A stretch of DNA of 64,000 nucleotides. Origin: Marinobacter fonticola (GTDB lineage Bacteria > Pseudomonadota > Gammaproteobacteria > Pseudomonadales > Oleiphilaceae). The notes below the pieces were generated by a model. The model had not been told where the DNA came from and made no database searches. It saw only the letters and a list, made by a program, of their open reading frames with translations. Each line of letters opens with the position of its first letter. Position 1 is the stretch's first letter. This document shows positions 1 to 64,000 of the stretch, one piece after another. The stretch covers positions 3,968,001 to 4,032,000 of the forward strand of contig NZ_CP043042.1 in NCBI RefSeq assembly GCF_008122265.1. The letters run 5' to 3'. Made by a program: the position numbers and the translations under genes.

Positions 1-898
1 CCGCCCGGATATCCGCCATGGCGGCTTCGATCTGATACTCGAAGCCATTGGCGCGATGAGGCTGCTCGAATAACTGCGATTCACCATCGAACGGTTTCAG
101 CGTTGCTCGCGTTGCACTCCAGAAGTTGCTTTCCATCTGAATGACCCCGCGACTCCCCTCAATCTGGAAGCCATTGTCACGCCGGGCAAGGAAGCTGCAG
201 GTGAAGGTACTCACGCCATCGCCGTAATCCAGCAAGGCGGCCGTGCGTACATCCACCCCGGTTTCACCCTTGAGCACACTGGACTGAATGCGATCCGGTC
301 CGCGCCCGAACACAAAGTTGGACAAGTTCAGCGGGTAGACGCCCATATCCAGCAGCACGCCACCCGCCTGCTCGATATCCCATAAGCGGTCGTCGGCCTG
401 AAACGGTATTTTGAAGCAGAAGTTGGCGTTTACCGAATGCACCTGGCCGATAGCGCCTTCGTCGATCCAACGCCGGACTTGCTGCCACGCGGGAAGAAAC
501 CGCGTCCACAGCGCTTCCATCAGGAAAACATTGCGCTCTTCGGCCAATTGGAACAGCGCTTCGGCCTGCGCCGCGTTCACGGTCAGTGGCTTTTCGCAAA
601 GCACCGGCTTGCCCGCCTCCAGGCATTGCCGGACACAGTCCGCATGAAACCGGTGCGGGTTAGCGATATAGATCGCATCGACAGCGGGGTCGCGGATCAG
701 GTCAGCGTATTCGCGGTAGACCTTCACCGGCACATCGCTGCCCTGATAGCGCCGGGCAAATTGCTCACCCCGCGAGGGATCGCGACTGGCCACGGCGTAT
801 AGCTGCGCATCCCCTACGACCTCCAGCGCTTCAGCAAATTTATGGGCGATGCGGCCGGGGGCCAGAATGCCCCAGCGGAAGTTGGACTTAGATGTCAT
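1..898 (-). CDS. Gfo/Idh/MocA family NAD(P)-dependent oxidoreductase (3' end cut off by window start)
   Basis: About 299 residues are visible, from an ATG at 898 preceded by a strong AGGAGGT ribosome site. The N-terminus has a Rossmann dinucleotide-binding start (WGILAPGRIAHKFAEAL), and the EKP motif (CEKPLT) typical of Gfo/Idh/MocA enzymes lies near residue 99. The stretch LMEALWTRFLP near residue 125 is typical of the dihydrodiol-dehydrogenase-like branch, which oxidises or reduces cyclic diols and sugars. The substrate cannot be read from the sequence. The gene runs off the left edge, so the C-terminal substrate domain is incomplete. It is divergent from the large signalling gene that follows and does not belong to the sugar operon at 7.2-13 kb, which has its own dehydrogenase of a different subgroup. 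Confidence 0.88.
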   Translation of the reverse strand, partial: MTSKSNFRWGILAPGRIAHKFAEALEVVGDAQLYAVASRDPSRGEQFARRYQGSDVPVKVYREYADLIRDPAVDAIYIANPHRFHADCVRQCLEAGKPVLCEKPLTVNAAQAEALFQLAEERNVFLMEALWTRFLPAWQQVRRWIDEGAIGQVHSVNANFCFKIPFQADDRLWDIEQAGGVLLDMGVYPLNLSNFVFGRGPDRIQSSVLKGETGVDVRTAALLDYGDGVSTFTCSFLARRDNGFQIEGSRGVIQMESNFWSATRATLKPFDGESQLFEQPHRANGFEYQIEAAMADIRA

Positions 899-1142
899 CT
901 GAGGAATACCTCCTGGGCGCAACCAGTAAATCCTGCGGAAAAACCGTCATTACCCTCTCCGAACGATAATCGAAGATGAGCAAACCGTCGTATTGCTTGC
1001 ACCGTAAACTTCAACATTAAATTACCACCCAGAACGAACATGTCTTGTGTAATTGCGCGGCACAACCCTTTTCGCTAGTTTTTGGGCCTTTCGTCCTCAC
1101 GATTTAGACTACGCAAACTTTTTACGCGGGAAACCTGTCTTT

Positions 1143-4100
1143 ATGAAACCCATGGTCGTTGGTGTAGCGGCGTCTGCAGGTGGGCTGGAGGCGCTGATTG
1201 GCGTGCTCAAAGGCTTGAGAAATATTGACGCGCTGACGGTGGTCATTGCCCAGCATCTGGCTCCGGATCACGAAAGTTTGCTGGCAACCCTGTTGTCGCG
1301 CGATAGCTCCATTCCAGTCAGAAACGCGGAGCATGGGCAACGCTTGGAAGCGGGCCAGATTGTCGTTATTCCCCCCGGCCACAATGCCACGATTGGCGAC
1401 GGGTGTCTGTTGCTGGAAGAAACCCACTCTTACGGCGTTCCGAAGCCTTCAGCTAACGCACTGTTCGTTTCGATCGCCGAGGAATATGGGGACCGCGGCA
1501 TCGGGGTTGTACTGTCTGGCACAGGCTCGGACGGAGCACGGGGTTGCCGCGAAATTAAAGCTCGTGACGGCTTCGTGCTGGTCCAGGAGCCGGAAACCGC
1601 CAAATATGGCGGCATGCCTTCCGCGGCTATCGAGACCGGCGCCGTTGATCGGGTGCTCAAGATCGAGGAGATCGGAGCGGAGCTCGAGCGCCTGGCCCGG
1701 CAGCATGACTCTTCAGAGAGGACCTCGTCCACCCGGCTTTCCGATGCGGGGGCCGCCGATATCTACAGCCTGCTGCGTAGCGAATACGGTGTTAATTTCG
1801 CCGAATACAAACCCAGCACCGTTAATCGACGCATCCTGCGCCGCATTGTCGCCACCAATACCTCGACTATCCCGGAATACCGACGTTATTTGAGCGATCA
1901 TCCGGAAGAGCTCGCTCTGCTTTACCAAGATCTGCTGATCTCGGTCACCGGTTTTTTTCGCGACCAGGATATTTATAAGGATCTTAAGCCCTATATCAAG
2001 CGCATCCTGGAAACGAAGAGCAAAGGGGATGAACTCCGCTTTTGGGTCGCCGGTTGCGCCACCGGCGAGGAAGCCTACAGCCTGGCAATCATGCTGGACC
2101 AAATTTTGGGCGGAGATTACGCTCACTACAAAGTCCAGATTTTCGCCACAGATATCGACAATCGCGCCCTGGACATCGCTCGCAAGGGTTTCTACGAGGA
2201 CGTAAGCCTCAGCAATATTCCCCAGGACGTACGACGCCGATATTTTCAGCCTATCGGCGACGGTTGTCTGGTCAACAAAGCCATTCGGGAAATGGTGATT
2301 TTTGCGCGCCACAACCTCAGCGCCGACCCGCCTTTTCTCAATATGGACATGATCGCCTGTCGTAACGTCATGATCTATTTTGGCACCCGCCTGCAGCAAC
2401 GGGTGCTGGGCACCTTCCATTACGCCCTCAAACCTGGCGGCGTCGTTTTTCTTGGTAAATCCGAGTCACTGCCGACCAGCAAGATCTTCGACGTTATCGA
2501 CGGCACCGTAAAGCTATTCCGGCGCAAGGACATCTCCAGCCAAAAAGTCCTGCGGGAGTTCGGGCGCGTCGATTTCGCCTCGCGCAAGTCCGAGCGAGCC
2601 CCCTCGGAGGAGCCGGAGCCGCCCAAACCCCTGGATGAACGCGTCAAGTCGTCGGTCAACGACTACCTGGTGAACACCGGTTTTGTCATTGACGACTTGT
2701 TGGACATCCGTTTCATCTACGGCGATATCAGCGCTATTTCCCAGGTCAAGGCGGGGAAACCCAGCCTTAACATCCAGAATCTGATCGCGCCGACCTATCA
2801 GTTCGAGCTTAAAAGCCTGATTTTCAAAGCGCGCAAGAATCCTGGTCTGAACCGTTCAAACCCGGTACATACCGACAATACGTCGGTGATTTTCGAGGTC
2901 ATTCCAGTGGCGCCGGATAAAACCAAAGAAAAACTCTATTTTGTGCGCTTCGAGCTGTTCGAACGTATGGATGCCAACAACAACGGCCATCAGCAAACCA
3001 ATGAACAGGTGGCCCAGTTGCAACACGAATTGGCGGTCAACCGGGAACATCTGCAGACCCTGATTGAGGAGCTTGAGACCTCCAATGAAGAACTGCAGTC
3101 GGTCAATGAAGAACTGCAATCATCCAATGAAGAATTGCAGAGTACCAATGAAGAACTGGAAACCTCGAATGAGGAACTGCAGTCGACCAACGAAGAACTG
3201 CTGACCGTCAACCAGGAGATGGAAGTAAAGACCGAAGAAATCGCTTCGCTGAATAGCGACCTGACAAACCTCCAGGACAGCCTGCCGCATCCGCTGCTCA
3301 TGGTGGATGACCAATACCAGATCCTGCATCACAATCAGGCTTGCCAGGAAATTTTCAACTTCGATTTATCGCTACGCGGCCGGCGTCTGAACAGCCTGGA
3401 TGGCCCCTACGATCTGCCGAATCTGGTTGCCATCGTCGAGGAAGCTCGGCGTGTAGATGGTGAGATAAACCGCCAAATCGTCGGCAAGAAGTCCTATTGG
3501 ATGAGCTGCACCCCCTGTAAGGACAACGATGGTCAACAGCAAGGCGCCGTCATTGTCTTTTGGAACAACACTGAACTACTCGACACCTACCGGCGACTGG
3601 ACGAGAGCGTGACCCAGTCCAACGTCCAGGGAAAGGCGTTGGAAGCCGCACAGCAAGGCATCGTTATCGTCGATGCCACCAAACCGACCATGCCGATCCT
3701 CTATATCAATAAAGCATTTACCCGTATTACTGGCTATTCGAAAGAAGAGGTGTTTGGTCGCAATTGCCGTTTCCTGCAAGGTGAAGGCACCGATAAGGCG
3801 ACCAGGAACGCGCTTCGTAAGGCGCTTAGCGATGGCCGGGAACACAGCTGTCATATACTCAACTACCGTAAGGATGGCTCGCCGTTCTACAACAATCTGA
3901 GCATTTCCCCCATCTTTGAAAACGGCAAGCTCACGCACTTTGTCGGCATCCAGAGCGACTTAACCAACATACTCGAAACCCAGCGTGAAAGCGCCTTCGC
4001 CCGATCAGTGTTCGAACACACGCAGGAGAGCATCCTGGTGCTCGATACTTCGCGGCAAGTCCAGTATGCCAATCCAGCGGCCTGCAACCTGTTTGGCATA

Positions 4101-5714
4101 CCTAACCGGCTAAGTGCCCACGATCGTAACCCCAACGCGGTCGATTTCAACCTGTTTAGCAAGCGCGATGATTTTGATGCGATCTGGAAGCATGTTGACA
4201 AACATGGCTTCTGGCAAGGCGAGATCGAGGAAGCAATAGATCACACGGATATTTCACTCCTGGTATCCGTCAACCGGATCATTGGGCAGGATATTCTCGA
4301 TGATCAGTTCGTACTCCAAGCCACCGACGTCAGCCTGTTGAAACAGAAAGAGCGACAGCTACAAAAACTGGCCACCTTTGATCAGTTGACGGAATTGCCC
4401 AACCGTCGTCTATTCAATACCCGGTTGAAAGAAGCCATCGCCCGAGCGGAGCGCGTGGACAAAACGTTCGCCCTGCTGTTCATGGACGTGGACAACTTCA
4501 AGCGGATCAATGATACCCTCGGCCACAAGGTCGGCGACGAGGTGCTCCTGCATTTCACGAAAACCGTAAAAAAAATGACCCGAGAAAATGACACCTTTGC
4601 CCGTATGAGTGGCGATGAGTTCGTGTTGATCCTCGATGGTGTCGAAGACGCATCCGATGCACAGCATTTCTCCCAGCGCATCGTCGACACCATCTCCCGC
4701 CCCTACCGGACAGAAGACGGCGACCTACTGCTTTCCGTAAGTATCGGTGTGGCCCTCTTCCCCACAGACGGCTACAACCCCGAAACCCTGGTCCGCAATG
4801 CCGACATGGCCATGTACCGCGCCAAACAAAGCGGTAAGGCCAAGGTAGCCTTCGTCGAGCCGGGGCGCAGCAACGAACTGTGGCAGCAAATGCAGATCGA
4901 AGGCGAGCTGCGTAAGGGCCTGATCGATGGTGAAGATATCGGCCTTTATCTGGTTTACCAGCCCATTTTTGATGTCTCGGACAGTAACCGCCTCTACGGG
5001 TTTGAGGCGCTAATACGTTGGAATCACCCATCGTTCGGCCCACTGCAGCCAGACGAATTTCTGCCTCTGGCCCGCTCCGTCGGCTTCGGGCGTGATTTGG
5101 ACACTTGGGTCTTCAACGAGTTTCTCAAGCAGTATGCCGAGTGGGTTATCAAATGCCCGATGGCAGAAACGCTACAGTACGCAATTAACATCGATCCTTC
5201 GAGCAGCACCCTGCTGAACCATTCTCAAATAAGCGCATTGCTGGCCGAATTGGACAACAACCTAAATCGTCCTCGTCTGACCTTTGAAATTACTGAAAAC
5301 GCGCTAATCAACCGGTCTGAAGACCTGGTAAATGGCCTTCAATCCCTGCATGACATGAATACCACCATAGCCATCGATGACTTTGGTAACGGCTATTCCA
5401 ACTTCGGCTATATCACAGATTTCGCCTCAATCCGCCAGATCAAGTTGGACCGCAGCTTGATCCAGGATATCGAGCAGAACCTGGACAAGCTCAAGCGCAT
5501 GCGTGCGATCATCCGCATGCTGAATGAGATTGGTTACACGACAGTGATCGAGGGCATTGAAACGCAGCAACAGCTAGCGCTGCTCAACGACGCCGGACAC
5601 GATTTCGTGCAAGGTTTCCACCTGTCGACGCCGCTGGACGCCTCCGATGCCGAACGCCTGATCGTCAAGATGGCATCCGAAAGACAGACCGCGTCAGACA
5701 AACTGGAAGAATAA
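1143..5714 (+). CDS. CheB-CheR-PAS-LOV-PAS-GGDEF-EAL hybrid signalling protein
   Basis: This 1523-residue multidomain protein is probably cytoplasmic, since no membrane segment is seen. Residues 1-185 are a CheB methylesterase domain with triad S11, H38 and D130 (SAGG, AQHL, GTGSDG). Residues 205-460 are a CheR methyltransferase ([14 protein letters not shown] for SAM binding). Residues 620-706 form a coiled coil of repeated S/TNEELQ units. A PAS domain follows, then a LOV-type PAS at about 828-943 with GRNCRFLQG (Cys875), another PAS, GGDEF at 1076-1236 and EAL at 1255-1513. The GGDEF motif is SGDEF (S1156), with an RxxD inhibitory site at 1147-1150. The EAL catalytic set looks intact (E1288, DDFGNG, IEGIE). 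I chose the ATG at 1143 because CheB domains begin just here; an in-frame TTG at 1053 adds an unsupported 30-residue leader. No chemotaxis genes are adjacent, so a stand-alone light- or redox-responsive c-di-GMP role is inferred. Confidence 0.93.
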
Positions 5715-5728
5715 CGCAGGCCACCGAA

Positions 5729-5747
5729 GGCGAGCATCATGCTCGCC
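5729..5747 (+). terminator. Hairpin just after the CheB-CheR-LOV gene
   Basis: A near-perfect palindrome, GGCGAGCAT-C-ATGCTCGCC, begins 14 bp after the stop codon. No T-tract follows, so it may be a transcript-end stabiliser or a weak terminator rather than a classical intrinsic one. Confidence 0.35.
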
Positions 5748-5930
5748 CCACGATTGGCTGGCGCTCACCATCGCTACTGGACACAGATGGCGTCCGATAC
5801 CCTCTACCAGAAAATAGCTACAGAAAGGACAACCTTTGAGCCCCCGGCCGGTAGAGCGGCGGACAGTGCGACGGAAATCCCGGGTCAACACCGACAAGTA
5901 GACTATCCCTCTGGCAACCCCGACAGCGAA

Positions 5931-6941
5931 TCAGCCTTCCGGCGCTCGCCCCGTACTGCCACGCACAATCAGCTGGGTCTTGAGCGTCTGATCGAAGGGC
6001 ACGTTGCGGTCCTTGAGAATATCCAGCAGCAGGCGCATGGCCGTGCGGCCGATGGCCTGGCGGGGCTGGTGCACGGTGGTCAGTTCCGGCTCGCAGTATT
6101 GGCTGAAGCCGATATCGTCGAAGCCGACGACCGAGAGCTGGCCCGGCACCGTTACGCCCTGATCCCGCGCGGCTTTGAGCACACCAATGGCCATCTCGTC
6201 GTTCTGGCAGAAGATCGCCGTCGGGCGCTGGCTGTCACGTTGCAGCAGGATGCGACCCTGCTCATAGCCGGAATGAAAGCTGAAGTCGCCTTCCAGTACG
6301 CCGTCGGGCGGACTCTCGAGCCCGGCCCCTTCCAGACCGCGCCTGTAGCCCGCCAACCGGTCCTTGCAGATGGGGTTCCGGCCAGGGCCGGTGATGGTGG
6401 CAATTGCCCGGTGGCCCAGTGAGATCAGGTATTCGGTGGCCTTGTGGGCGGCCTGTTCGTTATCGATATGGATGGTAGGCAGGGACAGGTTGTCGAAGTA
6501 TTCGCAGGCCACCACCAGGGGGAAACCGGAGTCCGCCTGGCGCTCCTTGACCAAGGCCCTGGGCACTTCCGTAGTGAGCAGGATGATGCCGTCCGCCTGG
6601 TTCGAAGGCACGAGGTTGAAGTACGACTTCACCCGCTCGGGATTATGCCCGGCGTCGCCCAGCAGCACTTGGTAGCCGGCTTGGTGAGCCACGGATTCGA
6701 GCCCGCTGATCACCTCGGAGAAGAACGGATTGGCGATATCCGGCAGGATCACCACGATGGTGCGCGATTCACTGCGGCGCAAGTTACGGGCCGCGGCATT
6801 CAGCGAATAGCCCACCTCGGCCACCGCCTGAGCCACTCTTTGGCGCGTAGCATCGGAGACTTTTTCGGGACTGGCAAGCGCGCGGGACACGGTGGCCGTG
6901 GAGCAATTCGCCGCCTTGGCAACGTCTTTTATCGTCGGCAT
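5931..6941 (-). CDS. LacI-family sugar operon repressor
   Basis: This is a 336-residue LacI/GalR-type regulator. The start was placed at the ATG at 6941 because the protein then opens with the canonical helix-turn-helix (MPTIKDVAKAANCSTATVSRAL) and matches the family length; the longer frame to 7076 adds a non-homologous leader. A hinge (LNAAARNLRRSES) is followed by a periplasmic-binding-like sensor domain (VVILPDIANPFFSEVISGLE and VVGFDDIGFSQYCEPELTTV). It is divergent from the sugar operon that begins at 7257. Two LacI-type palindromes lie in the shared intergenic region, so it very probably represses that operon and itself. The inducer is unknown. Confidence 0.93.
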   Translation of the reverse strand: MPTIKDVAKAANCSTATVSRALASPEKVSDATRQRVAQAVAEVGYSLNAAARNLRRSESRTIVVILPDIANPFFSEVISGLESVAHQAGYQVLLGDAGHNPERVKSYFNLVPSNQADGIILLTTEVPRALVKERQADSGFPLVVACEYFDNLSLPTIHIDNEQAAHKATEYLISLGHRAIATITGPGRNPICKDRLAGYRRGLEGAGLESPPDGVLEGDFSFHSGYEQGRILLQRDSQRPTAIFCQNDEMAIGVLKAARDQGVTVPGQLSVVGFDDIGFSQYCEPELTTVHQPRQAIGRTAMRLLLDILKDRNVPFDQTLKTQLIVRGSTGRAPEG

Positions 6942-7078
6942 GGAATGGCTTTTGTTATGCGAGTTGCGCGATGTTATCACAGTCTTCACGAGCCCCGAGT
7001 CTCCCAAGCCAGCCGCTATTTCAATGCCCCTACCGCTATTCCAACCCGGCACCAGCGGTGTCAGCTTGGTCATCATAA

Positions 7079-7092
7079 TGCAATCGATTACA
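7079..7092. promoter_or_regulatory. LacI-family operator O2 (repressor-proximal)
   Basis: TGCAATCGATTACA differs from a perfect 14-bp palindrome at one position and fits the LacI-family consensus TGNAANCGNTTNCA. It lies 138 bp upstream of the repressor start, so it is placed for autoregulation and as an auxiliary site for looping to the operator at 7205. Confidence 0.75.
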
Positions 7093-7176
7093 TAAATCTA
7101 AACACCAACGCTGTGTCTTGCTTTAAAAAACCTATTTTATTCGCTTACTACCGTTAAAAAGTTCCTTTATTAAGGG

Positions 7177-7205
7177 TTGACGATCAAATTTTAGTCTGCT
7201 GGAAT
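7177..7205 (+). promoter_or_regulatory. Sigma70-type promoter of the sugar operon
   Basis: A -35 TTGACG (7177-7182) and a -10 TGGAAT (7200-7205) are separated by 17 bp. The predicted start of transcription near 7212 falls in the middle of the 7205-7218 operator, which would explain repression by steric blocking. Confidence 0.55.
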
Positions 7206-7218
7206 GTAATCGATTACA
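7205..7218. promoter_or_regulatory. LacI-family operator O1 (perfect palindrome)
   Basis: TGTAATCGATTACA is a perfect 14-bp palindrome matching TGNAANCGNTTNCA. It overlaps the predicted transcription start of the sugar operon. Its centre is 126 bp from the centre of the O2 site, which is 12.0 helical turns at 10.5 bp per turn. Confidence 0.85.
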
Positions 7219-7256
7219 AGCAATAAGCCAAAACAACAACAGCAAGGCGAATCCTC

Positions 7257-8315
7257 ATGAAAACCATACAAGGGCCAGGGCTCTTCCTGGCACAGTACGT
7301 CAGCGACGAAGCGCCTTTCGACTCATTGCCGACCCTGGCGGCGTGGGCTGCAAAGCTTGGCTTCAAGGGCGTACAGATTCCCACCTGGGACGAGCGATTG
7401 TTCGATCTCAAGCGTGCCGCCGAAGATCTCGATTATTGCCGGTCCATCCAGACCCTGTTGAGCGAACACGGCGTGGTGATCACCGAGCTGTCTACCCACC
7501 TACAGGGTCAGCTGGTGGCGGTGCATCCGGTTTATGATGACGTGTTCGACGGTTTTGCACCGGCCCACCTGCACGGCAACCCGGAGGCCCGTCAGGCCTG
7601 GGCGGTGGATCAGGTCAAGTTGGCCGCCAAGGCGAGCAAGAACCTCGGACTCAAGGCGGTCGCGACCTTCTCCGGCGCCCTGCTCTGGCCCTTTCTCTAT
7701 CCTTGGCCACAGCGCCCGGCGGGCCTGGTGGAAGCGGGGTTCGAGGAGATGGCCCAACGCTGGCTTCCGATTCTGGACGTGTACGAAGAAGCCGGTGTCG
7801 ACCTCTGCTACGAGATTCATCCCGGCGAAGACCTGCACGACGGCGCCACCCTCGAGCGTTTCCTTAAGGCCACGAACCATCACCCGCGCTGCTGCATTCT
7901 GTACGACCCGTCCCACTTGCTGCTGCAGCAGCTCGACTACCTGGCCTTCATTGACCACTTCCACGACCGTATTCGCATGTTTCACGTCAAGGACGCCGAG
8001 TTTAATCCCACGGCCCTGCAAGGCGTTTATGGCGGCTACGAATCCTGGATCGACCGTGCCGGCCGCTTCCGTTCCCTCGGCGACGGCCAGGTGGACTTCA
8101 AGGGCATCTTCTCCCGGCTGACGCAGTACGATTTCGGCGGCTGGGCGGTGATCGAGTGGGAGTGTGCCATGAAGCATCCCGAACAAGGCGCCGCCGAAGG
8201 CGCACGTTTCGTGGACGAGCACATCATCCGTGTCACCGACCGCGCCTTCGACGATTTCGCCGATGCCGGCGTGGACGACGCCGGCAACCGGCGCTTGCTG
8301 GGTCTGAAAGACTGA
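7257..8315 (+). CDS. Sugar phosphate isomerase/epimerase family TIM-barrel enzyme
   Basis: This 352-residue protein belongs to the xylose-isomerase-like TIM barrel superfamily. The metal-binding positions expected of it can be seen in CYEIHPGEDL, ILYDPSH, FHVKDAE and VIEWE, carrying the acidic and histidine ligands. It is the first gene of the LacI-controlled operon and is followed after 13 bp by a Gfo/Idh dehydrogenase. The same pairing occurs in oxidative sugar pathways such as E. coli YcjR/YcjS, where a dehydrogenase makes a 3-keto sugar and a barrel enzyme epimerises or cleaves it. By analogy this enzyme may act on a keto-sugar, but the sequence does not identify the substrate. The start ATG is supported by a nearby AAGGCGA. 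Confidence 0.88.
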   Translation: MKTIQGPGLFLAQYVSDEAPFDSLPTLAAWAAKLGFKGVQIPTWDERLFDLKRAAEDLDYCRSIQTLLSEHGVVITELSTHLQGQLVAVHPVYDDVFDGFAPAHLHGNPEARQAWAVDQVKLAAKASKNLGLKAVATFSGALLWPFLYPWPQRPAGLVEAGFEEMAQRWLPILDVYEEAGVDLCYEIHPGEDLHDGATLERFLKATNHHPRCCILYDPSHLLLQQLDYLAFIDHFHDRIRMFHVKDAEFNPTALQGVYGGYESWIDRAGRFRSLGDGQVDFKGIFSRLTQYDFGGWAVIEWECAMKHPEQGAAEGARFVDEHIIRVTDRAFDDFADAGVDDAGNRRLLGLKD

Positions 8316-8328
8316 GGATGGTATCGCC

Positions 8329-9501
8329 ATGACAAGTAATAACCGTATTCGGCTAGGCATGATCGGCGGCGGCCAGGGCGCTTTTATCGGTGGCGTCCAC
8401 CGCTACGCAGCCCGACTGGATGACCGCTATGAACTGGTTGCCGGGGTCTTCAGTGCCCGGCCCGAGGTCAATCGCGCGTCAGCCGAGGAACTCCGGGTCG
8501 ACCCGGCGCGTTGCTACGACGATGTACCGGCGCTGATTGCCGGCGAGTCCGGCCGCGAAGACGGCATCCAGGCCGTAGCCATCGTCACCCCCAATCACCT
8601 GCACTTCGAGGCCGCAAAAGCCTGCCTGGAGGCGGGCCTGCACGTCATCTGCGAAAAGCCGATGACCCTCACCGCAGACGAAGCGGAAACCCTGGCAGAT
8701 CTGGCCCAACAGAAACAGGTCCAGTTTCTGCTCACTCATCCCTATGTCGGCTACCCGCTGATCCAGCACGCGCGAGAAATGGTCAAGCGCGGCGACCTGG
8801 GCAAACTGCGGATGGTTCATGTGGAATATGTGCAGGAATGGCTGGCCGAAGCGCCGGGACCGGATAATAAACAAGCGGAGTGGAGACTGGATCCCGAGCG
8901 CGCCGGTGCGGCGGGTTGCCTGGGCGATATCGGCACCCATGCCTATCAGCTCTCTGCCTTTATTTCCGGCCTCACCCTGGATGCGGTCAGTGCCGACATC
9001 AGCGCGATGGTTGAAGGCCGCCAGCTCGATGACAACGTCCACGCGCTGCTGCGCTATACCTCCGGCGCCAAGGGCATGCTTTGGGCCAGCCAGTGCGCGC
9101 CGGGCTTCGAGAACGGCCTGCGCATCCGTGTCGTCGGTGAACGGGCCTCAATGGAGTGGGGCCAGGAGAATCCCAACGAACTCTGGTTCGCCCCCCTCAA
9201 CGCACCGCGCCAGCGGATTACCCGGCGCGATGACTGGCTGAGCGACGATATCAACCGCAGCGTGCGGATTCCCGGCGGCCACCCGGAAGGCTATATCGAA
9301 GCCTTCGCCAATCTATATCAGGCCCTGGCGGATGCCTTGGAGGGCGATACCGCAGCCTCGCTGCCCGATGCCAACACCGGCATCGACGGTCTGCACTTCA
9401 TCAGCGCGGTACTACGTTCCAACCAGGCGGATGGCGCTTGGGCCACGGTGCCGCCACCGGTCGGCAAGGAACGGCGCTCAGGGAGACGCTTCGATGACTG
9501 A
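8329..9501 (+). CDS. Gfo/Idh/MocA family sugar dehydrogenase
   Basis: This 390-residue enzyme starts with a Rossmann glycine-rich loop ([17 protein letters not shown]) and carries the EKP signature (CEKPMTL) near residue 110. Catalytic region [10 protein letters not shown], near residue 203, is the usual GxxxxH segment of the C-terminal domain. It probably oxidises a sugar or sugar derivative with NAD(P), with the upstream barrel enzyme acting on the product; this is inferred from operon context. Its last 8 bases overlap the start of the ABC ATPase gene, indicating translational coupling. No sugar kinase is in the operon, which fits oxidation of an unphosphorylated substrate imported by the ABC system. 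Confidence 0.9.
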
Positions 9502-11020
9502 CCCCATTATCCGCACCCACAACCTGTGCAAGTCATTTGGCCCGGTCAAGGTGCTCAAGGGCATCTCGCTGGACATTCAACCCGGCGAAGTCCTGGGTAT
9601 CCTGGGCGAGAACGGCGCGGGCAAGTCCACCTTGCTCAAGCTCATCAGCGGGGTCTACACGCCCACCAGCGGGAGCATCGAGATTCAGGGCGAGCGCTTC
9701 GATCAATTGGACCCGATCCTGTCCCGGCACAAAGGCATCGCCATGATTCCCCAGGAATTCAACCTGGTGCCGACACTCAAGGTGTACGAGAACGTGTTCC
9801 TCGGTCAAGAACGCCGGCGCAAGGGGCTGCTGGACAAGGCCGCCATGCGCGCCGAAACCGCCCAAGTGCTTGAATCCCTCAAGGTCAATCTCAATCCCAA
9901 CGCCACCATCGGCGAACTCAGTGTCGCAGAAAAGCAGATGGTGGAAGTGGCGCGCGTGCTGGTGAACGACGCCCGTGTGGTCATCCTGGACGAGCCCACC
10001 ACCGTGCTCACCGAGCGCGAAGTCACGGTGCTGTTCGATGTGGTTCGCGCCATGCAGGAACGCGGCGTCGCCGTGCTGTTCATCTCCCACAAGCTCAAGG
10101 AGGTGAAAAACCTCTGCCAGCGCCTGTTGATCCTGCGGGACGGCGAGCAGGTGGAGCTGTGCGATGTAGCCGACCTGAACGAAGACGACATGGCCCGCAA
10201 AATGGTCGGGCGCGAACTGTCCCAGACCTTCCCGGAGAAGCAGGACCATCCTACCTCCGTCGCGCTGGAGCTGAAGAATCTCAACATCCCCGGCCTGGTC
10301 CGGGATGTCAGCCTGAAACTGCACCACGGCCAGGTATTGGGATTGTCCGGGCTGGTGGGCTCGGGTCGCACGGAAATCGCCGAGGCCCTGATGGGCCTGC
10401 GCAAACATAGCAAAGAAAAACTCGTCATCAACGGCAAGGAACCGGTGATCCGTTCGGCCAACGACGCCCATGCGGCGGGTTTGGCCTACCTGTCGGAAGA
10501 CCGGCAGGGCAAAGGTCTGGTGATGAACTTCAGCCTCACCGAGAACATCACCCTGCTCAGTCTGAAGAAGTACACCGCCGGGCTGATCAATCGCGCCCAG
10601 GAACGCCGACAAGCCCGGGATTTCCAATCCAAATTGGCGATCAAGGCCGCCAGCCTGGAAACCCATGTGGGCCTGCTCAGTGGCGGCAACCAGCAGAAGG
10701 TGTACCTGGCCAAACTGCTGGATATCGACCCGGACATCCTGATTCTGGACGAGCCCACCCGCGGTATCGACGTCAACACCAAGCGCGAGATCTATTACCT
10801 GACTCGCGGCCTGGCCGAACAGGGCAAGGCGGTGATCGTGATTTCCTCGGAGCTGGAAGAAATCATCGGCCTGTGCGATCCGGTGCTGGTGGTGCGTGAG
10901 GGGCGCATTGCGGCACAACTCACGGGCGACCAGATCAACGAAGAAGACATCATGCTTTATGCCGCCGGCGCGCGGGAGACCGCTTCCGGAACAACAGAAC
11001 AACAAGGAATAACCCCATGA
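9494..11020 (+). CDS. Ribose-type (CUT2) sugar ABC transporter ATPase, duplicated NBD
   Basis: This 508-residue protein contains two fused nucleotide-binding domains, as in RbsA/XylG/MglA. The first has Walker [10 protein letters not shown] at 38-46, the signature [15 protein letters not shown] and Walker [10 protein letters not shown]. The second has the usual degenerate Walker A (GLVGSGRTE), [15 protein letters not shown] and [12 protein letters not shown]. The ATG at 9494 was chosen because the protein then begins like RbsA and has a ribosome site (GGGAGA); the frame continues upstream inside the previous gene without support. It couples by overlap to both neighbours and energises import with the permease at 11017 and the binding protein at 12128. 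Confidence 0.95.
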
Positions 11021-12003
11021 ACCAGGCCAGACTTGCCGGCGCCCGGCTCTCCGACCGCCTCCGCAACAGCGGGCTCGATTTCAGCATCCTGGCGCCACTG
11101 ATCGCGCTGATTGTGCTGCTGGTGATCTCGTCGCTCGCCAGCGAATATTTTCTCGACCTGCGCAACCTGACCAACATAGCCCGCCAGGTGTCCTATACCG
11201 GCATCATCGCCATTGGCGTCACCTTCGTCATTATCGCCGCTGGCATCGACCTCTCGGTGGGCTCGATGGTGGCGCTAGTAGGCGTGGTACTGGTGTATAC
11301 CATCAACCAGTTCGCCGACCCGGTGCAGGGCGTCATATTCGGCCTGGCCATGGCGGTCCTGAGTGGCGCCTTGTTTGGGCTCATCAACGGCGTGCTGGTG
11401 ACTTGGGGGCGAATCACTCCCTTTATAGCCACCCTGGCTACCATGTCGATCTACCGCTCGCTGGCGCTGTATTTCTCCGATGCGGGGGAGATGGTCTCGA
11501 CGAATTCTCTGTTCCCCGAGATCGGCGGCGGTTACGCCCTGGGCCTGCCGATTCCGGTCTGGACCTTCCTGATCATTGCCGTGCTGGCCCACATCCTGTT
11601 GGCGCACACGCCCTTTGGCAGGCATCTGTGTGCCGTGGGCTCCAACGCCCAAGTGGCGCGCTATTCGGGCATCCGGGTGCCACGGATCATTCTGACCACG
11701 TTCATCATTGCCGGGGCCTGCGTGGGAATTTCATCCATCATGCTGGCCTCCCGCCTGAACTCCATCAGCCCCAGCGACGCTGGGGTGTTCTACGAGCTGG
11801 ATGCCATTGCCGCCGTGGTGATTGGCGGCACCGCCCTGTCGGGTGGTCGCGGCTCGATCTGGGGCACCGTTCTGGGCGCACTGATCCTGGGCGTGATCAA
11901 TAACATGCTCAACATGCTGGGCGTCTCCCCCTACCTGCAGGGGCTGGTGAAAGGCGGCGTCATCCTGGTGGCGGTGCTGATGCAGTACAAGCAAAGCCGT
12001 TAG
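11017..12003 (+). CDS. Ribose-type sugar ABC transporter permease
   Basis: This 328-residue inner-membrane protein has about 8-10 hydrophobic segments and the RbsC-family motifs [22 protein letters not shown] and [15 protein letters not shown]. Its ATG overlaps the ATPase stop codon (ATGA). It forms the membrane channel, presumably as a homodimer as in RbsC. It belongs to the CUT2 class, whose substrates are monosaccharides and related polyols. Confidence 0.95.
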
Positions 12004-12127
12004 CGATCTAAAACGCCGTTAGCTCTCTGAAAACGCAGTGAACAACAAAAAACCATGGCGAAAGCCATTCGATCGCACCGATACACCTGTGTCGGATGAC
12101 AACAACAAGACAGAAAGGATCAAGACT

Positions 12128-13096
12128 ATGGGACTCAAGCGACTGATCAAAGGCACCCTGTTCGTCGGGGCGCTGTTACTGACTCCGTTTGCCGCCAGCC
12201 ATGCGGACTACCGCATCGGTGTCAGCGTACCGGCCGCTGACCACGGCTGGACCGCCGGGCTGCTCTGGTGGGCCCAGAAAGCCGCCGACGACCTGGGCAA
12301 GAAGTATCCGGACACCGAATTCTTCGTGGTCGCGGCCAATTCCGGCACCAAGCAGGTGGCGGATGTGGAAGACCTGATGGTCAAGCAGATCGATGCGCTG
12401 GTCATCCTGCCCCACAACCCGGCCACCCTCCAGCAGGTCATTTCCGAGGCCTACGACAGTGGCATCTACACCGTGGTTGTCGACCGGGAACTGGAAACCC
12501 CCGCGCAAAACGTCTTCATCGCCGGCGACAACGCGGGCATGGGCCGCGAGGCCGCCAAGTACATGGCCGAGAAGATGGATGAAAGCGGCAATATCATCGT
12601 CATCGAGGGCATGCCAATCCCCATCAACGCCCAGCGTGTGAACGCCTTCAACGAGGTCATGGCCCAATACCCCGATATCAAGATCCTCGACTCCCAGCCG
12701 TCGGACTGGTCGCCGCAAAAAGCCCTGCGTGTGATGGAGAACCTGCTGCGCAAGCATCACGATATCGATGCAGTTTGGGCCGGGGACGACGACGTGCTCA
12801 AGGCCGTCATGCAGGCTATCGAGGAAGCTGGCCGTGACGACATCAAGCTGGTCGTCGGCGGTGGCGGCTCCAAGGATGTGATCGGCATGATCAAGGATGA
12901 CCATCCGGTGGTGCAGGCTACGGTGACCTACCCGCCATCAATGGTGGCCTCCGCCATCGCCCTGGCCAATACCGGCGTGCGCGGCAAGAACCTGGGCGAT
13001 ATGTACCACCATGTACCGGCCCGCATCGTGCTGGATGCCGAGCTGATCACCGAGGAGAACGCCAAGAACTTCTACGTGGAAGATGCGGCTTACTGA
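12128..13096 (+). CDS. Periplasmic sugar-binding protein of the CUT2 ABC importer
   Basis: This 322-residue RbsB-like protein begins with a cleavable signal peptide (basic MGLKRLIKG, hydrophobic core, AASHA before DYRIG). The mature part has typical type I periplasmic binding protein features such as VNAFNEVMAQYPDI, AVWAGDDDVLKAV and IGMIKDDHPVVQATVTYPP. The ATG at 12128 follows GAAAGGA; a longer frame from 12038 lacks a signal-like N-terminus. Unusually for this transporter class, the gene is last in the operon, after a 124-bp gap that may allow its own expression level. A hairpin follows at 13106. Confidence 0.93.
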   Translation: MGLKRLIKGTLFVGALLLTPFAASHADYRIGVSVPAADHGWTAGLLWWAQKAADDLGKKYPDTEFFVVAANSGTKQVADVEDLMVKQIDALVILPHNPATLQQVISEAYDSGIYTVVVDRELETPAQNVFIAGDNAGMGREAAKYMAEKMDESGNIIVIEGMPIPINAQRVNAFNEVMAQYPDIKILDSQPSDWSPQKALRVMENLLRKHHDIDAVWAGDDDVLKAVMQAIEEAGRDDIKLVVGGGGSKDVIGMIKDDHPVVQATVTYPPSMVASAIALANTGVRGKNLGDMYHHVPARIVLDAELITEENAKNFYVEDAAY

Positions 13097-13105
13097 GTTG
13101 GACCC

Positions 13106-13130
13106 GCTGCCCGGGGGTTCCTCGGGCAGC
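13106..13130 (+). terminator. Hairpin at the end of the sugar operon
   Basis: GCTGCCCG and CGGGCAGC form an 8-bp stem around a 9-nt loop, 9 bp after the binding-protein stop codon. The following bases are C/T rich but contain no run of T, so termination strength is uncertain. Confidence 0.5.
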
Positions 13131-13276
13131 CTTGCCCTCCCCTCTCCACCCATCCCCTCCCTGGCTCGCCTGAACGATCCGACCTCAACACCCGCGGCAA
13201 ACACCTGTATATTCATTCCTTTGTGCTGTCAGACTGACCGCATGACACGCCTTGGTGAATAACGACAGGGAGCGCC

Positions 13277-15904
13277 ATGACGCGGCGTCGCATTGGGTTC
13301 TGGCTTGTCCTTACTCTGATCGCGGTATTACTGGCCGCCGGCCTTTGGGTCCGGCACGCCTGGCATGACTTGTTGCAGGCCAATGGCATCGAACAGCTGG
13401 ATTGGCAGGGGCTCGACCTGTCGTTTTCATCGCTGCTTGTGGACGCGTTTACCGTGCACCAGACGCAAAGGTCCCGGCAGATCCAAGCGCAGGGCCAGGG
13501 TCTGAAGCTCGATTGGGAATGGCGCGGGCTGGACCTACAGGTTACGGCGCTAGAACTGCGGCAACTCCGGCTCGACGTACACACGCAACCCGAGCCTGAA
13601 GTGGATTCAACCGGAATCGCCGAATCGATACCGGACATACCGCCAGAACCACCCACCTGGCTGCCGCGCACGCTGAACATCGAGCGTTTTCACGTGACGC
13701 TGCCCTGCGCGACCGGTCGTTGTCCGCTGCAAGGTACGCTCGACGCCGCTCGAAATTCCGACCTGCTCCCGGCTCAGATAACGCTGGTCCTTCACCACGA
13801 CGATCATGACGTTGAAGCCGACATCCACATGGATGGAGGTGAGACTAATGCGCTGGACCTTACCGGAACATTGGCTATTGACGGCGAACGTGCACTAGCG
13901 GCACAAACCGAATACCGGACCGACGACGGGCATGGACTTACCCGCTGGACTGGAACCGTCGAACTGCCCCGAATCCCCCGCACCGACTGGTTGCTCAGCT
14001 GGCTGAAAGCCTGGCAATCCTTGCCGGTCGACACTTTGCCCGACGGCCCGGAAACCGGCGAACTCAAGACTGAATGGCAACTGCAGTGGCCAACCGACGC
14101 GGCTCCGCTGCAGCAGGTGACCGGCTCGGCCTCCGTCCATGGGCGCCTGCCGCAGCCCTGGCCGTTGCCCGGCGTGGGCACGCTCCAGGGCAGCATCAGC
14201 GCTGAACTGCAGGCTCAGCAAGGCACATGGCGGGCGCAAACAGCCCAGGCCGATCTGCAACTCACACAGCCGGCAAGCTGGATCTCGACGCTCCCGGAGC
14301 CGCTGCGCGCCAAGCGCATTGCCCTGAGAATCCAGCCGGCGAACCCACTGCCGGGCACGGCTCGCCCGTTGCTGCCTCTCAAGGTCACTGTTCAGACCCA
14401 GGGCAACGCCGATTTAAACATCGACAGTCATCTAGCGGTCGCAACCGAAGCACCATGGGCCGCCAAACTTGGACACACCCGAATTCAGGGGAGCCTGCCC
14501 CGCTACGAGATCGCCGGCTGGCGCCTGGAAAAACCCGAGCTGGATATCACGGTCTCCGGCCAGGCCGATGCCAAAGCGCTTGCTCTCAAGCTGGCCAAGG
14601 GCTCCAGCTTGCGTGTGAGTCAGGTCAACGGCGGCGAATCAGAGGCTCCCTTGTCGATAACCGGTTTCCAGGCGAACCTGGCCAATCTACCGCTGGAAGC
14701 CCGCTACGATCTGCAGCAAGCCCGTCTCGGCACGCTTTCCCTTCGCGGCCCGGTCACGCTATCCGCGCAGCGCCTGCAGCAGCCGCAGCTAAAACCCCAG
14801 GGCTGGACGTTCGATGGCGACCTCGCCGCCAATCTGCAACGCCTGACTCTCGAAGGCCGTTTGGGCAGCCGGGCCGGCGCCAATGCCGACATCGCCCTCC
14901 GCTATCCGTTCCAGGGCGCCCTGAGCCTCGATGCCGAAGCGCAGATCGACGGCAAGCAAGGCGGGGAAAACTGGGCCGCCACGCTCTCTCAATGGCCGGC
15001 CACATTGTCTATCGACCGGGGCGGCATCGAAGCCGTTGCGAACCTGACCGTACCCCACAGCGGAGCATGGACGCTTGAAAGCACCCTGGATGCCGACGCT
15101 CTGTCCGTCACCTATAACCGCATGGCGCTGACCGAACTGGATGGCGACGTTGTTTTTGACCTTACCCCGAATCAGCTTGAGGCCAGGACCATCGAACTCC
15201 GCCTGAGCGAGGTAAACCCGGGCCTCCCGATTGGCCCTATTACCGTCGCTGGCCGCTACCGCGCGCAGTTCGACCGTCCGGCCACTGGCACCCTAACACT
15301 GGATGCGGCCAAGGCCGAGCTGCTGGGCGGCAGGGTTCGTGTCGCCCCGCAACGCTGGGAGCTTGCCGAAACACCCCTCCGCATTCCGCTACAGGTCAGC
15401 AACCTTCAGCTATCGCGGCTCATGGCACTCTACCCCGCAGAGAATCTCTCCGGCACCGGCATACTTAACGGCGAAGTGCCGGTATGGATCGCGCCGGACG
15501 GGGTGCATGTGGAAAAAGGGCGGATCAGCGCGCAGGCGCCGGGCGGCCGGCTTCAATTGCCCGGCGATCGGCTGGCCGGTTTTGCCCAGGGTAACGCAGC
15601 GATGCAAATCGTGGCCGAAGCCGTGAAGAACTTTCATTATTCCGTGCTCGACAGCACCATCGACTACGCAAAAGACGGCACGCTGAACCTAGGCCTGCAC
15701 ATCGAAGGCAACAATCCGAATGTGCGCGACGGCCAGCCGGTTGTGCTCAATATCAATCTGGAGGAGGACATTCCCGCCCTATTGACCAGTCTGCAACTCA
15801 GTGGCCGAGTGAACGAGGCCGTGACCCAGCGGGTCAAAAAACTGGTCGAGAAACAACAATCCGGCGATATGCCCGACCTCGAAATAGAGCGCGGGATCGA
15901 GTAA
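13277..15904 (+). CDS. ydbH: YdbH-family AsmA-like envelope protein (intermembrane phospholipid transport)
   Basis: This 875-residue protein has a single N-terminal membrane anchor (IGFWLVLTLIAVLLAAGLWV) and a long beta-rich body. Length, the C-terminal region around LQLSRLMALYPAENLSGTGILNG and DGQPVVLNINLEEDIP, and the two following genes all match E. coli YdbH (879 residues). YdbH is one of the AsmA-like proteins (TamB, YhdP, YdbH) that redundantly carry phospholipids to the outer membrane. The ynbE-type lipoprotein and ydbL-type protein follow within 65 and 23 bp, reproducing the ydbH-ynbE-ydbL operon. An AGGGAG ribosome site precedes the ATG. Confidence 0.9.
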   Translation: MTRRRIGFWLVLTLIAVLLAAGLWVRHAWHDLLQANGIEQLDWQGLDLSFSSLLVDAFTVHQTQRSRQIQAQGQGLKLDWEWRGLDLQVTALELRQLRLDVHTQPEPEVDSTGIAESIPDIPPEPPTWLPRTLNIERFHVTLPCATGRCPLQGTLDAARNSDLLPAQITLVLHHDDHDVEADIHMDGGETNALDLTGTLAIDGERALAAQTEYRTDDGHGLTRWTGTVELPRIPRTDWLLSWLKAWQSLPVDTLPDGPETGELKTEWQLQWPTDAAPLQQVTGSASVHGRLPQPWPLPGVGTLQGSISAELQAQQGTWRAQTAQADLQLTQPASWISTLPEPLRAKRIALRIQPANPLPGTARPLLPLKVTVQTQGNADLNIDSHLAVATEAPWAAKLGHTRIQGSLPRYEIAGWRLEKPELDITVSGQADAKALALKLAKGSSLRVSQVNGGESEAPLSITGFQANLANLPLEARYDLQQARLGTLSLRGPVTLSAQRLQQPQLKPQGWTFDGDLAANLQRLTLEGRLGSRAGANADIALRYPFQGALSLDAEAQIDGKQGGENWAATLSQWPATLSIDRGGIEAVANLTVPHSGAWTLESTLDADALSVTYNRMALTELDGDVVFDLTPNQLEARTIELRLSEVNPGLPIGPITVAGRYRAQFDRPATGTLTLDAAKAELLGGRVRVAPQRWELAETPLRIPLQVSNLQLSRLMALYPAENLSGTGILNGEVPVWIAPDGVHVEKGRISAQAPGGRLQLPGDRLAGFAQGNAAMQIVAEAVKNFHYSVLDSTIDYAKDGTLNLGLHIEGNNPNVRDGQPVVLNINLEEDIPALLTSLQLSGRVNEAVTQRVKKLVEKQQSGDMPDLEIERGIE

Positions 15905-15968
15905 AACGGAATACAGCATCAACACGAGGCCACCGATGTACGGTAGCCACAGAAAGGAGTGCGTAGTT

Positions 15969-16190
15969 ATGGCGAGTTCCATACCGGAACGCTTTTCTCC
16001 GGGCCGATGCCGGCTGGCCCTGGCCGGGCTACTGGTTGCATTTGTCAGCGCGGCCTGTACCCCGACGGTGCAGATGGCGGCGCCGAAAGAGCCCATCACC
16101 GTTAATCTGAACGTCAAGATCCAGCACGAAATCTACGTCAAGGTGGACAAGGATGTGGAAGCGCTGTTCGAAGAAGAAGGCCTGTTTTGA
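15969..16190 (+). CDS. ynbE: YnbE-family outer-membrane lipoprotein
   Basis: This 73-residue small protein has a basic N-terminus, a hydrophobic segment and a lipobox ending VSAAC at about residue 29, followed by TPTVQMAAPKEPITVNLNVKI. YnbE pairs with YdbH by beta-strand augmentation at the outer membrane, and the strand-like mature part with alternating hydrophobic residues agrees with that. The ATG at 15969 was chosen because AAGGAG lies 9 bp upstream; an earlier ATG at 15936 lacks one. Confidence 0.88.
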   Translation: MASSIPERFSPGRCRLALAGLLVAFVSAACTPTVQMAAPKEPITVNLNVKIQHEIYVKVDKDVEALFEEEGLF

Positions 16191-16212
16191 TCGCTATCCG
16201 GGAGACTATGAC

Positions 16213-16557
16213 ATGACTGTATTTGCACGCATCGGCACGCTATTACTGGCCCTCTGCCTCAGCCTGCCGGCCCTGGCCATCGGCCTGGACCAGGCCAAGA
16301 GCCAGCTTGAATCGGCCAAGAGTCAGGGCCTTGTCGGCGAAACCGCCACCGGCTATTTGGCTGTGGTGAAGAATCAGGGGCAGGCCCAGGCCATCGTCGA
16401 AGCCATCAACGAAGCCCGCCGGGACGAATACGCCCGCATCGCCGAAAAACACGGCATCGCCGTAACCAAGGTGGAATCGGTCGCCGGAAAAAAAGCCATC
16501 GAAAAGACGCCAACGGGACAGTACATCAAGGTAAATGGGGAGTGGCGAGAGAAGTAG
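16213..16557 (+). CDS. ydbL: YdbL-family periplasmic protein (DUF1318)
   Basis: This 114-residue protein has a signal peptide (TLLLALCLSLPALA before IGLDQAKSQLES). The mature DUF1318 domain contains VGETATGYLAVV and VNEARRDEYA-like IEAINEARRDEYARIAEKHG. In E. coli, YdbL is reported to act on YdbH-YnbE assembly. The start at 16213 has GGGAGA upstream. The gene ends the three-gene operon and is followed by a hairpin terminator at 16581. Confidence 0.9.
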   Translation: MTVFARIGTLLLALCLSLPALAIGLDQAKSQLESAKSQGLVGETATGYLAVVKNQGQAQAIVEAINEARRDEYARIAEKHGIAVTKVESVAGKKAIEKTPTGQYIKVNGEWREK

Positions 16558-16580
16558 ATCCACGCTGGCCGAACAAAACC

Positions 16581-16600
16581 GGGGCGTTCGAAGACGCCCC
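16581..16600. terminator. Bidirectional terminator between ydbL and the PEP-CTERM gene
   Basis: GGGGCGT-TCGAAG-ACGCCCC forms a 7-bp GC stem followed by TTCTTA on the plus strand and by GGTTTTG on the minus strand. It lies between two convergent genes. Confidence 0.7.
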
Positions 16601-16622
16601 TTCTTACGAGTACTGTCAGGGT

Positions 16623-17249
16623 TCAGCTTGCGCGGTGCTTTGCCCGAACGCTTAAAAGACCAAGCACACCCAGAGCCAGTAACGCTAATGTGCCCGGTTC
16701 GGACACAGACACTACTGCTGGGCGGATGAAACCCGATGCAAAGGAGAAATCGTTAACCGTTTGCTGATTCGGGTTCAGCCAGAAGTTATTGAATAGGCCA
16801 TCAATGCCCAAGGTGACATCCTCGAACAGGTACGTCACATAGCTGTTGCTCGACTGCTTGATGCCCAGGACCCAGTCTACGGTCTGCCCCAACCACGCCT
16901 CAGGCACATCCAGCGAATAGGCAAATTTATAGGCGTCTGCCTCGTCGTTCTCGGCAACCGTCAGAGTGAATCCCGGCAAATCGCCGGCCTCATCGTCCTT
17001 GCCGATATAGTCGAAACCGCCGCCCCAGGCGCTGTTCACGTAGCTGGTAATATCCGCACCGTTGGCTATGCCGGCGTCGGTGTATTGGCAGGCATCCGCG
17101 AAAGCGCCATTGGCCACGGCGCTTTCCGTGGTATTGACGCCATCTCCGCACGCCACGGGCACGGCCATGACGTTGCCAGAACCCAGGGCAAGCGACATCA
17201 GCGCCATACCCCCAATAAAACCGTGTGAAATCAATCCTTTTGTATTCAT
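16623..17249 (-). CDS. PEP-CTERM sorting-domain exported protein
   Basis: This 208-residue protein has an N-terminal signal peptide (GFIGGMALMSLALGSGNVMA) and a C-terminal SEPGTLALLALGVLGLLSVR tail followed by basic residues. This is the PEP-CTERM pattern: a short Pro-rich motif (here SEP rather than PEP), a membrane helix and an Arg/Lys cluster. PEP-CTERM proteins are processed by exosortase (EpsH) and are linked to exopolysaccharide and biofilm matrix. No exosortase is in this window. The middle is acidic and beta-rich with no recognised catalytic domain. GGGAGG lies 9 bp before the ATG, and a hairpin repeat element begins only 22 bp upstream of it. Confidence 0.85.
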   Translation of the reverse strand: MNTKGLISHGFIGGMALMSLALGSGNVMAVPVACGDGVNTTESAVANGAFADACQYTDAGIANGADITSYVNSAWGGGFDYIGKDDEAGDLPGFTLTVAENDEADAYKFAYSLDVPEAWLGQTVDWVLGIKQSSNSYVTYLFEDVTLGIDGLFNNFWLNPNQQTVNDFSFASGFIRPAVVSVSEPGTLALLALGVLGLLSVRAKHRAS

Positions 17250-17270
17250 GATCGCAACCTCCCACGCTTA

Positions 17271-17416
17271 GGGAGCCTCTGGAAAAGTCCATTCTGCGGC
17301 GAATCGCAGCGTTGCGCGGTGCTCGAAAGCTCACCTACCAGGCAGGTATGCCTCGCTTTCTGCGCTCCGTGCGCCTTGCGCTTCATCCACAGCCTGAACT
17401 TTTTCAGAGGCTCCTT
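17271..17416. repeat. 146-bp hairpin element with imperfect terminal inverted repeats (MITE-like)
   Basis: The left end GGGAGCCTCTGGAAAAGT and the right end, whose complement reads AGGAGCCTCTGAAAAAGT, are near-identical inverted repeats. The centre is also partly palindromic (CACCTACCAGGCAGGTATGCC region). No transposase frame is present. The element sits directly upstream of the PEP-CTERM gene. Related termini occur at 25161, 50624 and 57889. The rest of the interval to 17658 is AT-richer and shows no gene. Confidence 0.7.
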
Positions 17417-17658
17417 AGAACATGACCTCCGTTTGGGGCCCATCCCGAATCGTTACCGATCAAATCTGACTTATTCAGGCAAAAGAGGGGCCAGAAGCCA
17501 TCAACTCTAGGAATTAACATAGGTTAAGAATAAGAGGTAAGTATCCAGAGCTGGAAAGCGTAAAAAACCCTGACACAAAGGCTGCAAAGCAAGCTCTTCG
17601 AACCATGAATCACACAGATCATGACGAGCAGGTATACCGTCACAGGAGGGTCTTGCGG

Positions 17659-19062
17659 CTACTGCCAACCCCGCAGAGCGTCCAGGCAGTCATCCAGAAA
17701 AGGTTGCGGATCGGGCAATACGGCCTCATCGGCCACGACACCAAACTGCACCTGGCCAGCATAACTGACGATGCTCAGGCCTAGCCCGATGTCGCCGGAT
17801 TGCGGTACCCAAAACATCTGCTCGCGCACCCGGCAACCCGCTAGATAGCGGGTCTCGGGCGAACCGCGAACATTGGAAACCACGGCGGTTGCCTTGCGGC
17901 AAAACAGGTCGGCGACAGGCTGCTGCCATAGCCTGGGCAACAAGCCGGCAGAGCACATCAACCCCCAGGAAATGCCCGGCTGCCAGGAGCGCTTCAGCCG
18001 GCGTGTTTCCTGCTTGACCCGGTACAGGCTCTCCAGCGGACTCTGAGCGTCCACCGGTAAGGGCACGAACACGGTACCGAACAGATTGCCCAGCTCGCCA
18101 GGCTCAGGCCGCACGCTGTCGGGCAGCAAGCCCCGAATGTCCACCGGCACAGCCGCGTGGAGCATGACCTCTTCCAGGTCGAGATTGTCCTGCTCAAGTT
18201 GCTTGCGCAACGCCTGGGCCACGCAGGCCAACAGTACGTCATTGATCTTACAATTCGTGTCGCGGGCGATGGTGCGGAATGCGGCAAGGGGTACCGGGGC
18301 GGACCAGCGGCACGTGCGCCGCCCCAGTAGTCCCGGTTTAAGACGCGTAGGCGTGTCCGCCGGCTCCAGCACATACTGACTCAGCTCGTTGACCAGACGC
18401 AGACCGGTCCACGCCGCCCGCTCCAGTTGCTGGCGCCGGCCATCCAGTGTGCTACCCGGCTGGTCTTTCTCTGCCGCTTCCACGTCATCCAGCGTTCCGG
18501 TGTCCGCCAGCTTGACCTGGGACTGCAGCCATTGCCACCCGGCGTCCCTCCAGCGCGAGGCGTCGGATGCTTTTTCCGAGCCGAGCGTTGCAGCGGGCAT
18601 GGCGTCCGGAGCGGTAGTCGTCAGGGCATTGAAAAGATCGATCAGCGATAGGCCGTCGGCATAGCAGTGATGCAGCCGCAGCACCAACGCCGCGCCACCC
18701 CGTGCCTGGGGCAACAGCCAGAAACACCAGCGCGGCCGGTAGTCCGGTAACGGTTGATTGAGTCTTGCGGAAAGCCAGGTTTGCAACGCCGGCTCATCGA
18801 AAGCGTCTGGCACCACCTTGAGATGATGGCGCAGACGGAAGAGCTCATCCTCTTCCCACCACCAGGCCGCCCCATTGCGCACTGGGCGGCAGCGAAAGCG
18901 TTCGACCCGGAGCCAATGATTTTCCAGAAAGCGTTTGAAAACCGGCGCCGTCAAACCGTCGACCCGGAGCATGACCGTGATGGTCATAGGATTGGCAGGG
19001 GATTCCATGGATAGCCAAGCGGCGTCGACCGGTGACAACAAGCTGGTTTCCGCGTGGCTCAA
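17659..19062 (-). CDS. Wax ester synthase / diacylglycerol acyltransferase (WS/DGAT)
   Basis: This 467-residue enzyme carries the catalytic HHxxxDG motif as HHCYADG at 131-137. It also has the family opening LSPVDAAWLSMESPANPM and the C-terminal VSNVRGSPE (PLW/NVPGP-like) region. WS/DGAT enzymes esterify fatty alcohols or diacylglycerol with acyl-CoA to make storage wax esters or triacylglycerol at the inner membrane, and are common in Marinobacter and Acinetobacter. The only start before the LSPVD motif is a TTG at 19062, supported by AGGGAC 8 bases upstream; an in-frame TAG lies just beyond it. The PHA-granule type gene at 20552 suggests a storage-lipid neighbourhood. Confidence 0.92.
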   Translation of the reverse strand: MSHAETSLLSPVDAAWLSMESPANPMTITVMLRVDGLTAPVFKRFLENHWLRVERFRCRPVRNGAAWWWEEDELFRLRHHLKVVPDAFDEPALQTWLSARLNQPLPDYRPRWCFWLLPQARGGAALVLRLHHCYADGLSLIDLFNALTTTAPDAMPAATLGSEKASDASRWRDAGWQWLQSQVKLADTGTLDDVEAAEKDQPGSTLDGRRQQLERAAWTGLRLVNELSQYVLEPADTPTRLKPGLLGRRTCRWSAPVPLAAFRTIARDTNCKINDVLLACVAQALRKQLEQDNLDLEEVMLHAAVPVDIRGLLPDSVRPEPGELGNLFGTVFVPLPVDAQSPLESLYRVKQETRRLKRSWQPGISWGLMCSAGLLPRLWQQPVADLFCRKATAVVSNVRGSPETRYLAGCRVREQMFWVPQSGDIGLGLSIVSYAGQVQFGVVADEAVLPDPQPFLDDCLDALRGWQ

Positions 19063-19564
19063 GATCCGACGTCCCTAAGGTGTTCTCGTTATCCATAGCG
19101 CTGCCCCGAAGAGAGGCAGCGAACGATTGGCATATGGCAGTCCGATGACAGCCCAGCATTGTGCCAGACATACAGAACCCGCTCCACTTACACGCAGGCC
19201 AGATAAGCATCGGATCCACCACAAAAAATTACACCCTGTTAAACGCAAATCCATATACTCGAAGAGGTGAGGCGCCGCTATAAAATTGTCATTTCGGGCC
19301 AAACACCACTTCATACTTTGGTCGCACTTTCTGGATAAGCTGCTGATTTCGCTTAGAATGAAAGTAGGTGGCCGAAATAGCGGGGACCTGAGCGCAATCG
19401 CGCCAATACAGGTCTGCAACAATAGCGTTAGAACGAATAAGGATTGGAACGGACAAATTTGCAAACACGGAGAGTTTCCGTAAAACAATAGGTAGCTCTG
19501 AACAGTCCGGAGACCTTCGGGCTGGCGTTCAGAAGCTTCCAACCCCGATTTCGGGAGGCCAACG
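19063..19564. other. Intergenic region with a 5'-leader hairpin
   Basis: About 500 bp separate the divergent WS/DGAT and hydrolase genes, and no supported gene was seen. Near the downstream gene, AGCTCTGAAC at 19494-19503 can pair with GTTCAGAAGCT at 19527-19537 around a loop that can itself fold. This structure ends 27 bp before the ATG of the hydrolase. It could be a leader structure; it matches no riboswitch I recognise. Confidence 0.4.
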
Positions 19565-20491
19565 ATGAAAGCAAGTGACGTACGCAAGCTGATCAAGCCA
19601 ATCGACAGCATCTACTCGGAGATGTTTTCCGGGCGCGTGTATCGAATTGGCAAAGGTGCCGTATCGGTTCGCAACCACAGTGGCGAGGCAGAGCAGACGG
19701 TTATCGGCGTACATGGCTTCCTGGAGAATCACTGCTACTTCACTCAGGCCTACGACGCGCCAACCACCGAACTGATCCTGCTGAGCTGCAGCAATTACCA
19801 CATCCCGGTTAACGGCGTGACGCCGGAAGATGCGCACTGGGAAGTGCCCATCAAGTACCTGGAAGCCACTATCGATTACGACGCCTGCATTCTTAACCAA
19901 GTGCTCGCGAACTTGCCAACCACCGATCAAGTCCGTGTGCATGGCCATTCCCGCGGTGGTGCCGTGATCCTGGAAGCCGTCCGCCAGCGTCCGGAACTGT
20001 ATGAAAACGTCGAGATCATCCTGGAAGCGCCCGTGCTGCCCCAGGCCAAACTTCACGCCCTGGTCACCACGGTGCTGGAACCCGTGAGCCACGGCATGTG
20101 GCCCTGGCTGATCCGGCTGATCAACAGCGCACCGTCCTCGGCCTACGGCCAGACCTTCTTCGGCAAGATGAACCCGCGCAAGAAGCAGTTGCTAAGCCAC
20201 CTGTTCTCAGCCACCAAGGACCACCTGACCATCGTGCGTAATATCGAAGACATCATGGCGTGGATGGAGCGCACACCGACGGATATCTACGACAACATCC
20301 GTCACGGCACCTTCTTGATTCCCCGGGTGGACCGCATCCTCGACCGCACGACCATGCTCCAGAGCGCCAGCCAGAGCCCCACCACCATGCGTATTATCGA
20401 GACCGAGGCGCCCAGCCACTTCATCACGCTGGACAGCAAGGAGTGGATTCCGTCGCTGGAAAGCGTACCGCCAGCTTCGAGTATTGCCTGA
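19565..20491 (+). CDS. Alpha/beta hydrolase-fold protein
   Basis: This 308-residue cytoplasmic protein (no signal peptide) shows the alpha/beta hydrolase features of an oxyanion-type HGF near residue 50 (GVHGFLENH) and the nucleophile elbow GHSRGG with Ser129. An Asp/His pair is likely in the C-terminal third (IIETEAPSHFITL contains a candidate His). Substrate and pathway are not recognisable. A strong ribosome site (GGGAGG) precedes the ATG. Its position between a WS/DGAT and a PHA-related gene is compatible with lipid ester turnover, but that is only context. Confidence 0.75.
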   Translation: MKASDVRKLIKPIDSIYSEMFSGRVYRIGKGAVSVRNHSGEAEQTVIGVHGFLENHCYFTQAYDAPTTELILLSCSNYHIPVNGVTPEDAHWEVPIKYLEATIDYDACILNQVLANLPTTDQVRVHGHSRGGAVILEAVRQRPELYENVEIILEAPVLPQAKLHALVTTVLEPVSHGMWPWLIRLINSAPSSAYGQTFFGKMNPRKKQLLSHLFSATKDHLTIVRNIEDIMAWMERTPTDIYDNIRHGTFLIPRVDRILDRTTMLQSASQSPTTMRIIETEAPSHFITLDSKEWIPSLESVPPASSIA

Positions 20492-20551
20492 GGCCGCAAG
20501 CGGCGCGATGCGGCTTAGAGGTCGCGACCAGGCAAACACGTTGCGCCTTGC

Positions 20552-20833
20552 TCAGGCGACGCCGGTCAGCTTGTCCAACTGGGAATGAATCTCTGACTCG
20601 ATACGGGACTTGAACGGACGCAGCATCAGGCCCAATTCAAGGTGCACGTTCAGCGCCTGCGGCAACACATCGAGATAGCCTTTCACGCCACTGCGCTTGA
20701 ACCGTAGCGTATCCTCGTCCCAGCTGTAATCCACGTCGAATTGTTTGGACAGGTCCTTGGCAAGTTCTTCCGCGGCCTCCCGTGCATGGGCATGATCAAG
20801 GGAATGGCTGCGGTTGATATCAATCGTGGACAT
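20552..20833 (-). CDS. Polyhydroxyalkanoic acid system family protein (PHA_gran_rgn)
   Basis: This 93-residue small protein resembles the family found next to PHA genes: an N-terminal helical HSLDHAHAREAAEELAKDL, then DTLRFKRSGVKGYLDV and a C-terminal helix after LELGLMLRPFKSRIE. These proteins occur with PHA synthesis clusters, but their biochemical role is unproven. The ATG at 20833 is preceded by CGGAG; a GTG two codons earlier is an alternative. It is convergent with the hydrolase gene, and a 13-bp tandem repeat lies upstream of it. Confidence 0.8.
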   Translation of the reverse strand: MSTIDINRSHSLDHAHAREAAEELAKDLSKQFDVDYSWDEDTLRFKRSGVKGYLDVLPQALNVHLELGLMLRPFKSRIESEIHSQLDKLTGVA

Positions 20834-20898
20834 GGACACTCCGGGTAAAAACAGTTTGAAGTTGAAGATCGAGCCGGTTTCCGACCGCTGTCAGCCGG

Positions 20899-20976
20899 CA
20901 CTCTCTGCCAGCACTCTCTGCCAGCACTCTCTGCCGGCACTCTCTGCCGGCACTCTCTGCCGGCACTCTCTGAAAG
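20899..20976. repeat. 13-bp tandem repeat, six units
   Basis: Six head-to-tail copies of CACTCTCTGCCGG-type units run from 20899: two end CCAG, three end CCGG and the last ends GAAAG. They lie in the 386-bp interval between the PHA-type gene (start 20833) and ubiE (start 21220), near the promoters of both. Confidence 0.95.
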
Positions 20977-21048
20977 TTTAAGAGTTTCCCTCGCCGGCGC
21001 AAGCAGCCAAGATAATCCGCGCTTCTCGATACGGCCTGCACAAGCCGC

Positions 21049-21076
21049 TTGTAGCCTGTCGCCTGACCGTTAGAAT
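21049..21076 (+). promoter_or_regulatory. Possible promoter of ubiE-ubiJ-ubiB
   Basis: A TAGAAT -10 (21071-21076) lies 16 bp after TTGTAG (21049-21054). The -35 match is poor, so this is tentative; it is the best candidate in the interval upstream of ubiE. Confidence 0.35.
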
Positions 21077-21219
21077 ACAGGATTGGCCTGGAACGGCAGA
21101 GGGCTGTTCCTACGGAACCTCCGAATACATCGATTGGCGATTCTGCACGCCTTATGGGGCTCGTGCTGAAAGCTCATGGTTCAAGGAGGCTCCCTACATT
21201 TCCGGACAGGAAACCGCTC

Positions 21220-22011
21220 ATGACAGACCCGCAGACCTCCAGCAACGCACCGCAGTCCACCGGCGCCCCGGAGGACACCATCGATTTTGGCTACCGGCAA
21301 GTCAAAAAGCAGGAGAAAGCCGGCCAGGTGGCTGAAGTTTTCCATTCGGTAGCCGGTAAGTACGACATGATGAACGACCTCATGTCGATGGGTATCCACC
21401 GGTTGTGGAAGCGGTTCACCATCGAGTTGAGCGGCGTTCGCCCCGGGCACCGTGTGCTGGATATTGCCGGCGGCACCGGCGATCTGACCATGAAGTTCTC
21501 CGATTTGGTGGGCCGTGACGGCCAGGTGGTGCTGGCGGACATCAACGCCTCGATGCTGCAGGTCGGCCGTAGCCGCCTGACCGACCGGGGCTACGTGGGC
21601 AACATCGAGTACGTTCAAGCCGATGCCGAACACCTGCCCTTCCCGGACAACAGCTTCAATGCGGTCAGCATCGCTTTCGGCCTCCGCAACGTTACCGACA
21701 AGGACCAGGCCCTGCGCGACATGTGCCGGGTGCTCAAGCCCGGCGGCAAGCTGCTGGTGTTGGAATTTTCCAAACCGACCAATGCGCTGCTGAGCAAAGC
21801 GTACGATCTATACTCATTCAATGCCCTCCCCTTGATGGGTCAGTTGGTGGCCGGTGACGGCAACAGCTATCAATACCTGGCGGAATCTATCCGCATGCAC
21901 CCCGACCAGGAGACGCTCAAAGGCATGATGGATTCAGCCGGTTTCGTGAACACCCGGTATCACAACATGACCGGCGGCATTGTCGCGCTACACGCGGGGA
22001 TCAAGCCCTGA
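21220..22011 (+). CDS. ubiE: Bifunctional demethylmenaquinone / 2-methoxy-6-polyprenyl-benzoquinol methyltransferase
   Basis: This 263-residue SAM-dependent C-methyltransferase of ubiquinone (and menaquinone) synthesis starts at 21220 with MTDPQ; the open frame extends upstream without homology. Family motifs are visible: [16 protein letters not shown] for SAM binding, [22 protein letters not shown] and [14 protein letters not shown]. It is followed by ubiJ with a one-base overlap (TGATG) and then ubiB, the conserved gammaproteobacterial ubiEJB operon. Confidence 0.97.
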
Positions 22012-22658
22012 TGTTTCCCGGTCCGACCCTGCAGGCAGCCGTCACACAGGTTGTCGAACTGGCTCTGAATCGGGCCCTGGCACTGGATTCGGTGGGGCGC
22101 CCGGCACTGCTCAAAGCCCTGGATCAGCCGGTACTGTTCGTGTTCGACGGCCTCAAATTATGCCTCTCGTTGCAGACGGCCGGCGACCAGGTCCGGGTCG
22201 GCAGCACCGAACCCGAGGCCCCCGCCTTAACGGTGAGTGGCCGCCCGCTGGCTTTTGCCGCTTTGGCTCAAGGCGATGCACGCGTCTTCAGCGACGGCCG
22301 GCTCAACGTGGACGGCGATGTCGCCCGCGCCCACGCCCTGCAACGGGCGATCGATCAGCTCCAACCGGATTGGGAAGCGGCCCTCGCGCGTCATCTGGGC
22401 GACATGCCGGCGCACTTTATCGGCCAGCGGGTTCGCGCCGCCCTGAGCTGGCAACGCCAGGCCCTAGCCTCCCTGAACGCCAGCCTGGAGGAGTACATTC
22501 ATGAGGAAAGCCGCTCCCTGCCGGGACGTAATGAATTATCGGCGACGTTCGAGGACATCGACCGCCTGAGCCTGCAGGCCGACCGGCTCGACGCCCGTGT
22601 GCAAAAACTGAAAACCCGGCTTGAAGCCGATCCATCCCAACCGTCGGAGCCGTCGTGA
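22011..22658 (+). CDS. ubiJ: Ubiquinone biosynthesis accessory factor UbiJ (SCP2 domain)
   Basis: This 215-residue protein has an N-terminal SCP2 lipid-binding domain (about residues 15-115) and a C-terminal helical part rich in charged residues ([22 protein letters not shown]), likely coiled coil. UbiJ works with UbiK in the soluble Ubi metabolon, binding the polyprenyl precursors. It overlaps ubiE by one base and ubiB by four, and its length is close to the E. coli 201 residues. Confidence 0.95.
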
Positions 22659-24304
22659 CTCGCATTCAACGTGTTTTTCGCATTGGCTGGGTATTCAGCA
22701 AGTACCGACTCGACGAATTTCTACCCCTGACCGATCTGCCGTGGCCCCTTCGCTTTGTGCTGCTGTTCGCCCCCTGGCATTTTTTCCCGGCACCCAACAA
22801 GCCACGCGGTGAGCGCCTGCGTTTGGCGCTAGAGGAACTCGGCCCGATTTTCGTCAAGTTCGGCCAGATTCTCTCCACCCGGCGCGACCTGTTGCCGGAC
22901 GACATGGCACTGGCGCTACAGCAGCTGCAGGATCGGGTTCCGCCCTTCCCCGGCGAGCAGGCGCGAGCGATTGTCGAACGCTCACTGGGACAAACCGTCG
23001 CCCAGCTGTTCCAGACCTTCGACAGCAACCCTATGGCTTCGGCCTCTGTGGCCCAGGTGCATGCCGCCACGCTGCATAGCGGTCAATCGGTGGTGGTCAA
23101 GGTGATCCGTCCGGGCATCGAGCGTGTGATCCGCCAGGACATCGCCCTGATGCTGCTGATGGCGACCCTGCTTGAGCGCTATTGGTCCGAGGGGCGGCGG
23201 CTAAGGCCGCTCGACGTCGTACGCGATTACGAACAGACCATCTACGATGAGCTGGACATGCAGCGCGAGGCCGCCAACGCCAGCCAGCTACGGCGCAATT
23301 TCGAGGGCTCAACGCTGATCTACATTCCGGATGTGTTCTGGGATTACACCAGCCAGCAGGTGATGGTTATGGAGCGCGTCTCCGGCATTCCTGTCGCCGA
23401 CACCGAGGCACTGAACGCCGCCGGCGTCGACATGAAGGTGCTGGCCGAAAAAGGTGTGGAGATCTTCTTCACCCAGGTTTTCCGTGACAGCTTCTTTCAT
23501 GCCGATATGCATCCGGGCAACATCTTTGTCGATGCCAGCAATCCCCAGGACCCGCGTTACATTGCCATCGATTTCGGTATCGTCGGCACCCTGGCACCGG
23601 AAGATCAGAGCTACCTGGCGCGCAACTTGCTCGCCTTCTTCCGCCGCAACTACCGCCAGGTGGCCGAACTCCACATCCAGTCCGGCTGGGTACCCGCCCA
23701 TACCCGGGTGAATGAATTCGAGGCCGCTATCCGCACTGTGTGCGAACCCATTTTCGAGCGCCCCTTGAAGGAAATTTCCTTCGGCCACTTTCTGTTGCGC
23801 CTGTTCCAGACCGCCCGGCGCTTCGAGATGGAGGTGCAGCCGCAACTGGTTCTGCTACAAAAAACACTACTCAATGTCGAAGGCCTGGGCCGCCAGCTCT
23901 ATCCCGATCTGGATCTGTGGAGCACCGCCCAGCCTTTCCTCGAAAGCTGGATGCGCCGCCGTATCGGGCCTCCGGGCATGCTGAAATCCCTCAAGGAACA
24001 TCTACCCGCGTGGTTGGAACAATCGCCGGAGATGCCGCAACTGGTGCATGACGCCCTGCTGCGTTTGCGCGACCTGGATCGCACCCATAACACGGATCAC
24101 GCTACACTACGGGCTTTACAGAAAGCGGAAGCGGATCACCGGCGCGGTCTACGCCGCATCGTCCTCGGCATCGTCTGTCTGGCCGGCGCGTGGATGACCA
24201 CGCAGCAGGCAAGCTGGGCCTCCATCGAGGCGATACCGCCGCAAGGCTGGGTGCTCGTTGCAGCCGCCGGCTGGCTTCTGATCGGCCGCCGCTCCGGAAC
24301 CTAA
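22655..24304 (+). CDS. ubiB: UbiB ABC1-family atypical kinase/ATPase
   Basis: This 549-residue protein starts at a GTG that overlaps the ubiJ stop (GTGA). It has the ADCK/COQ8-like motif [16 protein letters not shown] near residues 68-83, the Ala-rich loop [10 protein letters not shown] and [10 protein letters not shown] of the kinase-like fold. Two C-terminal hydrophobic segments anchor it in the inner membrane ([15 protein letters not shown] and [14 protein letters not shown]). It is needed for ubiquinone synthesis, probably by extracting hydrophobic intermediates through ATPase activity. Confidence 0.97.
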
Positions 24305-24323
24305 TTACAACTGACGGAACACT

Positions 24324-24752
24324 ATGCAAGACTCGACTTCGAACACCGCCGGCGACTGGCTCGATGCGGTGCGCTGGGATGACCAGGGCTTGGTACCGGC
24401 GATTGCGCAAGACGCTGCCACGGGCGACGTGCTAATGATGGCGTGGATGAACCGCGAGGCGCTGGAACTCACCGCGAAAGAACAGCGCGCCATCTATTGG
24501 TCCCGTTCACGGGGAAAGCTCTGGCGCAAAGGTGAATCGTCCGGTCACGTGCAGCAGGTCGCCGAAATCCGCCTCGACTGCGATGCCGACGTAGTGCTGC
24601 TCAAGGTGGAACAACTGGGGGGCATTGCCTGTCACACTGGACGTCGCAGCTGTTTCTACAGCCGGCTGGAAAATGATCGCTGGGTCAGCGTCGAGCCCGT
24701 CCTGAAAGACCCTGAGGCGATTTACGGCGGCAGCGGAGATGCACAGCTATGA
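24324..24752 (+). CDS. hisI: Phosphoribosyl-AMP cyclohydrolase
   Basis: This 142-residue HisI-type enzyme catalyses the third step of histidine synthesis. Signature segments are [28 protein letters not shown] and the metal-binding CDADVVLL and [10 protein letters not shown]. It is a stand-alone HisI, not fused to HisE as in enterobacteria; hisE follows with a 4-base ATGA overlap. The rest of the his pathway is elsewhere. Confidence 0.97.
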
Positions 24753-25126
24753 GCAATGAGACTGAAGCCCGCGTGAGCAACGAGATTGAAACCCGGGACG
24801 TACTCGGCGCCTTGGCCGGCGTGCTTGAGGCACGCAAGGCGGCCAGCCCGGACAGCTCCTATGTCTCGAGCCTGCACCATAAGGGTCTGAACAAGATCCT
24901 GGAGAAAGTAGGCGAGGAATGCACCGAAATGCTGCTTGCGGCCAAGGATGCCCAGCAATCGGGCGATACCCGGGAACTGGTCTGCGAAACCGCCGATCTT
25001 TGGTTCCACAGCCTTGTAGCCCTATCTCACCTGGGGCTGGGGCCGGACGATGTCCTGCAGGAACTTGCGCGTCGCTTTGATCTTTCAGGCCTGGACGAGA
25101 AAGCGGCACGGGCAGCAAAATCGTAA
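24749..25126 (+). CDS. hisE: Phosphoribosyl-ATP pyrophosphatase
   Basis: This 125-residue MazG-like all-alpha enzyme catalyses the second step of histidine synthesis. The [16 protein letters not shown] segment near residues 50-65 and [13 protein letters not shown] near 82-94 hold the metal-binding acidic residues. It is translationally coupled to hisI. The order hisI-hisE-tatA-tatB-tatC is typical of Pseudomonas and related genera. Confidence 0.96.
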
Positions 25127-25160
25127 ATAGGCAAACCGCGGAAGTCACAGTGGCCGATCC

Positions 25161-25180
25161 AGGCGTTATTCAGAGGCTCC
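25161..25180 (-). repeat. Half-copy of the dispersed GGAGCC-type repeat
   Basis: Read on the minus strand this is GGAGCCTCTGAATAACGCCT, closely matching the left arm at 50624 and the right end of the 17271 element. No partner arm was found beside it. It lies between hisE and tatA. Confidence 0.6.
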
Positions 25181-25295
25181 TTAGCAAATCCGTAACCGTC
25201 AGGGGTTAGGGTACCTCCGGTCAACTGGCGTACACTATCCGTGTGGGTGGCGACAGACAGCCATCCAAGGCTACAACGTGAATGAGGAACCCGGA

Positions 25296-25535
25296 ATGGG
25301 TATCAGTATCTGGCAACTTTTAATCGTTCTTGGCATCGTCGTGCTTCTGTTCGGAACCAAGAAACTGCGTAATATCGGTACCGATCTGGGTGGCGCGATA
25401 CGTGGCTTCAAGAAGTCCATGGGCGAAGAAGACGACGCTGCCAAGGACCGTAACGACAACCTCGAGCAAAAGCGCGACGGTAACGTCTACGAGTCCACCA
25501 GCACCGAGCATTCGGACGAAAAATCACGTAGCTGA
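25296..25535 (+). CDS. tatA: Twin-arginine translocase subunit TatA
   Basis: This 79-residue protein has one N-terminal membrane helix ([22 protein letters not shown]), the [22 protein letters not shown] amphipathic helix and an acidic tail. TatA oligomers form the passage for folded proteins. The ATG at 25296 follows GAGGA at 25285; an in-frame GTG at 25278 is less likely. First gene of tatABC. Confidence 0.97.
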
Positions 25536-25546
25536 GTCCAGCCTGT

Positions 25547-26026
25547 ATGTTCGACATTGGCTTTCTTGAGCTGCTGATTTGCGGGGTGATCGCGCTACTG
25601 ATTCTCGGGCCCGAGCGTCTACCCGGTGCGGCCCGCACCGCAGGCCGCTGGATCGGGCGCAGCCGCCGTCTGGTCAGCCAGTTCACCACGGAGCTGGACC
25701 GTCAGATAAAGGCGGAAGAGCTGAGGGAAAAGTTGAGCAAAGAAGGTGGTATCGATCTGGCGGGCGTTCAGAAGAACATCCGCGAGGGTCTCGACGAAGC
25801 CCGTAAATACCAGCACATGGTCTTATCCGATAAGCAAGCCCGCCAGTCAACCCAGGCATCGGCCTCGCGGCAGGATACTGTAGAGCGGACCGGCACGACC
25901 GCACCCATGCGCTCGGCGCCGGAGGCCGAACTGCCTTCCGCACCGGATGAGCGTCCCAAACTGGACCACGATGCCGAACAGACCCGTTCGGACTCAGAGA
26001 AATCCGCCCCGGAAGAACGTAAATGA
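25547..26026 (+). CDS. tatB: Twin-arginine translocase subunit TatB
   Basis: This 159-residue protein has the N-terminal helix MFDIGFLELLICGVIALLIL, the GPERLP hinge and an amphipathic helix (ARTAGRWIGRSRRLVSQF). A long charged, probably disordered tail follows. TatB binds TatC to recognise twin-arginine signal peptides. It starts 11 bp after tatA and overlaps tatC by 4 bases. Confidence 0.97.
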   Translation: MFDIGFLELLICGVIALLILGPERLPGAARTAGRWIGRSRRLVSQFTTELDRQIKAEELREKLSKEGGIDLAGVQKNIREGLDEARKYQHMVLSDKQARQSTQASASRQDTVERTGTTAPMRSAPEAELPSAPDERPKLDHDAEQTRSDSEKSAPEERK

Positions 26027-26859
26027 CGTCCCGCCCCGCAGGAGATGACGTGTCCTCCGCTGACAAGGATAAATTGGAGAACACCGCACCGGCCAACGAT
26101 GGCCCGGATCCGGAAGAACATCAGGAAATGTCTCTGATCGATCACCTGCTGGAGCTGCGCAACCGGCTGCTGAAAGTTGTCTTGGCCGTATTGATCTGCT
26201 TTGGCGCCATCTACCCGTTCGCCAACGAGCTTTATCTCTGGCTCTCCCAGCCCTTGCGGGATCTGCTGCCCGAAGGCCAGGTGATGATTGCCACCGACGT
26301 CACTTCGCCGTTCTTTGCACCGCTCAAATTGGCGTTGGTGCTGGCCGTGTTTGCCGCCATTCCCTATATCCTCTACCAGATCTGGAGCTTCATCGCCCCC
26401 GGCCTGTACAAGCACGAGAAAAAGCTGGCCTTCCCGCTGCTATTCTCGTCAGTGCTGCTGTTCTACCTCGGTGCCGTATTTGCCTACTTTGTGGTGTTCC
26501 CGCTGGTCTTCGGCTTCTTCACCACCGTCGGGCCGGAAGGCATATCCGAGATGCCCGACATCAATAGCTATCTGAACTTTGTGCTGAAGATGTTCTTCGC
26601 CTTCGGCGTCGCTTTCGAGATCCCCATTGCCGTAATCCTGATGATTCTTGCCGGCATCACCACACCGGCGGACCTGGCGGCCAAGCGTCCTTATGTGGTG
26701 GTGGGCTGCTTTGTCGTCGGGATGCTGCTGACCCCGCCGGACATCATCTCCCAGACGTTGCTGGCTGTACCGATGTGGCTACTGTTCGAAATGGGCATCC
26801 TGTTCGGCCACCTGGCCTATCGCCGTACGGCGAACGCGGAAATCGATAACGCCTCATGA
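26023..26859 (+). CDS. tatC: Twin-arginine translocase subunit TatC
   Basis: This 278-residue polytopic membrane protein has six predicted helices. It shows the TatC hallmarks HLLELRNRLL near the N-terminus, FFAPLKLALVLAVF, WSFIAPGLYKHEK and GVAFEIPI. It forms the receptor core with TatB. A 30-residue charged leader precedes the LIDHLLELR segment. It overlaps rsmE by 4 bases, so rsmE is probably co-transcribed. Confidence 0.97.
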   Translation: MTSRPAGDDVSSADKDKLENTAPANDGPDPEEHQEMSLIDHLLELRNRLLKVVLAVLICFGAIYPFANELYLWLSQPLRDLLPEGQVMIATDVTSPFFAPLKLALVLAVFAAIPYILYQIWSFIAPGLYKHEKKLAFPLLFSSVLLFYLGAVFAYFVVFPLVFGFFTTVGPEGISEMPDINSYLNFVLKMFFAFGVAFEIPIAVILMILAGITTPADLAAKRPYVVVGCFVVGMLLTPPDIISQTLLAVPMWLLFEMGILFGHLAYRRTANAEIDNAS

Positions 26860-27575
26860 ATCTGGCACTGTTGTTCGACGAGGATTTCATCGCCGATGAC
26901 CAGGTCGTATTGCGTGGTCGCCGCCGGCAGCATCTGGAAACCGTTCTCAAGGCGCAATCAGGCGACCAAGTGCCGGTCGGCCGGGTCGGCGGTCTGATGG
27001 GGACAGGAACCCTCAAACATCTCGACGACCGGGAAGCTCGTCTCGCGGTCTGTCTGAATATGCCGCCTCCCGAACCCTTACCCCTCACCCTGATACTGGC
27101 CATGCCCCGGCCCAAGATGTTCCGCCGGGTATTGCAGACCTGCGCTGCCCTCGGGGTCAAGGACATCTGGCTGATCAACGCCTACAAGGTAGAGAAGAGC
27201 TTTTGGCAGACTCCCTGGCTGCAGGAGGACCAGTTGCGTGAAAATCTCGCTCTGGGGTTGGAGCAAGCCTGCGACACGCTCATGCCCAATGTGCATATCC
27301 GCAAGCTGTTCAAGCCTTTCGTGGAAGACGAGCTGCCCGGTTTGATGGACGGTCGACGCGGGTTGGTGGCGCATCCCGGTACCCACACCGCCTGCCCGGC
27401 GCACCTGGCCGAACCGGCCACGCTGTGTATCGGCCCGGAAGGCGGGTTTATTCCGTATGAAGTGGACAAAATCATCGAAGCCGGCGCCGAGGCCGTCCAT
27501 CTGGGATCTCGCATTCTGCGGGTGGAAACGGCGGTGCCGGTGCTGGTCAGCCGCCTGTACGACAGCTGCGGCTAA
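26856..27575 (+). CDS. rsmE: 16S rRNA (uracil-1498-N3)-methyltransferase
   Basis: This 239-residue SPOUT-class methyltransferase has the knotted C-terminal SAM-binding region IGPEGGFIPYEVDKIIEAGAEAVHLGSRILRVETA, diagnostic for RsmE. It methylates U1498 in helix 44 of 16S rRNA. It is translationally coupled to tatC and meets the convergent ubiI gene tail to tail with a 4-bp overlap of stop codons. Confidence 0.95.
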   Translation: MNLALLFDEDFIADDQVVLRGRRRQHLETVLKAQSGDQVPVGRVGGLMGTGTLKHLDDREARLAVCLNMPPPEPLPLTLILAMPRPKMFRRVLQTCAALGVKDIWLINAYKVEKSFWQTPWLQEDQLRENLALGLEQACDTLMPNVHIRKLFKPFVEDELPGLMDGRRGLVAHPGTHTACPAHLAEPATLCIGPEGGFIPYEVDKIIEAGAEAVHLGSRILRVETAVPVLVSRLYDSCG

Positions 27576-28792
27576 TCAATTCCCATGGCCTGAGCGGCCA
27601 ACCGATTCTTCAGCGGACCCGCACCATCCAACCAGCGCATTCCGGCATTACGCATCCAGCGTAGCGGTAGCTCGTCCCGGGCGAAGAGCTGTTTAAAGCC
27701 CTCCATCGCCGCCATCATCGCCAGGTTTTCACCCTTGCGCCGCCGTTGGTACCGAGCCAGGGTGTCAGGATCGTCTGGAGCCATGCCAGCGGCACGCAGG
27801 CGCCCCAACTCTTCAAGCAGCACACGCACGTCGCTGTAGCCCAGATTTACGCCCTGCCCCGCCAGCGGATGGATGGTGTGCGCGGCGTCGCCAATCAGCG
27901 CCAACCCAGGCCCGATATAGGCTTTGGCATGGCGCTGGCGCAGCGGGAAGGCAAAGCGCCGGGAAACAGTCTGGATTTGGCCTAGCCGGCCCTCTATCGC
28001 GTTCTCGAGTTCGGCGCTAAAACGGGCGTCATCCAAAGCCATCAGACGGCGCGACTCGTCCGTATCCTGGGACCAGACGATAGAGCAGAAACGGGACTCC
28101 CCAGCGTCGTTGATCAACGGCAGGAAGGCCAGCGGACCCGTGGCTGAAAAACGCTGCCAGGCGGTAAATCCATGGGACTGGGCGGTTTCAACCGTGCAAA
28201 CGATGCCCTGCTGATCGTAATCCCATTCCCGGGTGGGGAGACCGGCCCACTGGCGCACCCGTGATTGCGGTCCATCCGCCGCCACGATCAATGGCGCATC
28301 GAGCTTGCGGCCGTCAGCCAGGGTGATGGATTTATACCGGCCCTGGCCGCTCCAGCCGGTGACCGAAACACCGTCGATCAACCTAATCGGACTCGCGACA
28401 ACCGCTGTCATCAGCGCTTTGACAAGGATTCGGTTTTCGACAATAACACCCAGTGCCGGCACCGCCATTTCGGCGGCATCGAAGCGAATACAGCCGGTGC
28501 CCTCGGCATCCCACACACTCATCTGGTCGTAGGCGCAGTGCCGGCATGCAGCGACGTCGGACCAGACACCCAAACCGTCCAGCAGTTTCTGACTGGCCAG
28601 TGACAACGCACTAACACGCGGTTCGAAATCGTCAACGGTTTTGGCCGGCGACAGCGCGCTGAGCAAAGACTCGCGCTCGGCGCTTTCCACCACAGCCACC
28701 TGCCAACCCTGCCGGGCCAGGCCCAATGCGGCGGCGGCGCCGATCATACCGCCGCCAACCACGATGATGTCGAAGCGGTTTTCCGAATTCAT
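27572..28792 (-). CDS. ubiI: UbiH/UbiF/VisC family FAD-dependent hydroxylase, probably UbiI
   Basis: This 406-residue flavoprotein monooxygenase has the FAD-binding GxGxxG (IIVVGGGMIGAAAALGLARQG), the central ADGPQSRVRQWAG (DG motif) and LIGDAAHTIHPLAGQGVNLGYSD (GD motif) with the UbiH family tail. It should hydroxylate the ubiquinone ring; the order pepP-ubiH-ubiI suggests the C5 hydroxylase, but UbiF cannot be excluded from sequence alone. The ATG at 28792 overlaps the ubiH stop (ATGA). Confidence 0.85.
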   Translation of the reverse strand: MNSENRFDIIVVGGGMIGAAAALGLARQGWQVAVVESAERESLLSALSPAKTVDDFEPRVSALSLASQKLLDGLGVWSDVAACRHCAYDQMSVWDAEGTGCIRFDAAEMAVPALGVIVENRILVKALMTAVVASPIRLIDGVSVTGWSGQGRYKSITLADGRKLDAPLIVAADGPQSRVRQWAGLPTREWDYDQQGIVCTVETAQSHGFTAWQRFSATGPLAFLPLINDAGESRFCSIVWSQDTDESRRLMALDDARFSAELENAIEGRLGQIQTVSRRFAFPLRQRHAKAYIGPGLALIGDAAHTIHPLAGQGVNLGYSDVRVLLEELGRLRAAGMAPDDPDTLARYQRRRKGENLAMMAAMEGFKQLFARDELPLRWMRNAGMRWLDGAGPLKNRLAAQAMGID

Positions 28793-30060
28793 TTGTCCAG
28801 CCCTTCCGTGTCGCTTCGAAGCGAGCGGCGACCCAGGCCCATGGCGCGTTTGGCAAACCACCGGCGCGCGCCTGGCACCAGGTCCATGCCCACCAGTCCC
28901 GCATCCCGCGCCGCCGCCAGCAGGGGCGAGCGAGCACCGAAAATCTGAATTAGGGAGTCCGAGAATCTCACGGTATCCTGCCAGTCCTGACGGTGTTTAG
29001 CCTGATAGGCATTCAATACATCGATACGCCCCAGCGGCACTTGGCCCATCTCGGCCGATTCGAACTGGTCCACCAGCGCCATCAGTCCCCGTAGCGCCAA
29101 ATTGAAGCCTTGGCCAGCGACCGGATGCAGCGTGTGAGCCGCATTGCCGATCAAGACGATGCCCGGCCGAACCGACTCCTGCACCGTGCTCAGGGTTAGC
29201 GGATAGTGGCTGCACTCGCCGATACGGGTAAACCGGCCCAGGCGCCAACCGAAACGCTGCTGCAGGCGTTCGCAGCGCTGCTCGTCCGTCAAGGCCAGCG
29301 TCGCATCCAGCGCATCGCCATCCAGCGTCCAGACCAACGCCGAATCTTGTCCCGCACGCCGCGAGCCGCCACGGGGCAACAGGGCCATGGGCCCCGCGTC
29401 GGTGAAACGTTCGTAGGCCGTGAACCGATGCGGATCGCTTGTGGACACGTTGGCGATGAGCGCATGCTGGTCATACCGGGTCTGCTCAACCCGAAAACCC
29501 AGCTGTTCCCGCAAACCGGAGCGACCTCCGTCGGCGATCACCAGGCATTGGGCCGTCAAATCCACCGTTCCGCCGGACTTATCGAGACGTACCGAAACGC
29601 CCTCGGCCAGCGGCGTTACGTCCACCACTTTGGCCGGTGCCTGCCACTGGACCTGCGGCAGATCCGCCAGCCTTTGCATCAGGCTCAGTCCCAGCCAGCG
29701 ATTGTCCACCACGTAGCCCAGGGCATCCTGGGCATGCTCCTCTGCGGTCATGCGCGTGGAGCCGAAACGCCCGCGGTCGGAAACATGAATATGGCGGATT
29801 GGCGTGGCATGCGGTGCCAGATCATCCCATAGGCCCAGCGCCTGATAAATCAGACGCGAGCTCCAAGCCAAGGCGGTGGAGCGGGCATCGTAGCTGGGCT
29901 GGTAGTCTTTTGGCTGAGCATCGGGCGCCAGCGGGAAGGCTTCGACCACGGTGACCCGCAGTCGCGGCAAGCGTTGCACCAACGCAAGCGCTAAGGTTGC
30001 CCCGGCCAAGCCGCCGCCCGCAATCAGGATGTCCGTATCGAAGGCTGTGTGATCCACCAC
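28789..30060 (-). CDS. ubiH: 2-octaprenyl-6-methoxyphenol hydroxylase (UbiH)
   Basis: This 423-residue FAD monooxygenase shares the family motifs DILIAGGGLAGATLALAL, IADGGRSGLREQLGF and LIGNAAHTLHPVAGQGFNLALRG. In most gammaproteobacteria the paralogue directly downstream of pepP is UbiH, hence the name; it would hydroxylate C4 (older C6) of the ring. The start is GTG at 30060, 22 bp after pepP. Operon order on this strand is ygfB, pepP, ubiH, ubiI. Confidence 0.88.
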   Translation of the reverse strand: MVDHTAFDTDILIAGGGLAGATLALALVQRLPRLRVTVVEAFPLAPDAQPKDYQPSYDARSTALAWSSRLIYQALGLWDDLAPHATPIRHIHVSDRGRFGSTRMTAEEHAQDALGYVVDNRWLGLSLMQRLADLPQVQWQAPAKVVDVTPLAEGVSVRLDKSGGTVDLTAQCLVIADGGRSGLREQLGFRVEQTRYDQHALIANVSTSDPHRFTAYERFTDAGPMALLPRGGSRRAGQDSALVWTLDGDALDATLALTDEQRCERLQQRFGWRLGRFTRIGECSHYPLTLSTVQESVRPGIVLIGNAAHTLHPVAGQGFNLALRGLMALVDQFESAEMGQVPLGRIDVLNAYQAKHRQDWQDTVRFSDSLIQIFGARSPLLAAARDAGLVGMDLVPGARRWFAKRAMGLGRRSLRSDTEGLDK

Positions 30061-30082
30061 GTCTCTGGCTGCTCCGGTTAGC

Positions 30083-31399
30083 TCACGCGTCCGCCATAAA
30101 GGCTTCGATCTCGGCGATCGTCTTCGGCGCGCCTTCGGACAGAATGCGGCAACCCTCTTTGGTCACCACCACGTCATCCTCGATACGAATGCCGATACCG
30201 CGCCATTGCTCGGCGACATCGGTATTGTTGGGCGAGATATACAACCCGGGCTCGACGGTCAACACCATGCCCGGCTCCAGTACCCGCCACGCGTCGCCGA
30301 CCCGGTAGTCGCCTACGTCGTGCACATCCAGCCCGAGCCAGTGCCCGGTGCGGTGCATGAAGAAAGGCTTGTAAGCCTCCTGCTCAAGCGCCTCGTCGAG
30401 GGAACCCTGCAACAATCCGAGATCGAGCAGTCCCTGGGTCAGCACCCTGAGCGCGGCTTCATGAGAGTGATTCCAGTGGTTGCCGGGCTTCACCGCTTCG
30501 ATCGCCGCGTACTGGGCCGCTAGCACCACCTCGTAGAGGGCTTTCTGAGGATCGGTAAAGCGGCCGTTGATCGGGAAGGTGCGGGTGATATCCGACGCAT
30601 AGTTTTCCAGCTCGCAGCCGGCATCGATCAGGACCAGATCACCGTCTTTAAGCGGCGCGCTGTTCTCAATGTAATGCAGAATACAGCCGTTGAGGCCACT
30701 GCCGACAATCGACGGATAGGCTGTGGACCGGGCACCGTGAGACATAAACGTGTGGATCAGTTCGGCTTCCAGATGATATTCGTAGCCACCGCGCTTAGCC
30801 CGCTTCATCGCCCGGCAATGAGCCTCTGCGCTGATTTCGCCGGCCTTGGCCATTACCTTGATTTCCGACGCGCTTTTATAAAGGCGCAAGTCATGCAGCG
30901 TGTGCTCCAGCGCCACGAATTCACCGGGTGGGTGGGCGCCTGTACGCACTTTGGAGCGGATGGTTTTGACCCACTCCATCACCTGGCTGTCAAACGCCCT
31001 GTCTTTGCCCAACGGGTAGTAGACCCGGCTGCGCCCCTCGATCATGCCGGGCAGGATGTCGTCGATATCGGCAATGGGGAACGCGTCGTCGAACCCATAC
31101 GTTTCGATAGCCCCTTCCGGGCCGGCGAGAAAACCGTCCCAAAGCTCCTTTTCAGGATTGCGTTCTTTGCAGAACAGCACCGACTCGCCATGTTCCCGCC
31201 CCGGGATCAGCACCAGCACAGCGTCGGGTTCGTCGAAGCCGGTCAGGTAATAGAAATCGCTGTCCTGGCGATAGGGGTGCAGTACGTCCCGGTTGCGCAC
31301 CCGCTCGGGGGCAGCCGGTACGATTGCGATACTGTTGGCCGCCATGTGCTCACTCAGGGTCTTTCGGCGTGAGGCAAATTCTTTTATCGGCATCAACAT
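30083..31399 (-). CDS. pepP: Xaa-Pro aminopeptidase (PepP)
   Basis: This 438-residue metallopeptidase of the M24B family removes an N-terminal residue before proline. The dinuclear metal ligands are visible in LVLIDAGCELENYASDITRTF, GHWLGLDVHDVG, TVEPGLYI and IGIRIEDDVVV. The ATG at 31399 was chosen (MLMPIKEF) because GGAG lies 8 bases upstream and the length then matches E. coli PepP (441). It follows ygfB after 92 bp. Confidence 0.96.
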   Translation of the reverse strand: MLMPIKEFASRRKTLSEHMAANSIAIVPAAPERVRNRDVLHPYRQDSDFYYLTGFDEPDAVLVLIPGREHGESVLFCKERNPEKELWDGFLAGPEGAIETYGFDDAFPIADIDDILPGMIEGRSRVYYPLGKDRAFDSQVMEWVKTIRSKVRTGAHPPGEFVALEHTLHDLRLYKSASEIKVMAKAGEISAEAHCRAMKRAKRGGYEYHLEAELIHTFMSHGARSTAYPSIVGSGLNGCILHYIENSAPLKDGDLVLIDAGCELENYASDITRTFPINGRFTDPQKALYEVVLAAQYAAIEAVKPGNHWNHSHEAALRVLTQGLLDLGLLQGSLDEALEQEAYKPFFMHRTGHWLGLDVHDVGDYRVGDAWRVLEPGMVLTVEPGLYISPNNTDVAEQWRGIGIRIEDDVVVTKEGCRILSEGAPKTIAEIEAFMADA

Positions 31400-31491
31400 G
31401 CGGACACTCCGGTTAGATCTATCGAAAAGAGGATTGCGCACTTCAGTGAGCTGCTCTTTAGTTCATGTCGTTCAGCGAGTCGTTCTGCCTG

Positions 31492-32082
31492 TCAGTGAAG
31501 CGTGGTTTCCGCCGGCGGGACGGGCGGATTGAATTCAGTGAATACGGTCAGTGCACCGACACGGACGTACTCCATGATCTCGTTGAACTGCTGCTCACCT
31601 TCCTCGCTGTCCTCCTCGCCCTGAGCAACCTGGCTGATAGAAACCATGTCTTCCACCACTTCACGTACTTCGCCGGTGGCTTCGCCCAACTCTCGGCTCG
31701 CCATCACCGCCATCCCCTCGAGAAAGCCGCGCACCCAGGCAGAGAGGGCTTGCAGGCGCTGATCCAGGGTGTACTCGTCGTCCGGCAGCAGCGGACGAAA
31801 ACCCAGGTCGGACGACTGCATCGCCGCGAGGGTGACGTCGTAAACGGTATCGAGGAACGTGGCCAGCTCATCCGAGCCTTGCGCGACGTCGGGCGCGACA
31901 CCCATCTGCTCGCAAGCGAGACTACGCCACTCTTCGGTTTTCAGACGGCCACCGGCAGCGAGCCGGCCGCACAGGCCGCCATGCAGCTCCGCCGGGTGGC
32001 TGAAAGCCTTGTAGCTTGTAAAAAAGTTGGCCCAGGTTTCAAAGTCGTCGAGGGCCGGTGCTTGGGATATGTGATCAGTCAT
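31492..32082 (-). CDS. ygfB: YgfB/UPF0149 family protein
   Basis: This 196-residue all-helical protein contains the family segments HPAELHGGLCGRLAAGG, LSAWVRGFLEGMAV and EFNPPVP near the C-terminus. YgfB homologues precede pepP-ubiH in many gammaproteobacteria. In Pseudomonas aeruginosa YgfB has been linked to regulation of ampDh3 and beta-lactam tolerance; whether that applies here is unknown. It is first in the pepP operon and divergent from the zinc locus. Confidence 0.93.
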   Translation of the reverse strand: MTDHISQAPALDDFETWANFFTSYKAFSHPAELHGGLCGRLAAGGRLKTEEWRSLACEQMGVAPDVAQGSDELATFLDTVYDVTLAAMQSSDLGFRPLLPDDEYTLDQRLQALSAWVRGFLEGMAVMASRELGEATGEVREVVEDMVSISQVAQGEEDSEEGEQQFNEIMEYVRVGALTVFTEFNPPVPPAETTLH

Positions 32083-32185
32083 TGAACGGCTATCTGTGGA
32101 TGCATTTGAAGCTCTCTATCGTAGCACTCAGGCAGACCAAACACATCGACCGGAAGCCGTTGACGCAGCCGCTCTTTCGAATTAC

Positions 32186-32198
32186 GTTATAATATAAC
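32186..32198. promoter_or_regulatory. Zur box (zinc uptake regulator operator)
   Basis: GTTATAATATAAC is a palindrome matching the gammaproteobacterial Zur operator core, as in the E. coli znu site GTTATAATATCAC. It lies 22 bp upstream of the zrgA start and contains a TATAAT that could be the -10 element. Repression by Zur-zinc is therefore very likely. Confidence 0.88.
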
Positions 32199-32220
32199 AT
32201 TTAATAGCGAGAAATTGCCG

Positions 32221-32808
<588 letters not shown>

Positions 32809-32835
32809 AGCGGCGCCCTATTGCTCCCATTCATT

Positions 32836-33339
32836 CTATTGCTCGTAGGGCGTCACGGCCTGGGCGTCGATGGCGTAGGACGAAGCGCCCACCTCATTCT
32901 CGTTATCCTCGATCTGCAATACGCCCTTGACCCAGAACGGGTTGTAGAGCACATCCACAGCGAAACCGGGCTTATAGGTGACGTGGATAATCTGGTTGGG
33001 CGGTGGCGGCGGTACGTGGATACAGGCACCGAAGTAAGGCACCAGGAAAAACTCGTAAATGCGCTGGTCGTCGCCCACTTTAAGAGGCACGACGAAGCCG
33101 GGAATGCGGACCTTGCGATTGTCGAATGCCGGTACCGTGCGTCCGGTCATAATCTCGTCAGGCAGCGTGACGGGGCCGTCACCTTGGTGCTCGACTTGCG
33201 GCAGACTCTCCAGTAGCGCAAGGTCTTCGGCAGGCATGAGTTCCAGCCAGTCCACTTCGGCCCAGTCCTCGTCCGCCGTTAGCGAAACGCTCAGAATGAG
33301 GCAAGACAAAAGAAACAGAGCCCGGACGGCATGAAACAC
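32836..33339 (-). CDS. DUF3299 domain exported protein of the zinc locus
   Basis: This 167-residue protein has an N-terminal signal-like segment (ALFLLSCLILSVSLTADED) and the DUF3299 core with PGFVVPL, FFLVPYFGACIHVPPPPPNQIIHV and YNPFWVKGVL. Family members accompany ZrgA/MacB-type zinc loci, as in PA4066; the molecular role is unknown. The GTG at 33339 is preferred because GAGGA precedes it and it places the signal peptide at the N-terminus; an ATG at 33375 and a GTG at 33396 are alternatives. It is convergent with zrgA and divergent from the ABC genes, unlike the co-directional Pseudomonas order. Confidence 0.85.
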   Translation of the reverse strand: MFHAVRALFLLSCLILSVSLTADEDWAEVDWLELMPAEDLALLESLPQVEHQGDGPVTLPDEIMTGRTVPAFDNRKVRIPGFVVPLKVGDDQRIYEFFLVPYFGACIHVPPPPPNQIIHVTYKPGFAVDVLYNPFWVKGVLQIEDNENEVGASSYAIDAQAVTPYEQ

Positions 33340-33416
33340 GTTTAGAATCCTCGCAAGTTGATTCGAGCTGATCATACACTGCCAGACGGCGACCACAAGG
33401 TGACGTTTTTATTGCC

Positions 33417-34121
33417 ATGACTGCCCGCCAAGCCCCCCCCGTTATCGAGGCAACCCACCTGGCCTTCCGCTGGCCCGGCGCCGACCACCGCCTGCATTTC
33501 CCGGATCTCAGCCTACAGGCGAACGACCACCTGTTCCTGCGTGGCCCTAGCGGCAGCGGCAAGAGCACGCTACTAGCCATGCTGGCGGGCCTGAGCCTGC
33601 CCGAGAGCGGCGAGTTGAAATTCCGAGGTACCACGTTGTCCAATATCAGCCGGCGGGCGCGAGACCGGCTTAGGGCTGACCAGCTCGGTGTCATATTCCA
33701 GCAGTTCAATCTGGTGCCGTATCTGAGCGTGATCGACAACGTCACGCTACCCTGCCGGCTCTCGAAACCTCGCGCTGGCCGGGCTGTCTCGTCTCCGGCC
33801 GCTGAAGCCCGCTATCTGCTGATGGCCCTCGACGTCTCCGAAGCTCTCTGGCAACGCCCGGTGACCCGGCTCAGTGTCGGCCAGCAGCAACGGGTGGCCT
33901 GCGCCCGAGCGCTGATCGGCGGTCCTGCGCTTGTTCTCGCCGACGAGCCGACGTCAGCGCTGGATACAGACAACCGGGATCGCTTCCTCGAATTATTGAT
34001 GAGCCAATGCCGGGTCAGCGGCGCCGCACTAGTCTTCGTCAGTCACGATGCCAGCCTGGCGAACGCGTTCGACCGCAGGCTGGACCTGGGACAAACCGTA
34101 AAAACGGAGACCACGGCATGA
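33417..34121 (+). CDS. ABC transporter ATP-binding protein (MacB/LolD-like)
   Basis: This 234-residue ATPase has Walker A GPSGSGKST, Q-loop FQQFNLVPYLSV, signature LSVGQQQRVACARAL and Walker B LVLADEPTSALD. It belongs to the MacB/LolD/FtsE class, which drives mechanotransmission rather than classical import. It overlaps the permease start by 4 bases (ATGA). In the P. aeruginosa Zur regulon the equivalent pair lies beside a ZrgA homologue, so a zinc-related role is inferred. Confidence 0.93.
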   Translation: MTARQAPPVIEATHLAFRWPGADHRLHFPDLSLQANDHLFLRGPSGSGKSTLLAMLAGLSLPESGELKFRGTTLSNISRRARDRLRADQLGVIFQQFNLVPYLSVIDNVTLPCRLSKPRAGRAVSSPAAEARYLLMALDVSEALWQRPVTRLSVGQQQRVACARALIGGPALVLADEPTSALDTDNRDRFLELLMSQCRVSGAALVFVSHDASLANAFDRRLDLGQTVKTETTA

Positions 34122-35386
34122 GTCTTTCGCGTTTTCTGCGCCTCGCCCTGGCCAGTATCTGGCACCGGCGCGGCGTGCTCAGCCTGGTCACCCTGACACT
34201 CACGCTGAGCGTGACTTTGCTGCTCGGCGTTCAGTACCTGCGCTCCGAGGTCAAGGACACCTTTACCCGCACTATCAGCGGCACCGATCTGATCATTGGC
34301 GCGCGAGCGGGCCAGCTCAACCTGTTGCTCTATACCGTGTTCCATATCGGCGATGCCACTAACAACATCCGCTGGAGCACTTACGAAACCCTGGCTGCGG
34401 ACAAACGTATCGACTGGCTGGTGCCTATTTCCCTAGGGGACAGTTACCAGGGCTTTCGCGTGGTGGGCACCTCCAAAGCGTTTCCCGAGCATTTCCGCTA
34501 CGGGCGGGACCACGCTGTGACCGTGACTCAGGGAGCGTGGTTCGACGACCTGTTCGACGTGGTCCTAGGAGCGGATGTGGCGCGGGATCTCGGCCACGCC
34601 CCCGGCGACCGTATTACCCTGGCCCATGGCACCGGTAGCGTCAGCTTCATGAAGCACGAGGATATGCCGTTCAAGGTCTCCGGCATCCTGGCACCAACCG
34701 GCACCCCGGTAGACCGCGCCGTGTATATCAGCCTGGCAGGCATGGAAGCCATCCACGTGGGCTGGCAGTCCGGCGTTCGGATTCCGGGCCGCACCCCTTC
34801 GCCCGATGCCGTGCGCGAACGGGACCTGACACCCCGCGCCATTACTGCCGCCTATGCCGGGGTCGGCCGCAAGGTGCTGACCTTCCAGGTCCAGCGTGCG
34901 ATCAATGAATCCGCCCTGGAGCCGCTCAGCGCCATACTCCCCGGGGTCGCGCTGAGTGAACTCTGGCGCTTGATGGGCCAATTCGAGCGTGCGCTGGTGG
35001 CGTTAAGCGGCTTTGTCGTGGTTACCAGTCTGATCGGGCTCATCGCTGTGCTATTGGCGATCCAGAACCAGCGAAAGCGGGAAATTGCGATCTTGCGCGC
35101 GGTCGGCGCGTCCCCCGGCCTGATCGCAGCCCTTTATGCGGTAGAGTGTGTACTACTGTCGCTGTTGGCCTGCGCCCTGGCTTTGATCTTTGGCGCCGCG
35201 CTGCTTACCGCGCTCGCGCCGTGGCTACTCTCCCACTGGGGAATTGCTCTCAGCCTGCGATGGCCGGATAGCCAGGAGTGGGCCTTGCTCGCGGCCGTGC
35301 CGCTGGCAGCTTTGATCGTTTCTCTGGCGCCTGCCTGGCGGGCCTATCGCGGTAGCCTGAACGAAGGTCTTTCCGCGGCATCTTGA
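34118..35386 (+). CDS. MacB/FtsX-type ABC transporter permease
   Basis: This 422-residue inner-membrane protein has an N-terminal helix after a short basic segment (GVLSLVTLTLTLSVTLLLGV) and a large periplasmic domain (about 45-290). Three C-terminal helices form the FtsX fold (LSGFVVVTSLIGLIAVLLAI, ECVLLSLLACALALIFGAAL, LLAAVPLAALIVSLAP). The coupling helix segment KREIAILRAVGASP is typical. The ATG at 34118 has CGGAGA upstream. It forms the membrane half of the zinc-locus ABC system. Confidence 0.92.
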   Translation: MSLSRFLRLALASIWHRRGVLSLVTLTLTLSVTLLLGVQYLRSEVKDTFTRTISGTDLIIGARAGQLNLLLYTVFHIGDATNNIRWSTYETLAADKRIDWLVPISLGDSYQGFRVVGTSKAFPEHFRYGRDHAVTVTQGAWFDDLFDVVLGADVARDLGHAPGDRITLAHGTGSVSFMKHEDMPFKVSGILAPTGTPVDRAVYISLAGMEAIHVGWQSGVRIPGRTPSPDAVRERDLTPRAITAAYAGVGRKVLTFQVQRAINESALEPLSAILPGVALSELWRLMGQFERALVALSGFVVVTSLIGLIAVLLAIQNQRKREIAILRAVGASPGLIAALYAVECVLLSLLACALALIFGAALLTALAPWLLSHWGIALSLRWPDSQEWALLAAVPLAALIVSLAPAWRAYRGSLNEGLSAAS

Positions 35387-35582
35387 GCGGAGGATCACAA
35401 GGCACTACCAAGATGAACGGACGGCAAGGTGATCAAATTGACCGCTCTTCAGGCCGCATTTATAGTTGGTGGGTAAGTGACGGATTATTGGTGCCCTGTT
35501 CCCTCGTCATGATGGCCGCTCGGCCCGTTTCGGCAGGCGCCAGCAGTAAATCCAGAAACTATTCGCCGGGATGTAGAAAGCC

Positions 35583-35789
35583 ATGGATCAGTCTGAACTG
35601 CAGGCCCTCGCCAACAAGGTGGATCGCCTGATTGCTCGTTGCCAGAAACTGGAGCAAGAAAATACCGCCTTGCGTCAGATGCAGGATGACTGGAATCGCG
35701 AGCGCGCCCAGCTCATGCAGAAAAACGACCTCGCCCGCAACAAAATCGAAGCGATGATTGGCCGCCTTAGAGCACTGGAGCAACACTGA
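35583..35789 (+). CDS. Small coiled-coil protein upstream of zapA (TIGR02449 type)
   Basis: This 68-residue fully helical protein has heptad-like spacing (LANKVDRLIARCQKLEQENTAL), resembling the ZapB-like family usually found just before zapA in Pseudomonas-type genomes. A role in cell division is suggested by its neighbour but not shown. Its stop overlaps the zapA ATG by one base. The 196-bp gap upstream shows no other gene. Confidence 0.85.
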   Translation: MDQSELQALANKVDRLIARCQKLEQENTALRQMQDDWNRERAQLMQKNDLARNKIEAMIGRLRALEQH

Positions 35790-36085
35790 TGCCGGAAAAA
35801 CCGACCACGGTCGAAGTCAATATTCTGGATAAGGCTTATTTGGTAGCCTGCCCCGACAATGCCCGCCAAGCCCTGTTGCAGGCTGCTCAGCATCTGGACT
35901 CGCAAATGCGCGAGATTCGCGCGAGCGGCAAAGTGTTCGGCACCGAACGCATCGCCGTCATGGCAGCGCTGAACATTACCCACGACCTGCTGCAGCAAAG
36001 CCATATGTCCGAAGATGCCACCGGCATCCTCAAGCGGGTCGACAACCGCCTCGACGAAGCGCTGGGTGAACCCAACGAGGGCTAA
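35789..36085 (+). CDS. zapA: Cell division protein ZapA
   Basis: This 98-residue protein matches ZapA, which cross-links FtsZ filaments at the Z-ring. Typical parts are VEVNILDKAYLVACPDNARQALL, the N-terminal beta region, followed by the long coiled-coil helix (RIAVMAALNITHDLLQQ). It precedes the 6S RNA gene, a conserved gammaproteobacterial arrangement. Confidence 0.94.
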   Translation: MPEKPTTVEVNILDKAYLVACPDNARQALLQAAQHLDSQMREIRASGKVFGTERIAVMAALNITHDLLQQSHMSEDATGILKRVDNRLDEALGEPNEG

Positions 36086-36121
36086 TTGAAAAAGCCAATC
36101 TCGGGTATTCCCGAAACAGGT

Positions 36122-36152
36122 TTGCATCCCGCCCCGGTATAGCCCGTATAAT
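36122..36152 (+). promoter_or_regulatory. Promoter of 6S RNA
   Basis: A perfect TATAAT at 36147-36152 lies 7 bp before the predicted 5' end of the RNA. TTGCAT at 36122-36127 is the candidate -35, with a long 19-bp spacer. Confidence 0.6.
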
Positions 36153-36158
36153 AGAGGT

Positions 36159-36338
36159 ACTTCCTGGGTTGTTCGCTGGTCGGATACGTCCTCGAGCCGA
36201 TGCGCAATACCTAGGTGGCTACTTCAGGGCATTGTGAGCATGTCCCCCGCGAAGGGGAAAGCCTAATATGTTACAGCGGCCACCACCTTGAACTGTTGGG
36301 TTCAAGGGCCACATCCGATAACGGCAACCCGGGAAGCT
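36159..36338 (+). ncRNA. ssrS: 6S RNA
   Basis: About 180 nt between zapA and the 5-FCL gene, the standard location of ssrS. The ends CTTCCTGGGTTG (36160-36171) and CAACCCGGGAAG (36325-36336) form a 12-bp closing stem with one G-U pair. Internal landmarks shared with E. coli 6S include GAGCCGATG, GGCATTGTGAGCATG, the AAGCCTAA segment and CACCTTGAACTGTTGGGTTCAAGGG. 6S RNA mimics an open promoter and sequesters sigma70 RNA polymerase in stationary phase. Exact ends are predicted only from the stem. Confidence 0.92.
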
Positions 36339-36388
36339 TTCTTCTACTTCAATAGCCTTCAGCCAGCCATCAGCGGACCCGACCGAAC

Positions 36389-37144
36389 GTGAAGTCCATC
36401 GCGCCGCCGCTTCCGGCCAGAGCCGACCGAAAGACCCTTCGACGTGATTTGAGACAGCGTCGACGCGCCTTGTCTGCCGCTGCCCAACGGGTTGCCGCCC
36501 GGGCTTTGACCCGCCAACTGATACTGCATTTTGGTCATTCCCGAGCCCGGCACATCGGCCTTTATCTACCCAACGACGGCGAGATCGATCCACGTGCGTT
36601 TATCGAAGAAGCCCGCCGCCGAAATTTGAGCGTTTACCTACCCGTATTGCACCCGGTCTTGGGGAATCAGCTCTGGTTCTATCGTTTCGACGCCAACACC
36701 GAACTACGCCCCAATCGTTTCGGCATTCCGGAGCCGACCGATCGAAGAGCACCACGCCGCCCACCCTGGGCACTGGACGCCGTACTGATGCCGCTGGTGG
36801 GATTCGATCGTGAAGGCGGACGCCTCGGCATGGGGGGCGGTTTCTATGACCGTACGTTTGCCTTCAAGCGCTTGGCACCTCAGCGGCCTCCGGCATTGAT
36901 CGGATTAGCACATGAGGTTCAGCAAGTGGAACGTTTGCCGATTGCCAGTTGGGATGTGCCCATGGATGGGGTGATTACGCCAGCCCGGCACCTGGACTGC
37001 TCTCCCCAAGGCATTATCGAGCGGACACAGCCGCGAGCGGTTTTTTTTGGCCGGTACCGGCTGGCAGACCGGCGTCATGGCAGGCAGCGCACGTCAGGCT
37101 GGTTGCTCTCGGTTTTCGCTTTCCTGCGTCGCTTTATTCTTTAA
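36389..37144 (+). CDS. ygfA: 5-formyltetrahydrofolate cyclo-ligase (5-FCL)
   Basis: This 251-residue enzyme converts 5-formyl-THF to 5,10-methenyl-THF with ATP. Diagnostic motifs are LRRDLRQRRRALSA, IGLYLPNDGEID and PLVGFDREGGRLGMGGGFYDRTF. It starts at a GTG 50 bp after the 6S RNA, with which it is often co-transcribed (the ssrS-ygfA operon of E. coli). The C-terminal 40 residues are basic and longer than in E. coli. Confidence 0.93.
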   Translation: MKSIAPPLPARADRKTLRRDLRQRRRALSAAAQRVAARALTRQLILHFGHSRARHIGLYLPNDGEIDPRAFIEEARRRNLSVYLPVLHPVLGNQLWFYRFDANTELRPNRFGIPEPTDRRAPRRPPWALDAVLMPLVGFDREGGRLGMGGGFYDRTFAFKRLAPQRPPALIGLAHEVQQVERLPIASWDVPMDGVITPARHLDCSPQGIIERTQPRAVFFGRYRLADRRHGRQRTSGWLLSVFAFLRRFIL

Positions 37145-37160
37145 GCACTGGCACCAATAG

Positions 37161-37289
37161 CTAGTCGACCACTTCTGCTGCTGTCTTCGACCGCGGTTCG
37201 GATGCCTGGAGCGAGGTGAATCCGGTAACCGCAAGACCAATAGCAAAAAGAAAAACGAGCGCCCGTATAACGTCAGGCTTTCGTTCCAT
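37161..37289 (-). CDS. Predicted 42-residue single-span membrane protein
   Basis: This short frame has an ATG at 37289 preceded by GGGGGA at a 9-base spacing. It encodes a charged start (MERKPDVIRA), one hydrophobic helix (LVFLFAIGLAVTGF) and a polar tail ending in EVVD. The charge pattern and composition look like a real small membrane protein rather than a shadow frame. The 200 bp upstream are AT-rich and could hold its promoter. No function is recognised. It lies opposite the 3' side of the 5-FCL transcript. Confidence 0.5.
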   Translation of the reverse strand: MERKPDVIRALVFLFAIGLAVTGFTSLQASEPRSKTAAEVVD

Positions 37290-37310
37290 TTTATTGCATC
37301 CCCCAATGCT

Positions 37311-37338
37311 GGCGACTCAAATGTCGCCTTTTGTTTTT
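37311..37338 (+). terminator. Intrinsic terminator downstream of 5-FCL
   Basis: GGCGAC-TCAAAT-GTCGCC is followed by TTTTGTTTTT, a classical plus-strand terminator. It is 167 bp after the 5-FCL stop. On the minus strand it would lie in the leader of the 42-residue frame. Confidence 0.85.
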
Positions 37339-37537
37339 CTGTGCTGCTGGCCGACTACAGAACGACGCTATATAACCACCGAACTAACAGAAACGTCATA
37401 AATACAAAATTGTAAATGTCGCTCACAATCAGATGGTTAGTTTTTATTCACAGAATTGTTATAAATAATAACAGCTCACTTCGTTAATACAATTTAAGAG
37501 TGATTACAAGGGTTTCATTTTTGCTACGACATGGTCG
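37339..37537. other. AT-rich intergenic stretch before ilvA 3' end
   Basis: About 200 bp, clearly AT-richer than the surroundings (for example a TTATAAATAATAAC segment near 37460). No gene is supported. It may provide the promoter of the minus-strand small frame at 37161-37289. Confidence 0.5.
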
Positions 37538-39079
37538 TTACTGCGTAACAGACGATCCGTTACCGTTACCTAAAAACAAGCGATAAGCCTCATTATCGGT
37601 CACATTCTCGTAGCGGAAGCCCACCTTATCGAGCATCTGGGTGAAGGCGCCGATTTCATGGTCTTCCACCTGCGCGCCCATGAGCACCCGGCTATAGGCC
37701 GCACCGTGGTTGCGATAGTGAAACATGGAAATATTCCAGCGCGTGCCCAGGGACATCAGAAACTTCAGCAAGGCGCCCGGGCGCTCCGGGAACTCGAACT
37801 GAAACACCTTCTCGTTGTGAATGCTCGGCGCGTGACCGCCCACCATATGGCGAATATGCTGCTTCGCGATATCGCTGTCGGTCAGATCAATCACGGGATA
37901 GCCGCCATCGCGCAGGTCCTGAACCAGCTCGTCACGCCCCAGCCCACCGGATTGGATATGGATACCGACGAAGATTCGCGCCTCGTCGCCGTCGGAATAC
38001 CGGTAATTGAACTCGGTAATGCTGCGCTTGTGCAGGGCATTGATGAATGACTTGAAGCTGCCCGGGCGCTCCGGAATGGTCACGGCCAGAATCGCTTCGC
38101 GCTGCTCGCCAATTTCCGTGCGCTCGGAAATGTAACGCAACCGATCGAAATTCATGTTGGCGCCGCTAAGGATACCCGCCAGGTTCTGGCCGACGATTTC
38201 TTCGCGCTGAATGTACTTTTTGATGCCCGCCACGGCGAGCGCACCGGCCGGCTCGCAGATAGAACGGGTGTCGTCGAACACGTCCTTGATGGCTGCACAG
38301 ATTTCATCGGTGCTGACCGTCACTACCTCGTCCACAGTCTCCTTGCAAACATCCCAGGTATTCTCGCCAATTTGCTTGACGGCCACGCCGTCGGCAAAAA
38401 TACCCACCTCGTCGAGGATCACCCGCTCGCCGGCTTCAAGCGCCGCCTGCAGACAGTTGGAGTCTTCCGGTTCCACCCCGATTATCCGCGTGTCCGGGCG
38501 CAAGTATTTGATATAGGCTGCCATGCCCGCAATCAGACCGCCGCCACCTACCGGAATGAATACAGCGTGCAGGGGCTTGGTGAATTGCCACAGCAGTTCC
38601 ATGGCCACGGTGCCCTGGCCGGCAATGACGTCGGGATGATCATAGGGCGGAATGTAGGTAAGCCCCTGCTTTTCCATCAGCTCTTTGGCGTGGGCTGCGG
38701 CCTCGTCAAAAGCATCCCCCTTGAGCACAACCTTGGCGCCGCGGTCGCGCACCGACTTCACCTTGATCTCGGGCGTCGTCTGGGGCATCACGATCACCGC
38801 TTTGATACCCAGCTCCTGGGCCGCCATGGCGACGCCCTGGGCATGGTTACCCGCGGAGGCGCAAATCACGCCTTTGTTTCTCGCTTCTTCTGTGAGATGG
38901 GCAATCGCGTTGTAGGCGCCACGGCACTTGAACGAGAACACCGGCTGCAGATCTTCCCGCTTCAGAATAATGTGATTATTGAACCGCTTGGACAGGTTAC
39001 GGGCATGAGTCAGCGGCGATTCGATCGCCACATCGTAGACTCGGGCATCGAGTATTTTCTTGATGTAGCGCTGTGGCAT
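37538..39079 (-). CDS. ilvA: Threonine ammonia-lyase, biosynthetic
   Basis: This 513-residue PLP enzyme (E. coli IlvA has 514) deaminates threonine to 2-oxobutanoate, the first step of isoleucine synthesis. The PLP lysine lies in SFKCRGAYN, and the phosphate loop is GGGGLIAGMA. Two C-terminal ACT-like regulatory domains (VTIPERPGSFKSFINAL and FEFPERPGALLKFLMSL) indicate allosteric feedback by isoleucine and valine. The ATG at 39079 (MPQRYIKKIL) was chosen for its AAGGGA at 8 bases; upstream in-frame ATGs at 39112 and 39178 lack one. Confidence 0.96.
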   Translation of the reverse strand: MPQRYIKKILDARVYDVAIESPLTHARNLSKRFNNHIILKREDLQPVFSFKCRGAYNAIAHLTEEARNKGVICASAGNHAQGVAMAAQELGIKAVIVMPQTTPEIKVKSVRDRGAKVVLKGDAFDEAAAHAKELMEKQGLTYIPPYDHPDVIAGQGTVAMELLWQFTKPLHAVFIPVGGGGLIAGMAAYIKYLRPDTRIIGVEPEDSNCLQAALEAGERVILDEVGIFADGVAVKQIGENTWDVCKETVDEVVTVSTDEICAAIKDVFDDTRSICEPAGALAVAGIKKYIQREEIVGQNLAGILSGANMNFDRLRYISERTEIGEQREAILAVTIPERPGSFKSFINALHKRSITEFNYRYSDGDEARIFVGIHIQSGGLGRDELVQDLRDGGYPVIDLTDSDIAKQHIRHMVGGHAPSIHNEKVFQFEFPERPGALLKFLMSLGTRWNISMFHYRNHGAAYSRVLMGAQVEDHEIGAFTQMLDKVGFRYENVTDNEAYRLFLGNGNGSSVTQ

Positions 39080-39288
39080 GGGGCATTTCCCTTCTGGGTT
39101 TGCGTCAGTCATCGTGAGCTTGGGGTTTCGGAGCGCGAAAACCCTCAAGTCTAAGGAGTTTGGCGGCGCTACGTCCACTCATTCATTGTACTGGGCACGC
39201 CTCAGGCTTTTCCTGTATGACCGGCCTTTGCCCGGCTATACTGTGAGCCCTTCTTCGACATCCATCGAGATACCCTTCCGAGGACGCT

Positions 39289-39960
39289 ATGACTCAGGAC
39301 GAACTCAAACAGGCCGTGGCCCAGGCGGCCATCGACATTCTCCGCCCGCAGCTCGATCCGGATAGCGTGATCGGCGTCGGCACCGGCAGCACCGCCAACT
39401 TCTTTATCGACCTCTTGGCGGCATTGAAAACCGAGTTCGACGGCGCAGTCGCCAGCTCCGATGCCACCGCCGAACGCCTGAAGAAACACGGCATTCCGGT
39501 CTACGACCTCAATGCAGCATCCCATCTTGAGTTCTACATCGACGGCGCGGACGAAACCAATGAACACCTGGAGCTGATCAAGGGTGGCGGCGCGGCCCTC
39601 ACCCGGGAAAAGGTCGTGGCGGCCGTTGCCAAGACGTTTATCTGTATCGCCGACGAGTCCAAGAAAGTGGGCGTGCTGGGCGAATTTCCCCTGCCGGTGG
39701 AAGTCATTCCCATGGCCCGCAGCCATGTGGGCCGGGAGATTGTCAAATTGGGGGGCGACCCGGTCTACCGCGAGGGCGTGAAAACCGATAACGGCAACAT
39801 CATCATCGATGTGCACAATATGAGCATCGACAATCCGATTGAGCTGGAAGCGAAGTTGAACCAGATTGTGGGCGTGGTGACCAATGGCCTGTTTGCGCAG
39901 CGGCCGGCGGACATTTTGCTGTTGGGTACTGCAAACGGGGTAGAGACAGTGAAACGTTGA
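39289..39960 (+). CDS. rpiA: Ribose-5-phosphate isomerase A
   Basis: This 223-residue enzyme interconverts ribose-5-phosphate and ribulose-5-phosphate in the pentose phosphate pathway. It has [53 protein letters not shown] and [11 protein letters not shown]. It is divergent from ilvA with a 209-bp shared promoter region; the ilvA-rpiA arrangement is conserved in many gammaproteobacteria. Confidence 0.97.
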
Positions 39961-40078
39961 TGGGACAAGCGATCTGGTCCCAAGTCTATCGGTAGAATGT
40001 AGCCGACGCTTCAGCTTCGGAGGGGCCGACCAGGCCCCTGAGCTTTATCGGCAGGCCTGCGCCCTGCTCGGAAGCTAA

Positions 40079-40220
40079 AGAGGGTGTTGCAAAACGTAGC
40101 GAGCGAAGGCCAGGCAAGGCGGAAATTCGCGAAAAAGCGCAGTTTACTGATAGTAAATGAGCATTTTGAGCGAATTTCCAACGCCGCATGGCCGAGCGCA
40201 GTAGTTTTGCAACACCCTCT
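40079..40220. repeat. 142-bp MITE-like element with perfect 17-bp terminal inverted repeats
   Basis: AGAGGGTGTTGCAAAAC opens the element and its exact complement GTTTTGCAACACCCTCT closes it. The inside is also an imperfect palindrome centred near TTTACTGATAGTAAAT, so the whole RNA could fold into one long hairpin. It contains no coding capacity. It lies between the convergent rpiA and biotin-carboxylase genes and could end transcription from both sides. Confidence 0.9.
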
Positions 40221-40247
40221 AAAGCGTCCGCTACATTGGCCGGCTGA

Positions 40248-42050
40248 TCATGCCGGCTCGATTTCCATCAGCACCTCGGACGGCGTCACGCGGTCGCCTT
40301 TCTTGATGCAAACCTCGATCACCTTGCCGGAGACCGGGGCTTTCACCTCGGTTTCCATCTTCATCGCTTCGATGATCAGGACCGGCTTGCCTGCCTCGAC
40401 CGAGTCGCCTTCGTTCACCAGCACATCAACGATGTTGCCCGGCATGCTGGTGGTCACGTGGCCTTCCTTCGAGGCTTTGCCGCGCTTGCCACCACCACTT
40501 TCGCGTTCGAAATCACCAGTGGACTCCATGCTGATTTCTTCCGGCATGCCGTCGACGGTCATGTAGAAGCGACGCTCGTCCTCGCCCTTGGGGCTCACCC
40601 CGGTGACATGGATGTCGAAGGTTTCGCCATGGACCGTCACCTTGAACTCGGTGGAAATCGCACCGGCAGCGCCCGCTTCAGGCTTCGGCTCCAGTGGCTC
40701 CGGCTTGAGAGTACCGTCCTTGCGCTGCTCCAGGAACTGGCGCGCCTGGTCCGGGAACATGGCATAAGTGAGTACATCTTCCTCGGATTCGGCCAGATCG
40801 CCGATCTGATCCTTGAGGGTATGGAACTCACGCTTGAGCAAGTTCGCGGGACGCTCGTCAATCAGCTCCTCGTTGCCCACCGCACGCTTCTGCAGTTGCG
40901 CATCGACTTCGCCCGGCGCAGCGCCGTACCAGCCCTGCAGGTACTTCTTCACCTCGTTGGTGATGTTCTCGTAACGCTTACCGGACAGCACGTTCATTAC
41001 CGCCTGGGTCCCCACGATCTGCGACGTCGGCGTTACCAGCGGCGGGTAACCCAGGTCCTTGCGCACCCGCGGAATCTCGGCAAAGACGTCGCGAATTTTA
41101 TCCAAGGCGCCTTGCTCTTTGAGCTGGTTGGCCAGGTTGGACATCATGCCACCCGGCACTTGGGAGAGCAGGACCGCCGTATCCACGCCGTTATACTCGC
41201 TTTCGAACTGATGGTACTTCTTACGCACTTCGCGGAAGTGGCTGGTGAGTTCGTCCAGCAGTTCCAGGTCCAGATCCACCTGATAGCCGGCATCCTTAAG
41301 GGCTGCCACGACCGACTCGGTGGGCGGATGACTGGTACCGCCCGCAAAGGCGGACAGCGCCGTGTCGATGTGATCGACACCGGCATCCAACGCCGCCCAC
41401 TGACACATGGTGGCCATGCCGGAGGTATAGTGCGAGTGCAGGAACACCGGCAGCGACAACTCCTTCTTCAGGGCGCTGACCAGGTCATGGGTGGCTGTGG
41501 GTGTGAGCAGGCCCGCCATATCCTTGATGGCGATACTGTCGACGCCCATATCGGCCATTTCTTTCGCCTGCTTCAGGAACAGATCAGTGCCGTGGACCGG
41601 GCTGACGGTGTAGCAAAGGGTACCCTGAGCATGCTTACCGGCCTTCTTGACCGCCTTGATGCTGGTTTCCAGATTGCGCACGTCGTTTAGCGCGTCGAAG
41701 ATCCGGAACACATCGATACCGTTATCCGCCGCTTTTTGGCAGAAGGCTTCCACCACGTCATCGGCATAATGCCGGTAGCCCAGCAAGTTCTGTCCACGCA
41801 GCAGCATTTGCAGCCGGGTGTTCGGCAAGGCCTCACGCAGTTGACGCAGGCGCTCCCAAGGGTCTTCCTTGAGGAAGCGGACACAGGCATCAAAGGTGGC
41901 ACCGCCCCAGCATTCCAGCGACCAGTAACCGGCCCTGTCGAGCTTGTCGCAGGCGGGCAGCATATCTTCGGTGCGCATACGGGTGGCGATGAGGGACTGG
42001 TGGGCGTCCCGCAGAATGACATCAGTGATTTCAATTTTACGCTTGGTCAT
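40248..42050 (-). CDS. Pyruvate carboxylase subunit B / oxaloacetate decarboxylase alpha-type protein
   Basis: This 600-residue protein has an N-terminal carboxyltransferase barrel (VILRDAHQSLIATRMRTEDM, LECWGGATFDACVRFL, VNDVRNL-like LNDVRNLETS), a conserved carboxylase domain and a C-terminal biotinyl domain with EAMKMETEV. It directly follows a biotin carboxylase subunit and no oadB/oadG-type membrane subunits are near. A two-subunit pyruvate carboxylase as in Pseudomonas is therefore more likely than a sodium-pumping decarboxylase. It would make oxaloacetate from pyruvate. The start ATG at 42050 is used rather than the longer frame to 42086. Confidence 0.9.
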   Translation of the reverse strand: MTKRKIEITDVILRDAHQSLIATRMRTEDMLPACDKLDRAGYWSLECWGGATFDACVRFLKEDPWERLRQLREALPNTRLQMLLRGQNLLGYRHYADDVVEAFCQKAADNGIDVFRIFDALNDVRNLETSIKAVKKAGKHAQGTLCYTVSPVHGTDLFLKQAKEMADMGVDSIAIKDMAGLLTPTATHDLVSALKKELSLPVFLHSHYTSGMATMCQWAALDAGVDHIDTALSAFAGGTSHPPTESVVAALKDAGYQVDLDLELLDELTSHFREVRKKYHQFESEYNGVDTAVLLSQVPGGMMSNLANQLKEQGALDKIRDVFAEIPRVRKDLGYPPLVTPTSQIVGTQAVMNVLSGKRYENITNEVKKYLQGWYGAAPGEVDAQLQKRAVGNEELIDERPANLLKREFHTLKDQIGDLAESEEDVLTYAMFPDQARQFLEQRKDGTLKPEPLEPKPEAGAAGAISTEFKVTVHGETFDIHVTGVSPKGEDERRFYMTVDGMPEEISMESTGDFERESGGGKRGKASKEGHVTTSMPGNIVDVLVNEGDSVEAGKPVLIIEAMKMETEVKAPVSGKVIEVCIKKGDRVTPSEVLMEIEPA

Positions 42051-42063
42051 ACAATGACTCCCA

Positions 42064-43485
42064 TCAGATTCCGGCCTGGGCGGCAATCGCGGCGGCTATG
42101 GCGGCGGCGAACGATTCCGGACGCTTCTTGATGCTGTAATTGATCAATTCCGGATGCTCTTCCACAAATCCAGTATTGAACGAAGCAGCCCTGAACTCCG
42201 GATGGCTGAGGATTTCCAGGTAATAAGGGATGGTGGTCTTGATGCCATAGATCCCCATATCCTTGAGTGCACGCTGGGAACGTTCCAGCAACTCGTCCCA
42301 ATCCATGGCCGAGACGATCAGCTTGGCGCACATAGAATCGTAGTACGGTGGAATTTCGTAGCCGGTGTAAATGGCTGCGTCCGTCCGTACACCGGGTCCG
42401 CCCGGCGAGTAGTACCGGGTGATCTGACCGAAACTGGGCAGGAAGTTGTTCTTCGGATCCTCGGCGTTAATACGGAACTGCGCGGCATAACCCCGGTAGC
42501 TGATATCTTCCTGGGCGAATCGCAGCTTCGCACCGCCAGCAATGCGGATCTGCTCCTTAACGATGTCCACGCCGGTGATCTGCTCGGAGATGGTGTGCTC
42601 CACCTGCACCCGAGTGTTCATTTCCATGAAGTAGAAGTCGTCCTTGTCGTCGAGCAGGAACTCGACGGTGCCAGCATTCTCGTAACCGGTTTCCTTGGAT
42701 ACACGCACCGCCAGATCGCCGATGTACTCCCGCTGCTCGTCGCTGAGCTGGGGCGACGGCGCCAGCTCTATCAGCTTCTGGTTACGGCGCTGGATGGAGC
42801 AGTCCCGCTCGTACAGGTGGATAACGTTACCGTGGCTATCCGCCAGTACCTGGACTTCGATGTGGCGCGGGTTGACGATGCACTTCTCCAGAAACACATC
42901 GGCGCTGCCGAAGGCTTTGCTGGCTTCGGAAATCACCCGTTTGTAATTCTGGCGCAGACTTTCTTCATCGTCGCAGCGCCGGATACCGCGTCCGCCACCA
43001 CCGGAGGTGGCCTTGAGCATCACCGGGTAGCCGATGGATTCGGCCTGTTTGACCGCGTCCTCGACATCTTCCAGGTTGCCTTCAGAGCCCGGCGTAACCG
43101 GCACGCCCGCGTTGACTGCGGTCTGCCGCGCATGGGTCTTGTCGCCCATGGACTCGATCACTTCCGCAGAAGGACCGATGAAGCGGATCCCCCGCTCCTT
43201 GCAGACCGCCGCCAGGGTGGCGTTCTCGGACAGGAAACCGTAGCCCGGATGCAGCGCATCGCAGCCGGTTTCCACAGCCAAGTTCACGATGTGATGGGGA
43301 TTGAGGTACCCCGTCAGTGGATCCTCACTGATCCGGTGCGCTTCATCCGCTTTTTTGACATGTAGGGAATAACGGTCGGCTTCGGAATAGATAGCCACAG
43401 CCTTGACGCCCAATTCCTGGCAGGCGCGGGCTATCCGGACCGCAATCTCACCGCGATTGGCGATGAGCACTTTCTTAATCGTCAT
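42064..43485 (-). CDS. Biotin carboxylase subunit of pyruvate carboxylase (subunit A)
   Basis: This 473-residue ATP-grasp enzyme has [47 protein letters not shown] and [19 protein letters not shown]. It carboxylates the biotin of the partner encoded 13 bp downstream. It is a paralogue of AccC at 53803; the longer C-terminus and the pairing with the carboxyltransferase-biotinyl subunit mark it as PycA-type. First gene of the two-gene operon; its 329-bp upstream region is shared with a divergent acyl-CoA dehydrogenase gene. Confidence 0.92.
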   Translation of the reverse strand: MTIKKVLIANRGEIAVRIARACQELGVKAVAIYSEADRYSLHVKKADEAHRISEDPLTGYLNPHHIVNLAVETGCDALHPGYGFLSENATLAAVCKERGIRFIGPSAEVIESMGDKTHARQTAVNAGVPVTPGSEGNLEDVEDAVKQAESIGYPVMLKATSGGGGRGIRRCDDEESLRQNYKRVISEASKAFGSADVFLEKCIVNPRHIEVQVLADSHGNVIHLYERDCSIQRRNQKLIELAPSPQLSDEQREYIGDLAVRVSKETGYENAGTVEFLLDDKDDFYFMEMNTRVQVEHTISEQITGVDIVKEQIRIAGGAKLRFAQEDISYRGYAAQFRINAEDPKNNFLPSFGQITRYYSPGGPGVRTDAAIYTGYEIPPYYDSMCAKLIVSAMDWDELLERSQRALKDMGIYGIKTTIPYYLEILSHPEFRAASFNTGFVEEHPELINYSIKKRPESFAAAIAAAIAAQAGI

Positions 43486-43737
43486 TTTGTGGTGCTCCCT
43501 GTCATCCGTCAGGAAGTTGTTTTATCCGGGCAGAATGCCCTTCCCCGAACGCGAAGAGGATCGTCGACAGCGTCGCAGCGCTACCGAGGACATCTCTGAG
43601 TCGTTGCTGTCCGGGGCACCTGTACTACTCCTGTACCACTCTAACGCATCTGGTTAGTGAGGCGTAGAGAAGCGCCAACACTCTATCCATCACCCGGAAC
43701 CCCGGCCAGAGAAGACTTGACCCAGATCAGGTTGCTT

Positions 43738-43755
43738 ACCAAGCGCTTGCTTGGT
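43738..43755. promoter_or_regulatory. Palindromic operator candidate upstream of the acyl-CoA dehydrogenase
   Basis: ACCAAGC and GCTTGGT form perfect 7-bp arms around GCTT, 60 bp before the acyl-CoA dehydrogenase start. The form resembles operators of TetR-family regulators of fatty-acid metabolism, but the regulator cannot be identified. The rest of the 329-bp interval shows no gene. Confidence 0.5.
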
Positions 43756-43814
43756 TTTTACCAATCAGCCACACTCATGCCTTCACAATAATTCCGCAAA
43801 GGATAGGTGGATTT

Positions 43815-44957
43815 ATGCTGACCGATTACTTCACCGAGACCCACGATCAGGCCCGGCAGACTGCTCGCAAGTTCGTCAGCACCCATGTGCTGCCTCATAT
43901 CGACGAATGGGAGGAAGCCGGCGAGTTTCCACGGGACATCTATCGCCTTGCCGGCGACGCCGGCCTGCTCGGCGCCGGATACCCCGAGGCACTCGGCGGC
44001 CACAGCGAGGGCGATGTCTTTCTGAAAGTTGTCATCAGCGAGGAGTTGATGCGCTCCACCTCGGGCGGTTTCGTCGCTGGCATGGGGTCGCTGGATATCG
44101 GCCTGCCTCCGGTCGTGCGCTGGGCCCGTCCCGAAATCCGCGAGCAGATTGTGCCGCCGGTGCTGCGGGGCGAAAAGATCATGGCGCTGGCCGTTACTGA
44201 ACCCGCTGGCGGCTCGGACGTGGCCAACCTGAAAACCCACGCCGTCCGGGATGGCGACCACTATGTCGTCAACGGCAGTAAAACTTTCATCACCAGCGGC
44301 CATCGCGCCGACCACTACACGGTCGCAGTTCGTACCGGCGAACCCGGTCACGGCGGTATCAGCTTGCTGCTGATCGACCGCGATACGCCCGGCTTTGTCC
44401 GCGGCCGCAAGCTGAAAAAGATGGGCTGGTGGGCCAGCGATACCGCCGAGCTTTTCTTCGAGGATTGCCGGGTGCCCGCTGAACGCCTGATTGGTAGCGA
44501 GAACGGCGGTTTCGTCGCAATCATGACCAACTTTCTGTCCGAGCGGTTGATGCTCGCTATTATGGGTTACATGACCGCCGAGATTGCTCTGGAAGCCGCT
44601 CTCACCTACTGTCGTTCCCGCGAGGCGTTCGGCCGTTCGCTGACCGGCTTCCAGGTCACCCGCCACAAGCTGGTGGAGATGGCCACCCAGGTGGATATCG
44701 CGCGGGAATATACTTATCGGTGCGCTGCCCTGATGCAGGCCGGCAAGAGCCCGGTTAAGCAGGTCGCCATGGCCAAGAACTTTGCTGCAGATGTTTGCGA
44801 AAATGTCACCCGCGAGGCCATCCAGCTTCACGGCGGCATGGGATACATGCGGGAAGCCATGGTCGAACGGCTGCACCGTGATGGCAAACTGCTGTCCATC
44901 GGCGGCGGCACCACGGAAATCATGAAGGAATTGATCGGTAAGCAAATGGGACTTTGA
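43815..44957 (+). CDS. Acyl-CoA dehydrogenase, LCAD/IVD-like
   Basis: This 380-residue FAD enzyme has the family signatures ALAVTEPAGGSDVANLKT and QLHGGMGYMREAMVERLHRDGKLL. The C-terminal loop reads GGGTTEIMKELI, so the catalytic Glu of the medium/short-chain type (YEGT) is absent. As in long-chain and isovaleryl-CoA dehydrogenases, the base is expected in the earlier helix (AREYTYRC region). It should perform the alpha-beta dehydrogenation step of fatty-acid or branched-chain catabolism. AAAGGA with a short spacer precedes the ATG. Confidence 0.93.
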   Translation: MLTDYFTETHDQARQTARKFVSTHVLPHIDEWEEAGEFPRDIYRLAGDAGLLGAGYPEALGGHSEGDVFLKVVISEELMRSTSGGFVAGMGSLDIGLPPVVRWARPEIREQIVPPVLRGEKIMALAVTEPAGGSDVANLKTHAVRDGDHYVVNGSKTFITSGHRADHYTVAVRTGEPGHGGISLLLIDRDTPGFVRGRKLKKMGWWASDTAELFFEDCRVPAERLIGSENGGFVAIMTNFLSERLMLAIMGYMTAEIALEAALTYCRSREAFGRSLTGFQVTRHKLVEMATQVDIAREYTYRCAALMQAGKSPVKQVAMAKNFAADVCENVTREAIQLHGGMGYMREAMVERLHRDGKLLSIGGGTTEIMKELIGKQMGL

Positions 44958-45141
44958 CAGATCGTCAACGCGAGTTCCTGCAGGAGACGATGTACCTAAG
45001 CGTGGAGAGGTATCCACGCCTGGAAAGAGGTCAACGCCTAAATAAGGGGCCGTCACGGGTCAGATCACCTTTGCGGTCAGGGCGACCGGGGTCCGTCGTC
45101 ACGCGTGCAGTTCCGGTAGCGCCCGAAGACTAGTTAGTGCA

Positions 45142-45678
45142 CTAGGCCTTCGGGGCGCTTACTTCAGCACCTTCGCTCTCGTCGTTAGACGCTCGATCCA
45201 TGGCAGCCTCTTCGTCGCCCGGTTCGCCATCATCCATAATGTTGCCCACTTTGAGGAAGGCGATACCACTCTGAATCAACATTTGACGCATGCGAGGATC
45301 GCTATGCTCTGTCACGCCCAGCGCAAATGCGATCAAGACCGCTTCCCAGGGATTCTTGGTGATCAGCTTACGGAATGCGTTTGCCGGCGATACGCCACCC
45401 TCTTTACCATCATCATCGGCGCCTTCACCGGAACTCTTGTTCGGCTGACGAAGCACACAGTAAAAGAAGATACCCAGCAACAGAAAACAAACGAAGCCGG
45501 TGATACCGTAGGCGCCTGCCTCGCCCACCCAGGGCGAGAGGCCAAGCGTGGCGGCCTTGAGAAGCATCACAAAGCCGCCAATTATTAGGGCGCTAAGCAG
45601 CACAAAGCCCAGCACCGCCCCAATAAAGGCGGCAAGAGCCTTGCGCAGAAGCGCCTTGATATCGCCAGGACTGATCAT
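45142..45678 (-). CDS. YqjE-like / holin-superfamily III membrane protein
   Basis: This 178-residue protein has two membrane helices (AFIGAVLGFVLLSALIIGGFVML and GITGFVCFLLLGIFFYCVL), an acidic linker and an amphipathic segment (ITKNPWEAVLIAFALGV) reminiscent of YqjE-type partners of YqjD. A long acidic tail follows. It starts directly after the DUF883 protein stop, implying co-translation. Function is unknown; association with the ribosome-binding membrane protein encoded upstream is inferred. The 184 bp after its stop contain a possible hairpin (arms near 45119 and 45147) and no gene. Confidence 0.65.
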   Translation of the reverse strand: MISPGDIKALLRKALAAFIGAVLGFVLLSALIIGGFVMLLKAATLGLSPWVGEAGAYGITGFVCFLLLGIFFYCVLRQPNKSSGEGADDDGKEGGVSPANAFRKLITKNPWEAVLIAFALGVTEHSDPRMRQMLIQSGIAFLKVGNIMDDGEPGDEEAAMDRASNDESEGAEVSAPKA

Positions 45679-46002
45679 CTAGCGATCAAGCAACTTACCG
45701 ACCACCAGACCGACTAAGAACATGATGACCACACTGAGGAAAGGGCGCTCCTCGATTTTGTGCTCTACGTCATGATAGGCCTTGCTGCCAGCATCCCGTG
45801 CGCGATTCAATGCTTCGTCTCCGCGCTCCCGTGCATGGCGGAGTGCGTCTCGGCTTTCCTTGCGAATTTCATCGCGCAAGCTGCTGATATTGCTTTTCTG
45901 GCCGTCAGCCACGGCGCGGCTCAACTTGGCGAGATCGTCACGCAGGAGCTGAAGATCTTCTTTTACGTGTCTGTAATCGTCCTGTGTATTCTTGGCTTCC
46001 AT
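45679..46002 (-). CDS. DUF883 (ElaB/YqjD) family tail-anchored protein
   Basis: This 107-residue protein has a long charged helix (IRKESRDALRHARERGDEAL) and one C-terminal membrane helix (FLSVVIMFLVGLVVGKLL). This matches ElaB/YqjD, which bind ribosomes to the inner membrane in stationary phase in E. coli. The next gene in the pair encodes a YqjE-like membrane protein. Confidence 0.9.
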   Translation of the reverse strand: MEAKNTQDDYRHVKEDLQLLRDDLAKLSRAVADGQKSNISSLRDEIRKESRDALRHARERGDEALNRARDAGSKAYHDVEHKIEERPFLSVVIMFLVGLVVGKLLDR

Positions 46003-46303
46003 GGTGTGACTCCTTGTATTTGGACATACCTGGCTTTAAAGCAGACTCTGAGAAGCATATTCACGGACAGGCGATGATTCGGGGCGAGGCCAGTTCCCAG
46101 CTCCCGGTCGATCCTGCCGTCGCTGCACATCTGGTCTGACTACAACCCCCTAAACAGATACGTCGGCGAAACCATTCCGGAAACGCACGACCGCACCGTA
46201 GGGACAGACAAATTAACTCTAGCACACTGAGGCGCCGGCGCTAGATTCATGACCGTACTGTCATGCGACGGATCGTAAAGCCGCCGTTAATTTGAAGGTA
46301 TAT

Positions 46304-46332
46304 TTCACCCCTCACGGGACGATGGGTATAAT
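46304..46332 (+). promoter_or_regulatory. Promoter of ppa
   Basis: TTCACC (46304-46309) and a perfect TATAAT (46327-46332) are spaced by 17 bp, 55 bp before the ppa start codon. The remaining 300 bp of this interval back to 46003 show no gene. Confidence 0.6.
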
Positions 46333-46387
46333 CCGTCACCATTCACGTTTGCACGATTCCATTCACGACCATTAGGAAGGACGCTTC

Positions 46388-46918
46388 ATGAACATCGACA
46401 ACATTCCTCCCGGAAAGAATCCCCCCGAGGACATTAACGTCCTGATCGAGATCCCGGCCAATGCCTCTTCGCCGATCAAGTACGAAGTCGACAAGGACAT
46501 GGGCGCGGTTGTCGTCGACCGTTTCATGGCGACGCCGATGTTCTACCCGGCCAATTACGGCTTTATCCCCAACACCCTGGCTGACGACGGCGATCCACTG
46601 GATGTTCTGGTGGTCACGCCTTACCCGATCATGCCAGGTTGCGTCATCCGCTGCCGGCCGGTGGGCGTGCTGAACATGGAAGACGAAGCCGGCGGCGATG
46701 CCAAGCTGGTCGCCGTGCCGCACGATAAGGTCTGCGCCCAGTACAAGGACATCCAGGACGTGGAGGATCTGCCGGAGCTACTGCGTAATCAGATCCAGCA
46801 CTTCTTCGAGAACTACAAGGATCTGGAAGCTGGCAAATGGGTCAAAGTTGAAGGCTGGGACAATGCCGCGGCTGCGCGCCAGGCGGTTGAAGCGTCAGTG
46901 GCAGCCTACAAGAAGTAA
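46388..46918 (+). CDS. ppa: Inorganic pyrophosphatase (type I)
   Basis: This 176-residue soluble pyrophosphatase has the family signature [10 protein letters not shown] near residues 66-75 holding the Mg-binding aspartates, plus [17 protein letters not shown] and [12 protein letters not shown]. It hydrolyses pyrophosphate to drive biosynthetic reactions. It is a single-gene unit with its own promoter and a strong terminator. Confidence 0.98.
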
Positions 46919-46953
46919 TTGCGTTCACGCCGGCAAGTGCCGGCTGTTCGAAT

Positions 46954-46988
46954 AAAAAGGCAGCGATCCCGAGGATCGCTGCCTTTTT
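46954..46988. terminator. Strong intrinsic terminator after ppa
   Basis: A perfect 16-bp stem (AAAAAGGCAGCGATCC with its complement) encloses a 3-nt loop, followed by a T-tract on the plus strand and the matching run on the minus strand. It can stop both ppa and the converging minus-strand DUF2333 transcript. Confidence 0.93.
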
Positions 46989-47081
46989 ATAACCAGTAGG
47001 CCAAATTACGCTTTACGCTTTTAGGTGAACCTGACCTCCATCGATTGGCGATTCGACGACATTTAGCGTCCGCGCGTTCGA

Positions 47082-48116
47082 TCACCCCTGACTCAACAGC
47101 TCCCGCAAATCCGTAATCGCCGAGTTGGCTCTTGCCAGGTAGGACGCCATGGTCAGTGAGTGGTTGGCGAGAATGCCGAATCCGCTACCATTGAGCACCA
47201 CCGGACTCCACATCGACTCCTGAGAGCCTTCAAGCTCGATAATGACCTGACGCACGCTTACCAACGCGTTCTTGTCCATCAAGACCTTGCGGAAATCCAC
47301 TTCGATGGCGCGGAAGATGTGCAGCAGCGCCCAAGAGGTACCCCGAGCCTCGTAGAAGACATCGTCGATTTGGCTCCAAGGGGTCCTAACCACTTTGTAT
47401 TCGTCAGATGTTTCGGTTTCCGGCAGCTCCCGCATACCCTCGCCAATGCTCTGCTTGCCCACGCTCTCACTCAAGCGCCGGGAGAGACTGCCCAGCCGGG
47501 TTTCCAGATCCGCCAGCCAATTGTTGAGATTGTCGGCACGCGCATAGAACTGAGCCCGGGGCTGCTGGGGGTCGGACAGACGGCTCAGGTAGCGTTTGAG
47601 GGCATCGATCCCCTTCTGGTATTCGGACTCGGTGGCAGGCAGAACCCAACTGCTATTGTCGAAGTGCATTTGCGGCTCGGCAACCGTCAGGTCCGGATCT
47701 TCCGCCGACTGGCTCTGCGAGCGGCTGATATCCTTGCGCAGCGCCCGGGTCATATCCCGCAGCTGTACCAGCACACCGAACTCCCAGCGGGGCATGTTAT
47801 CCATCCACACGCCGGGCGGAAAAAGATCGTTGGTAATATAGCCGCCGGGCTTGTTCAACAGGGTTTCGGCCATCTTGATCAACGTCGCCGTGGTGGTAAA
47901 ACCGGTCACCATTTCCCGATCCATCGCGCGCGCCGTCTCGCGCGTTTGCTCCTTGACCGAAAACGTATTCGGTTCGCTACTCCAGTAAATGCCAAGAATG
48001 GCCACCACCACCAGATAGACCACCAGCAAGGCCACGAGGAGCTTCGCCACCTTGCCGGCGCCACCCCGCGTATCGCCCGCCGATCCCCGGAAAAACCGTT
48101 TGGTTTTGCTCCACAT
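47082..48116 (-). CDS. DUF2333 family membrane protein
   Basis: This 344-residue protein has one N-terminal membrane helix (KLLVALLVVYLVVVAILGIYW) and a large helical periplasmic part including GGYITNDLFPPGVWMDNMPRWE, characteristic of DUF2333. The family is widespread in gammaproteobacteria and has no known function. It is preceded on the same strand, 142 bp upstream, by the LapD-like gene, but no coupling is evident. Confidence 0.85.
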   Translation of the reverse strand: MWSKTKRFFRGSAGDTRGGAGKVAKLLVALLVVYLVVVAILGIYWSSEPNTFSVKEQTRETARAMDREMVTGFTTTATLIKMAETLLNKPGGYITNDLFPPGVWMDNMPRWEFGVLVQLRDMTRALRKDISRSQSQSAEDPDLTVAEPQMHFDNSSWVLPATESEYQKGIDALKRYLSRLSDPQQPRAQFYARADNLNNWLADLETRLGSLSRRLSESVGKQSIGEGMRELPETETSDEYKVVRTPWSQIDDVFYEARGTSWALLHIFRAIEVDFRKVLMDKNALVSVRQVIIELEGSQESMWSPVVLNGSGFGILANHSLTMASYLARANSAITDLRELLSQG

Positions 48117-48258
48117 AGCCTTGCACCTTGTTTCGTCTGTGATGAGGTTGATGCTGTTAGCCCTGCTCTATCCTGAGCGGACACCGCGCTATCGTGCCCT
48201 TACCTTGCCGGATTGTCGGGATCACCGCAATTGGAGCCGGGGCCTAGAGCGCCTGGCC

Positions 48259-50229
48259 TCAGGGCAAGTTTTCATCGGGACGCGCCAGATGGTAACCGGT
48301 ACCGCCATCCACGCCTGACTCGGTGACTATATGCCATTCGGCTGCGGTTTCGACCCCGGCCGCAAACACCTCGACCCCGCGACTGTGGGCGATAGTCACG
48401 ATGGACTTCAGGTAAAAACGGTTATCCGGATGCGTGTCGATATTGTGAATAAAGCTTGGATCAATACGCAGCGCCTGAAAAGGCAGATTACGCAGATAGC
48501 TGAAAGGTACGCCACCGACGCCAAAGTGGTCGACCAACACTCTGACGCCAAGCCGCCGCAGCAGGCGCACACAAAGCCCCACCTCGGTCCGGCGATGCTG
48601 CACGGCATCTTCCGCCACGCAAACCCAGAGACGGCTCCTGACGCCGTGAGCCTGTGTCAGCATCTGATCGATCTGCTCCCGAAACGCCTTGTCGGCAACG
48701 GATGACGAGCCGAAGGTGATGCTAAATTCAAGCGCCGGGTGCTGGTGCAGCAGCGCCAACACCCGGTCGAGAACCCGCACGTCCAGTTGTGCCATTAACT
48801 GGAACCGTTCAGCCATGGGCACGAACACGCCCGCCGCAACCCACTCACCATCGATCTCCAGACGCGACATGACATGATAGTGGTGGACCTCGCGGCTGGA
48901 GATTCTCAGCAGTGGCTGGAACAATAACTTGATGGAATCGTTCTCCAACGCCGCCTGCAGGTGTTCGCGCCACTGTTCGACACCGTGCTGGGTCGACTGA
49001 GTGACATCGAACACTTTACAGTTGCTCTCGCGTGACATTTGAGCCTGACGCAGCGCTTCGTCGCAGGCTTCGAAGAGCCCGCTCACACGGCTATCGTCGT
49101 TAGCGGCCGCCAGTCCGGCGTGAACCGCCACGTCTACTCCATTAGCCCGATCCGAGTATATGCCGTCCAGCTCCATCACCAGCGACTGCAACCAGAAGCG
49201 GGCATCGACAAGGGCAGCGCCGGGCAGGAACAGCGCAAATTCGGCACCGGCCCGACGCCCGGTGAAGGCCCCCGGGTGCAGACGCTCAAAGGTCCGCAGC
49301 TGCGAGGCCACGGCCTGCAGCATGGCGTCTGCCTCAGAGCGCCCGATCTGGTTATTGAAGTCCCCCAACCCGGCCAGCTGCAGCAACACCAGTACGCCCT
49401 GACGGCGGGATTCCTGGGTTTCGATCATCACCCGAAGACGCTGGTCGAATGCCGAACGGCTGGCGAGGCCAGTCAGGCGATCCTCGTTGTTCATTTGCCG
49501 CAAATGCGCTATCAGCTTGCCCTGACCTTCGAACAGCGCCCCCATATCTCCGGCCATTTGGTTCATGGCGTATGTCACCCTGGCCAGCTCTCGGGTACCC
49601 GCATCCGGTGCCTTAAATCGGAAGTCGCGACGGCGAATCGCCTCAGCCTGCCGTTCCAGCCCGTCAAGCGGACGCAGGGCACGCCGCATCATCAGGTAAA
49701 GCAGCAGCAGCGCACCACCGCCAATGACCAAAGTCCCCAAAGCCAACCGCCGGGCCATACGCCACAGGTCCTGATAGCCCGCCCCGGGATGGCTGGTCAC
49801 CTCCACGGTGCCCAAAAATTGCCAGCCACGCATGACCGACGCCTCTGCGCGAAAGTCTTCCAGCGGTAGATCCGTCAGCTCGACAAACCAGGCGGGCACC
49901 CTGGAAACGAGCGCATTATCGCGGCGTTCGATCACGAACGCCTGAGCAACGTTCTCATAGCGAATGGATAAATAGCGGCTGCTGTCGAAGGTGGCATCGA
50001 TCAGAGACGACGATGCCACCGGATCGCGACCGTCGATTGCATTGGAAAGGGACAGGCCCACGGCCACCGCACCGTCGTTCGCGTGGCCTTCGAGCTGCTC
50101 GACGATATAGCCTCGGAATACCGCCATACTCGCCAGCAGACTGGCCACGAGCAGGAGCAAAATCAGGCTCCCGGTAAAAAGCAACAGCAACAGCCGGAGT
50201 GAAACGATCCCACGACTTTTTCTGTGCAT
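48259..50229 (-). CDS. LapD-type inner-membrane c-di-GMP receptor with degenerate GGDEF and EAL domains
   Basis: This 656-residue protein has a membrane helix at 12-36, a periplasmic LapD/MoxY-type domain (40-155), a second helix at 162-181, HAMP (183-235), GGDEF (about 250-400) and EAL (415-650). The GGDEF motif is RAGAEF (326-331) and the EAL triplet is HVM (452-454); DDFG reads DHFG. Neither catalytic activity is expected. This is the LapD pattern, where a degenerate EAL binds c-di-GMP and signals out to control the LapG protease. LapG and a LapA adhesin are not in the window. It is divergent from a diguanylate cyclase gene. Confidence 0.88.
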   Translation of the reverse strand: MHRKSRGIVSLRLLLLLFTGSLILLLLVASLLASMAVFRGYIVEQLEGHANDGAVAVGLSLSNAIDGRDPVASSSLIDATFDSSRYLSIRYENVAQAFVIERRDNALVSRVPAWFVELTDLPLEDFRAEASVMRGWQFLGTVEVTSHPGAGYQDLWRMARRLALGTLVIGGGALLLLYLMMRRALRPLDGLERQAEAIRRRDFRFKAPDAGTRELARVTYAMNQMAGDMGALFEGQGKLIAHLRQMNNEDRLTGLASRSAFDQRLRVMIETQESRRQGVLVLLQLAGLGDFNNQIGRSEADAMLQAVASQLRTFERLHPGAFTGRRAGAEFALFLPGAALVDARFWLQSLVMELDGIYSDRANGVDVAVHAGLAAANDDSRVSGLFEACDEALRQAQMSRESNCKVFDVTQSTQHGVEQWREHLQAALENDSIKLLFQPLLRISSREVHHYHVMSRLEIDGEWVAAGVFVPMAERFQLMAQLDVRVLDRVLALLHQHPALEFSITFGSSSVADKAFREQIDQMLTQAHGVRSRLWVCVAEDAVQHRRTEVGLCVRLLRRLGVRVLVDHFGVGGVPFSYLRNLPFQALRIDPSFIHNIDTHPDNRFYLKSIVTIAHSRGVEVFAAGVETAAEWHIVTESGVDGGTGYHLARPDENLP

Positions 50230-50446
50230 CCCTGGCCAATCCCTTTTCGTGAATGGGTGAGCCGGTGCCCGGAACTCGCTCTACGAATCCCCTCCGGCGG
50301 CTCGCGGGCTTCCGGATATGACAAACATTTACATAGCGTCACCTACGCCGACAACATAAAACACTATAGACTCTTCCGTAACCCGATGATGACTCTACAA
50401 TCACAAGATGCAGGAGTTTCTGGACCCGTCTTTGTGCAGATCCGGC

Positions 50447-50520
50447 GTTCAGAGTTCAGAGTTCAGAGTTCAGAGTTCAGAGTTCAGAGTTCAGAGTTCA
50501 GAGTTCAGAGTTCAGAGTTC
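50447..50520. repeat. Heptanucleotide tandem repeat (GTTCAGA), 10.6 copies
   Basis: Ten perfect head-to-tail GTTCAGA units plus GTTC fill 74 bp with no mismatch. The array lies in the 484-bp region between the divergent LapD-like and cyclase genes. Perfect identity suggests recent expansion by slippage. A frame that crosses it (50224-50634) is considered an artefact. Confidence 0.97.
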
Positions 50521-50623
50521 CGTGTCGTTACCGACGCCCCGCTTGGGCAAAAGCTGACACGTAAGAAAAATAACGCTATCCCGGGAAGACGTTGCCGGCG
50601 GGCACCCGCATTTCCGGACCATT

Positions 50624-50690
50624 GGAGCCCCTGAATAGCGCCTAAATCAATCGGAAAGCCAGAGGCAATCCAGGCGCTGTTCAGGGTTCC
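50624..50690. repeat. 67-bp inverted-repeat element of the GGAGCC family
   Basis: The left arm GGAGCCCCTGAATAGCGCCT and the right arm, complement GGAACCCTGAACAGCGCCT, are near-perfect inverted repeats. The element ends 23 bp before the start of the diguanylate cyclase gene, so it must lie in its leader or promoter. Confidence 0.7.
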
Positions 50691-50713
50691 CATAGTGACG
50701 GGCCAGAGACTCA

Positions 50714-52327
50714 ATGACTGAAGACAATCAAAAGGAAAAACTGAAGCAGCACTTTGCCCGGCGGGTGACCACCCAGGCACGCGTTGTCCTCGACACCTGG
50801 CAGAAAGTAAAAGAATCGGCCGATCAGGCGGAAATTCTGCACCGAGACCTTTCCAGCGCCACTGAAAAACTGGTGCGCTACGCCCAGCGCTTCGAGATGG
50901 AAAAGCATGCCGCTGCCGGTGAACAACTGCTTTCGATTCTCCAGCGCTGGCCCCCGGGAAGTCCGCTCTCCGGCGACGTGCAGGACGACATGCAAAGCGC
51001 CATAGATCAGCTCAGCCAGTGCACCCTGCGCCGCACGGACCAAGACCTGGAGGAAGCGCCACGCACCTATCTGCGCACCCCGGTCTATGTTGCCCTGTGC
51101 GAGATGGAGATGGCCCACCGGCTGATTAAACAACTGGAATTCTTTGGCTTCCGCGCCGCTGCCTTCGAGGATGCGGAAACCCTGATCGACGCCTGCAGCC
51201 GGCACAAACCGGAAACCATCCTGGTCGACGTCAACTTCGGCAACGCTCCCCTGACGGGCATCGCCACGGTTGAAGCTCTGCAGGAACGTCACGACACGCC
51301 CATTCCCATCGTTTTCATGAGCGACGAAGACGGCAGCATCGAAACCCGGCTGCGAGCCTCCCGCTGTGGCGGCGAAGAGTTTTTCTATCCATCGGTCGAT
51401 CCCGGTCAGTTGATCGAGAAGATTGAGTCCTACACCCACGGCAACACCGTGGAGCCCTATCGCGTGCTGGTCCTGGACGACTCCCGTGCCCAAGCCAAGT
51501 TCATGGAGAACGTGCTGACCCGCGCCGGCATGAAAGCGCACATCATCACCGACCCCATGCAGATCATCCGTGCGCTGGACGAGTTCTCGCCGGAAATCAT
51601 CGTGCTGGACATGTACATGCCCGGCTGTACCGGCATGGAGATCGCGCGGGTCATCCGCCAGCAGGACCGGTTGCACAGCGTGCCGATCATCTATTTGTCC
51701 GCCGAAGACGATGTCACCAAGCAGCTCCACGCGATGAGCCTGGGTGGCGACGACTTCCTCACCAAGCCGATCGACCCGAAGCACCTGATTGCCACCATCC
51801 ATAACCGGGGCCGCAGAGCAAGATCGCTGCTGGCGCTGATGATCCGGGACAGCCTGACCGGATTGTTCAATCACACCCATACCCTGCACCTGCTCGACCA
51901 GGAAATCGTCAAGGCCAAGCAGAAGGACCAGCCCCTGTGCTTCGCCATGCTGGATATCGACTACTTCAAAAAGATCAACGACACCTACGGCCACCCTATC
52001 GGTGACCGCGTGCTGCGCAGCCTGTCGATGTTCCTCAAGCAGCGTCTGCGTAAGACCGACCACATCGGGCGTTATGGCGGCGAAGAATTCGCCCTGATTC
52101 TGCCTGGCACGCGGGAAAGCGACGCCAAGAACGTCATCAATGAAATCCGCGAGCGCTTCTCCGAACTTCTGCAACCGGCTGGCGCCAACGAATTCAGCGT
52201 GACCTTCAGTTGCGGCATTGCCTCCTGGAGCGGCGACAGCGCGCAAGCCCTGTGCGAGCGCGCTGACCGGGCCCTGTACGAGGCCAAGCGGTTGGGCCGC
52301 AACACCGTGGTATCGGCAAGCATCTGA
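50714..52327 (+). CDS. REC-REC-GGDEF response-regulator diguanylate cyclase
   Basis: This 537-residue PleD-like protein has a helical N-terminal region (1-95) resembling a degenerate Hpt domain, two receiver domains (about 118-235 and 250-370) and a GGDEF domain (375-537). REC1 keeps an Asp (ILVDVNF) but has lost the conserved Lys, so it is probably structural. REC2 has DD, phospho-acceptor D299 (VLDMYMPG), S and K (FLTKPID). The cyclase motif GGEEF (455-459) and the I-site RKTD (446-449) are intact, predicting active, feedback-inhibited c-di-GMP synthesis. No sensor kinase is adjacent. The Shine-Dalgarno is weak (AGAGAC). Confidence 0.92.
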   Translation: MTEDNQKEKLKQHFARRVTTQARVVLDTWQKVKESADQAEILHRDLSSATEKLVRYAQRFEMEKHAAAGEQLLSILQRWPPGSPLSGDVQDDMQSAIDQLSQCTLRRTDQDLEEAPRTYLRTPVYVALCEMEMAHRLIKQLEFFGFRAAAFEDAETLIDACSRHKPETILVDVNFGNAPLTGIATVEALQERHDTPIPIVFMSDEDGSIETRLRASRCGGEEFFYPSVDPGQLIEKIESYTHGNTVEPYRVLVLDDSRAQAKFMENVLTRAGMKAHIITDPMQIIRALDEFSPEIIVLDMYMPGCTGMEIARVIRQQDRLHSVPIIYLSAEDDVTKQLHAMSLGGDDFLTKPIDPKHLIATIHNRGRRARSLLALMIRDSLTGLFNHTHTLHLLDQEIVKAKQKDQPLCFAMLDIDYFKKINDTYGHPIGDRVLRSLSMFLKQRLRKTDHIGRYGGEEFALILPGTRESDAKNVINEIRERFSELLQPAGANEFSVTFSCGIASWSGDSAQALCERADRALYEAKRLGRNTVVSASI

Positions 52328-52826
52328 TCCGGATCCTCGATTCGGATCAGTCCGGGCAAGTTCTACCGGCGCCAGCGCACGTTCGGATTGATCCACATTA
52401 GCAACGACACAAGTGGATGTCGGCGCTGCACAAGCCGCCATCCACCGACTCCGACGCCTTACCGCCTTGTATTTCCCGTCAACTTTAAGCTCTCGTTTTC
52501 CCGCCTTTTTAGCCTCTTCGCTCTCCACTTTCCCTGGTTTCCCAGCCGGGAAAACTCTGATTAGGTCTCTTGGCAATTCTGGGTTGCCCTGAACGCCGGG
52601 ATTGCCCTTAACGTCAATCAGCGGCGCCTTAGACCCCCCGCTATGAAACCAACGTCTTATGGACGTTATTTCCTACCTTGTTAACAATGGCCTCGGAGTT
52701 GGCGAGATTGGCCCGCCAAATTGTCAAAAAGTGTTGAAGATATCGTCTGCACTAATCATTATGATTGGAAAATGTCGTTATTTTCGGCGATCCTTCCAAA
52801 AACAATGCGACAACAAGGTTTCAGTC
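52328..52826. other. Intergenic region upstream of aroQ
   Basis: About 500 bp without a supported gene. TGATCCG (52325-52331) and CGGATCA (52343-52349) form a small hairpin overlapping the cyclase stop codon, without a T-tract. The section from about 52640 is AT-richer and probably contains the aroQ-accBC promoter. A frame running through it in phase with aroQ lacks a convincing start. Confidence 0.5.
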
Positions 52827-53267
52827 ATGGCCACTATTCTCGCTCTACACGGCCCCAATCTGAATATGCTTGGCGTTCGGGAGCCAGACGTCTACGGCCA
52901 CGAGACCCTGAACGACATCAACGAGCGCCTGCATCAGCAAGCCAGCGCAGCGGGCCACCATCTACTGCACCTGCAGTCGAACGCAGAGTATGAACTGATC
53001 AACCGCATCCATGAGGCGCGACAGGAAGAGGTGGACTACATTCTGATTAACCCGGCGGCCTTTACGCACACCAGTGTGGCGTTGCGTGACGCTCTGCTGG
53101 CGTCGGAAATACCTTTCATCGAAGTGCACTTGTCCAACGTGCATGCACGCGAACCCTTTCGCCGCCACTCCTACTTTTCGGATGTGGCGGATGGCGTGAT
53201 CAGCGGCCTTGGCAGCCAGAGCTATGACCTGGCACTGCAAGCCGCGATGACGCGATTTGATGACTGA
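52827..53267 (+). CDS. aroQ: 3-dehydroquinate dehydratase, type II
   Basis: This 146-residue enzyme of the shikimate pathway has [18 protein letters not shown] at the N-terminus with the active-site Tyr and Arg, [17 protein letters not shown], and [21 protein letters not shown]. The ATG at 52827 was chosen because the conserved core starts three residues later. It heads the aroQ-accB-accC cluster. Confidence 0.97.
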
Positions 53268-53326
53268 GTGGCGATAGAAGCTCAAGCAATTTCGACGAGA
53301 ACAAGCCTATTTCGACGAGAAAAACT

Positions 53327-53785
53327 ATGGATATTCGCAAAGTTAAAAAGCTGATTGAACTGATTGAAGAGTCGGACGTGGAAGAGCTGGAAATCCGCGA
53401 GGGCGAGGACGCTGTGCGCATCACCCGCCGTCGCAGCCAGGCTGAATTCGCGCAAATGCCCGCCCAGTATGCGCCGCAACCTGCGGCGGCACCGGCGCCG
53501 CAAAACGAAGCGCCTTCGGCGTCCGAGGAGTCGGCCGACAACAAGCCTTCCGGTCATTCGGTGCTGTCGCCCATGGTAGGTACCTTCTATCGTGCGCCCT
53601 CGCCGACCTCCAAGTCGTTCGCTGAAGTGGGCCAATCGGTGGTGGCCGGCGATGTGATTTGTATCGTTGAAGCGATGAAGATGATGAACCAGATTGAAGC
53701 CGACAAGAGCGGCACCATCGTCGACATCCTCGTAGAGAACGGGCAACCGGTCGAGTTTGACCAGCCCCTTTTTGTAATCGCCTGA
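53327..53785 (+). CDS. accB: Biotin carboxyl carrier protein of acetyl-CoA carboxylase
   Basis: This 152-residue protein has an N-terminal [23 protein letters not shown] segment, an Ala/Pro-rich flexible linker ([14 protein letters not shown]) and a C-terminal biotinyl domain with [10 protein letters not shown] carrying the biotin lysine. It shuttles carboxybiotin between AccC and the AccAD carboxyltransferase for malonyl-CoA synthesis. It lies 59 bp after aroQ and 17 bp before accC. Confidence 0.98.
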
Positions 53786-53802
53786 TCGAAGACGACTGAC
53801 CC

Positions 53803-55149
53803 ATGGCCATGATTGAAAAAGTCCTGATAGCCAACCGGGGCGAGATTGCGCTTCGCATCCTGCGCGCTTGCAAGGAGCTAGGCATCCGCACCGTTGCCGT
53901 GCATTCCCAGGTCGATCGCGACCTGATGCACGTACGGCTCGCCGACGAGTCCGTCTGTATCGGACCCAACAGCGCGAGTGAAAGTTACCTCAACATTCCC
54001 GCCATTATCAGCGCGGCCGAAGTCACCGACGCCGTGGGCATCCACCCCGGTTACGGCTTCCTGGCGGAAAATGCCGACTTCGCCGAACAGGTGGAAAAAA
54101 GCGGTTTCCGCTTTATCGGCCCGCGGGCGGAAACCATCCGCTTGATGGGCAACAAGGTGTCCGCCATCAACGCCATGGTCAAGGCCGGCGTACCGACGGT
54201 TCCGGGCTCCGACGGTCCGATTACCGACGACGACGAACACACCCTGGCTGTGGCCCGCAAGATCGGCTATCCAGTGATCATCAAGGCCGCTTCCGGTGGT
54301 GGCGGTCGCGGTATGCAGGTGGTGCACTCCGAAGCATCGCTGCTCAAGAGCATTCAGATTACCCAGTCCGAAGCCCGCAACGCCTTTGGCGACGAAACCT
54401 GCTACCTGGAGAAATACCTGGAGCGGCCGCGCCACGTAGAAGTTCAGGTGCTGGCTGACACCCACGGCAACGTCATTCACCTGGGCGACCGCGACTGTTC
54501 CATGCAGCGCCGCCACCAGAAGGTGATCGAAGAGGCCCCTGCCCCGAACATCGATCCCAAAGCCCGGGAACAGGCGCTCAAGGCCTGCGTCGATGCCTGT
54601 CAGGAAATCGGCTATGTCGGTGCAGGCACCTTCGAATTCCTGTATCAGGACGGCAACTTCTACTTTATCGAAATGAATACGCGGGTCCAGGTCGAACACC
54701 CCGTCTCGGAAATGGTGACCGGGGTGGATATCGTCAAGGAGCAGCTACGGGTCGCCAGCGGTCTGCCGCTGACCTTCAGCCAGGACGAAATCCGTATTGC
54801 CGGACACGCTATCGAGTGTCGAATCAACGCGGAAGACCCTAAAACCTTTGTTCCCAGTCCCGGCCAGGTTAAGCACTTCCACGCGCCGGGCGGCAATGGC
54901 GTGAGGGTGGATTCGCACATGTACAGCGGTTACACCGTGCCGCCGTTCTACGATTCCCTCGTGGGCAAGCTGATCACGTTCGGCGAAGATCGGGAGACGG
55001 CCCGCAAGCGCATGAAAAACGCCCTGGACGAGCTGGTCGTGGAAGGTATCAAGACTAACCAGAGCCTGCATCGGCGGTTGATTCTTGACGCTGGCTTCAA
55101 GAACGTGGAGTTTACCATCCACTATCTTGAGAAGCTGATCAGGGACTAG
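53803..55149 (+). CDS. accC: Biotin carboxylase subunit of acetyl-CoA carboxylase
   Basis: This 448-residue ATP-grasp enzyme (E. coli AccC has 449) has [53 protein letters not shown] and [20 protein letters not shown]. It carboxylates the biotin of AccB with bicarbonate and ATP. It is distinct from the pyruvate carboxylase-type paralogue at 42064. Confidence 0.98.
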
Positions 55150-55318
55150 GCGTCTGCCAGGGTAGCACTGCGGGGCGTCCTACGGGCGCGGCTGTGCTGC
55201 TGCCCGACGGCGCTGCACTCGCTTGAATTGGCCACGACCAGCCCTGCGCTCTTGCGCCTGCCAGGCAACCGTACAGCCAGCCTGACAGGCGACCAACTTT
55301 TGTTAAGGGACACTAGCT

Positions 55319-56215
55319 ATGCGCTGGATCCAGATGCGTGTTCCCACTGACCCGGAGCACGCCGAATTACTGGAAGACATTCTTATGGAGGCCGGCGCCG
55401 AGGCGGTCACCATGGAGGACGCCGCAGACCAGCCTCTGTACGAACCCGATCCCGGCACGACGCCCCTTTGGGGCCAGACCCGGGTCACCGGTCTGTTCAA
55501 TGCCGACGCCAGCATCGACTCGCTACAGGCTATGGTAGCCACCGCCTATCACCAGCAAACCCAGGAGGAGCTCGGCGAGATTGATGTCGAGCTGCTCGAA
55601 GATAAGGACTGGGAGCGGGCCTGGATGGAGGATTTCAAACCTTTGTCCTTCGGTGATCGCCTGTGGATCGTTCCTAGCTGGCACGATGCGCCGGACCCCC
55701 ATGCCGCAAACCTGTTGCTCGATCCTGGTTTGGCTTTTGGTACCGGCACTCACCCCACCACCGCGCTATGTCTGGAATGGCTTGACGGCCAGGATGTCGA
55801 GGACAACCAAGTCATCGACTACGGCTGCGGCTCCGGCATTCTCGGCCTCGCCGCGCTGTTACTCGGCGCCAAACACGTGATCGGTGTGGACACCGATCCC
55901 CAGGCTCTGGAAGCCAGCCGCGACAACGCCCGCCGCAACCAGATCGAGGATCCGCGTATGGACCTCTATCTGCCGGATCAAGAGCCGGATACGCAGACTG
56001 ACGTCATGCTTGCCAACATCCTCGCCCAGCCATTAATCGGCCTGGCATCCAAACTGGCCAGCCGAGTTCGCGATGGTGGCGATATCGTACTGTCCGGCAT
56101 CCTATCGACCCAGGCCCGTGACGTGATGGACGCGTACGAGCCTTGGTTCGCGATGGACGAGCCGGCCCAGCGGGAAGACTGGATTCGCCTGACAGGGCGG
56201 CGTCGCAACAGATGA
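55319..56215 (+). CDS. prmA: Ribosomal protein L11 methyltransferase
   Basis: This 298-residue SAM methyltransferase has an N-terminal L11-recognition domain (MRWIQMRVPTDPEHAELLED). The catalytic domain carries VIDYGCGSGILGLAALLLGA, GVDTDPQALEASRDNA and MLANILAQPLI. It trimethylates L11. The 169-bp gap after accC suggests either a weak link to the acc operon or its own promoter. Confidence 0.97.
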   Translation: MRWIQMRVPTDPEHAELLEDILMEAGAEAVTMEDAADQPLYEPDPGTTPLWGQTRVTGLFNADASIDSLQAMVATAYHQQTQEELGEIDVELLEDKDWERAWMEDFKPLSFGDRLWIVPSWHDAPDPHAANLLLDPGLAFGTGTHPTTALCLEWLDGQDVEDNQVIDYGCGSGILGLAALLLGAKHVIGVDTDPQALEASRDNARRNQIEDPRMDLYLPDQEPDTQTDVMLANILAQPLIGLASKLASRVRDGGDIVLSGILSTQARDVMDAYEPWFAMDEPAQREDWIRLTGRRRNR

Positions 56216-56239
56216 CGGCAGCGCAGCGACGGTCTACAC

Positions 56240-56293
56240 TGTGGTCCTCAAAACGCCTGTAGACCTCAGAACGATTGTAGACCTCGAAATGCG
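56240..56293. repeat. Three degenerate 18-bp tandem repeats
   Basis: Units beginning TGTGGTCCTC, TGTAGACCTC and TGTAGACCTC start exactly 18 bp apart at 56240, 56258 and 56276. They lie in the 171-bp interval between prmA and the zinc-ribbon gene and could be protein-binding sites or decayed tandem duplications. Confidence 0.7.
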
Positions 56294-56386
56294 CATACGC
56301 ACCAATCTGTTGAGTACGATAAACAGAGGTCTGTTCAGTAGGACAAATAAGGAAATCTGCGCCGTTACCCGCAACAGGAACAGAGG

Positions 56387-57655
56387 ATGAGCCAGAGCAG
56401 TACGCTGACACGTTGTCCCCATTGTGAGACCCGGTTCCGGGTGACCGAAGAGCAGCTCGGTATAGCGCGCGGTAAGGTGCGCTGCGGGAACTGCATGGAG
56501 GTTTTCAACGCCCTGGAGCACAGCGAGCCTGAATCCCCCGTCAGCCCATCTCCGTCCAAACCTGCGCCAGGCGCTGACACGCCATCCTCCGACGGCACCG
56601 GGAGTAGCCGGTTCGAAGTGGAGGACGACTTTGTTTTCGAAGACGATCCTGAGGAGGACGCCGCAGAAGGCAATTACGCGGGAACCAAGACCGCCTTCAC
56701 CGAGGACGAACTCAGCGACAGCTTCCTGAAATACGATGAGAAGACCTCGGGCAGCTTCGGCGAAGAGGACGACGACATGACGTCCGATATCGATGAGAGC
56801 TGGGCCGAAGCGATTCTCGACGAGGACGAAAAACTGTCCCGCAAGCGCGCTGTCGCGCCCGAGGAATCCAGACCGGAAACCCAGCAACCGCCTGAGAAGA
56901 CCAAAGCGCCCCAGCCTCCCGAGCGTGAGCCCGAACCCATAGCGCCGCCTTCTCACGCTCGCGAGCGCGCGAGCCAAGAAACGCCCGGCTTTGACCTGCC
57001 GGACGACGACGAGACCCTGGACGAAGCGGAACGTCCGATTAGCGCATCGCCCAGGGACGAACACGACGACCCCTTGGCGGCAACCCAGCGGATGGGCGGC
57101 GCAGCCCCCTACGACAACCTGCGCTACGAGCCGATAGCCGTCACGGGGCAACGCAGTTCCTGGGCACGTAAGACCTTATGGACCCTGGTCATCCTCGCCC
57201 TGATCGGACTACTGATCTCTCAAGTCACCTATTTCCAGCTCGACCGGTTGTCCAGCGTCCCCGAATTGCGCCCCTACTACGAGCAGGGTTGCGATATTCT
57301 CGGCTGCGACCTGCCACCCCTGGTAGCCATCGATCACATTCAGAGCCAAAAGCTGGTAGTCAGGACCGATCCGCAAAAAAGGGACACGCTCATCGTCGAC
57401 GCGGTCATCGTCAACCAAGCCGGGTTCGAGCAACCCTTCCCCAACATTGGCCTCACATTCTCGAACCTCAATGGCGACGTAGTTGCCCAGAGCGTATTCG
57501 AGCCTGACGAATACCTGTCAGGCGAGGCCGGGCAGATGGAACGGATGCCGAGCCAGACGCCGGTGCGAATCTCGATATCCATTCGCGATCCCGGTCGGGA
57601 CGCCGTCAATTACAACCTCTCGTTCCTCGCCCGGGACCGGAGTAGCTCCCAATAA
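56387..57655 (+). CDS. Zinc-ribbon and DUF3426 domain membrane protein
   Basis: This 422-residue protein begins with a MJ0042-type zinc ribbon with C10, C13, C33 and C36 (CPHCETRF and CGNC). A long acidic, Pro-rich disordered region (about 45-250) follows, then one membrane helix near 263-283 and a C-terminal DUF3426 domain outside (about 290-420). The arrangement suggests sensing or scaffolding across the inner membrane, but no function is established. The gene is commonly found between prmA and dusB-fis in gammaproteobacteria, as here. Confidence 0.88.
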   Translation: MSQSSTLTRCPHCETRFRVTEEQLGIARGKVRCGNCMEVFNALEHSEPESPVSPSPSKPAPGADTPSSDGTGSSRFEVEDDFVFEDDPEEDAAEGNYAGTKTAFTEDELSDSFLKYDEKTSGSFGEEDDDMTSDIDESWAEAILDEDEKLSRKRAVAPEESRPETQQPPEKTKAPQPPEREPEPIAPPSHARERASQETPGFDLPDDDETLDEAERPISASPRDEHDDPLAATQRMGGAAPYDNLRYEPIAVTGQRSSWARKTLWTLVILALIGLLISQVTYFQLDRLSSVPELRPYYEQGCDILGCDLPPLVAIDHIQSQKLVVRTDPQKRDTLIVDAVIVNQAGFEQPFPNIGLTFSNLNGDVVAQSVFEPDEYLSGEAGQMERMPSQTPVRISISIRDPGRDAVNYNLSFLARDRSSSQ

Positions 57656-57939
57656 CTCAGACGTATCTCTCACGCCTGAATGGCACAGGACTACCTCTGA
57701 ATAGCCCATGAATCACATCTGCGCGTTCCGAGTCAGTAATTGCACGCGGCATGATCTGCATCGACGCCTTTCCCTCGGGGCGCCCAGAGCGATTCACGCC
57801 CTGCCTTGCGGCTTTCTTAAAGGCTCTTCGCATGCCTGCGAAGACGCGCCTCGATAACGAGTCGCGCTGAAAGTCAGCGGCAATCCTGGGTTCGTTCAGA
57901 GATGCCTAAAGTCCCATCCCCGTCGGCACCTCACCGCTG

Positions 57940-58050
57940 AAAAGTCAACCAGATAGAACGAAAAATAATCAATTTTTTCGGCGCCTTACCCCTTCAATCA
58001 CGGGTGGGTCGGGGGTATCATTGTCGCCCCTTGAGAACTGGTTGACTTTT
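57940..58050. repeat. 13-bp perfect inverted repeats around the dusB-fis promoter region
   Basis: AAAAGTCAACCAG at 57940-57952 and its exact complement CTGGTTGACTTTT at 58038-58050 flank an 85-bp segment holding an A/T tract (AATAATCAATTTTTT) and a candidate -10 TATCAT at 58016-58021. The second arm ends 24 bp before the dusB start. The preceding part of this 419-bp interval (57656-57939) shows no gene; it includes a GGAGCC-family fragment near 57889-57906. Confidence 0.75.
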
Positions 58051-58074
58051 AACCAGATCACCTGGTGTGAGCAG

Positions 58075-59073
58075 ATGTTACCTGAAGCGAAGATCGGTTC
58101 CTACACACTACCCAATTCGTTGATCGTTGCGCCGATGGCCGGTGTGACGGACCGCCCCTTCCGTCTCCTGTGTCGTCGGCTCGGAGCCGGTCTGGCGGTC
58201 TCGGAAATGGTTATAGCAGACAGCCGGTTGTGGCACACCCGCAAGTCGCGCCTGCGTCTGGATCACGCCGGCGAGCCCGAGCCGCGATCAGTACAGATCG
58301 CCGGCGGCGACGCTGAAATGCTGGCCAACGCTGCACGCCTGAACGTGGAAAACGGCGCCCAGATCATCGACATCAACATGGGTTGCCCGGCGAAAAAAGT
58401 CTGCAATAAGGCCGCGGGCTCGGCACTGATGAAAGACGAGCCGCTGGTGCGCCAGATCTTGCAGGATGTAGTGGCCGCCGTGGACGTGCCGGTTACGCTG
58501 AAGATGCGCACCGGCTGGGACCGGGAGCACCGGAATGCCCCGCTAATCGCGCGCATGGCCCAGGACGCCGGCATCAAGGCCCTGGCCATCCATGGACGAA
58601 CCCGGGCCGATGCCTACCTGGGCGACGCCGAGTACGACACCATCGCCGAAGTTAAGGCGAGCGTCGACATCCCGGTCTTCGCCAACGGTGACATCGTTTC
58701 GCCGGAGAAGGCCCGGCACGTGCTCCAGCACACCGGGGCCGACGGCCTGCTGATCGGCCGCGCTGCACAGGGCAGCCCGTGGATATTCCGGGAAATCGAG
58801 CATTTCCTCCGCACGGGCACCTTCATGGCAGCCCCTGCTCTGGACGAGGTCGAAGCCCTATTGCGGGAGCATCTGATCGCGCTTCATGGGTTCTATGGCG
58901 AGCGCATGGGCACTCGCATCGCCCGCAAGCATGTGGGCTGGTACCTCCAGTCCCATGACGTAGACAAACAGTTTCGCCGTCACTTCAACCAACTTGAGGC
59001 GGCGCAAACGCAACTCGACAGTATTGAACAGTATTTTTCAGGCTTACGAAATGGAGAGGTATTCGCAGCATGA
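58075..59073 (+). CDS. dusB: tRNA-dihydrouridine synthase B
   Basis: This 332-residue FMN enzyme reduces uridine at position 17 of tRNA. It has the Dus motifs [33 protein letters not shown] with the catalytic Cys, KMRTGWD, IHGRTR and [18 protein letters not shown]. The ATG at 58075 fits the family length (E. coli 321); the longer TTG frame to 58021 adds an unlikely leader. It is first in the conserved dusB-fis operon. Confidence 0.95.
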
Positions 59074-59387
59074 CCGCTGAGACACTGGCCAACGACAATG
59101 CACTCAATCCCAAAGGTGAAGGCAACCAGAGCCTGCAGGCCCCGGGCCGGAACGGCAATACCGTCACCCTGCGCGACAGCGTGGAAGTGGCGCTGAAGAA
59201 CTACTTTGAACAGCTCGACGGCGCGCCCGTTACCGACGTCTACCAGCTCGTGCTGAGCGAGGTGGAAGCGCCGCTGCTGGAGCAGGTCATGCGTTACACG
59301 CGCAACAACCAGACCAAGGCTTCAACCATGCTGGGGCTGAACCGCGGCACCCTGCGCAAGAAACTGAAGCAGTACGGTCTGCTATAA
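59070..59387 (+). CDS. fis: DNA-binding protein Fis
   Basis: This 105-residue nucleoid protein has a conserved C-terminal half [45 protein letters not shown] with the helix-turn-helix. Fis bends DNA and activates rRNA and growth-related genes. It overlaps the dusB stop by 4 bases. The N-terminus is more variable and a little longer than in E. coli (98 residues). Confidence 0.97.
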
Positions 59388-59406
59388 TCGCAGAACCCGA
59401 CTCGAC

Positions 59407-59437
59407 GAGGGCCACCGGTATCCACCGCGCGGCCCTC
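59407..59437 (+). terminator. Hairpin between fis and purH
   Basis: GAGGGCC and GGCCCTC form a 7-bp stem around a 17-nt loop, followed by ATTTCGTT. It begins 20 bp after the fis stop and ends 34 bp before purH. It may terminate fis transcription or act as a leader structure of purH. Confidence 0.55.
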
Positions 59438-59470
59438 ATTTCGTTCAGACTCAGTGAAAAACCGAGACCC

Positions 59471-61051
59471 ATGGCAAACCAGGCTCCTATCCGTATTCGT
59501 CGAGCGCTGATCAGCGTCTCCGATAAGACCGGCATTATTGACTTCGCCCGCGCCCTGACCGGACGCAACGTAGAACTGCTCTCCACCGGCGGCACCTTCC
59601 GCCTGCTCCAGGACAACGGCATCGCCGTGACCGAAGTGTCCGACTACACCGGCTTTCCGGAGATGATGGCCGGCCGTGTCAAAACGCTGCATCCCAAGAT
59701 CCACGGCGGCATTCTTGGCCGTCGCGGCACGGATGATGGCGTGATGGACGAGCACGGCATCCAGCCCATCGACATGGTGGTGGTCAACCTGTATCCCTTT
59801 GAAGACGCGATCGCCAAACCCGAGTGCGACCTGCCCACGGCCATCGAGAATATCGATATTGGCGGGCCCACCATGGTGCGTGCCGCCGCAAAGAACCATG
59901 ACGATGTCGCCATCGTGGTCAACGCTTCGGATTACGGCCGCGTACTGGGTGAGCTTGACGGCGAGAGCGGCAAACTCAGCTATGCCACCCGTTTCGACCT
60001 GGCGGTCAAGGCGTTCGAACACACCGCTGGCTACGACGGCGCCATCGCCAACTACCTGGGCGGCCGTACCGCGGATAACGACAACGCCGACTTCCCACGC
60101 ACGTTCAACGCCCAGTTCGTCAAAGTACAGGACATGCGTTATGGCGAGAATCCTCACCAGCGGGCCGCTTTCTATGCCGAGCGCCATCCCCGCGAGGCCT
60201 CCGTGGCCACGGCAGAACAGTTGCAGGGTAAAGCGCTGTCCTATAACAACGTGGCCGACACCGACGCCGCGCTGGAGTGCGTCAAACCCTTCGCCGATCC
60301 CGCCTGCGTCATCGTCAAGCATGCCAATCCCTGCGGCGTCGCCATCGGCGCGGATATCCGTCAGGCCTATGACCTGGCGTTCGCTACCGACCCCACGTCA
60401 GCTTTCGGCGGCATTATTGCGTTCAACCGCGAACTGGATGCGGAAACCGCCAAAGCCATCATCGACCGCCAGTTCGTGGAAGTGATTATCGCCCCGACCA
60501 TTGCGCAGGATGCGGTGGATATCGTGGCGGCCAAGAAGAATGTGCGCCTGCTGGCCTGTGGCGACTTCAGCGGTGAGCGCGAGAAGGCGATGGACTACAA
60601 GCGTGTTACCGGCGGCCTGTTGGTACAGGACCGGGATCTGGGCATGGTGTCGATGGACGACGTTAAGGTGGTCACCGAGCGCCAGCCCAGCGAGGAAGAA
60701 CTCAACGACCTGCTGTTCGCTTGGGAAGTCGCCAAATACGTGAAGTCCAACGCCATCGTCTACGCCAAGGCGGGGCGTACCATTGGCGTCGGCGCCGGCC
60801 AGATGAGCCGCGTTTACAGCGCCAAGATCGCCGGCATCAAGGCTGCGGACGAGGGGCTTGAAGTGGCCGGATCGGTGATGGCATCAGACGCCTTCTTCCC
60901 GTTCCGTGACGGTATCGACGCTGCGGCCACGGCCGGCATCAAGGCGGTCATTCAGCCAGGCGGCTCCATGCGCGACCAGGAAGTGATCGACGCCGCCAAC
61001 GAACACGGCATTGCCATGGTCTTCACCGGCATGCGCCATTTTCGTCATTGA
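59471..61051 (+). CDS. purH: Bifunctional AICAR transformylase / IMP cyclohydrolase
   Basis: This 526-residue enzyme catalyses the last two steps of IMP synthesis. The N-terminal cyclohydrolase domain has [29 protein letters not shown] and [17 protein letters not shown]. The C-terminal transformylase has [38 protein letters not shown] and [15 protein letters not shown]. It precedes purD, as in many gammaproteobacteria. Confidence 0.98.
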
Positions 61052-61068
61052 TTGAGAACGGGCCTCGT

Positions 61069-61151
61069 GCCGGATGACGCCTTTGGCCCATCCGACCGAG
61101 ATCGCTTCGGACTCGAACCGTAGGTCGGATGAGCCCAAGGCGCACTCCGAC
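61069..61151. repeat. REP-like inverted repeat between purH and purD
   Basis: Two 29-bp arms, beginning GCCGGATGACGCC (61069) and ending AGGCGCACTCCGAC (61151), are imperfect inverted copies separated by 25 bp. The shared core is CATCCGACC. In the transcript they form a long hairpin, similar in kind to the REP/BIME hairpins that stabilise upstream mRNA. It fills most of the 116-bp gap. Confidence 0.75.
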
Positions 61152-61167
61152 AAATAGGAATACAGCC

Positions 61168-62460
61168 ATGAACATTCTGATCATCGGTAGCGGCGGTCGC
61201 GAACACGCCCTGGCCTGGAAAGCCGCCCAATCCCCCAGCGCCGATCGTGTTTTTGTAGCGCCGGGCAACGCCGGTACCGCTCGCGAACCGCGTCTGGAAA
61301 ACGTCAGCATCGATGTACTGGCGCTGGACAAACTGGCCGACTTCGCTGCCGCCAACAACGTCGGGCTGACCATCGTGGGCCCGGAAGCACCGCTGGTTGA
61401 GGGTATCGTCGACCTGTTCCGCAAACGCGGCCTCCGGGTTTTCGGCCCGAACAAGGGCGCGGCGCAGCTGGAGGGGTCCAAGGCCTTCAGCAAAGATTTC
61501 CTGGCGCGCCACGCTATCCCAACCGCGGCCTACGCCAACTTTACCGATGTTAACGACGCCTTGGACTACGTCCGTGAGCAAGGGGCTCCTATCGTAGTCA
61601 AGGCCGATGGGCTGGCCGCAGGCAAGGGCGTGATCGTCGCCATGACCCTACAGGAAGCCGAGGACGCTATCCGCGACATGCTCGCGGGCAACGCGTTCGG
61701 CGATGCAGGCAGCCGGGTCGTCATCGAAGAATTCCTGGACGGCGAGGAAGCCAGCTTTATTGTCATGGCGGACGGCAAGAACGTCTTGCCCATGGCCACC
61801 AGCCAGGATCACAAGCGCGTGGGCGATGGCGATACGGGCCCCAATACCGGTGGCATGGGCGCCTATTCGCCGGCGCCGGTCGTCACCGATGCTGTCTACC
61901 AGCGCATCATGGACGACGTGATCCATCCGACCATTGAAGGCATGGCAAAAGAGGGGCTTCCCTACACCGGTTTCCTCTACGCCGGTCTGATGATCGATGC
62001 TCAGGGCGCCCCCAAGGTGATCGAGTTCAACTGCCGCTTCGGCGATCCGGAAACCCAGCCCATCATGCTGCGCATGCAGTCCGATCTGGTCGCGCTGTGT
62101 GACGCGGCCATTGACGGCAAACTGGACCAGTGCCGGTCCGAATGGGACCCACGCGCCTCGGTGGGTATCGTGCTCGCGGCCGGCGGCTATCCGGGCAGCT
62201 ACGAGAAAGGCAAAGTCATCGGCGGCCTGCCCCCGAGCGAGGTAGACGGTGAAAAGGTTTTCCATGCCGGTACCCAACTCAACGGTGAAGACGTGGTCAC
62301 CAGTGGCGGCCGTGTACTTTGTGCCACGGCTTTGGGCAACACGGTGACCGAAGCCCAGGAGAGAGCCTATCGGCTGGCTGGCCAGGTCGACTGGGAAGGT
62401 GCCTTCTATCGCAAGGACATTGCCTACCGGGCCATTGCCCGCGAACAGAACAAGCGGTAA
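61168..62460 (+). CDS. purD: Phosphoribosylamine-glycine ligase (GAR synthetase)
   Basis: This 430-residue ATP-grasp enzyme of purine synthesis has ILIIGSGGREHALAWKAA, VVKADGLAAGKGVIVA, QDHKRVGDGDTGPNTGGMGAY and EFNCRFGDPETQPIM. The ATG at 61168 follows AGGA; the upstream in-frame start at 61129 lies inside the REP-like hairpin. Likely co-transcribed with purH; a strong terminator follows. Confidence 0.97.
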   Translation: MNILIIGSGGREHALAWKAAQSPSADRVFVAPGNAGTAREPRLENVSIDVLALDKLADFAAANNVGLTIVGPEAPLVEGIVDLFRKRGLRVFGPNKGAAQLEGSKAFSKDFLARHAIPTAAYANFTDVNDALDYVREQGAPIVVKADGLAAGKGVIVAMTLQEAEDAIRDMLAGNAFGDAGSRVVIEEFLDGEEASFIVMADGKNVLPMATSQDHKRVGDGDTGPNTGGMGAYSPAPVVTDAVYQRIMDDVIHPTIEGMAKEGLPYTGFLYAGLMIDAQGAPKVIEFNCRFGDPETQPIMLRMQSDLVALCDAAIDGKLDQCRSEWDPRASVGIVLAAGGYPGSYEKGKVIGGLPPSEVDGEKVFHAGTQLNGEDVVTSGGRVLCATALGNTVTEAQERAYRLAGQVDWEGAFYRKDIAYRAIAREQNKR

Positions 62461-62466
62461 GTTCAA

Positions 62467-62494
62467 GAGGCCCGGTCAAACACCGGGCCTCTTT
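62467..62494 (+). terminator. Intrinsic terminator of purH-purD
   Basis: GAGGCCCGG-TCAAACA-CCGGGCCTC is followed by TTTCATT, 6 bp after the purD stop. Confidence 0.88.
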
Positions 62495-62541
62495 CATTGG
62501 GTGAACCCCATGACCTGCCATCGTGTGGCATAAGGATATCC

Positions 62542-63522
62542 ATGCACCGGCTTACACTGCGCTTCAAGGGCATCGTTACTCTGCTCGTTCTGTTGGTATG
62601 GCTATCGGGCTGCTCCCGCCAGGACCTTTACGATGCGGCCATCGCCTACGAGCGCAACGCGGCGGGGCTGGTCGAAGCAAGCATCGTTGTGGATGGTCGC
62701 ACTATCGCGTATCTCCATAATAAGACGCCGCAAGAGGGCCGGGCGCTGGTCCTGCTACACGGCTTCGCCGCCAATAAGGCCCACTGGCTGCGCATGGCCC
62801 GCTATCTCACCGGCACCTATAACGTCTACGCCATCGACCTGCCTGGCCACGGGGATAGCAGCCAGGCCCCCGACGGCGATTACAGCATCGAAGCCCAGAC
62901 GGGCTATGTGAACGCCATCCTCGATGCGCTCGGGCTGGGCCAGGTACACATGGTCGGCAACTCCATGGGCGGCGCCATCACTGCGCTGTATGCCGCCCGC
63001 TACCCCACCCACCTCGACAGCGCGACGCTGCTCGACCCAGCCGGTGTTCTCGAATATGACAGCGAATTTGTGTCATTGGTGCGGGAAGGTAATAATCCGT
63101 TGATTGTCCGCGAGCCCGGTGACTTTGAACGCCTGGTCGATTTTACCCTGGAGCAAGAGCCCTTCGTCCCCTGGCCCATCTATAGTGTTATGGAAGACCG
63201 GGCCCTAGCGCGCGAGGCCATCAATGAACGCATCTTTCTGCAAATCCGGGACTTCGGCTACCAACCGGCATTCCGCGACGCGCTGAACTCAATCACAGCG
63301 CCCGTGCTGATCGTCTGGGGCAAGAAGGACCGGGTGATCAACTACCGCAACGCCGAGGTGTTTGCCGAGCGGATCACCCGCTCGCGCAAGGTAATCCTCG
63401 ACAATGTGGGGCACGCGCCGATGATCGAAGTACCCGAGGAGACGGCGAAGCTGGTCGCGGACTGGATCGAGAGGTCCTCCCCACCCCCAACCGAGGCGCT
63501 CTCCCGAATCGCGCCGGATTGA
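62542..63522 (+). CDS. Alpha/beta hydrolase lipoprotein
   Basis: This 326-residue protein has a lipoprotein signal (GIVTLLVLLVWLSGC, lipobox LSGC), so it is attached to the envelope. The hydrolase fold shows the oxyanion HGFAANKAHW, the nucleophile elbow VGNSMGGAI, Asp in WGKKDRVI and His in NVGHAPMIE, a complete triad. It resembles secreted esterases/lipases and epoxide-hydrolase-like enzymes; the substrate is not predictable. The ATG at 62542 follows AAGGA; the upstream frame start at 62497 would bury the signal peptide. Confidence 0.9.
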   Translation: MHRLTLRFKGIVTLLVLLVWLSGCSRQDLYDAAIAYERNAAGLVEASIVVDGRTIAYLHNKTPQEGRALVLLHGFAANKAHWLRMARYLTGTYNVYAIDLPGHGDSSQAPDGDYSIEAQTGYVNAILDALGLGQVHMVGNSMGGAITALYAARYPTHLDSATLLDPAGVLEYDSEFVSLVREGNNPLIVREPGDFERLVDFTLEQEPFVPWPIYSVMEDRALAREAINERIFLQIRDFGYQPAFRDALNSITAPVLIVWGKKDRVINYRNAEVFAERITRSRKVILDNVGHAPMIEVPEETAKLVADWIERSSPPPTEALSRIAPD

Positions 63523-63615
63523 TCTCGCGCAGTGGTAACCCTGCCGGTAACTTGCAACACTCGGCCGCTCCAGCACCCAATAACAAGCGCCGCGAAAATA
63601 GACCATTAGGGCCCT

Positions 63616-64000
63616 ATGACTGAAGCTATTTGGATTCTCTTTGCATTCACCCTCGGCCTGCTCGCCCGTGCTGCCGGTTTACCGCCTCTGGTAGGTTATC
63701 TGGTGGCGGGTTTCGCCTTGAACGGCCTGGCCGCCGAGTTCGGCTTACCCACCGAAAGCAGCGAGACACTCGAACACCTCGCCCATTTGGGCGTCCTGCT
63801 GCTGTTGTTCACGGTGGGGCTCAAGCTGAAGTTCCGGTCGATATTCCGCCCGGAAGTCATCGGCGGCGGGCTGGTGCATTTCGTTATCACCTGTCTGGTA
63901 TTTATGCCGGGTCTCTACCTGTTCCTGGGACTGACCGGCCTGGATGCGTTGATGCTGGCGATCGCCTTGTCCTTTTCCAGTACGGTGCTGGCGGCCAAAG
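63616..64000 (+). CDS. Kef/CPA2-type cation:proton antiporter (3' end beyond the window)
   Basis: The first 128 residues show successive membrane helices (AIWILFAFTLGLLARAAGLPPLVGYLVAGFALNG split by short loops), HLGVLLLLFTVGLKLK and LALSFSSTVLAAK-like FSSTVLAAK, typical of CPA2 transporters such as KefB/KefC and YbaL. The C-terminal nucleotide-binding RCK domain, if any, lies outside. Probably exchanges potassium or sodium for protons. Confidence 0.85.
   Translation, partial: MTEAIWILFAFTLGLLARAAGLPPLVGYLVAGFALNGLAAEFGLPTESSETLEHLAHLGVLLLLFTVGLKLKFRSIFRPEVIGGGLVHFVITCLVFMPGLYLFLGLTGLDALMLAIALSFSSTVLAAK

What the first reader, a model, noticed from the sequence alone, without database searches (positions are those of the whole stretch)
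3625..3972. LOV photoreceptor domain embedded in a CheB-CheR-GGDEF-EAL protein
The second PAS unit carries GRNCRFLQG with Cys875, [18 protein letters not shown] and FVGIQSDLT. These are the flavin-binding and adduct-forming signatures of LOV blue-light receptors. LOV-GGDEF-EAL proteins are known, and CheB-CheR-PAS hybrids are known, but their union in one polypeptide would couple light to protein methylation/demethylation domains and c-di-GMP turnover together. I do not know this architecture as a characterised system.
Basis: partly seen in the sequence, partly recalled or inferred. Interest (0 to 1): 0.82.

Follow-up and report, generated by a model that had tools for sequence, protein, structure and literature searches.

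The report
Blue-light sensor fused to signalling enzymes
A marine bacterium carries one long protein that joins a probable blue-light sensor to four signalling enzymes, and an almost unchanging stretch beside the methyl-adding enzyme may be what that enzyme modifies.

Summary
Window 1143-5714 (+) encodes a 1523-aa protein: CheB-CheR-PASlike-coil-PAS-LOV-PAS-GGDEF-EAL. Residues 828-945 are a LOV domain by sequence (E 2e-34 to a solved LOV domain) and predicted fold (TM 0.92-0.95, rmsd 0.8-1.0 A to LOV-core chains). Flavin binding is untested.

The architecture is not unique. Of 120 listed relatives, the 31 best (query included) all keep the LOV cysteine and terminal glutamine; nearly all keep the catalytic motifs of all four enzymes (one lacks the N-terminus). 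Of the other 89, 78 have Asp at the cysteine position. The LOV form is rare and patchy: 2 of 6 congeneric genomes, one conjugative Shewanella plasmid. Ten searches of an open-access library found no paper on the union.

The coil after CheR is the best-conserved region measured. In 61 non-redundant CheB-CheR fusions picked without using the coil, its exposed Glu-Glu pairs are nearly invariant; it averages 17 acidic and 0.1 basic residues in 51. In sampled genomes it sits in CheR proteins; a few metagenomic PAS-coil-PAS proteins lack CheR. I propose, unproven, that it is the built-in substrate of the fused CheR/CheB.

Verdict: new variant of a known kind.

The parts
1143..5714 (+). CDS, 1523 aa, CheB-CheR-PASlike-coil-PAS-LOV-PAS-GGDEF-EAL (an upstream TTG at 1053 is also in frame)
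   Evidence: G004 orthologue 86% identical, full length
1158..1685 (+). CheB methylesterase domain (res 6-181), no receiver domain; S11, H38, D130
   Evidence: Pfam 9.2e-51; PDB CheB 6ymz 3.4e-19; of 32 LOV-set rows S and H 31 (one gap), D 30 (one gap, one G)
1767..2507 (+). CheR methyltransferase (res 209-455)
   Evidence: Pfam 3.3e-54; PDB 5ftw 1.9e-32; motif residues 31-32 of 32
2640..2969 (+). degenerate PAS-like domain (res 500-609), no Pfam domain above cut-off
   Evidence: AlphaFold2 model ma43e89bce445; most of the 50 Foldseek matches listed are PAS/LOV domains, E 2.5e-3 to 4e-2
2997..3281 (+). single predicted helix res 619-713 with the heptad array xNEELQ[ST] (res 642-692 = 3066-3218)
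   Evidence: block pLDDT 90-98 except its ends; conservation; 17 D/E, 0 K/R in 51 residues
3261..3575 (+). PAS domain (res 707-811)
   Evidence: PAS_4 / PAS_10
3624..3977 (+). LOV domain (res 828-945); adduct Cys875 at 3765-3767, Gln937
3990..4322 (+). PAS_8-type domain between LOV and GGDEF (Pfam 954-992; limits 950-1060 are my estimate from the model), joined to LOV by a helix
   Evidence: helix 127-145 of the 815-1075 model
4371..4838 (+). GGDEF domain with SGDEF A-site and RxxD I-site
   Evidence: Pfam 1.6e-49; of 32 rows, D, E and the acidic residues 32, I-site R 31, first G is S in 29
4941..5633 (+). EAL domain, catalytic-motif residues present; loop DFGNG instead of DFGTG
   Evidence: Pfam 2.9e-58; motif residues 30-32 of 32; PDB 5m3c 1.7e-82, 4rnh 6.9e-74 for GGDEF-EAL

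Best explanation
A soluble, probably dimeric blue-light receptor. SHOWN (sequence, predicted fold, conservation): a canonical LOV domain between two PAS domains, at a conserved distance from GGDEF-EAL domains with intact catalytic motifs, behind a CheB-CheR pair with intact motifs and a long acidic helix. INFERRED: blue light forms the Cys875-FMN adduct; the Gln937 switch passes through the helix into the last PAS and changes GGDEF-EAL output. By analogy with SL2 I commit to light raising net c-di-GMP hydrolysis (about 0.5 for that direction). CheR/CheB add a slow, reversible methyl mark that sets gain; whether on chemoreceptors in trans or on the protein's own coil is open (see the section on the most novel reading).
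For: LOV identity: (6rhg TMt 0.95, rmsd 0.8; 1n9n TMt 0.94, rmsd 0.9; best match to the whole piece is a LOV-PAS tandem, 6pps). Constraint: LOV cysteine kept in 31/31 members down to 39% identity. LOV motif to DxLT is 203-208 residues in 31/31; LOV end to the next PAS motif is 18 in all 15 that my regex measured, 16 not measured. Enzymes. On the CheB-CheR tree 29 LOV rows form one side of a branch (SH-aLRT 100). SL2, a LOV-GGDEF-EAL protein, hydrolyses c-di-GMP in blue light (PMC8846402, PMC5812497; passages). LOV-GGDEF proteins are light-switched through helical linkers (PMC10396304, passages).
Against: No spectroscopy or assay. SGDEF instead of GGDEF, and a non-T EAL loop residue (N/S/A/V/K in 31 of 32 of the LOV set; T in 90 of 94 others), could mean altered or lost activity of one domain. 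The PAS between LOV and GGDEF is the least conserved domain between the two closest orthologues (38% of residues differ), so coupling may be loose. P0010 and L036 (Methylophaga) have GQSCLILQG, losing the Asn and Arg of the motif. Light direction is by analogy only.
Confidence: 0.62

Rival explanations
1. LOV fold that binds flavin but senses redox or is a vestige; light is not the physiological signal.
For: The LOV-like PASd of RmcA lacks the cysteine yet is implicated in light and phenazine responses (PMC8846402, passages). Motif decay in Methylophaga. No photobiology tested.
Against: Cys and Gln 31/31 kept while identity falls to 39%; two relatives whose LOV-like motif lost the Cys (P0055, P0082) lie in another lineage.
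Confidence: 0.2
2. CheB/CheR act on chemoreceptors in trans: light tunes chemotaxis adaptation while GGDEF-EAL tunes c-di-GMP.
For: The own genome has many receptors (25 MCP-signal matches, 23 over cut-off) and four CheB frames besides the two fusions. A PAS-containing MCP gene lies 1.4 kb from the Shewanella plasmid copy, with a transposase between.
Against: No chemotaxis gene among the eight neighbouring proteins scanned, one to the left and seven to the right. The CheR lacks three residues of a loop present in 1bc5 (that this loop binds the receptor pentapeptide is recalled).
Confidence: 0.3
3. The acidic coil is only a dimerisation/signalling helix and its conservation is structural.
For: Predicted as one 95-residue helix between PAS-like domains. 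Coils also occur in PAS-coil-PAS proteins without CheR (P0216, P0246, P0286 scanned, P0260 read). MCP ORFs do not carry the array (0 of 23).
Against: Exposed b/c Glu pairs are better conserved than the a/d core (0.15 against 0.50 bits over 641-691, permutation p 0.03). The acid is uncompensated (17.4 D/E, 0.1 K/R per 51), unusual, by general knowledge, for a structural coil.
Confidence: 0.45

Closest known systems
SL2 of Synechococcus elongatus (LOV-GGDEF-EAL)
   Same: LOV cysteine photoreceptor with GGDEF-EAL; blue light stimulates c-di-GMP hydrolysis (PMC8846402, PMC5812497, passages)
   Different: Described in those passages as LOV, GGDEF and EAL only; no CheB, CheR or acidic coil named
LOV-activated diguanylate cyclases (LadC)
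   Same: LOV coupled by a helical linker to GGDEF (PMC10396304, passages)
   Different: LOV joined directly to GGDEF in those passages; here a PAS intervenes and EAL, CheB and CheR are added
'Two-component system CheB/CheR fusion proteins' (JGI name)
   Same: CheB-CheR-PASlike-coil-PAS core with the same heptad coil; many with GGDEF-EAL
   Different: 78 of 89 listed non-family rows have Asp, in an ordinary PAS motif, at the LOV-Cys position; others end in histidine kinases or PAS
LOV-PAS-histidine kinase (structures 6pps, 6ph4)
   Same: LOV followed by PAS through a helix; best Foldseek matches to residues 815-1075
   Different: Kinase output; no methylation domains in the deposited constructs' titles
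DosP (PAS-GGDEF-EAL)
   Same: PAS-GGDEF-EAL half
   Different: Oxygen sensor through haem (PMC8846402 passage on PdeO; that PdeO is DosP is recalled); no LOV, no CheB-CheR

Membership tests
LOV photoreceptor domain | GxNCRFLQ motif with adduct cysteine | tested here: met
   [10 protein letters not shown]875; Cys 31/31 in family
LOV photoreceptor domain | FMN-pocket residues beyond the motif | tested here: met
   N907, N917, Q937 31/31; R892 present in the window protein though loose in the family; position list recalled
LOV photoreceptor domain | LOV/PAS fold | tested here: met
   model pLDDT about 90 over most LOV blocks; TMt 0.92-0.95 to LOV-core chains
LOV photoreceptor domain | binds flavin and forms a light adduct | not testable with these tools
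   needs purified protein
CheB/CheR fusion protein | CheB and CheR domains in one chain with catalytic residues | tested here: met
Bifunctional GGDEF-EAL | GGDEF A-site and EAL catalytic residues | tested here: met
   SGDEF with RxxD; EAL residues by position; which positions are catalytic is recalled
Bifunctional GGDEF-EAL | cyclase and phosphodiesterase activity | not testable with these tools
   needs assays
SL2-type LOV-GGDEF-EAL | LOV joined to GGDEF-EAL without other domains | tested here: not met
   a PAS lies between LOV and GGDEF, CheB-CheR in front
Chemotaxis CheB response regulator | N-terminal receiver domain | tested here: not met
   no receiver match; the protein begins with the methylesterase domain
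Chemoreceptor-type methylation helix (for the coil) | same heptad-phased Glu-Glu array in MCPs | tested here: not met
   0 of 23 MCP ORFs have three or more phased sites

The most novel reading that the evidence does not exclude
The heptad array [N]EEL[QE][ST][small] after CheR is the in-built substrate of the fused CheR and CheB: an internal, methylatable adaptation helix. Methyl esters would neutralise a strongly self-repelling acidic coil (about 34 negative charges in a dimer) and so retune how PAS/LOV signals reach the output, giving a one-protein sensor with memory. If so, it would hold for the large CheB/CheR fusion family, and the light-gated member here would let one trigger it with light.
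Probability: 0.3. Interest if true: 0.88.

Novelty: new variant of a known kind. Interest (0 to 1): 0.6.

Why it matters
It is a natural way to put methylation enzymes and c-di-GMP turnover under blue light in one chain. What CheB/CheR fusion proteins methylate is, to my knowledge (recalled), unsettled, and they are common: 74 of 359 sampled genomes of the phylum hold a match to the CheB-CheR query. The coil gives a specific candidate substrate with named residues, and the LOV gives a switch, so the question becomes directly testable.

Tried and rejected
Considered and rejected: (1) LOV as a generic PAS_9: the best PDB and fold matches are LOV domains. (2) A private oddity of one genome: 31 listed members with the LOV motif. 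(3) A dead remnant: motifs intact in each domain; between the two closest orthologues 41% of codons differ silently and 14% change the residue. (4) Regulation of the neighbouring sugar cluster: gene and LacI are shared with G004 and not with the other four congeners, but nothing links them mechanistically, so I make no claim. (5) Coil identical to chemoreceptor methylation helices: not met. (6) G788, where CheB-CheR and the coil are in separate ORFs: a 537-aa ORF lies between and the pieces look like one interrupted gene, so it is not evidence for a substrate in trans.

Led nowhere or needed correction: the search for related loci with P0001 found no relative; with A1 it used patterns inside CheR and the coil, so its 80 loci are biased toward the coil and I kept them out of the main conservation test (the biased result, points the same way: b/c 0.77/0.50, a/d 0.85/0.92 bits). 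In one search P0116 was wrongly labelled LOV by a loose regex (the match lies in its EAL end); corrected. In some searches my CheR regex missed true CheR proteins (P0209, P0219; six loci). The genomes were chosen because they already held a CheB/CheR locus. Literature: ten answered searches listed no paper on LOV with CheB-CheR and GGDEF-EAL or on the coil as a substrate; I read passages of four papers and saw the rest only as listings. The library is open-access only; a 2016 PNAS survey of LOV diversity that I recall is not held.

Full report
WHAT IS THERE. The open frame from ATG 1143 to 5714 (+) encodes 1523 residues. Pfam gives CheB 6-181 (9e-51), CheR_N and CheR 209-455 (3e-54), PAS 707-811, PAS_9 839-941, PAS_8 954-992, GGDEF 1077-1232 (2e-49) and EAL 1267-1497 (3e-58). 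It matches the YtvA-family and blue-light kinase models of NCBIfam, below their whole-protein cut-offs, and the best solved sequences are LOV domains, led by 9vf7 (E 2e-34). An AlphaFold2 model of residues 815-1075 from 12 sequences (mean pLDDT 78.9, pTM 0.52; LOV blocks mostly about 90) matches chains that hold just the LOV core with TM (target) 0.92-0.95 and rmsd 0.8-1.0 A; chains with extra helices fit less well (TM 0.72-0.85). The best match to the whole piece is a LOV-PAS tandem (6pps, TM 0.40-0.42). Residues 500-609, which no Pfam domain covers above cut-off, are predicted PAS-like with weak support (Foldseek E 2.5e-3 or worse).

IS THE LOV INTACT. Using AsLOV2 contact positions, which I recall rather than took from a call, the window protein has Asn874, Cys875, Arg876, Leu878, Gln879, Arg892, Asn907, Asn917, Phe933, Gly935 and Gln937. 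In 31 relatives (P0001-P0031, query included) Cys, Gln879, Asn907, Asn917 and Gln937 are 31 of 31; Asn874 30, Arg876 29, Gly935 30; the Arg892 column is R16 K7 S4 A2 G2, and four further recalled contact columns vary.

FAMILY. A search over the whole length listed the best 120 of 7759 proteins. P0001-P0031 (39% identity and up; P0028 is 1232 aa and lacks the N-terminus) all have the LOV cysteine. Of the other 89, at that position 7 have Cys, 78 Asp, and one each Ala, Leu, Gly and Ser. A tree of CheB-CheR (73 rows, quick LG+G4) puts 29 LOV rows on one side of a branch (SH-aLRT 100) and needs 4 changes of the label, at least 3 forced by starred branches. P0030/P0031, P0084 and a group of about 1700-residue proteins carry LOV separately. 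The GGDEF-EAL tree gives 5 changes, including a wrong label for P0116. So the LOV variant is a coherent lineage, and LOV has probably entered or left this scaffold more than once.

DISTRIBUTION. In its genus this genome and G004, of six, hold the full-length protein. In a class sample of 369 genomes 8 match at E<=1e-150, and the LOV form was seen in two, G000 and G359. In 390 genomes of the order 8 match at 1e-200 and only the own genome showed LOV. In 398 of the phylum 8 match at 1e-200 and again only the own genome did. The samples overlap, few candidates per genome were scored, and LOV was judged by motif, so these are rough. Among 74 CheR ORFs of 80 genome-contig loci one (Methylophaga, L036) has a LOV motif, a degraded one. 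A full-length LOV copy lies on a conjugative Shewanella plasmid amid insertion sequences; it is the only one of the 5000 best plasmid records with 80% coverage. In G004 the neighbourhood is conserved: a Gfo/Idh gene on one side, a LacI regulator and sugar genes on the other. The LacI is 90% identical there and 36% or less in the other four congeners.

ENZYMES. In 32 rows (31 plus the plasmid copy): CheB Ser and His 31 (one gap), Asp 30; CheR motif residues 31-32; GGDEF acidic and DE residues 32, I-site Arg 31; EAL motif positions 30-32. Differences from the 94 other rows: SGDEF in 29 of 32 against 9 of 94, and the EAL loop residue T in 1 of 32 against 90 of 94. Solved relatives of each part were found by sequence. 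Linker spacing is tight: LOV motif to DxLT 203-208 residues in 31 of 31; LOV end to the next PAS motif 18 in all 15 that the regex measured.

THE COIL. The invariant columns of alignment A1 drew attention to residues 629-705. To avoid choosing on the coil I searched with residues 1-460 only (best 120 of 7977 listed) and used all 120, 61 after redundancy filtering on the CheB-CheR part. 119 of 120 fit a strict coil pattern and P0133 has a variant. Mean column entropy: CheB 1.54, CheR 1.61, residues 470-620 2.75, PAS 2.61, coil 0.54 bits. By heptad position in 648-686: a (Asn) 0.15, b (Glu) 0.07, c (Glu) 0.02, d (Leu) 0.62, e 0.22, f 0.96 (Ser/Ala/Thr), g 1.39. Over 641-691, b/c average 0.15 and a/d 0.50 (permutation p 0.03). 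Fully invariant columns: coil 14 of 51, CheB 22 of 176, CheR 36 of 247, linker 1 of 151, PAS 0 of 94. The coil averages 17.4 acidic and 0.1 basic residues in 51. Between G000 and G004, 47% of its codons differ silently and 3% change the residue, against 41% and 14% for the whole gene: purifying selection. It is predicted as one helix, 619-713. The heptad register is my assignment.

WHERE THE COIL OCCURS. Of 96 CheB-CheR matches (one covering CheR only) in 359 phylum genomes, 91 have a coil match downstream on the same strand, 90 within 700 bases. The five without: G877 runs off its contig as a coil begins; G985 has a shorter, divergent coil and G784:C103 only a remnant of two repeats; G960 is a 609-aa frame near its contig end and G940 a 497-aa CheB-CheR frame with no coil. 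The 91st is G788, where an ORF lies between. All eight coil hits that had no CheB-CheR match are known relatives (G612, G1110) or sit in frames with a CheR motif. Among 1955 ORFs of 200 aa or more in the loci held, three or more phased Glu-Glu sites occur in 133 of 140 ORFs with my CheR motif, 0 of 23 MCP ORFs and 6 of 1792 others; all six have a CheR motif under a wider pattern. The loci are enriched for CheR, but their flanks supply the 1792. A query limited to proteins of 220-700 aa, too short for CheB plus CheR plus coil, still listed mostly CheR proteins (93 of 120 by my count of the Pfam column). Some of the 27 without look like fragments; others look like complete PAS-coil-PAS proteins with no CheR, which argues against a strict link. 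Searching one (P0246) in 18 genomes of other phyla, chosen because they hold CheB/CheR loci, the 20 loci fetched of 30 matches were all CheR ORFs. In one (L216) a free-standing CheB gene overlaps the start of the CheR-PAS-coil-PAS gene: CheB, CheR and coil stay together even when unfused.

READING. The best-supported account is a blue-light receptor controlling c-di-GMP, with a methylation module attached. Uncompensated acid at exposed positions, Asn at the a positions and small residues near the Glu pairs are what I would expect of a helix whose stability is tuned by Glu methylation. That is inference: the chemoreceptors examined do not show the array, some coil proteins lack CheR, and no methylation has been shown.

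NOVELTY. Each half is known: SL2 for LOV-GGDEF-EAL (PMC8846402 and PMC5812497, passages), LadC (PMC10396304, passages), and CheB/CheR fusions by database name. I saw no paper on the union in ten answered searches of the open-access library. The proteins sit in public databases under names such as 'EAL domain-containing protein'.

Noticed in passing
L021 (own genome, about C1:469.5k, -): A second LOV-like protein, REC-PAS-PAS-LOV(GRDCRLLQG)-GGDEF-EAL-REC by reading only; its motif Asn is Asp and the terminal Gln appears replaced (GIISD).
   Followed up: partly
L132 (own genome C1:3105838-3106131, -): A BLUF domain (E 3.4e-25) in a 197-aa frame: another probable blue-light input in the same genome.
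   Followed up: no
L017 (own genome C1:1346367-1351013, -): Paralogue, 1642-aa frame, 31% identical over residues 5-1499, without the LOV motif.
   Followed up: partly
L191 (G788): A CheB-CheR frame and a coil-PAS frame separated by a 537-aa ORF, apparently one gene interrupted by an insertion.
   Followed up: partly
L216:1074-3589: Free-standing CheB gene overlapping the start of a CheR-PAS-coil-PAS gene.
   Followed up: yes
L035 (Shewanella sp. LC6 plasmid): LOV-type copy on a conjugative plasmid between transposases, with a PAS-containing chemoreceptor gene 1.4 kb downstream.
   Followed up: partly
L036, P0010 (Methylophaga): LOV motif decayed to GQSCLILQG although Cys and Gln remain: possible altered photochemistry.
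   Followed up: no
window 5931-13096: LacI regulator, xylose-isomerase-like, Gfo/Idh and ABC transporter genes beside the LOV gene; the LacI and the LOV gene are shared with G004 but not with four other congeners.
   Followed up: partly
window 5376-5450 (EAL loop, residues 1412-1436): DFGxG position is N/S/A/V/K in 31 of 32 LOV-type proteins, T in 90 of 94 others.
   Followed up: no
L026 (G305), L126 (G437): the genome search reports one stop codon (TAG, TGA) inside the matched span of these non-LOV relatives.
   Followed up: no
P0216, P0246, P0260, P0286: Short PAS-coil-PAS proteins with the same acidic coil and no CheR.
   Followed up: partly
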